35,827 bases of DNA from Flammeovirgaceae bacterium. Lineage in GTDB: Bacteria; Bacteroidota; Bacteroidia; Cytophagales; Flammeovirgaceae. This document shows positions 1-35,827 of the stretch, piece after piece. A model generated the notes under the pieces. The model did not search any database, was not told the DNA's origin, and saw only the letters and a program-made list of their open reading frames with translations. Position numbers and translations under genes: made by a program. The stretch spans positions 1 to 35,827 of the forward strand of contig JAHQVQ010000252.1 of NCBI GenBank assembly GCA_019634305.1, written 5' to 3'. The first letter of the stretch is position 1; every line of letters begins with the position of its first letter.

Positions 1-39
1 GTCGTTTTGTGGCATATGGTTCAACAATTATTAAAATAA
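1..39 (+). CDS. C-terminal tail of a CDS cut by the window start (…VVLWHMVQQLLK*)
   Basis: Open frame 1 from base 1 to TAA at 37-39, just upstream of the next gene; too short to identify. Confidence 0.35.
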   Translation, partial: VVLWHMVQQLLK

Positions 40-57
40 GAACTTGTTTAATCAAAA

Positions 58-681
58 ATGAATGGAATGGTTATTTCTAATTTATTGAAGCTATTTTCAG
101 GTTTTGCTGTTTTCTTCAATTTGGTTGGCTTTACTTTTTCTACTATGGAAAATACCCGATTGGAATATGATATTATAAAAGGAAATAACAAGATTGGGGA
201 ATTAAATGCTACCAGGAATAAACTAGGTGAGGAAGTGAGTTATGCTATTGATAGCAAAGTGGTGATTTCTTTTTTGTTTGAATTGAATATTCAGTTTAAG
301 TATGATAGTAAATTTGAAAATGATTATTTGACGTGGTCAGATTTTAGTAATATGACCAATAATAAAGAAAAAGAGTCCACTGAAATCACTTGGGAAAAAT
401 ATCGATATAAAGTAAAAACGGATAAGAAGGAATCATATGTAAGTAAATCTCAGATAGCCTATACGCTTTCCAAGATGTATTTTATAGAACCCATAGGAAT
501 TGATAAGGTTTTTTCAGAGCGATTCGCTGAGTATCTTACGGTGTCGGAAATTGGGGATCATATGTATGAACTTACCCTCCCGGATGGTAAGAAAAATATT
601 TATTCGTTTGAAAATGGAATTTGTAATGAGGTAAAAGTTGACCATACGCTTGCAACATTTTACTTCAGATTAAAACAGTAG
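58..681 (+). CDS. DUF6134-like secreted protein
   Basis: 207 aa ORF with N-terminal hydrophobic segment; LEYDIIKGNNKIGELNATR pattern resembles the Bacteroidota DUF6134 family. Confidence 0.75.
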   Translation: MNGMVISNLLKLFSGFAVFFNLVGFTFSTMENTRLEYDIIKGNNKIGELNATRNKLGEEVSYAIDSKVVISFLFELNIQFKYDSKFENDYLTWSDFSNMTNNKEKESTEITWEKYRYKVKTDKKESYVSKSQIAYTLSKMYFIEPIGIDKVFSERFAEYLTVSEIGDHMYELTLPDGKKNIYSFENGICNEVKVDHTLATFYFRLKQ

Positions 682-695
682 CCTTACTGATTTTT

Positions 696-989
696 TTAGT
701 AGATAGTAGTTAGATTTTGGTAATACTTTTCTTCTGCCTTTAAAATTGATTTTACAAGATTTTTTGTTAATCTAATGTCCTTTTTTCTCAATCTTCTTTG
801 AACTGTTCCGGCAATATTACTGGTATTAATGATGCATTTTTGGGTATAGGTAAGGGTATTATAATAATTAGACTTTTCTTTTAATACCTCAAAAATTTCG
901 TTTATAGTAATTAAACTTCTTAATTGGGTGGAAAGATTTCTGAAGGTATTAAGAGCGGTACTTTCCTGAGTGTTAATTGCAGTGTTCAT
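696..989 (-). CDS. small hypothetical protein (97 aa)
   Basis: Intact ORF in a gap not covered by another gene; Lys/Asn/Thr-rich, no family recognised. Confidence 0.55.
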   Translation of the reverse strand: MNTAINTQESTALNTFRNLSTQLRSLITINEIFEVLKEKSNYYNTLTYTQKCIINTSNIAGTVQRRLRKKDIRLTKNLVKSILKAEEKYYQNLTTIY

Positions 990-1091
990 AATTTAATTGT
1001 TTTAGTGAAGACTGCCACTAAGTAAAGGGCGGAAACCGTAAGGGATTTACGGAGCAGGAAAAAGTTTAGTAATGATCAAATAATAACCTAA

Positions 1092-1202
1092 CAATTTATG
1101 CTAGTTCTTTTTGCTCAATACTTCGTTGTTTTTTCGTTGCGTAACGCTGCTATGCGCCTCAAAAACGCCTTGTCTTGAGCAAAAATAATTGTGCATAAAT
1201 TG
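1092..1202. repeat. imperfect palindromic intergenic element
   Basis: Left arm CAATTTATGCTAGTTCTTTTTGCTCAATAC (1092-1121) matches, with a few differences and a small indel, the reverse complement of the right arm GTCTTGAGCAAAAATAATTGTGCATAAATTG (1172-1202). Confidence 0.7.
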
Positions 1203-1226
1203 CCATTTTATTTTTCGACCATTACT

Positions 1227-1799
1227 TCAGGAAATATTATTTATGCTCCAAATGATCCAGCCATATAAGCCAAATCTTACAAATCGCACGCTGGCAAATT
1301 TAAAATACTTTAAATAACTGTAGTTTAATGAGCCAGATAAAGTGCTTATTAAGGCAAAAGGGAGAGGGGTAACTGCGGAAATAAGAATGAGAAAACCACC
1401 ATAGTCATCATAGTATTTCAGGTATTTTCTTGCAGTTTTACTTTTTAAAATTTTTTGCATTAATAAAGTATTGCTTAGTGTTTTTCCTGTTACAAATGCC
1501 AGGATCCCACCCAAATAGGAAATTAGGGTAAGCAATAATACTTTTTCAATAAATAAAAATATATTTTCTTCCAATGCCCAAATCATGAAAAATTCAGGGG
1601 GAATAAGTCCCATGAAAGTTTCTGATAAGAAAAAGAGGCTGTAGACCAAAGAAGGTTTATCTGCAAGTGGTTCGAAAACTTCGGAGAGGTATTCATTTAT
1701 GTAAGTCTTGGCAACTATGAAAATGAAAATAATAAAAATGAAACTTACGAAACCCTTCCCCAAAGCTTTATAAATAAACCTTTTCTTTTCCTTATCCAT
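1227..1799 (-). CDS. VTT/DedA-like (SNARE-associated type) membrane protein
   Basis: 190 aa, several TM segments, GGFLILISAVTPLPFALISTLSGSLNYSYLKYF pattern typical of VTT domains. Confidence 0.65.
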   Translation of the reverse strand: MDKEKKRFIYKALGKGFVSFIFIIFIFIVAKTYINEYLSEVFEPLADKPSLVYSLFFLSETFMGLIPPEFFMIWALEENIFLFIEKVLLLTLISYLGGILAFVTGKTLSNTLLMQKILKSKTARKYLKYYDDYGGFLILISAVTPLPFALISTLSGSLNYSYLKYFKFASVRFVRFGLYGWIIWSINNIS

Positions 1800-1805
1800 A
1801 TTTGA

Positions 1806-3140
1806 TTATGCAGGATTCAAATTGTGTTTAAAGGTAATACCATTCCGGGAAAGCTCTTTCAAAACTGGATTATAAATCTCTGGAGTAATGGGAATATGAA
1901 CACCTGAAAGCTTAATTTTTTCAGTGAGAATTAGTTTGGTGGCAATACCCAAAGGTAAGCCAACGGTTTTTGCCATGGCAGTATTAACAGAGTCGTCCCC
2001 AATAACCACTACAGAAGATGTTTTTCTGTGTTTTTTTCCATCCTTTTCATAAATAAATTGGTGCCACATCACAATCATATCTTTATCTTCTGATTCCAAG
2101 GTCCATTTCTTCTCTAGAATATGCTGAAGAATTTGGGCAGGTGTGGCGTTTTTTAAACCAACTTTTGTATTTTCAAAAATACCCAACCACTCTAACTTTT
2201 CAATAATGGGAGAATCCTGATCAAGATGTAGGTAGTGCATCAATTTTAATTCAACTGAATCATGCGGATTGTAGGTAAGAAAGGAATTGATGAAATCCCT
2301 GTGAGTCATGTCTTCCGAACCTTCCATAATATAGGAATCGTCAGTTGCTCCTAACTTTACGAAGATATCCCATGCCCTGGAGAAGCCGGGTCTTCTTAAA
2401 GTTCCTCTGTAAATTGTGGGTATACCTCGAAGATTATAAACATCCAGGTATTTTAGAGAATCCCTGTTGGCATAACCTTCAAACCTTCCATAGCCTTGAA
2501 TTTCGATAATTTCTGTTCTACGGAATAAACGGTGATAGGGTATATATTTAAGCTTCCCTTCCTGAATGAATTTTACTATTCCCTGACCTGCTAATACAAC
2601 ATTTCTAGGGTTCCAAGTAAATTTATAATGCCAGGGATTATTGTCACTTTCCGGAGCTACCAAGCCCCCTGTAAAAGATTCAAAATTTAGCATTTTCCCT
2701 CCAGTATTTCTGATTTCATCAATCTCCTTCATAGCTGAAAGATGATCTAGCCCTGGATCAAGTCCAATTTCATTGAGTAACAAAATACCATTTTTTTTCG
2801 CCTCTTCCTCCATAGCTTTTATTTCCGGAGAAACATAAGAAGCTGTAACCAGGTGTTTTTTGTGTTTTAAACAAGTGGTAGCCACTAATGGATGAAACCT
2901 GGCTGGCAACATGGAAATTACCAGATCGGAATCTTGGACTTCCTTCTCTCGCTGGTTTTCATTATTTACATCGAATTTGATAATATTTACTTTGGCACTT
3001 CCTACTTTGGTTTTCACCATTTCGGTATCTTGATCTCCGATAGTCAGTTGCCAGCCCAGTTCTATGCTTTGTTCGAGCAGATATTTAACTAATGTAGAAG
3101 CAGAGCGTCCAGCCCCAATTAGAAAGATTTTTTTAGACAT
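1806..3140 (-). CDS. saccharopine dehydrogenase family protein
   Basis: N-terminal Rossmann motif GAGRSAS, then DLVISMLPARFHPLVA and EIGLDPGLDHLSAM, typical of saccharopine dehydrogenase/LysDH-like proteins. Confidence 0.88.
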   Translation of the reverse strand: MSKKIFLIGAGRSASTLVKYLLEQSIELGWQLTIGDQDTEMVKTKVGSAKVNIIKFDVNNENQREKEVQDSDLVISMLPARFHPLVATTCLKHKKHLVTASYVSPEIKAMEEEAKKNGILLLNEIGLDPGLDHLSAMKEIDEIRNTGGKMLNFESFTGGLVAPESDNNPWHYKFTWNPRNVVLAGQGIVKFIQEGKLKYIPYHRLFRRTEIIEIQGYGRFEGYANRDSLKYLDVYNLRGIPTIYRGTLRRPGFSRAWDIFVKLGATDDSYIMEGSEDMTHRDFINSFLTYNPHDSVELKLMHYLHLDQDSPIIEKLEWLGIFENTKVGLKNATPAQILQHILEKKWTLESEDKDMIVMWHQFIYEKDGKKHRKTSSVVVIGDDSVNTAMAKTVGLPLGIATKLILTEKIKLSGVHIPITPEIYNPVLKELSRNGITFKHNLNPA

Positions 3141-3254
3141 GTGTTGTTGTTTTGAGTCCCAGATTTTCTATTTAAGAATAGTACCTGGGATGTTGGTTAA
3201 TATCTATTGATGTTAGTAAAATAATATTTATTGATTAATCATTCCGACAACTTA

Positions 3255-4907
3255 TTAATTTTTGACATTTGCCTGAGTTGATTCAGTTAGATATTTGATT
3301 TTCGCCATAAAGTCTTCTTTAGACTGGTCATATTCAGGGGTAAGGCTTTTCTTTTCCGGGAAATCCTCCACATGTAAAGTAGTAGTAGGAAAAGCAAACC
3401 TCACATTTAATTTTTCCGCTAGTTTGATGATTTCCAACATCACTTCACCTCTGGATTGTAATTCTTCGGTCCAGGTAGGCACTGCAAAAAATATATAGAA
3501 AAGAATATCTAATGATGATCCTCCAAATGTGTTTAAGTGGACTTCATAATAATCTTTTCTTGTTTTTGGGTGTTTTATAACAATTTGTTTTAGTCCTTCT
3601 ATAAATACTTCAATAAGATCGGGAGGAGTATCATAGGTAATAGCAATGGAAGTCCTAAACCGTCTATAAACCCGCATTCCCATATTATCTACAGTCATAT
3701 CGGCAATATTTCCATTGGGAATAGATACTACAGAGTTATGGAAAGTTCGAATTCGGGTAGATCGGAAACCTACTTCTTCCACAGTTCCGTCTACTCCATC
3801 GGATACAATCCAATCTCCAATGGTAAAAGGACGATCTATAAAGATCATTAAGGAACCAAATAAATTTTTCAGAGTGTCCTGAGCTGCCAGGGCAAAAGCT
3901 AAACCACCAATGGAAATACCTGCAAGGATTCCGGTTATATCAAATTCAAGGTTCTGAAGAATGAATAATCCACCACCTACTATTACAAAGAGTTTTAGTG
4001 ACTTTCGGAGTAATGGAACAATCTGGTCATCCAGTGAAGTCTCTGTTTTCTTGGTGGCTTTTTCAAGATAAAAACAAAACACATCAATAAGTCTGTAAAT
4101 CACTACAACAGCAAAAAATGGCTGAAAAGCACGCAAAAATTTAATAATGTACTGGGATAGTGTAATGGGTAGTTGCAGGATTGGGAAAACCAATGATGCA
4201 AAAATTATAATGACTAAGAAGCTTAATGGTTTTGCAACAGGGGCAATAAATTTATTGGCAATTTGGTCACCTTTAAACTTTATTAATAGGCGAATAATTA
4301 ATTTTTCAAATATGAAAGTGAATATTTTATGCCCTATAAAACAGATGAAAATAATGAGCCATAGCCCGATGTGTTGCCATAAATAAAGCCCAAAATACTT
4401 TTTGCTGGTGAGCTTTCCCTTTTTTCCAAGTTTGTTGGCTATTTCTAATAATTCACTGGTTCCATAAGGGTAAATTTCCTCATGAATTTCATCAATTTTT
4501 GAAACGGTGTACTTAGAGTAAAGCCATTTATTCCCAACTTTACTGAGGTAAATTTGGGGAAAAGAAGCAACTACGATATAGGTGTTTTGATTGTTTTTTA
4601 AAGTGTCCTTATAATTCGGATCATAAGGAATCATATCGGTGTCTATATAATGACCAGAGCCATCATAAATCTGTTTTAGCTTAATGGTTAATTCTATTAA
4701 TTCTTCTTGAGAGACTCCAGTGCCATCAAGTGCTTTTGCAGAAAGTTCGGGATTGTAGGATTCATCCTGAAGGAATTTTAATTGGGTTATTACACTGCTT
4801 TGAGGGGTAGAAAGGTCGATTTTCGCAGAATCATTTTTCGCAGAAATTGAATGAACTATTCCCCAAAAAATAAGATTTAAAATATAAAAACGTGAATAAC
4901 TGGTCAT
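3255..4907 (-). CDS. mechanosensitive ion channel (MscS family) with N-terminal extension
   Basis: TM segments followed by the MscS core: GISIGGLAFALAAQDTLKNLFGSLMIFIDRPFTIGDWIV and VSIPNGNIADMTVDNMG. Confidence 0.92.
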   Translation of the reverse strand: MTSYSRFYILNLIFWGIVHSISAKNDSAKIDLSTPQSSVITQLKFLQDESYNPELSAKALDGTGVSQEELIELTIKLKQIYDGSGHYIDTDMIPYDPNYKDTLKNNQNTYIVVASFPQIYLSKVGNKWLYSKYTVSKIDEIHEEIYPYGTSELLEIANKLGKKGKLTSKKYFGLYLWQHIGLWLIIFICFIGHKIFTFIFEKLIIRLLIKFKGDQIANKFIAPVAKPLSFLVIIIFASLVFPILQLPITLSQYIIKFLRAFQPFFAVVVIYRLIDVFCFYLEKATKKTETSLDDQIVPLLRKSLKLFVIVGGGLFILQNLEFDITGILAGISIGGLAFALAAQDTLKNLFGSLMIFIDRPFTIGDWIVSDGVDGTVEEVGFRSTRIRTFHNSVVSIPNGNIADMTVDNMGMRVYRRFRTSIAITYDTPPDLIEVFIEGLKQIVIKHPKTRKDYYEVHLNTFGGSSLDILFYIFFAVPTWTEELQSRGEVMLEIIKLAEKLNVRFAFPTTTLHVEDFPEKKSLTPEYDQSKEDFMAKIKYLTESTQANVKN

Positions 4908-5255
4908 CTTTCAAATTGATTTTTTTTTAAAACTACCTATTCAAGATTGAATAAAAGGGCATTTTATCAAGAAATTAGAAAAGATTTTTACAATTTTTCC
5001 CCTAAACCTTCAATAGGAATACCATATAATTAATTTCTTACCGTTCTAAATTGAATGAAATAAGATAAATAGTAATGGTTTTAGGATTTATGTATATAAT
5101 GGTCTGATTTATGATGAGTTAACGTTTGTTAATTTCAGTCCATTATAGAAGATATCTTTCCCCTTTATCAGAAGTCAGAGTACAGTATTCTATCATGGCT
5201 AAAACTAATTGGTAAATTACTATTCAATAAAATTTAATCAAGGAAAATTGATAAA

Positions 5256-6176
5256 ATGATTACTAAAAATCTAAATGGAAAATCCATGTGGTTAAGACGA
5301 GGAAGGTATCTTGTTATATGTGCTTTTTTTGTTGGTCTTTCTACACAATTACTCGCTCAAAGGATGCTCATTGGGCTAAAAGGTGGTGTAAACTACACCC
5401 AGGCTGATCCTACAAAAAGTTATTCTTCCGTGGTTTTTACACAAGCTCCTTTGGAGGATACTCACAAAAGGCAATACAGTGAACAATTCGATAATATGGG
5501 TACACAATTTGGTATTGCCTTAACATTTGAGTATACCAATTTCTTTGGTTTAAGTTTCGAACCCACTTACTCTCAATATAATTATGGGTTTAAAAACGGC
5601 TATCTGTGGCAGGCTACAGAAGGTTTTGAATCTCTTGCTGTGGAATATGACCACAATCAAAAACTAAATTATATTGAATTACCACTGTTTTTCAGGTTTA
5701 GTTTTTCCCAGGGTCCTGTAATCCCTTATCTACAAGTAGGTGGGTTTTATAATATTTTACAAAATGCATCAAAATCAGTGAATACTACAAAACTTGATTT
5801 AGCTACAGGTGGGCTTAATGAACTTAATGGAGATGAAAATGATGTGGGAATTACCCATCTAATGGATAATAAATTATATGGTTTAGCAGGAGCAGTAGGA
5901 GTTTCGTTTAATCTTCCTCATGTTAGAGTATCACTGGAAGGAGCTTACAGATACGGAATGAATAATGTAGCTAATGAATATACAAGATTTTCTGATCCAA
6001 GATCTTCCACCATTCACTTTGATGTTTTAGATGATACTAGTATTAAAAATATGCAATTTTCTTTGGTTTGTCATTTTCCCATCAATTTTGGAATGGGAGG
6101 GAATGGTACTAAAAATACCAGGTATGTGGTTCCTTACGATATGAGGAGGTTTAAAGAAGAGGGATCAAGAAAATAA
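5256..6176 (+). CDS. outer-membrane beta-barrel protein (PorT-like)
   Basis: Signal peptide ending LLAQ, then GLKGGVNYTQ and repeated amphipathic strands (FGLSFEPTYSQYNYGF, YIELPLFFRFSF, PYLQVGGFYN). Confidence 0.8.
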   Translation: MITKNLNGKSMWLRRGRYLVICAFFVGLSTQLLAQRMLIGLKGGVNYTQADPTKSYSSVVFTQAPLEDTHKRQYSEQFDNMGTQFGIALTFEYTNFFGLSFEPTYSQYNYGFKNGYLWQATEGFESLAVEYDHNQKLNYIELPLFFRFSFSQGPVIPYLQVGGFYNILQNASKSVNTTKLDLATGGLNELNGDENDVGITHLMDNKLYGLAGAVGVSFNLPHVRVSLEGAYRYGMNNVANEYTRFSDPRSSTIHFDVLDDTSIKNMQFSLVCHFPINFGMGGNGTKNTRYVVPYDMRRFKEEGSRK

Positions 6177-6207
6177 TATTAACTATCAAAAAATATTTAT
6201 AACTACA

Positions 6208-7440
6208 ATGGATAATATTAAAGTCTTATGTATATATCTGGTTTTATCTCTGGCAATTTTTGGTTGTAGCTCCGATGTAGAGGAAGTTGAACCAAACAAT
6301 AGATTTACCAAGGTTTACAATAATGAAAATTTTGATGATTCCTTTTTTGCCTTGGATGTAAAACAGACGGCAGATGGGGGTTATTTATTATTAGGAAGAA
6401 AAGAATTAGAGGATTCTCCTTATGGAGGAGTTTATGTGATTAAAACAGATGATGAAGGAAATTATCAGTGGCAAGCTGTTCCTACGTCAGAATTCAGAAA
6501 TCCTGTTCCTAATTTTATTTTTATTGATGGTGCGTATCATTTTGTTTGTATGGCGAAGGGAACAGGCGGAAATATCTCAGAAGGAATTTTAGCCAGAGTT
6601 AACGAATCAAGTAAAATCATTGAAATTGCAAGGATTTACCCTGATGTTAAAAATCCTCTACATGCATCAGAAACAAGAGATGGAGGAATGTTGATTTTAG
6701 GATATGACCAAGGTGCAGAAGAATCTTCTCTTTCAAAAATTGGGTCAGATAAAAGTTTTACCTGGCAGACTAAATATGCAATTTTAGAGAATCAAAATGA
6801 AGCAATATTTAATCATTTATTTTACGTAAATAAGCGTCTGCCGTTTTTTACAGGATCTTTGGAAGATGGAGGTTATTTTATGAATGGATTTTCTGATTTT
6901 ACACTGTCTGTGGAATTTGTGGATGCAAATGGAGGAAAACAAGGAGCCATTCAAGGTTTTAGGGATGAAGGAACGGTAAGTTCACTTGTACATCTTTCAG
7001 GCAATCAGTTTAGTATGTCAAAATATTCTTATACACAAAACTTTGTATTGCCATTAACTGAATTTGATCCTACTGTGGTGAATAATATCAAGGATTTGGA
7101 TGGGAATGAATTTCCAGAACTTGCTCCTGAACCTGATGTAAGAGTTTTAAGGCAGACCATAAATGGTAATAGCTATTTAATATATGCGGCAAATTCTAAA
7201 AGCAATCAGATTGTTTTATATGCATATGATGAAGCCAAACTTGCTGAAAATGGTGGGGAATTTGCCTTTGTGGGCACTACAAGAGTAGGGTTTTCAGATA
7301 GGTTTGAAATAGCAAACATAATTCCCACAGAAGATGAAGGGTTAGCAGTCGCTGCCACAACATATGTAGGAGGAAGATTTTCACGATTAGCTTTATTTAA
7401 GCTATCCCCTGGTGATTTGAGAAAACTAGCTGGTTTATAA
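6208..7440 (+). CDS. lipoprotein, possibly beta-propeller-like
   Basis: Lipobox LAIFGCSS; repeated short motifs such as TADGGYLLLGRK, TRDGGMLILGYD and EDEGLAVAATT. Confidence 0.7.
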   Translation: MDNIKVLCIYLVLSLAIFGCSSDVEEVEPNNRFTKVYNNENFDDSFFALDVKQTADGGYLLLGRKELEDSPYGGVYVIKTDDEGNYQWQAVPTSEFRNPVPNFIFIDGAYHFVCMAKGTGGNISEGILARVNESSKIIEIARIYPDVKNPLHASETRDGGMLILGYDQGAEESSLSKIGSDKSFTWQTKYAILENQNEAIFNHLFYVNKRLPFFTGSLEDGGYFMNGFSDFTLSVEFVDANGGKQGAIQGFRDEGTVSSLVHLSGNQFSMSKYSYTQNFVLPLTEFDPTVVNNIKDLDGNEFPELAPEPDVRVLRQTINGNSYLIYAANSKSNQIVLYAYDEAKLAENGGEFAFVGTTRVGFSDRFEIANIIPTEDEGLAVAATTYVGGRFSRLALFKLSPGDLRKLAGL

Positions 7441-7467
7441 TTTATTACAGAGAATACTACTTTATAT

Positions 7468-7501
7468 AAAAAGCCTTCAAGTCTCAACTTGAAGGCTTTT
7501 T
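7468..7501. terminator. Rho-independent terminator
   Basis: Perfect 15-bp stem AAAAAGCCTTCAAGT - CTCA - ACTTGAAGGCTTTTT followed by a T-rich run. Confidence 0.9.
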
Positions 7502-7702
7502 GTTTTTTGGAATTCACTATTGAAATAAAAGTAAAAAGTTAAAATTTTTACTTTTCAGAGTTTAACTCACCTATTTTTTCGATTTTAGTAAAATACAAGC
7601 ATTGGTTTTATCCTACTTCAAAGTGGGATTTGTAGTCTTTTGAAAGAATTAGACATTTTTACTAGAAAAAATGACTTGTGCCCTAAATTGTAAATAACAA
7701 AA

Positions 7703-8776
7703 ATGAAGAGGATAAATTTAAAACAATTAAAAAAAGATCATCAGCTAGGTTTTTTTGCTGTAGATGCTTTAATGTTAGGGCTTGTTGGCTTAAATCTATT
7801 ACTAATAATTGTTGAATGGATTTATTCTTTTAAAATTAGCAAGGAATTTTTAATAGAATTTTTTCCCAACATATTTCAATTTTATACAGAATATATACAT
7901 GAACATTTTCTAATTTATGATTTTCTTTTCATAGTTATATATATAGTAGAATTTTCCATAAGATGGATTATTGCTATAATCAGAAAGACTTACCATAGCT
8001 GGTTTTTTTATCCATTTATCCACTGGTATGATGTACTTGGATGTTTCCCATTAGATTCTTTAAGGATTTTTAGATTTCTAAGGGTTTTTTCAATGGTTTA
8101 CAGACTTGAAAGAATGGGGGTGATAAACCTTTCCAATACTTATCTTTTCAAACTGGCAAAGAAATATTACAGAATTTTTGTTGAGGAAGTTTCGGATGCT
8201 GTTGTCATTAATGTAATTGATGATATGAAGCAGCAAGTAAGTACAGGAAGTCCGATTGTAAATAGAGTAGTAGATGATGTCATTTCCCCACATAAAGAAG
8301 AGATTAAAACATGGGTTACCTCGAGAGTTGACCTATTGGTATCTAATCTTTATGATGAAAATAAAGATAATCTGAAGGTTTATGTTGATAAACTGATAAA
8401 AGGATCTATGGAAAAGAATTCAGAAATTATGACTTTAGAGCTTGTCCCTGTAGTAGGAAATGTGATTACAAGTAAAATTGAAAAGGCAATTAGTGATATT
8501 GTTTTCAACGTGATTAGTGGAGCAATTGAAGATTTCTCTAATAATAAACAACAAGTTATTGACTTATTAGGTGAAAAAATATTTGAAGTATTAATATATG
8601 CCACAAATGATAAAGAAATGAAGGACTTGAGTTTTGAGATTTTTTCAGGAACTTTGGAAATACTAAAAGAGAAGGTAAGTGAAAAAATGTGGCAACTGGA
8701 AGAAATTGCAGAGAAACAAAATAACCTAAGGGAAGAATTGGAGAAAGAAGAAAATTTACAAGAAGTAAAGGAATAA
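7703..8776 (+). CDS. voltage-sensor-domain-like membrane protein with long cytosolic helical C-terminus
   Basis: Four putative TM segments in the first ~145 aa; S4-like LRIFRFLRVFSMVYRLERMG with Arg at i, i+3, i+6; acidic residue in S2 (YIVEFSIRW) and Asp in S3 (WYDVLG). Confidence 0.6.
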   Translation: MKRINLKQLKKDHQLGFFAVDALMLGLVGLNLLLIIVEWIYSFKISKEFLIEFFPNIFQFYTEYIHEHFLIYDFLFIVIYIVEFSIRWIIAIIRKTYHSWFFYPFIHWYDVLGCFPLDSLRIFRFLRVFSMVYRLERMGVINLSNTYLFKLAKKYYRIFVEEVSDAVVINVIDDMKQQVSTGSPIVNRVVDDVISPHKEEIKTWVTSRVDLLVSNLYDENKDNLKVYVDKLIKGSMEKNSEIMTLELVPVVGNVITSKIEKAISDIVFNVISGAIEDFSNNKQQVIDLLGEKIFEVLIYATNDKEMKDLSFEIFSGTLEILKEKVSEKMWQLEEIAEKQNNLREELEKEENLQEVKE

Positions 8777-8784
8777 CCAGAAAA

Positions 8785-9915
8785 ATGAAGATATATCTAG
8801 ATAATGCTGCAACTACTAGAGTAAGTGAGGAGGTATTGGCAGAGATGCTACCGATTTTGAAGAATAGTTTTGGAAACCCATCGTCCACCCATTCTTTTGG
8901 ACGCGAAGCCAGGGTATTAATAGAAAAATCAAGGAAAAAAATAGCTGAATTATTGAATGTGACCCCTTCCGAGATTTATTTCACTTCTGGAGGAACGGAA
9001 TCTGATAATACTGCCATAAGAGGAGGTATTAAACAAAGGAGTATACAAAATGTAATTACCAGTAAATTAGAGCATCATGCAGTATTACATACTCTGGAAG
9101 AATTAGAGAGTTCCGGAGAAATAAAAATTAGTTTTGTTGAATTTGATGAAAAGGGAATTATTAGTCTTGATCATTTAGAAGAATTATTAAAAAAGAATAA
9201 AAAAGCCTTTGTTTCCTTAATGCATGGAAATAATGAGATTGGTAATATTAACCCCATAAAGGATTTTGGTGAATTATGTCACAATTATGAAGCTATTTTT
9301 CATTCTGATACAGTTCAAACCATTGGGCATGTTAAAATAGATTTACAAGACATCAATATAAATTATATAGTAGGATCAGCACATAAATTTCATGGTCCAA
9401 AGGGAGTGGGTTTTTTGTATGCCAGAAAGGATTCTAAATTGCCTTCATTTATTAGTGGAGGAGGACAGGAACGAAATTTAAGAGGAGGAACAGAAAATGT
9501 TTACGGTATTGTTGGAATGGCCAAGGCATTTGAATTCGCCATTTCGAATTTGGAAAAGGAAAAGGCATATATTAAAGGATTAAAAAATAGAATGATAGAA
9601 GGCCTGAAAGAGAATATTCCCGGAATCGCATTTAATGGAAATTCAGATAAACTAGATAATAGCCTATATACAGTGCTTAATGTGAGCATTCCTCCTTCAG
9701 ATGAAAATGGGCTATTACTTTTTAATCTGGACCTGGCCGGTATTTGTGCCTCTGGAGGTAGTGCATGTGCTAGTGGTGCTCAGACCGGTTCACACGTCAT
9801 AAATGCTTTGGGTCTCAATCCTCAAAATGGTATCATTAGGTTTTCATTTTGTAAGTATAATTCGGCAGAGGAAATTGATTTTACAATAGAGCAATTGAAG
9901 AAAATTTTAGCCTAA
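8785..9915 (+). CDS. cysteine desulfurase (NifS/IscS-like)
   Basis: YLDNAATTRVSEEV start, GNPSSTHSFGR, PLP-Lys motif SAHKFHGPKGVGFLY, catalytic Cys loop ASGGSACASGAQTGSHV. Confidence 0.92.
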   Translation: MKIYLDNAATTRVSEEVLAEMLPILKNSFGNPSSTHSFGREARVLIEKSRKKIAELLNVTPSEIYFTSGGTESDNTAIRGGIKQRSIQNVITSKLEHHAVLHTLEELESSGEIKISFVEFDEKGIISLDHLEELLKKNKKAFVSLMHGNNEIGNINPIKDFGELCHNYEAIFHSDTVQTIGHVKIDLQDININYIVGSAHKFHGPKGVGFLYARKDSKLPSFISGGGQERNLRGGTENVYGIVGMAKAFEFAISNLEKEKAYIKGLKNRMIEGLKENIPGIAFNGNSDKLDNSLYTVLNVSIPPSDENGLLLFNLDLAGICASGGSACASGAQTGSHVINALGLNPQNGIIRFSFCKYNSAEEIDFTIEQLKKILA

Positions 9916-9958
9916 AAAGAAGGACGTGAATTTTTTATTAAAAATATTTCAGGGAGGG

Positions 9959-9989
9959 TTTGCAATAATAATTTAATTGTCTACATTTG
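9959..9989 (+). promoter_or_regulatory. Bacteroidota-type sigma70 promoter upstream of rplP
   Basis: TTTG (9959-9962), 19-nt spacer, TACATTTG (9982-9989), matching the TTTG-N~19-TAnnTTTG consensus. Confidence 0.75.
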
Positions 9990-10136
9990 CACTCCATTTA
10001 AGAGAAACTATACTTGTTTCTACATAAGTAAAAGTCTCAGTGAATAGATCATTAATTTGTTGATAGGATAAAAAAGGTTGAAAAGTATAGGTATGGCTTT
10101 ATGTTGTGCTTTAACTTTTACTAAATTTATAATAAT

Positions 10137-10550
10137 ATGTTACAGCCGAAAAGAACAAAATTCAGGAAAAAGCAGAAAGGAAGGGTTCGTGGAATAGCTC
10201 AAAGGGGTCATGAAATTTCTTTTGGTAGCTTTGGGATCAAATGATTGGAGATTGGATGGTTAACATCAAGGCAGATAGAGGCAGCTAGGTTTGCATTGAC
10301 AAGAGCAATGAAAAGAGAAGGTCAGGTGTGGATTAGAATATTTCCTGATAAGCCTATAACCAAAAAGCCTGCAGAAGTTAGGATGGGTAAAGGTAAAGGA
10401 TCTCCAGAATATTGGGTAGCCCCGGTAAGACCTGGTACTATTCTTTTTGAGGCAGATGGTGTAAGTATAGAAACAGCAACTGAGGCTTTAAGGCTTGCTG
10501 CTCAAAAATTGCCTATCAAAACCAAAATGGTTGTAAGAAGAGATTATTAA
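10137..10550 (+). pseudogene. rplP: 50S ribosomal protein L16, interrupted by in-frame TGA at codon 36 (10242-10244)
   Basis: [90 protein letters not shown]… Both halves are in one frame and conserved. 'Pseudogene' is the literal call; function is unresolved. Confidence 0.85.
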
Positions 10551-10562
10551 GAAGGACTAATT

Positions 10563-10883
10563 ATGAAAAATTCTGAAATAAAAGGACTTTCAATTGAAGA
10601 GATAAAGGAGAAAATCTCTTCTTCAGAAAAGAGTTTGCAAAGTTTGAAATTTGCTAATGCAATTTCTCCTATAGAAAACCCATTGCAAATCAAGGATGTA
10701 AGGAAGTTTATTGCCAGATTAAAAACTGAACTACATAATAGAGTGGTTACAGAAGTTGCTGAAAAGGTTAAAAGTGGAGAGTTGACTAATTTTAATGCGA
10801 GAGAATTTCTTTCAAAAACAAAATTAGATTCTCCTTTGAATTTGACTAAAATCAAGAAAATACTTGCAGGTTCTAAGAATTAG
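10563..10883 (+). CDS. rpmC: 50S ribosomal protein L29 with C-terminal extension
   Basis: MKNSEIKGLSIEEIKEKI…SLKFANAISPIENPLQIKDVRKFIARLKTEL core, in operon position between rplP and rpsQ; 106 aa in total. Confidence 0.9.
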   Translation: MKNSEIKGLSIEEIKEKISSSEKSLQSLKFANAISPIENPLQIKDVRKFIARLKTELHNRVVTEVAEKVKSGELTNFNAREFLSKTKLDSPLNLTKIKKILAGSKN

Positions 10884-10908
10884 ATTAATCCTTAATTAGC
10901 AATAAGAA

Positions 10909-11166
10909 ATGGAAGAAAGAAATTCAAGAAAAGAAAGGATAGGTGTAGTGACAAGCAACAAGATGGATGCATCTATTGTAGTTGCAGTTGTAAGGAAAGT
11001 GAAGCACCCAATTTATGGAAAGTTCATGACTAAGACAAAAAAGTTCATGGCCCATGACTCTAATAATGATTGCAATATTGGAGATAGAGTAAAGATTATG
11101 GAAACTAGACCTTTGAGTAAAAGGAAAAGGTGGAGATTAATCGAAATTATCGAGAAAGCAAAATAA
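10909..11166 (+). CDS. rpsQ: 30S ribosomal protein S17
   Basis: [18 protein letters not shown]…[19 protein letters not shown]; operon position. Confidence 0.97.
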
Positions 11167-11225
11167 TTTTTTCTCAGTGTTATTCCAATATAGTTTTGAG
11201 TAAAAAATAATAAGATTTTATAAAA

Positions 11226-11594
11226 ATGGTACAGCAAGAGTCAAGATTAAATGTGGCTGATAATAGTGGGGCAAAGGAAGTATTATGTATCAGGGTGCTA
11301 GGAGGCACCGGAAAAAGATATGCCTCTATTGGTGATAAGATTGTGGTTTCTGTGAAATCAGCACTTTCGTCAAGTAATGTTAAGAAAGGCACTATCTCAA
11401 AGGCAGTTGTAGTAAGAACTAAGAAAGAGATTCGAAGGAAAGACGGTTCTTATATAAGATTTGAAGATAATGCTGCGGTATTACTTACTGCCAACGATGA
11501 GCCAAGAGGAACTCGTATTTTTGGGCCAGTTGCTCGTGAATTGAGGGAAAAACAGTTTATGAAAATCGTTTCATTAGCACCTGAAGTTTTATAA
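11226..11594 (+). CDS. rplN: 50S ribosomal protein L14
   Basis: [27 protein letters not shown]…[24 protein letters not shown]. Confidence 0.98.
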
Positions 11595-11596
11595 TT

Positions 11597-11932
11597 ATGA
11601 AGTCTGTTAAGATAAGAAAATTACACCTTAAAAAGGGAGATAAGGTAGAGGTAATTGCGGGAAACCATAAGGGTAAAAAGGGGCTTGTTTTAGAAGTGCT
11701 ACGCAATAACAATCGTGCAATTGTAGAGGGAGTGAATTTAGTTACTAAGCATATAAAGCCAACAGCAGAGAATCCTGAAGGAGGAGTTGAAAAAACTGAG
11801 GCTGGAATACATATTAGTAATTTGATGGTTTTGGATCCGAAGACTGGAGAAAAAACAAAAATAGGTAGGAGGAAAGATGAGGAAGGGAAATTGAAAAGAT
11901 ATTCAAAAAAATCAGATCAATTCATTGACTAA
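11597..11932 (+). CDS. rplX: 50S ribosomal protein L24
   Basis: KOW motif [49 protein letters not shown]. Confidence 0.97.
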
Positions 11933-12483
11933 TGGCTAAACCTAGATTAAAAAAGAAATATTTAGAGGATATCGTCCCTAAGTTAAAAGAAAAGTTTGAC
12001 TATAAGTCAAATATGGAGGTTCCAAAATTATTGAAAGTTTCAATTAATAAAGGAATTGGAGAGGCAACATCAGATAAGAAATTAGTTGATGTTGGAATAG
12101 AAGAGTTATCGTTGATAGCTGGCCAGAAAGCAGTAGCTACAATGGCTAAAAAGTCTGTATCAAACTTTAAACTCAGAGAGGAAATGCCAATTGGGGCAAG
12201 AGTTACCTTGAGAGGAGATAAAATGTTTGAATTTGTTGATAGACTTGTAAGTATTGCCCTACCAAGGGTAAGAGATTTTAAAGGAGTCAATGATAAAAGT
12301 TTTGATGGCAGGGGTAATTATACTCTTGGCGTAAAAGAGCAAATAATTTTTCCTGAAATATCAATTGATAAGGTTAAGAAAATTTCAGGAATGGATATAA
12401 CTTTTGTTACCACAGCTCAAACGGATGAAGAAGGCTATGCCCTTTTAAAAGAGTTAGGAATGCCGTTTAAGAATAAAAAATAA
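11932..12483 (+). CDS. rplE: 50S ribosomal protein L5
   Basis: [10 protein letters not shown]…[32 protein letters not shown]. Confidence 0.98.
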
Positions 12484-12489
12484 TGCTAT

Positions 12490-12759
12490 ATGGCAAAGGA
12501 ATCTATTAAAGCAAGAGAAAGAAAAAGAGAAAAATTAGTAGCAAAATATGCAGCTAAGAGGGCAGAATTGAAGGAGAATGGAGATTATGCTGCGTTGGAT
12601 AAACTACCGAAAAATTCTTCTAAAGTTAGACTTCATAATCGGTGCAAACTTACTGGTAGACCGAAAGGTTATATGAGAAGGTTCGGGATATCGAGGGTAA
12701 CTTTCAGAGAATTAGCTTCTCAAGGTAAAATTCCTGGTGTAACTAAAGCTAGTTGGTAA
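12490..12759 (+). CDS. rpsN: 30S ribosomal protein S14
   Basis: [40 protein letters not shown]; form lacking the zinc-ribbon cysteines. Confidence 0.97.
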
Positions 12760-12806
12760 TTTTTAGAAATTAAATGGGCTTAAAGGGCTCTTAAATAGAT
12801 AAAAGA

Positions 12807-13202
12807 ATGACAGATCCTATTGCAGATTACTTAACGCGATTGAGAAATGCTATAAAGGCAAACCGAAGGATTGTTGAGCTTCCAGCTTCTAACATCAAAA
12901 AGGAAATAACGAAGGTATTGCACGATAAAGGATATATACAAGGGTATAAGTTTGATGACTCAGGTGTGCAAGGAACAATCAAAATTGCATTGAAATATAA
13001 TCCTTCTACCAAAATTCCTGCTATTGTTAGTTTGGAAAGGATTAGTAAGCCTGGGTTGAGGAAATATGTGAAGTCTGATAATTTACCTCGAGTACTAAAC
13101 GGATTAGGTATTGCTGTTTTGTCTACTTCTAAGGGAGTAATGACAGATAAAGAAGCAAGGAATTTGAATGTTGGTGGTGAGGTATTGTGCTATGTTTATT
13201 AA
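12807..13202 (+). CDS. rpsH: 30S ribosomal protein S8
   Basis: [15 protein letters not shown]…[11 protein letters not shown]…[20 protein letters not shown]. Confidence 0.98.
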
Positions 13203-13223
13203 CAACATAAAAAGGAAATTGTA

Positions 13224-13775
13224 ATGTCAAGAATTGGAAAATTACCTGTAAAAATTCCTACTGGAGTTAGTGTTGATATTAAGGATAACCTAGTATGTGT
13301 AAAGGGGCCTAAAGGTGAGCTTTTACAGAAGGTTGATTCAGCAATAAGTTTGGAAGTTAAGGATGGAGAACTTAATCTTGTGCGACCATCAGAACAAAAA
13401 AACCATAAGGCACTGCATGGTCTTTACAGGTCCCTAGTTAGTAATATGGTTGTTGGAGTAACAGAAGGTTACCAAAAGAAGCTTGAATTGGTTGGTGTTG
13501 GTTTTAAAGCTGTTGCTTCTGGAAATGTTCTAGAGTTGAATCTAGGTTATTCGCATAATATCTATTTTGCCGTTCCGCCTGAGATTTCTGTAAATGCAGA
13601 AACTGCAAAGGGAAAAAACCCTATTGTAACTTTAGATGGAATTGATAAACAACTAATTGGGCATGTTGCCGCTCAAATTAAGAAGTTACGTAAGGTAGAG
13701 CCTTATAAAGGTAAGGGTATCAGATTTGTAGGAGAACAGATTAGAAGAAAAGCAGGTAAGACTGCCGCAAAATAA
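13224..13775 (+). CDS. rplF: 50S ribosomal protein L6
   Basis: MSRIGKLPVKIPTGVSVDI…VEPYKGKGIRFVGEQIRRKAGKTAAK. Confidence 0.98.
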   Translation: MSRIGKLPVKIPTGVSVDIKDNLVCVKGPKGELLQKVDSAISLEVKDGELNLVRPSEQKNHKALHGLYRSLVSNMVVGVTEGYQKKLELVGVGFKAVASGNVLELNLGYSHNIYFAVPPEISVNAETAKGKNPIVTLDGIDKQLIGHVAAQIKKLRKVEPYKGKGIRFVGEQIRRKAGKTAAK

Positions 13776-13784
13776 AATAGAAAA

Positions 13785-14135
13785 ATGGCTACGAAAAAAG
13801 ATTCTCGAAGACTCAGTATTAAAAGAAGGATTCGTAATAAGATATCAGGTACAGGTACAAGGCCAAGATTATCAGTGTTTAAGAGTAATACTTCTATATC
13901 AGTTCAGGTAATTGATGATCTTGAATCAAGGACTTTAGTTTTTGCAACTTCTAAGGAAGTTTCTGATAAGAAAAATGTAGATTTGGGAATTGCTAAAGAA
14001 GTAGGGAAGAAAATTGCTGAAAAAGCTAAATCATCTGGTATAGAGACTGTTATTTTTGATAGAAATGGTTATTTATACCATGGAAAAGTAAAAGCATTAG
14101 CAGAAGGAGCCAGGGAAGGTGGATTAAAATTTTAA
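13785..14135 (+). CDS. rplR: 50S ribosomal protein L18
   Basis: RPRLSVFKSNTSISVQVIDD…FDRNGYLYHGKVKALAEGAREGGLKF. Confidence 0.98.
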   Translation: MATKKDSRRLSIKRRIRNKISGTGTRPRLSVFKSNTSISVQVIDDLESRTLVFATSKEVSDKKNVDLGIAKEVGKKIAEKAKSSGIETVIFDRNGYLYHGKVKALAEGAREGGLKF

Positions 14136-14147
14136 TTCTTTAAAGAT

Positions 14148-14669
14148 ATGCCTAAACAAGGAAATATTAGAAAATTGAAAGCTAGTGATATCGAACTTAC
14201 CGAAAAGGTAGTAGCGATTCAAAGAGTAGCTAAAGTAGTAAAAGGAGGTAGAAGGTTTAGTTTTTCAGCTATTGTAGTGGTAGGCAATGGAGATGGTGTA
14301 GTAGGTTATGGATTAGGTAAAGCTAATGAGGTTACTGACGCTATTACAAAAGGAATTGATGATGCCAAAAAGAATTTGATCAAAGTTCCTATTTTAAATG
14401 GTACTATTCCACATGAAATGTTGGGGAAATTTGGAGGAGGATATATTTTAATAAAGCCTGCATCTCAAGGTACTGGTGTAATTGCTGGTGGTGCTATGAG
14501 GGCCGTATTAGAGGCAGCTGGTGTTAAAGATGTATTAGCTAAATCAAAAGGTTCTTCGAATCCGCACAATGTTGTTAAAGCAACTTTTGATGCGCTATTA
14601 AAGATGAGGGATCCTGTTTCAATAGCCCAGCAGAGAGGAGTTACATTGGAAAAAGTATTTAATGGCTAA
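14148..14669 (+). CDS. rpsE: 30S ribosomal protein S5
   Basis: [30 protein letters not shown]…[37 protein letters not shown]. Confidence 0.98.
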
Positions 14670-14682
14670 TAATGTTATTACC

Positions 14683-14862
14683 ATGAGTAAGATAAAAATC
14701 ACACAAGTACGAAGTACTATTAAGAGATCTAAGAGACAAAAAGCAACGATTACTGCTTTAGGTTTAGGCAAGATTAATAGATCAAAAGAAGTAACTGCAA
14801 CTCCTCAAATTTTAGGAATGGTTGAGAAGGTGAAACATTTGGTAAGAGTTGAAGAGTTATAA
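14683..14862 (+). CDS. rpmD: 50S ribosomal protein L30
   Basis: MSKIKITQVRSTIKRSKRQKATITALGLGKINRSKEV. Internal ATG at 14683 preferred over 14662, which overlaps rpsE. Confidence 0.93.
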   Translation: MSKIKITQVRSTIKRSKRQKATITALGLGKINRSKEVTATPQILGMVEKVKHLVRVEEL

Positions 14863-14898
14863 TTTATTAATTAGTTTTTGTAATTTTGCGAAAAAGTG

Positions 14899-15345
14899 AT
14901 GAAGTTGCATAATTTAAAACCTGCAGAAGGTTCCGTAAAAAATAGAAAAAGAATTGGTAGAGGTCCTGGGTCTGGAAAAGGCGGGACTAGTGCCAGGGGT
15001 CATAAAGGAGCTAAATCAAGATCTGGTTATAGCAGAAAACTTGGCTTTGAAGGTGGTCAGATGCCACTTCAAAGAAGGGTGCCTAAGTTTGGCTTTAGAA
15101 GTCCTTTTAGAGTGGAATATAAGCCAATTAATGTTGGTAAATTGCAAGAATTATCTGAGAAGCATAATTTAAATCAGTTTGAACTTTCAGATTTTATTAA
15201 ATTTGGATTAGCCTCAAAAAATGATAAAATTAAGATTCTTGGAAATGGGGAATTAAATGTAAAGCTTGAAGTAAAAGTTCATGCTTATTCTTCCTCCGCA
15301 AAAACAGCAATTGAAAAAGCTGGGGGAAATGCAAATACGCTATAA
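14899..15345 (+). CDS. rplO: 50S ribosomal protein L15
   Basis: MKLHNLKPAEGSVKNRKRIGRGPGSGKGGTSARGHKGAKSRSGYSRK. Confidence 0.97.
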   Translation: MKLHNLKPAEGSVKNRKRIGRGPGSGKGGTSARGHKGAKSRSGYSRKLGFEGGQMPLQRRVPKFGFRSPFRVEYKPINVGKLQELSEKHNLNQFELSDFIKFGLASKNDKIKILGNGELNVKLEVKVHAYSSSAKTAIEKAGGNANTL

Positions 15346-15348
15346 AAT

Positions 15349-16677
15349 ATGAAGAAGTTTTTCACTACGATAAAGAACATATTTTCAATCGAGGAGCTAA
15401 GGAATAGAATATTTTATACTCTGGGTTTCTTAATGGTTTTCCGATTGGGTTCATTTATTGTATTACCTGGAGTTGATCCTAGTCAGTTAAATGAGGCTTC
15501 CTCCGGTTTTTTTGGCATGATTAACACTTTTTTAGGTGGTGCATTTAGCCGGGCATCTATATTTGCTCTTGGTATCATGCCATATATTTCAGCTTCTATT
15601 ATCGTACAATTGCTTTCAGTTGCTGTTCCCAAGTTTCAAAAACTTCAAAAGGAAGGTGAGTCTGGAAGGAAAAAAATAAATCAAATCACCAGAGTGTTGA
15701 CCATTCTAATTACGATGGCTCAGGCTTCTGGATATCTTGCTGCTACAATTCCTGCCGAAGCTATTACGCTTACTAATCAGTCCTTCTTCGTTGCCTCGTC
15801 CATGATAATTTTAACATCAGGGACTATGTTCTGTATGTGGTTGGGAGAGAAAATTACAGAAAAAGGAATTGGGAATGGAATATCAATGCTTATTATGATT
15901 GGTATTATTTCTAGATTTCCCTTAGCAATTATTGAGGAAGTTGGTACAAGAGGTACCCAGGGATTACTTCTTTTAGTTCTAGAGTTTTTAGCGCTTTTCT
16001 TTATTGTAATGAGTGTAGTATTATTAACTACTGCCGTAAGAAGGATACCAGTACAATATGCACGACAAGTAGTTGGTGGAGGTAAAAAACAATTAGGAAA
16101 GGGGCAAAGATCATATATTCCATTGAAAGTAAATTCGGCTAATGTGATGCCAATTATATTCGCACAGTCACTTATGTTTTTACCATCCTTACTTTCTTCA
16201 GTTTGGGCTGAAGAAAACGACACTGCAAGGTATATCGCACAAGCATTTGCTGACTTTACCTCATTAGAGTATAATATAACTTTTGCTGTTTTAATTATTC
16301 TTTTCACATTCTTTTATACTGCCATTACCATCAACCCTAAACAAATGGCAGATGACATGAAAAGAAATAATGCTTTTATTCCAGGTGTAAAACCTGGTGA
16401 GCAAACCTCAGATTATATCAGTGCAGTACTAGATAAAATTACTTTACCTGGGGCTTTGTTTTTAGCAATTGTTGCAGTTTTACCTGCATTTGCTAGTGCA
16501 GCAGGTGTAAGTATGAATTTTGCACAGTTTTATGGAGGTACATCACTTATTATTATGGTGGGTGTTATCCTGGATACTCTTCAACAAATAGAAAGTTATT
16601 TGTTAATGAGACATTATGAAGGAATGATGAAATCGGGAAGTGTTAAAGGAAGATCTCAAAACGTACCTGCATTTTAA
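15349..16677 (+). CDS. secY: preprotein translocase subunit SecY
   Basis: ALGIMPYISASIIVQLL…WLGEKITEKGIGNGISMLI…RSYIPLKVNSANVMPIIFAQSL. Confidence 0.98.
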   Translation: MKKFFTTIKNIFSIEELRNRIFYTLGFLMVFRLGSFIVLPGVDPSQLNEASSGFFGMINTFLGGAFSRASIFALGIMPYISASIIVQLLSVAVPKFQKLQKEGESGRKKINQITRVLTILITMAQASGYLAATIPAEAITLTNQSFFVASSMIILTSGTMFCMWLGEKITEKGIGNGISMLIMIGIISRFPLAIIEEVGTRGTQGLLLLVLEFLALFFIVMSVVLLTTAVRRIPVQYARQVVGGGKKQLGKGQRSYIPLKVNSANVMPIIFAQSLMFLPSLLSSVWAEENDTARYIAQAFADFTSLEYNITFAVLIILFTFFYTAITINPKQMADDMKRNNAFIPGVKPGEQTSDYISAVLDKITLPGALFLAIVAVLPAFASAAGVSMNFAQFYGGTSLIIMVGVILDTLQQIESYLLMRHYEGMMKSGSVKGRSQNVPAF

Positions 16678-17459
16678 TGATATATTTTAAGACAAGCGAG
16701 GAAATTGAGCTGATGAAAAAAAGTGCTTTGCTTTTAGGTAAGGCACATGGTGAGGTAGCGAAATCAATTAAAGTAGGGGTTTCTACAAAAGAGCTTGACT
16801 TAATTGCTGAAGAGTTTATAAAAGATTTTGGAGGTGAGCCTTCCTTTTTAGGGTATAATGGATTTCCAGCTTCACTTTGTATTTCAGTCAACGAAGTAGT
16901 TGTACATGGAATTCCTAGTGATTATTGCCTAAAAGAGGGGGATATTATTTCAATTGATTGTGGAGTTTTTCTTAACGGATACCATGCTGATAGTGCATAT
17001 ACATATGGTGTAGGAGCAATTAACCGAGAGTCTCAACAATTACTGAAAGTTACTAAGGAGTCTTTATACAAAGGTATTGAATGCGTGAAGCAGGGGAATA
17101 GGATAGGAGATATTAGTAGTTCAATACAAAATTATTGTGAAGGTTATGGTTTTTCCGTGGTGAGGGAATTAGTGGGACATGGAATAGGAAAACATTTACA
17201 TGAAAAACCTGATGTTCCTAATTTTGGAAAAAGAGGTAGAGGAAGAAAAATTGAAAATGGTCTTGTTATAGCAATTGAACCTATGATTAATTTAGGAACA
17301 AAAGGGATTGTTCAAGAAAAGGATGGTTGGACTATAAGGACTAAAGATAGAAAGCCCTCTGCACATTTTGAACATACAGTAGCATTTTATAATAATAAGG
17401 TAGAAGTTTTAACAACATTTGAATTCATTGAACAAGTTTTGACTAGTCAATATGCCTAA
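16677..17459 (+). CDS. map: type I methionine aminopeptidase
   Basis: [42 protein letters not shown]…[19 protein letters not shown]…[10 protein letters not shown]; operon position after secY. Confidence 0.97.
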
Positions 17460-17670
17460 GCAAGCAAATATAGAATTAGATGGTACAATAGTAGAAGCTT
17501 TGTCAAATGCAAGGTTTAGGGTGGAACTGGAAAATGGGCATAAAGTTTTGGCTCATATTTCTGGAAAGATGAGGATGCATTATATTAGAATTTTGCCAGG
17601 AGACAAAGTGAAGCTTGAGATGACTCCTTACGATTTAACAAAAGGAAGGATTGTTTATAGATATAAATAA
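17452..17670 (+). CDS. infA: translation initiation factor IF-1
   Basis: [66 protein letters not shown]; overlaps map by 8 nt. Confidence 0.98.
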
Positions 17671-17714
17671 TTTGTGTTATTTCAACTGTTCTTTAACGAA
17701 TAACAATTTAGGAA

Positions 17715-17831
17715 ATGAAGGTAAAAGCATCAATTAAGAAAAGAAGTTCTGATTGTAAAATAATTAGAAGAAAGGGAAAACTTTATGTCATTAATAAGAA
17801 AAACCCTAGGTTCAAGCAACGTCAAGGCTAA
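17715..17831 (+). CDS. rpmJ: 50S ribosomal protein L36 (38 aa, absent from the ORF track)
   Basis: Translated directly: [38 protein letters not shown]; position between infA and rpsM. Confidence 0.97.
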
Positions 17832-17868
17832 TAAAATAAATTTTAAAAATTAAATTTCCGGATATAAA

Positions 17869-18246
17869 ATGGCGCGTATTTCAGGTGTAGATATTCCAGA
17901 TAATAAGAGAGGTGTAATAGCACTTACTTATATTTTTGGAATTGGAAGGCCCTCATCAGAGGCGATTCTTGAAAAAGCTAAAATCGATCCTAATAAAAAT
18001 GTAGGCGATTGGACTGATGAAGAGTCAAAAGCAATTAGGGATATTATTACCACTGAATTTAAAGTGGAAGGAGAACTTAAATCTGAGGTTCAGCTTAACA
18101 TTAAGCGATTGATGGATATTGGTTGTTACAGGGGATTTAGACATAGAAGAGGATTACCAGTACGTGGTCAAAGAACAAAAAACAATTCGCGTACAAGAAA
18201 AGGAAAGAGAAAAACTGTTGCTAACAAAAAGAAAGCAGTTAAGTAA
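17869..18246 (+). CDS. rpsM: 30S ribosomal protein S13
   Basis: [26 protein letters not shown]…[33 protein letters not shown]. Confidence 0.98.
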
Positions 18247-18296
18247 AGTTTCAGAAATTATAATTGCCTATTAAGTAATTATTTAAGCATTTAATA

Positions 18297-18689
18297 ATGG
18301 CTCAAAAAAGAAAAGATAAAGCTAAAAAAAGGGTAGTTTCTGTTGAATCATTGGGTGAAGCTCATATCAAAGCTTCATTCAACAACATTATTGTTTCCCT
18401 TACAAATAAAGAAGGACAGGTAATTTCTTGGTCATCTGCTGGAAAAATGGGATTTAGAGGTTCTAAAAAGAATACTCCATATGCAGCTCAAATGGCAGCT
18501 CAGGATTGTGCTAAAGTGGCTTATGATCTCGGATTAAGAAAAGTTGAGGTTTTTGTGAAAGGACCTGGATCGGGAAGAGAGTCTGCGATTAGGACTATTC
18601 AAAACTCTGGGATTGAAGTAACTACTATTAAAGATGTTACTCCTCTGCCTCATAATGGTTGCAGACCTCCTAAAAGGAGAAGAGTATAA
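18297..18689 (+). CDS. rpsK: 30S ribosomal protein S11
   Basis: [44 protein letters not shown]…[18 protein letters not shown]. Confidence 0.98.
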
Positions 18690-18732
18690 AAATTACCTTG
18701 ATATATTTTCATAAATAAAATTTTGAATTTCG

Positions 18733-19338
18733 ATGGCAAGATACACAGGGCCAAAGTCCAAAATAGCGAGAAAATTTAATGATCCAATTTTTGGGCCGTG
18801 CAAGGAGCTTAAGAAAAAAGCTTATCCTCCAGGACAACATGGTAGAGGAAGAAGAAAAAAACAATCTGAATATGCTGTCCAATTGGCTGAAAAACAAAAG
18901 GCAAAGTATACCTATGGTGTGCTAGAAAGACAGTTCCGGAATTTATTTGATAAGGCGGCAAGAAAGCATGGTATCACAGGTACTAACTTGCTGCAATTAT
19001 TGGAATCAAGGTTAGATAATACTGTTTACAGATTAGGCATAGCTCCCACAAGATCTGCTGCAAGACAATTGGTCTCTCATAAGCATATTACTGTAAATGG
19101 GGATTCAGTAAATATTCCTTCTTATACTTTAAAGCCTGGTGACATAGTTGGGGTTAAAATTAAATCTCAAACGTTACTAGTAGTTAAGGAAAGTCTTTCT
19201 GGAAGACAAATTTCGAGATTTAGCTGGTTGGAGTGGGATTCTGAGAGGATGGCAGGTAAATTTATGGGTGTTCCAGAAAGAGAGGAAATTCCTGAAAATA
19301 TCAACGAACAATTTATTGTTGAATTATACTCTAAATAA
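18733..19338 (+). CDS. rpsD: 30S ribosomal protein S4
   Basis: [22 protein letters not shown]…[33 protein letters not shown]. Confidence 0.98.
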
Positions 19339-19419
19339 GAGCTTTAATTTGACAATCGATCTCAATATTGGGGTCAAATATTTGAAATTATTATTCACTA
19401 AGATAAAAAGTAAGCTTAC

Positions 19420-20409
19420 ATGTCAATACTAGCATTTCAAATGCCTGATAAGGTGGTAATGGATAAGGCTGATGATTTTCATGGGTTATTCGAATTCAAG
19501 CCACTCGAGCCAGGTTATGGAGTTACAATAGGTAATTCTTTGAGGAGAATTCTCTTATCATCTTTAGAAGGGTATGCTATTGTTGGAGTTAAATTCCCTG
19601 ATGTATTGCATGAATTTTCTTCCATCGAGGGTGTAGTGGAGGACGTAACTGAAATAATTTTAAATCTTAAAACAGCAAGATTTAAGAAGGTGTCAGAAAG
19701 TCCAAATTCGAAAATAAATATCAGTATAAGTGGTAAGGAGGTATTTACTGCTGGTGATATTGCTGAATTTACTACAGACTTCAAAATTCTAAATCCGGAA
19801 TTAGTTATCTGTAACATAGATCCTTCTATTACCTTCCAAATTGAACTTACAGTTGAAAAAGGAAGAGGATATGTGCCAGCTGAAGAAAATAAGCCTAGTG
19901 AGCAGGTATTTGGTTATATTCCTGTAGATGCAATTTTTACTCCGATTAAGAATGTGAAGTATAAAATTGAGAATACAAGGGTTGAGCAAAGAACTGACTA
20001 TGAAAAGCTGATTTTGGATATTGAAACTGATGGTTCAATTCATCCAGAAGATGCCCTTAAAGGTGCTGCCAATATATTAATCCAGCACTTTATGTTATTC
20101 TCTGATCAGACGATGACATTCCAACCTGATAGCAAGCCTGAAGAGGAGCCAATTGATGAGGAATTCTTGCATATGAGAAAGTTGTTGAAAACTTCATTGT
20201 CTGACTTAGATTTATCTGTTAGGGCATATAATTGCTTAAAAGCTGCTGATGTCAAAACATTAGGAGACTTGGTTAGCCTTGAAATTTCCGATATGATGAA
20301 GTTCAGAAACTTTGGGAAGAAATCTTTGACGGAACTTGAGCAATTAGTGGCTGAGAAAAATCTGACCTTTGGAATGGATGTTTCAAAGTATAAATTGGAT
20401 GAAGATTAA
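19420..20409 (+). CDS. rpoA: DNA-directed RNA polymerase subunit alpha
   Basis: [27 protein letters not shown]-type N-terminal domain and [23 protein letters not shown]…[13 protein letters not shown]-terminal domain. Confidence 0.98.
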
Positions 20410-20458
20410 TAAATAAGAGTGAGAAAAGTCGGGTAACCGAAAAAAAATATTAATTGAA

Positions 20459-21070
20459 ATGAGGCACGGAAAAAAAGTAAATCATCTTGGGAGAACAGCC
20501 CCCCATAGAAAGGCGATGCTTTCTAATATGGCTTGTTCTTTAATCCTTCATAAAAGGATTAATACAACCTTGGCAAAGGCAAAAGCACTGAGAAAGTATG
20601 TTGAGCCTTTAATAACCAAATCGAAAACTGATTCAATGCATTCTAGAAGAACAGTGTTTTCTTATTTAAAAAATAAAGAAGCAGTAACCGTTCTTTTTAA
20701 TGAAGTGGCTGATAAAATTGCTGAAAGGCCAGGTGGATATACTCGTATTATCAAAACTGGATATAGATTAGGTGATAATGCTGAAACATGCTTAATTGAA
20801 TTAGTTGATTTTAATGAATTGTTGTTGGCTGAAAGCTCTGAAAGTAAATCTAAAACAAGAAGAGGAAGAAGAAGAAGAGGTGGTTCTAAGGGTGCATCTA
20901 CGAAAACTTCTTCAGTTGCTGAAGATGTAGAAGAAGTTGCTATAGCAGAACCTGAAGAGAAAATTGAAAGTTTTGTTACTGAGGATGTTGATGTTGTGGA
21001 TGAGGTAAAAGATGAAGAGGAAACTGAGAAAGAGGAAGGTGATGATACTTCAAAACCAAAGGATGAGTAA
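20459..21070 (+). CDS. rplQ: 50S ribosomal protein L17 with basic linker and acidic C-terminal tail
   Basis: [53 protein letters not shown] core, then RRGRRRRGG and a long Glu/Asp tail. Confidence 0.97.
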
Positions 21071-21088
21071 TAATAATAAAAAATATAC

Positions 21089-21126
21089 AAAAAGGAAATG
21101 GTTTTTAAATCGTTTCCTTTTTTTTT
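21089..21126 (+). terminator. Rho-independent terminator after rplQ
   Basis: AAAAAGGAAATG - GTTTTTAAAT - CGTTTCCTTTTTTTTT; stem with one G·T wobble and a long T tract. Confidence 0.8.
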
Positions 21127-21162
21127 GCGAAAATTATTTAAAATAAAATTCTTAATAGCATA

Positions 21163-22281
21163 ATGGATAAGATTCAAAGAAAATCATGTGTTTTACTATT
21201 AGAAGATGGAAGTGTTTTTTATGGATACGGAATAGGTTTGATAGGGACTACTTCTGGGGAAATTTGTTTTAATACTGGTATAACAGGTTATCAGGAGGTT
21301 TATACTGATCCTTCTTATTATGGACAAATTCTGGTAAATACTACTTCTCATATAGGAAATTATGGTGTATTGGATGACGAAACTGAATCTGACTCAGTAA
21401 AAATCAAGGGTTTAGTAGTAAAGAAGTTTTCTGATATCTTTTCAAGAATTCAGGCTGAAGGTTCTCTTCAAAAATATCTGGAAGATGCAAAAATTGTAGG
21501 TATTTCGGATATTGATACCAGGAAATTAGTAAGACATATTAGACAAAGTGGGGCAATGAATGCTATTATTTCCTCTGAAATTGACGATATTGACAAATTA
21601 AAAGAATTACTTTCGGTCGTACCATCTATGGAAGGACTTGAACTTGCTTCACAAGTAAGTACAAAGGAGACATATTTTGAAGGAAATCCTGATGCTCCAT
21701 TTAAGGTTGCTGTCCTAGATTTAGGAATCAAACGTAACATCTTAAGAAATTTAACTGCTAAAGGATGCTATTGTAAGGTCTTTTCATCGAATACTTCCTT
21801 TGAGGAAATGAATTCCTGGAACCCGGATGGCTTTTTTGTTTCCAATGGACCTGGTGATCCTGCATCTACCACCTATGCTGTAGAAACAGTTAAGGAAATT
21901 ATTAAAAGAGATATTCCAATCTTTGGCATTTGTTTAGGACATCAGATTATTGCCTTAGCAAATGGTATTACTACCTATAAAATGCATCATGGTCATAGAG
22001 GTTTAAACCACCCTGTTAAAAATTTGCTTACTGGAAAATGTGAAATTACATCACAAAATCATGGGTTTAGTGTATCCTCCGATTCTGTATCAAGTAGTGA
22101 AAATGTTGAAGTTACACATTTGAATTTAAATGATGATACTGTAGAGGGGATAAGAATTTTAGGTAAAAAAGCATTTTCTGTGCAATACCACCCAGAAGCG
22201 GCTCCAGGGCCTCATGATTCCAAGTATTTATTTGATCAGTTTATTGCTTTGATGGGAGAATCAGAAGCTGTTGAAGGGTGA
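21163..22281 (+). CDS. carA: carbamoyl-phosphate synthase small subunit
   Basis: LLLEDGSVFYGYGIG…GEICFNTGITGYQEVYTDPSYYGQI; class I GATase PIFGICLGHQIIALANG and QYHPEAAPGPHDS. Ends in TGA. Confidence 0.97.
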   Translation: MDKIQRKSCVLLLEDGSVFYGYGIGLIGTTSGEICFNTGITGYQEVYTDPSYYGQILVNTTSHIGNYGVLDDETESDSVKIKGLVVKKFSDIFSRIQAEGSLQKYLEDAKIVGISDIDTRKLVRHIRQSGAMNAIISSEIDDIDKLKELLSVVPSMEGLELASQVSTKETYFEGNPDAPFKVAVLDLGIKRNILRNLTAKGCYCKVFSSNTSFEEMNSWNPDGFFVSNGPGDPASTTYAVETVKEIIKRDIPIFGICLGHQIIALANGITTYKMHHGHRGLNHPVKNLLTGKCEITSQNHGFSVSSDSVSSSENVEVTHLNLNDDTVEGIRILGKKAFSVQYHPEAAPGPHDSKYLFDQFIALMGESEAVEG

Positions 22282-22303
22282 AAAATCTCTGATATTTAAA
22301 ATT

Positions 22304-22345
22304 AAAAGATAAAGCCGGGCGATAAATAACGCGGCTTTATCTTTT
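22304..22345. terminator. bidirectional Rho-independent terminator between convergent carA and isomerase genes
   Basis: Perfect 14-bp stem AAAAGATAAAGCCG / CGGCTTTATCTTTT around a 14-nt loop. Confidence 0.85.
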
Positions 22346-23270
22346 AAAGAAAGTTATCTTCCTCTTTGTAGGCTTTTATGAGAAGTTCTTCTCCCTCTTT
22401 TCCTTTATGGAAATTGCCATGTTCCATACCCATGATTCCTTCATATCCTTTTTCGTGGATGTATTTAAATATATTTTTATAGTTTATTTCACCTGTAGTA
22501 GGCTCTTTTCTTCCAGGATTATCACCAATTTGGAAATAAGCTATTTCATCCCAACATCTTTCAATATTAGTAATTAGCTGTCCTTCATTTTTTTGCATAT
22601 GGTATACATCATATAAAATCTTGCATGATGGGCTATTTACTGCCTTGCAAATCATATAAGATTGGTCAGAATATCTTAAAAACAAATCTGGAGTATCGCT
22701 TAAAGGTTCTAATACCATTACCAAACCATGTGGTTCAAATATTTCAGCACCTCTTCTTAAGGCTTCAACTACATTAGCTGTTTGAATTCCCAATGGTAAT
22801 TTTCTTTCAAAAAAACCTGGAACAACTGTCATCCACTTGGCATTAATACGCTTTGCTACCTCCACTGACTCTTTACAAGTTTCCACAAAATTATCTAGGA
22901 ACTCTTTTTTTCCGGTGGATAATGAGGTCTTCCAATTTTCACCTCCATCTACTACAAAAACTCCCATTTCCATCCCAAGTCGTTCCATTTCTCTGGCAAT
23001 TTTTTCCTGATCCTCTGTAGACCTTTTAAGCATTCCATTATCTTCCAATGCCATAAAACCCTGATCAGCCATAAACTTTAACTGGTCAATTAAGTCTTCG
23101 CCACCAGAATTCTTAAACATACCAAAATGAGGGGCGTATTTTAAATTAAATTTATGAGCTTCAGTATCAGCATTCATTAAATTAGATTTTGCAGCTACTG
23201 CTCCACTACCTGCCGCAATAGAAGCAGCTCCTGCAATAGCGGTTTTTTGAATAAAATTTCGTCTTTTCAT
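22344..23270 (-). CDS. Tat-exported sugar phosphate isomerase/epimerase (hydroxypyruvate isomerase-like TIM barrel)
   Basis: MKRRNFIQKTAIAGAASIAAGSGAVAA twin-arginine signal; VLEPLSDTPDLFL, ILYDVYHMQKNEGQLITNIERC and FQIGDNPGRKEPTTGEINY. Confidence 0.87.
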   Translation of the reverse strand: MKRRNFIQKTAIAGAASIAAGSGAVAAKSNLMNADTEAHKFNLKYAPHFGMFKNSGGEDLIDQLKFMADQGFMALEDNGMLKRSTEDQEKIAREMERLGMEMGVFVVDGGENWKTSLSTGKKEFLDNFVETCKESVEVAKRINAKWMTVVPGFFERKLPLGIQTANVVEALRRGAEIFEPHGLVMVLEPLSDTPDLFLRYSDQSYMICKAVNSPSCKILYDVYHMQKNEGQLITNIERCWDEIAYFQIGDNPGRKEPTTGEINYKNIFKYIHEKGYEGIMGMEHGNFHKGKEGEELLIKAYKEEDNFL

Positions 23271-23452
23271 TTTTTGATAGTTTAACTTATTGTTTTTTTG
23301 AAGTAAGTACCAGTACTATTTTATATTGAGTACTTTTATCACATTATCAAAAAGTTGTGGCACTTATTAAGTATATTTAATTCTGCACATCTATTTAAGG
23401 AGTTGGATTAATATTTTTTTAAAAATGTTCAGTGTTTAAAAATTTAAATTTA

Positions 23453-26400
23453 CTAATTACTGGCAAGTCCCTCCACTTTTTTAAGTGAGGATAAATATTC
23501 AACTAAATCAACCAATTCATCTTTACTCATGGATAAATGTAGGCCTGAGGTCATTAAAGAATTTTCAAATTCTTCTATGGAAACCACTTCGGATATTTTG
23601 ATTGTCTTTAGCATTCCTCCCATTTGCTTAAGACCTATTTCATCCTCAGTTTTACTGGCAATATAACCTACTGATTTTGAAGCATCCTTAGTTTCAATGA
23701 CAAAGCCTTCATAACCAAAACTTATCCCCTCATTTGGGTAAATAATAGCAGCATAGATTCCATCTTTGGACAATTTACTTCCAATTTCGGAAAGTTTTGG
23801 GCCAAAGTCTATTCCTTTACCATTTACCTGGTGGCAGGCTGCACAAAATTTATCAAAATTAGCTTTTCCATTTTCAACATTTCCAACTGAGGCAACTAAA
23901 TCCTTTAAAGGTGGAAGTTTATCAGAACCTTCAGGCATCACCATAAATTTAGAAGCTTCTTCTCTGATAGAACCTTTAATTGCACTCATCAAAACAGTTA
24001 CCGCAGTTGTTTTTAGCTCTTCAGGAATTTCATTCTCCACAAGCATATCTAAGACTCTTGATTCCTGAGACCAGCCTGTCCCAAGGGTTTGCATTGCTTT
24101 TTTTCTTAAAGCTAAATCTTCTTCTTCATTAAAAGCAATACTTTTAACCAAATTCCATGAATCCATATCACCAAGATGTTTCATTGTGGTTAATATCTGG
24201 GAAACTAAAATTTTATCCTTTGAAGATAATAATTCCTCAAAATACTTTGCTCCATTTTTTTCTCTTAACAATTGGGTGGCTTTAATTCCAACTTCTGAGT
24301 TTGTTCCCCCAAGCATTAGTCGTTTTAACTCTTCATCTTGTCCCTGAATATCAAATCTTTTAACCCATTCAATATATTGATTTGTTCCTTTTACTGACTC
24401 TAATGAACTTAATAATAATTGTTTAGTACCAGGCGAGGCTTTAATAGCTTCAGGGCTAATGTGATTAAGTGCAATTTGGATGACTTGTTCTTTTTCATGG
24501 TGATCTTTTTCAATTAGGGTGATAAGCACTTTATCTTTTAAAGGATCACTATGAAAATCAAATGCTCTGAAGTATCTTTTCATTCCTTCAGCATCAATAG
24601 CAGGATTGGATATGAATTCTGCAAGTAGAGGAATACTTGCTTTTGCTCTTGTTCTCCAAACGATATCCTGACTTTCAGGAGATTTTAAATTTCCATCTAC
24701 TTTTTTCGAATAGGCTGCAAAAAACTCATCAGGTCTTAAATCTGATCCAATACCTAAAGCTTCCAGATACCATCGGTCTCCTGTGGGATATTGTGCTGCT
24801 ACTTCTGCCCAAATCTCAGCGGCTTTCGGAGAACCTAAAAATCTTGTGGCAATAGCAACTTCCCTTCTTATTTGTGGCGAATTATCAGTGGAGAGTTGCT
24901 CCATATAATTAACCAACTCTGGCATTTCCAGTTGCTTGGCAATTCTTAATCCTGTTAACCTAATATCTTCATTTTCATCATTAATAGCCAGGTCAACATA
25001 CTCTTTTGTTTTCCCATCAATGTTAGCTAAAAGCCAGAGTGCTCTTGCCTTATGCCTTGGATTTTCTGATGAGAACTCAGCTTTTAGGGTTTCCTCAGCA
25101 TCTGTTCCCATATCATTTAGTTTATTCCAACCTAAATATCTTGTAGCCATATTAGGACTTTTCATGGCAGCAATAGCTCCTTCTGTAGAAGTTAAATCTA
25201 ATTGAGGAACTTGGTAGGAATGATCTTTTGGGGCAATTCTGTAAATTCTTCCCTGCTCCTGATCTCCCATCTGGTGACCACCAACTCCTGGATCATACCA
25301 ATCGGCTACGAATAGAGAACCATCTGGAGCGACACAAACATCCGAAGGCCTAAACCACGCATCTCTGGTTCCGGTTAAAATATTTATTATTTCAGCTTTG
25401 TAGCCTGCTCCATCTTTTTGAACAGGATAACTACGAACTACATTAGGCCCAGCATCAGAATGTATCATCTGATCCCAAAACACTTTAGGAAGTAACTTGC
25501 CTTCATAAACAACAATTCCAGTTGGTGAACCTGCTCCTGTTTGTAATAAGTTTGGAACAACACCTGGATCATTTAAGTGCCAGTGTTTTTTAGGGATTTC
25601 TTCATGCATTCCAGTTCGGGTTGCTCTCCATCCTGCTCCAGTCATTTCATCATGATAACCATAATTTCCATATTCCATCACATAATTTATCCTCACACCT
25701 TTATTTCCATCATCATCATTATCCGATTGCCATAAAGTTCCAAAAGCATCCACCGCTACTTCATAATTATTTCGGAAATTATGGGCTAAGACTTCAAATT
25801 CACTACCATCCGTACTACACCTGAAAATCATTCCCTGGCGATAGGGTTTACCTTGATGGTTCACCACATTTCCAGCTTTATCCACTACAGGTTTACCATC
25901 TTTATCCAAAACCTGCTCCCCAGCATTTCCAAAATTGAAATACAACTTTCCATCAGGACCGAAAATAAAAGAGTGAACACCATGGTCATGTTGTAAACCT
26001 CCAATTCCAGTGAAGAGTAGTTCTTTTTTATCTGGTTTATCATCACCATTTTCATCAGTAAAAACCCAGATATTGGGACTTGAGGATACGATTACCTTAT
26101 TCCCAAAAACAGCAATTCCCAGTGCAGCATCAATATCTTTGCCTTCATAAAATACCTTTCTGGAATCAGCTACTCCATCTCCATCAGTATCTTCCAAAAT
26201 CAATATTCTATCTCCAGTTTCTCTGGTTGAATTGGTAGGGTTGAGGTCATATCTATAATTGTAGGCTTCACATACCCAAATTCTCCCTTTACTGTCAATA
26301 TCCATATTAGTTGGATTAACAAGCATAGGTTCTGTTGCAAATACGGTAGCTTCAAGTCCATCATAAATATCAAGGCCAACTAAAGCATTTTCAACTTTTC

Positions 26401-26548
26401 TTTTATCTTCTTCAGATAATTCAGGTGGGGGAGAAGTAGTCTCTTGTTGTTTGGAACCACAAGAGCTCAAGCCAATAAGTTTAACTAATAAAAAAGAGAG
26501 TATTATTGTGGAATTAAGATTAATAATAATCTTTTTCTTCATTTTCAT
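23453..26548 (-). CDS. PVC-type heme-binding CxxCH lipoprotein (beta-propeller + HEAT-like repeats + cytochrome c)
   Basis: Lipobox LSSCGSK; dehydrogenase-like propeller (MDIDSKGRIWVCEAYNYR, DTDGDGVADSRKVFYEG); helical repeats; C-terminal FDKFCAACHQVNGKGIDFGPKLSEIG. Confidence 0.9.
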   Translation of the reverse strand: MKMKKKIIINLNSTIILSFLLVKLIGLSSCGSKQQETTSPPPELSEEDKRKVENALVGLDIYDGLEATVFATEPMLVNPTNMDIDSKGRIWVCEAYNYRYDLNPTNSTRETGDRILILEDTDGDGVADSRKVFYEGKDIDAALGIAVFGNKVIVSSSPNIWVFTDENGDDKPDKKELLFTGIGGLQHDHGVHSFIFGPDGKLYFNFGNAGEQVLDKDGKPVVDKAGNVVNHQGKPYRQGMIFRCSTDGSEFEVLAHNFRNNYEVAVDAFGTLWQSDNDDDGNKGVRINYVMEYGNYGYHDEMTGAGWRATRTGMHEEIPKKHWHLNDPGVVPNLLQTGAGSPTGIVVYEGKLLPKVFWDQMIHSDAGPNVVRSYPVQKDGAGYKAEIINILTGTRDAWFRPSDVCVAPDGSLFVADWYDPGVGGHQMGDQEQGRIYRIAPKDHSYQVPQLDLTSTEGAIAAMKSPNMATRYLGWNKLNDMGTDAEETLKAEFSSENPRHKARALWLLANIDGKTKEYVDLAINDENEDIRLTGLRIAKQLEMPELVNYMEQLSTDNSPQIRREVAIATRFLGSPKAAEIWAEVAAQYPTGDRWYLEALGIGSDLRPDEFFAAYSKKVDGNLKSPESQDIVWRTRAKASIPLLAEFISNPAIDAEGMKRYFRAFDFHSDPLKDKVLITLIEKDHHEKEQVIQIALNHISPEAIKASPGTKQLLLSSLESVKGTNQYIEWVKRFDIQGQDEELKRLMLGGTNSEVGIKATQLLREKNGAKYFEELLSSKDKILVSQILTTMKHLGDMDSWNLVKSIAFNEEEDLALRKKAMQTLGTGWSQESRVLDMLVENEIPEELKTTAVTVLMSAIKGSIREEASKFMVMPEGSDKLPPLKDLVASVGNVENGKANFDKFCAACHQVNGKGIDFGPKLSEIGSKLSKDGIYAAIIYPNEGISFGYEGFVIETKDASKSVGYIASKTEDEIGLKQMGGMLKTIKISEVVSIEEFENSLMTSGLHLSMSKDELVDLVEYLSSLKKVEGLASN

Positions 26549-26647
26549 TTTAGATAGTTTTTAGTAATGGGTAGTTTTATAAGTCTTTAAAAATACACAT
26601 TTTATAAAAGTATTAATTATAATTATCCATTTTTTAAAACTGCCAAT

Positions 26648-27655
26648 ATGCGATTTCATCGGCTATATTTCATTATTCATTTTGTATTTTATTTTCTCCC
26701 GGATTTTAGCCATGGACAATCCCTCCAAAAATATGAATTCATAACCTATAAAATGGGAACATCCTTTAGGTTAGTGTTTTATGCTAAGGATAGTTTGAAA
26801 GCCAATTTGGTGGCAGAAAAGGCTTTTTTAAGAATTAATGATCTTAATGAAAAGCTAAGTGATTATAATAATGAAAGTGAGCTAAACAAACTTAGTAGAA
26901 CTTCAGGATCGAATGTCTTTGTACCAGTAAGTGATGACCTTTGGAAGGTGATTTCAATTTCTTTAGAAGCATCCAAAAAAAGTGATGGTGCTTTTGATAT
27001 TACAGCAGGGACTTATGTTAAATTATGGAGAAGGGCAAAAAGGAAAAACCAACTTCCTGTTCAAGAAGAACTTGATAACGCTAAAGAATCAGTGGGGTAT
27101 AAAAAAATTCTTTTAGATGAGCAAACCCAATCTGTAAAGCTTACTGCACCAAACATGAAATTAGACTTAGGAGGAATTGCCAAAGGCTACACCCTTGATG
27201 AAATCCTGAAAATATTGCAAAGTGAAGGTGTGAAATCGGCATTAATAGATGGAGGAGGAGATATTTTACTAGGAGATTCTCCTCCGGATTCAGAAGGGTG
27301 GAAGGTAAGTATTGCAAAAGATAGCTCTTCAATCTTGAACAAAACATTGGTTTTATCGAATATTTCCATAGCTTCGTCTGGAGATTTGTATAACTTCATC
27401 GAAATTAATGATGTAAGGTATTCTCATATCGTTAATCCTAAAACGGGCTTAGGGCTTACCAACCAAATTACCTCTACTATCATTGCTAAAGATGGCATTA
27501 CAGCCGATTATCTAGCTTCTACTTTATGTGTAATGGGAATTAAAGAAGGCTTAAAACTGGCGAAAAGACAAAAAATACCAGCGATAATCCAAGAAAAACG
27601 GGGTAATAATACAATAACTTGTCAATCCAGACAGTTAAAATCAATAATTAACTAA
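26648..27655 (+). CDS. apbE: FAD:protein FMN transferase
   Basis: MGTSFRL, SDGAFDITAGTYVKLWR, KLDLGGIAKGYTLDEI, ALIDGGGDILLGD, SHIVNPKTGLGL and GITADYLASTLCVMG. Confidence 0.93.
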   Translation: MRFHRLYFIIHFVFYFLPDFSHGQSLQKYEFITYKMGTSFRLVFYAKDSLKANLVAEKAFLRINDLNEKLSDYNNESELNKLSRTSGSNVFVPVSDDLWKVISISLEASKKSDGAFDITAGTYVKLWRRAKRKNQLPVQEELDNAKESVGYKKILLDEQTQSVKLTAPNMKLDLGGIAKGYTLDEILKILQSEGVKSALIDGGGDILLGDSPPDSEGWKVSIAKDSSSILNKTLVLSNISIASSGDLYNFIEINDVRYSHIVNPKTGLGLTNQITSTIIAKDGITADYLASTLCVMGIKEGLKLAKRQKIPAIIQEKRGNNTITCQSRQLKSIIN

Positions 27656-27667
27656 CTATATATCACA

Positions 27668-27711
27668 TAAGAACTATTTTTCACCTTTTTAAGAACTATT
27701 TTTTATCTTTT
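27668..27711. repeat. 22-bp tandem direct repeat, two copies
   Basis: TAAGAACTATTTTTCACCTTTT (27668-27689) followed directly by TAAGAACTATTTTTTATCTTTT (27690-27711); 20 of 22 identical. Confidence 0.9.
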
Positions 27712-27752
27712 GGGTATGGTTTTTATAGAGATATGAAATATATTGCAAATAT

Positions 27753-28598
27753 ATGTTAACATTTAGAACTATTGTGGGAGTATTTACGCCAATAAAGCCG
27801 ACATCTATTACAAGAATTTTTTCAACTTATTTTATCATCCTATTTTTTTCCACTTCTTCGTTAATTGCCTCAACACCCAATGAAGGAGAACCTGACAATA
27901 TACTTGAAAGTTATATTCATAAAGTATATGAATCCATCAATTTCAGAGGGAATAAGGTTAAGTATGATATTTTTGCTAAAGGATTAAAAGGTTTTTTACT
28001 TTTAAAATCAAAAGGACAGTTATCTGCTGAAAGGGATATTATTACTATCATAGATTTTTCGCAAACTTCTAAAAATAACAGGCTTTGGGTAATTGATCTA
28101 CAAGACAGAAGATTATTATATAATTCGTTGGTGGCACATGGTAGAAATACCGGAAATGAATTTGCGAATAACTTTTCAAATATCCCTCAATCTTTCCAAA
28201 GCAGTCTAGGTTTTTATGTTACGGGAAGTACTTATCATGGGAAACATGGTCTTTCGCTATATCTAAATGGAAAGGAAAAAGGGATAAATGATAATGCAAA
28301 AAACAGGGCTATCGTAATGCATGGAGCTAACTATGTAAGTAGAGATTTTATCTCTAAATATGGAAGATTAGGGAGAAGTCTTGGTTGTCCTGCAGTACCT
28401 ATGACAAATTATAAACAAATTATAGGTTCTATTTCCAACAAAACGTGTCTTTTTATATATCACCCTACCAATACTTATCAGCGTACTTCAAGTATTTTAA
28501 AAGAAAATTTCCCAATATCATCTTCTCTAATAAAAAATGTTTTTGGAAATTTATATAGTAGTGTGAATGTGGTGGAAAATGCAGAGGTAACAGAATAA
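27753..28598 (+). CDS. murein L,D-transpeptidase catalytic domain family protein (YkuD_2 type)
   Basis: N-terminal signal; AIVMHGANYVSRDFISKYGRLGRSLGCPAVP (catalytic HG…SxGCPAV). Confidence 0.9.
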   Translation: MLTFRTIVGVFTPIKPTSITRIFSTYFIILFFSTSSLIASTPNEGEPDNILESYIHKVYESINFRGNKVKYDIFAKGLKGFLLLKSKGQLSAERDIITIIDFSQTSKNNRLWVIDLQDRRLLYNSLVAHGRNTGNEFANNFSNIPQSFQSSLGFYVTGSTYHGKHGLSLYLNGKEKGINDNAKNRAIVMHGANYVSRDFISKYGRLGRSLGCPAVPMTNYKQIIGSISNKTCLFIYHPTNTYQRTSSILKENFPISSSLIKNVFGNLYSSVNVVENAEVTE

Positions 28599-28609
28599 CT
28601 CCCCTTGTT

Positions 28610-29590
28610 TCATTTAAATAGTTGTTTCCAGGTGCCTTTCATATAATTGTACTTCAAAGTACTTGGTAGTGCCATAAACCAATATTTATTGATAGCAACT
28701 GAAAAAGACGGCTGCATATAACAATTGATTACACATCCCTCACATTTTGGATGAGTACCTTCCTGTTTTATTAATTCCTGAGCATTTTTAGAATAATACA
28801 ATTTATACAAGTCTCCATTAATAGGCAATTCCTTCAAGCCTAAATGATAACAGGGAAGTACTAAATTATTCTCTGGGGAAATAACAATTGTGCTACTCCC
28901 TGCTTTGCAAATGGGATTTTCAATATGATTTCCTCCATCTTTTCTAAGTTCGATAAAGGCTTTATTAAGATAAATATTTTTTCGTCCATGCCATTGTTCC
29001 AGCTTTTTGAGATTGTCAGGAGAAATTCCTCCTAAAGTATCTACATTATTATAGTCGAATGCCGGATTAATGATGAGCACTAAATTATTTGGAATAATAA
29101 TTTTCTTATAAATTTCTCCAATCTGGTGGATGTTGGAATCGAAAACGGTAAAAATTATATCTGGCCTTTCCCCTAACTTCTTAGCTATTTTTATAGATTC
29201 CATTACAAAATCAAAACATTTGACTCCGCGCATGGTATCATGTTCCTCCTTATCTGGAGAGTCCAAAGAAAAATGAAGCATGTCAATAAGCCCTTTAAAG
29301 CTTTCAGCATATTTAGGATAAAGCATGCAGTTTGTAGTAACTGTAGTAATAAACCCATATGATTTTGCCAATTGCAATAATTTGCCTAAATCTCTATGTA
29401 GTAATGGCTCTCCACCAGTAAAATCAATCACTTTTACCCCAAGTTTTTTCAGATCCTTAAAGTTTTCTTCCGCATTTTCTAATGTGATATAAGGAGAGGG
29501 TCTTTCCCAAATATCACAGAACCCACATTTTGCATTGCACCTGTAGGTTACATAATAATTGCATAAAACTGGATGGGAAATCAATTGCAT
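28610..29590 (-). CDS. radical SAM protein with SPASM-like C-terminal cysteines
   Basis: CNAKCGFCDIW (CxxxCxxC), FTGGEPLLH; C-terminal CKAGSSTIVISPENNLVLPCYHLG and CEGCVINCYMQPS. Confidence 0.92.
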   Translation of the reverse strand: MQLISHPVLCNYYVTYRCNAKCGFCDIWERPSPYITLENAEENFKDLKKLGVKVIDFTGGEPLLHRDLGKLLQLAKSYGFITTVTTNCMLYPKYAESFKGLIDMLHFSLDSPDKEEHDTMRGVKCFDFVMESIKIAKKLGERPDIIFTVFDSNIHQIGEIYKKIIIPNNLVLIINPAFDYNNVDTLGGISPDNLKKLEQWHGRKNIYLNKAFIELRKDGGNHIENPICKAGSSTIVISPENNLVLPCYHLGLKELPINGDLYKLYYSKNAQELIKQEGTHPKCEGCVINCYMQPSFSVAINKYWFMALPSTLKYNYMKGTWKQLFK

Positions 29591-29805
29591 AGATGAAACT
29601 TCAGAACTAATTCAAAAAGTAATGATACCTTAGTCAAAAAAATGGTATGGATCAAAAATAAGTCTTTTTTATTTATACTAGACAGGATTTTTGAACAAGC
29701 ATATGATAGTTGTTGTTTATTCTGATAAAGTAGAATTTTGACTTAGGAAAAAGATTGAACTTTAAAAAGGCTACATTTGTATTATTGGTTGAAAAATAAA
29801 TTAGC

Positions 29806-30948
29806 ATGAAAATAGGAATTGTGTGCTATCCCACCTACGGAGGGAGTGGGGTAGTGGCAACTGAATTAGGTAAGGCATTAGCAGATGAAAGACACCACAT
29901 TCACTTCATCACCTATTCCCAACCCACCAGATTGGATTATATCACCGAAAATTTATATTATCATAAAGTTGATATTCGAACATATCCATTGTTTGAGTTT
30001 CCTCCTTATGAACTTGCATTGGCCAGTAAAATGGTAAATGTGGTGAAAACGGAAAAACTGGATTTACTTCATGTACATTATGCCATTCCCCATGCATCAG
30101 CTGCTTATATGGCAAAGCAAATTCTAAAAACTAAAGGCATTAATATTCCTTTTGTGACTACATTGCATGGAACAGATATCACATTGGTAGGAAAAGATGA
30201 AAGTTATGAACCAGTGGTGTCATTTAGCATAAATCAATCCGATGGAGTTACTGCAGTATCGGAGGATTTAAAAAAAGAAACGCTTTCCCATTTCGATATT
30301 CATACGGATATAAAAGTAATCCCAAACTTTATAGACCTGGATAGGTTTAAAAAGCAGAAAAAAGAGCATTTTAAAAAGGCCATATGTCCGAATAATGAAA
30401 AGCTTCTGATTCATACTTCAAACTTTAGAAAGGTGAAAAGAGTAGCAGATGTGGTGAAAATATTTTGCCATATTAAGAAGAAAATTCCTGCAAAATTAAT
30501 ATTAATTGGAGATGGACCAGAAAGAAGAAGAATTGAGGATGAATGTCAGGAAATGGGCATTTTTGAAGATGTTCGCTTTTTGGGGAAATTAGAGGCTGTA
30601 GAAGAATTACTTTCTGTAGGAGATTTGTTTATCATGCCTTCAGAAAAAGAAAGTTTTGGGCTTGCTGCTTTGGAAGCTATGGCTTGTGAGGTGCCGGTTA
30701 TCTCTACCAATGCGGGCGGAATTCCGGAATTAAATCTTCATGGAGTTTCAGGAATGCTTAGCGATGTTGGGGATATAGATGATATGGTAAATAATGCTTT
30801 ATTTATTCTTGATGATAATAATTTGCCAACCTTCAAGGAAAATGCTTTGAAAAGAGCTAAGGATTTTGAACTTTCTAAAATACTACCAATGTATGAGGAA
30901 GTTTATGAAAATGTATTGCGTAGGCAAAAGAACCAGGTGATGATCTAA
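29806..30948 (+). CDS. bshA: N-acetyl-alpha-D-glucosaminyl L-malate synthase (bacillithiol biosynthesis)
   Basis: MKIGIVCYPTYGGSGVVATELGKALADERHHIHFITYSQPTRLD; GT4 signature EKESFGLAALEAMACEVPVISTNAGGIPE. Confidence 0.93.
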   Translation: MKIGIVCYPTYGGSGVVATELGKALADERHHIHFITYSQPTRLDYITENLYYHKVDIRTYPLFEFPPYELALASKMVNVVKTEKLDLLHVHYAIPHASAAYMAKQILKTKGINIPFVTTLHGTDITLVGKDESYEPVVSFSINQSDGVTAVSEDLKKETLSHFDIHTDIKVIPNFIDLDRFKKQKKEHFKKAICPNNEKLLIHTSNFRKVKRVADVVKIFCHIKKKIPAKLILIGDGPERRRIEDECQEMGIFEDVRFLGKLEAVEELLSVGDLFIMPSEKESFGLAALEAMACEVPVISTNAGGIPELNLHGVSGMLSDVGDIDDMVNNALFILDDNNLPTFKENALKRAKDFELSKILPMYEEVYENVLRRQKNQVMI

Positions 30949-30960
30949 AAAATCGAAAAC

Positions 30961-30987
30961 AAAAAACCGGCCTAAGCCGGTTTTTTT
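30961..30987. terminator. Rho-independent terminator between convergent bshA and metK
   Basis: AAAAAACCGGC - CTAA - GCCGGTTTTTTT. Confidence 0.9.
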
Positions 30988-31011
30988 ATTTTATGAGAAT
31001 TGGAAGTTTTA

Positions 31012-32289
31012 TTATATTCCAAAAGCATCTTTTACTTTCTCAACATAATCAAGTTTTTCCCATGTAAAGAATTCCAATGATTTTTTCTCTTTCTTTCTTA
31101 CTTCTTTTCTTACTAAATCAGTTTCTTCAACTTCAACAATTAGAGTTTCTACTTCTTTCGAATAAGAATTTCTTCCCATATGGCCATAAGCAGCTGAATC
31201 AGAGAAAATAGGATTTTTTAATCCAAACCTTTCTACAATTGCCTTTGGTCCCATATCAAATATCTTATTCACTTTTTCAGCAATCTGAATATCTGATAAA
31301 TCAACTTTAGCAGTACCATAAGTATTCACATTCAAAGAAACTGGCTTAGAAACGCCAATAGCATAAGCTACTTGAACCAAAATCTCATCAGCTACACCAG
31401 CGGCCACTAAGTTTTTAGCAACGTGTCTGGAAGCATAAGCAGCACTTCTGTCTACTTTTGAAGAATCTTTTCCAGAGAATGCTCCTCCACCGTGAGCTCC
31501 TTTTCCACCGTAAGTGTCCACAATAATTTTCCTTCCAGTCAATCCAGCATCACCATGAGGACCACCAATTACAAACTTACCAGTTGGGTTAATATGGTAA
31601 ATGGTATTTTCATCCAAGAATTCAGCAGGAATCACCCTTGGAATAAGAATTTCTTTGATATCTTTATCAATTTTTGCCAGCATTTCTGGCTCACTTGCAA
31701 AATCATCATGTTGAGTAGATAAAACTATTGTATGAACCCTTTGAGGCTTATTATCATCTCCATATTCAATAGTGACCTGAGCTTTACTGTCTGGTCTTAA
31801 ATAAGAAATAAGGTTTGATTCTTCCTTTCGGATTTTGGCCAATTCTTTTACTAACCGGTGAGAATAAGCCAATGCCATTGGCATATATTCGGGAGTTTCT
31901 TTTGAAGCATACCCAAACATCATTCCCTGGTCTCCTGCTCCCTGCTCCTTATCTGTTCCTTCTCCCTCATTCACACCTTGGGCGATATCCGGTGATTGAC
32001 TATGTAAGGTTACCATTACTCCACAAGACTCAGCATCAAACATATAACCATCGCTGTTATATCCTATTTTTTTGATAGTCTCTCTTACAACATCAGGGAT
32101 TTCAACATATGCTTTTGTAGTAATCTCTCCTGCTACAACTACCAAACCAGTAGTTACAAGTGTTTCACATGCCACTCTTGAGTTAGGATCCTGAGCCAAC
32201 ATTGCATCTAAGATTGCATCTGAAATCTGATCGGCCACTTTATCAGGATGGCCTTCCGATACTGATTCGGAAGTGAATAAATATGCCAT
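31012..32289 (-). CDS. metK: S-adenosylmethionine synthetase
   Basis: [70 protein letters not shown]. Confidence 0.98.
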
Positions 32290-32313
32290 ATTATTCTTTT
32301 CTTTTGATTTAGG

Positions 32314-33024
32314 TTATTTAAACTTTATTGAATTACTTATATTAATATTTGAATTCTTTAATTCTTTTAATGACTTAGAATAAACCAGCACATTTTTATC
32401 ATCAGAAAGTACTGCTTCATCGTTTGATGATCGCCTAATCTTCCCATCTATTTCTATTTCCAGAGAATATTTTACTTCTTCAAACATGGTGATCAATTCC
32501 TGATTCATCTCTTCATTTTCACTTTCCTTCTCATCTGGGTAAATTTCCTTAATTAGGTTCGAAAGGTTAAAACTATTGCTTTTATCTAATTTTCCTTTAG
32601 AAAATGAATAAAAAGACTGAAAATACCCAATATCATTACCGGCATCCATTTTTGAAAGAGCTCTGTTTAATGATTCCACATTTGTATAATCTAGTTTTAT
32701 CCCGAAGATATAATTATTTTCATCTTTTATAGCTTCTACTTGTGAAATTCCTTTGATGGTGGATAATTCTGTGCTAAGCTCAGTAAAAGCGGTATCCAAT
32801 CCTCCAAGCGGATCTTCCATTACCACACCGCCAATAGCGCCATCTCCTTTGCTAGCCATTTCCATCATTACCTGAAATATTTTCTTGCTTTGGCTAAAAT
32901 CCATTAAAAGCTGGTAATTTCCTTCTCCTGATTTATTAATAGTCAGTTTTTCTTTAATCTCGAAGCAACTACTTAAAGTGATAGAAAGAAAAATAGATAT
33001 AATGAAAATATAAGGGATTTTCAT
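32314..33024 (-). CDS. hypothetical lipoprotein
   Basis: Signal with lipobox ITLSSCFEIKEKLTINKSGEGNYQLLMDFS; no domain firmly recognised. Confidence 0.7.
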   Translation of the reverse strand: MKIPYIFIISIFLSITLSSCFEIKEKLTINKSGEGNYQLLMDFSQSKKIFQVMMEMASKGDGAIGGVVMEDPLGGLDTAFTELSTELSTIKGISQVEAIKDENNYIFGIKLDYTNVESLNRALSKMDAGNDIGYFQSFYSFSKGKLDKSNSFNLSNLIKEIYPDEKESENEEMNQELITMFEEVKYSLEIEIDGKIRRSSNDEAVLSDDKNVLVYSKSLKELKNSNINISNSIKFK

Positions 33025-33309
33025 AAGTGTTGGTTTTTTTTATTCCAATAACACATTTGTCAGCAAATTTCAGTATCCTGAAAGTTGAAATTTTCCATTC
33101 ATTTTGTGCGTTTTATTGGAAAAATCCAAGTATTAATTTTCAAAAAATCAGGACCTTAAATTAATCGCAAAGCTAAAGTAATAATTACAAAAATCTAATA
33201 GTTAATAAATTAAAAAGTATAACCTGTTAAATTGCTTGAGATGGATTTTTAAGGTATTTTTCGTAGAATGAATAACTGCAAATAAACCTATAAAGCTACT
33301 TTTGAATTT

Positions 33310-33576
33310 TTAGGTCAAAAGAGCAAAAACAATTACTCCCAGTAGGATAGCAATTAATGCTTGTATTATAAAAGATTTTTTACTTTCATTAGATTTGCGC
33401 TTAAATGAACCTGAAATTCGTTCTTTTATTTTTTCAGAACCGTCTTTCCCCTTTAAGGCACTTCTCATACTAGATTCTTTGGCTTCAATTTCCTCTTTAA
33501 TAGGATCATAGTAGCGAGGATCATAGTTGAATTTTTTGTGGTCGGGTAAACGGGTAAGACTAGGAATTTTTTTCAT
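33310..33576 (-). CDS. small membrane protein (88 aa, C-terminal TM)
   Basis: Basic/charged N-terminus and C-terminal hydrophobic helix SFIIQALIAILLGVIVFALLT; TATCTTTG -7-like element on the minus strand at 33602-33609. Confidence 0.65.
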   Translation of the reverse strand: MKKIPSLTRLPDHKKFNYDPRYYDPIKEEIEAKESSMRSALKGKDGSEKIKERISGSFKRKSNESKKSFIIQALIAILLGVIVFALLT

Positions 33577-33650
33577 TACAAATCAACTATTTAAACTTTT
33601 GCAAAGATAACTAAAATTAGATTTAATCATTGCCTAAACAATCAGCACTA

Positions 33651-35827
33651 ATGATTCACAGATTTTTTATACTATTATTACTTACAATCAACTTTTTTGC
33701 CTGTGCGCAGGAGCCAACTATCTCTCTTCAGGATACTGAGGAAGCCAAAAGTTTAGCTTTAGCAGAAAAAAAGAAATTAGATTATATTCTTTACCTAAAA
33801 AAACAGCAAGAATGGGTTGATTCTACTTTCTCCAAAATGACGGAGGACGAAAAAATAGGTCAGTTGTTTATGGCAACGGCATATTCGAACCTTTCAACTG
33901 GTCATGTGAATGGTATAAAAAACCTTATAGAAAATAATCATATCGGTGGAATAATATTTATGCAGGGAGGTCCTCTCCGGCAAGCCAAACTGGTAAATCA
34001 ATATCAGAAATTGGCTAAGATACCTCTTTTGGTTTCAATGGATGCAGAGTATGGCCTTGCTATGAGGTTAGATAGCACGATTATGTTTCCCAAACAAATG
34101 ACGCTTGGAGCCATTGAAAATGATAATTATATATATGATATGGGCGCTGAAATAGCTCGGCAACTCAAAAGGGTAGGTGCTCATGTCAATTTTGCTCCGG
34201 TAGTAGATATAAATGTAAATCCTGCTAATCCGGTAATTGGATTCAGGTCATTTGGCGAAAATAAAGAAAGAGTTGCTCAAAAAGGAGTAGCTTATATGAA
34301 GGGAATGCAACATAATGGGGTAATTGCCAATGCCAAGCATTTTCCTGGTCATGGCGATACAAATATGGATTCTCACTATTCTCTACCAGTGATTAACCAT
34401 GATGTGGATAGAATCAATGCTATCGAACTTTATCCATTTAAAGCACTTATAGCAGATAGTCTTGAAAGTGTAATGGTAGCACACCTGCAAATTCCTGCTC
34501 TTGATGATACCCCAAATCTTGCAACCTCCCTTTCACCAAAAGTTGTTACAGGATTACTGAAAGATAGCTTAGGATATAAAGGGTTAATTTTTACTGATGC
34601 CCTAAATATGCAAGGAGTTGCCAAATATTTTAAACCTGGAGAAATTGCTGTTAAATCTTTAGTGGCAGGCAATGATGTTTTACTCTCCCCAAATGATATT
34701 CCTGCCAGTATTGAGGCAATCAAAAAAGCTATTGCCAATAATGAATTAACCGCTTTGGACATTGATAATAAGGTTAAAAAAATATTGCGGGCAAAATATA
34801 CGGTTGGTTTGAACAACTATAAACCTGTTGAACTCATTGGAATTTATGATGAACTGAATAATAAAAATGCATTATCAATTAAAGCCAAATTGTATGAACA
34901 GGCGGTTACTGTTGTAAAAAATGAGGGAAATTTACTACCATTAAAAAATATTGATAGTCTTTCTTTTGGTTCACTAAGCTTTGGGTTAAATAAAAGCAAT
35001 AGATTCCACGAAACTTTAAATCAATATGCTGATTTTGAAAACTTTAATTCAAAATCTCAAAATATTAACCAGGCCACAATCAATTCTTTCTATGAAAAAT
35101 TAAAGGATAAGGATGTAGTTTTGGTGAGTATTCACAATATGAGCAATAGAAGCTCAAAACAATATGGTATTAGTAAGACTACTATTTCACTTATTCAAAA
35201 GCTGGAGAAAGTTACCAATGTGGTAGTGATACCATTTGGAAACCCATATGCTTTAAAATATTTTGAAGAATCCAAGCTTTTAGTTTGTGCCTATGAAAAT
35301 GATCCATTGATGGAAGCTGCAGTTCCTCAGGTATTATTCGGAGCAGTTGAGAATCATGCTAAGTTACCAGTAACTGCATCAAAGAATTTGAGAGAAGGTA
35401 CTGGTTTCAGAATGATAACCATTGGTAGAATGGGTTTTGCAGAACCTGAAAGTGTGGGAATGAAAAGTGAAATTTTAAACAAAATCGATTCCATTGCTAA
35501 GCAGGCTATTTCCTATGAAGCTACTCCAGGATGCCAGGTATTGGTAGCTAAAGACGGGAAAATAGTTTTTAACAAATCGTATGGATACCATACTTATAGT
35601 AATAAGGAAAAAGTAACTAATAGCTCAATCTTTGACCTGGCCTCCTTAACAAAAGTATTATCTACTTTGCAGGCAGTAATGTTATTGGAAGAACAAGGTA
35701 AAATTGACCTGAATGGGAAACTTTCTGATTATCTACCAGAACTTTATGGAACCAATAAATCCAACATTATTGTCAAGCAGGTACTCACTCATCAGGCAGG
35801 ATTAAAGGCTTTTATTCCTTTTTGGAA
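33651..35827 (+). CDS. glycoside hydrolase family 3 protein fused to a beta-lactamase-like serine hydrolase; truncated by window end
   Basis: Read directly (no stop in window, so not in the ORF track): MIHRFFILLLLTINFFACAQEP…, KHFPGHGDTNMDSH typical of NagZ-type GH3, and distal FDLASLTKVLSTLQAVMLLEEQGKIDLNGKLSDYLPEL typical of the SxxK serine hydrolase family. Confidence 0.9.
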   Translation, partial: MIHRFFILLLLTINFFACAQEPTISLQDTEEAKSLALAEKKKLDYILYLKKQQEWVDSTFSKMTEDEKIGQLFMATAYSNLSTGHVNGIKNLIENNHIGGIIFMQGGPLRQAKLVNQYQKLAKIPLLVSMDAEYGLAMRLDSTIMFPKQMTLGAIENDNYIYDMGAEIARQLKRVGAHVNFAPVVDINVNPANPVIGFRSFGENKERVAQKGVAYMKGMQHNGVIANAKHFPGHGDTNMDSHYSLPVINHDVDRINAIELYPFKALIADSLESVMVAHLQIPALDDTPNLATSLSPKVVTGLLKDSLGYKGLIFTDALNMQGVAKYFKPGEIAVKSLVAGNDVLLSPNDIPASIEAIKKAIANNELTALDIDNKVKKILRAKYTVGLNNYKPVELIGIYDELNNKNALSIKAKLYEQAVTVVKNEGNLLPLKNIDSLSFGSLSFGLNKSNRFHETLNQYADFENFNSKSQNINQATINSFYEKLKDKDVVLVSIHNMSNRSSKQYGISKTTISLIQKLEKVTNVVVIPFGNPYALKYFEESKLLVCAYENDPLMEAAVPQVLFGAVENHAKLPVTASKNLREGTGFRMITIGRMGFAEPESVGMKSEILNKIDSIAKQAISYEATPGCQVLVAKDGKIVFNKSYGYHTYSNKEKVTNSSIFDLASLTKVLSTLQAVMLLEEQGKIDLNGKLSDYLPELYGTNKSNIIVKQVLTHQAGLKAFIPFW

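Follow-up and report, generated by a model that had tools for sequence, protein, structure and literature searches.

The gene of ribosomal protein L16 (rplP) in the draft genome of a Flammeovirgaceae bacterium carries an in-frame TGA at codon 36 of the assembled sequence, and this gene is the only L16 copy of the draft. The TGA is probably a local sequence error in a fragmented draft, rplP of the living organism most likely having no TGA. The window (the whole stretch of DNA analysed) comprises 35,827 nucleotides; the features concerned are collected in Table 1.

The interrupted rplP and codon 36 in relatives

Translation and a Pfam search bore out the first-pass annotation, in which an in-frame TGA at codon 36 of a full-length L16 had been described: Ribosomal_L16 (PF00252) spans the whole frame, the TGA (one interior TGA) is its sole interruption, and the normal stop is the TAA at 10548–10550. 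A chance joining of open reading frames was ruled out. The draft (5.43 Mb, 461 contigs, 84.7% complete, ca. 15% of the genome missing) was searched for a second L16 with Pfam and none was found; a literature search yielded no account of an rplP naturally interrupted by an in-frame stop.

Table 1. Positions of rplP, its two private changes and the neighbouring features in the window
Feature	Position	Strand	Remarks
Class-V aminotransferase (cysteine desulfurase-like), upstream of rplP	8785–9915	+	also the neighbour in G001, G002 and G008
Predicted Bacteroidota-type promoter, TTTG-N19-TACATTTG	9959–9989	+	only perfect match in the window, either strand
rplP (L16), interrupted once	10137–10550	+	138 codons including the final stop; Pfam PF00252 full length, E 5e-53
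In-frame TGA, codon 36 of rplP	10242–10244	+	Ser/Ala/Thr in all aligned relatives
TTG directly 3' of the TGA, candidate restart codon	10245–10247	+	weak: T at −3, A at −6; context AAATGATTGG
Codon 52, TTT (Phe), second private change in rplP	10290–10292	+	Ile in all 33 aligned relatives
Downstream ribosomal cluster, 20 genes from L29 to L17	10563–21070	+	no other interruption

Alignment of 33 relatives at codon 36 gave sense codons throughout (Ser 20, Ala 12, Thr 1), in agreement with the earlier statement that Ser or Ala is usual here. G001, a genome of the same genus, shares 97% identity in L16 and reads GCA here; TCG, TCT, TCC, GCG or GCT stand in other family members. TCA, pointed out before as one base away from TGA, was seen in 5 of 29 L16 loci matched by DNA pattern. 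L16 is single copy and uninterrupted in all 57 other genomes (same genus, family or order); in a sample of 395 genomes of the phylum, among the matches listed, each genome had one L16 and none had an interior stop. L16 with TGA at codon 36 was not found elsewhere by a pattern scan of ca. 85,000 species, which may leave out records of the window's own genome: the DNA pattern demanding TGA gave 3 matches, none of them L16, at moderate sensitivity (29 of 39 L16 loci are recovered when any codon is allowed at that place). The TGA is unique to one assembly and absent from the relatives.

Nucleotide change in the remainder of rplP is mostly synonymous, the exception of interest being codon 52 (I52F). 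The altered bases of the two changes, 10243 (middle base of codon 36, presuming a Ser TCA ancestor) and 10290, lie 47 bases apart. In 17 genes of the ribosomal cluster (at least 5 relatives each; 2,507 columns), this genome deviates at otherwise invariant columns only by L16 I52F and L18 V90I, the latter a conservative change; G001 has one such residue in the same comparison. I52F could be an ordinary substitution. The description of both flanks as conserved was upheld, and that of a single-codon lesion was not, I52F being another unusual change close to it.

Assembly quality and operon context

For the assembly check, 779 kb of G001 supplied proteins that were compared with 985 kb of this genome. 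In the 72 gene pairs (ca. 19,500 residues) no frameshift was found, and L16 alone had a stop inside a conserved stretch; one TAG, in L143, falls at a diverged C-terminus. A generally error-prone assembly was ruled out, the compared genes being clean except for L16; any error must therefore be local. An excess of interrupted genes specific to TGA was rejected as well: a coding-score scan of the 985 kb (threshold 0.1; not exhaustive, L16 itself being missed) gave mostly normal gene ends, and in the few genes that are probably broken, on inspection by eye, the stop is TAA or TAG. Misassembly at the junction of the cysteine desulfurase gene and rplP was excluded by the identical junction in G001, G002 and G008; S3 and L16 are apart in every one of the 8 family genomes, which also contradicts it.

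In this genome rplP is preceded by the cysteine desulfurase-like gene and not by rpsC, which is located with the S10–S3 half on contig C28 (L033). All 8 family genomes tested, the nearly complete G002 among them, have an S10 operon divided between rpsC and rplP, the break falling at 9916–10136 in the window; in most other families of the order S3 adjoins L16. The S10–S3 half ends against a convergent gene resembling lgt. The end of C28 carries an ORF (L033, 3–812) similar to transposases, by eye of the zinc-ribbon IS1595 type, which is the likely reason for the assembly break. On contig C180 (L149, ca. 11500–12230) a transposase orfA-like sequence is fused to a Fic-like fragment with an in-frame TAA; judged by eye, it is apparently an insertion-made pseudogene.

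The cluster downstream of rplP has the order L29, S17, L14, L24, L5, S14, S8, L6, L18, S5, L30, L15, secY, map, IF-1, S13, S11, S4, rpoA, L17 (L29, S17 and L14 verified by Pfam; other genes named from sequence and gene order). The promoter consensus, TTTG-N19-TAHHTTTG, sits 148–178 bases upstream of rplP, and in 6 of 9 family genomes it stands at the corresponding place before rplP; such motifs number 39 in 1.97 million strand-bases of this genome, and the leader of ca. 140 bases between promoter and rplP is well conserved in G001. Promoter type and ribosomal proteins assign the window to Bacteroidota. The promoter apparently gives the detached half-operon its own start, and because it lies ahead of rplP, this gene probably opens a long essential operon. 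An early stop depresses the genes downstream in an operon (polarity); if rplP is the first gene, a genuine stop at codon 36 should reduce expression of the 20 mostly essential genes that follow as well.

TGA as a stop codon, tRNAs and RNA structure

TGA functions as a stop in this organism: it ends 68 of 452 long ORFs (at least 250 codons; 985 kb of this genome), and prfB is an intact gene in which the canonical autoregulatory frameshift, TATCTTTGAC, is present. The site (AGGGGGTATCTTTGAC; L068, 2400–2460, contig C106) has an in-frame TGA that is bypassed by a +1 shift; in the classic autoregulatory site this TGA is sensed by RF2. The case made in the first-pass annotation against global reassignment of TGA is strengthened by the prfB frameshift and the TGA-ended genes: RF2 has not been lost and TGA has not fallen out of use as a stop. 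The prfB site is a real programmed in-frame TGA elsewhere in this genome; L16, in contrast, has neither the slippery CTT-TGA-C nor the upstream AGGGGG, and no change of frame is needed.

No UCA anticodon was present among the tRNAs called in this genome or among the tRNA loci examined in G001, and tRNA-Ser(UGA) is normal. Recovery of tRNAs is poor (25 matches in this draft versus 42 in G001), so that a missing suppressor is conceivable. In this incomplete draft no sequence reached the Rfam cut-off for tRNA-Sec, and the weaker matches mostly fall on ordinary tRNAs. Several tRNA-like sequences, weak and truncated (31–32 bits, uncalled by ARAGORN), stand in a row at L066, 540–840 (contig C390, 687–819); these are possibly decayed or mobile-element tRNAs. 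RNA folding around codon 36 gave nothing significant (z from −1.1 to 0.1), the rplP TGA is not followed by a noteworthy hairpin, and an Rfam search of 9800–10700 gave no match. The base after the TGA is T, which is the commonest base after genuine TGA stops here (28 of 68).

Explanations of the TGA

According to the preferred explanation, base errors (one or two) within a short and weakly supported part of the draft (ca. 10243–10290) would have turned a Ser or Ala codon 36 into TGA and the Ile codon 52 into Phe; the real rplP would accordingly code for a normal L16, translated as the first gene of the operon. We infer that reads would not support the two odd bases. Among the options offered earlier, sequencing or assembly error is the best supported, the lesion being unique to the draft with a second odd base close by. 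A local error is favoured because one cause covers the uniqueness of the TGA, the clustering of the changes and the clean surroundings; the alternatives are weaker because each needs an extra assumption (a suppressor or leakiness, a second rplP, a split L16). Stops due to base errors in draft genomes are similar in that one stop lies in a conserved single-copy essential gene of one assembly with clean neighbours; rplP differs by two odd bases close together.

A very recent conversion of the native rplP into a pseudogene, made possible by a second intact rplP (as had been suggested) in unassembled sequence, is unlikely. In its favour are two changes at constrained positions of one gene, as under lost constraint, and the missing portion of the genome; against it stand one L16 per genome among the matches listed (order and phylum sample), which makes an intact second copy improbable, the dominance of synonymous change in the rest of rplP, and the outcome of the Pfam search of the draft. 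The chances are similarly slim that a real TGA is read through, by near-cognate tRNA-Trp, a suppressor tRNA or weakened RF2, to an extent sufficient to make L16. Conserved sequence on both sides of the TGA, the leakiness of UGA as a stop, and the suppressor that could be missing from the tRNAs recovered argue for it, as do conserved in-frame stops with probable readthrough in bacteria (PMC7918605), which also have conserved coding on both flanks. Those stops were accepted as candidates only if present in at least two independent genomes, as a guard against sequencing error (PMC7918605), whereas the rplP TGA stands alone, in one genome, within an essential ribosomal protein, and no stop kept at the same codon was found in a second genome. 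The anticodons called, the normal tRNA-Ser(UGA), the autoregulatory TGA kept in prfB, the T as next base and the absence of significant RNA structure around codon 36 also speak against readthrough; in the incomplete tRNA set of this draft no support was found for the suppressor offered earlier, and none was found for selenocysteine or reassignment. Less probable still is a true UGA within the sole L16 gene, with a normal code and efficient site-specific or suppressor-dependent readthrough, possibly accommodated by I52F.

Reinitiation at the TTG directly after the TGA, by which L16 would be made as two pieces, had also been put forward and is highly improbable. The TTG adjoins the TGA and opens a frame of 101 residues that still matches PF00252. 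Initiation in Bacteroidota favours A at −3 (PMC6847099), which the TTG lacks and the true rplP ATG has (A at −3 and −6); moreover, the cut would fall within the L16 domain, and no split gene occurs in any relative (57 genomes). Selenocysteine or global reassignment of TGA, for which the in-frame TGA in a conserved gene could be quoted, is largely refuted and has next to no probability: tRNA-Sec did not exceed the Rfam cut-off and its weak matches are mostly ordinary tRNAs, a downstream hairpin of note is absent, RF2 is present with many genes ended by TGA, and only 1 of the 72 compared genes has an interior TGA.

A stop seen in a single genome in an essential gene calls for read support. If the UGA were true, survival of the cell would hinge on the decoding of a stop within a core ribosomal protein, which would be a striking case of essential recoding. 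A by-product of the analysis is the family-wide split of the S10 operon, the rplP half apparently having its own promoter.
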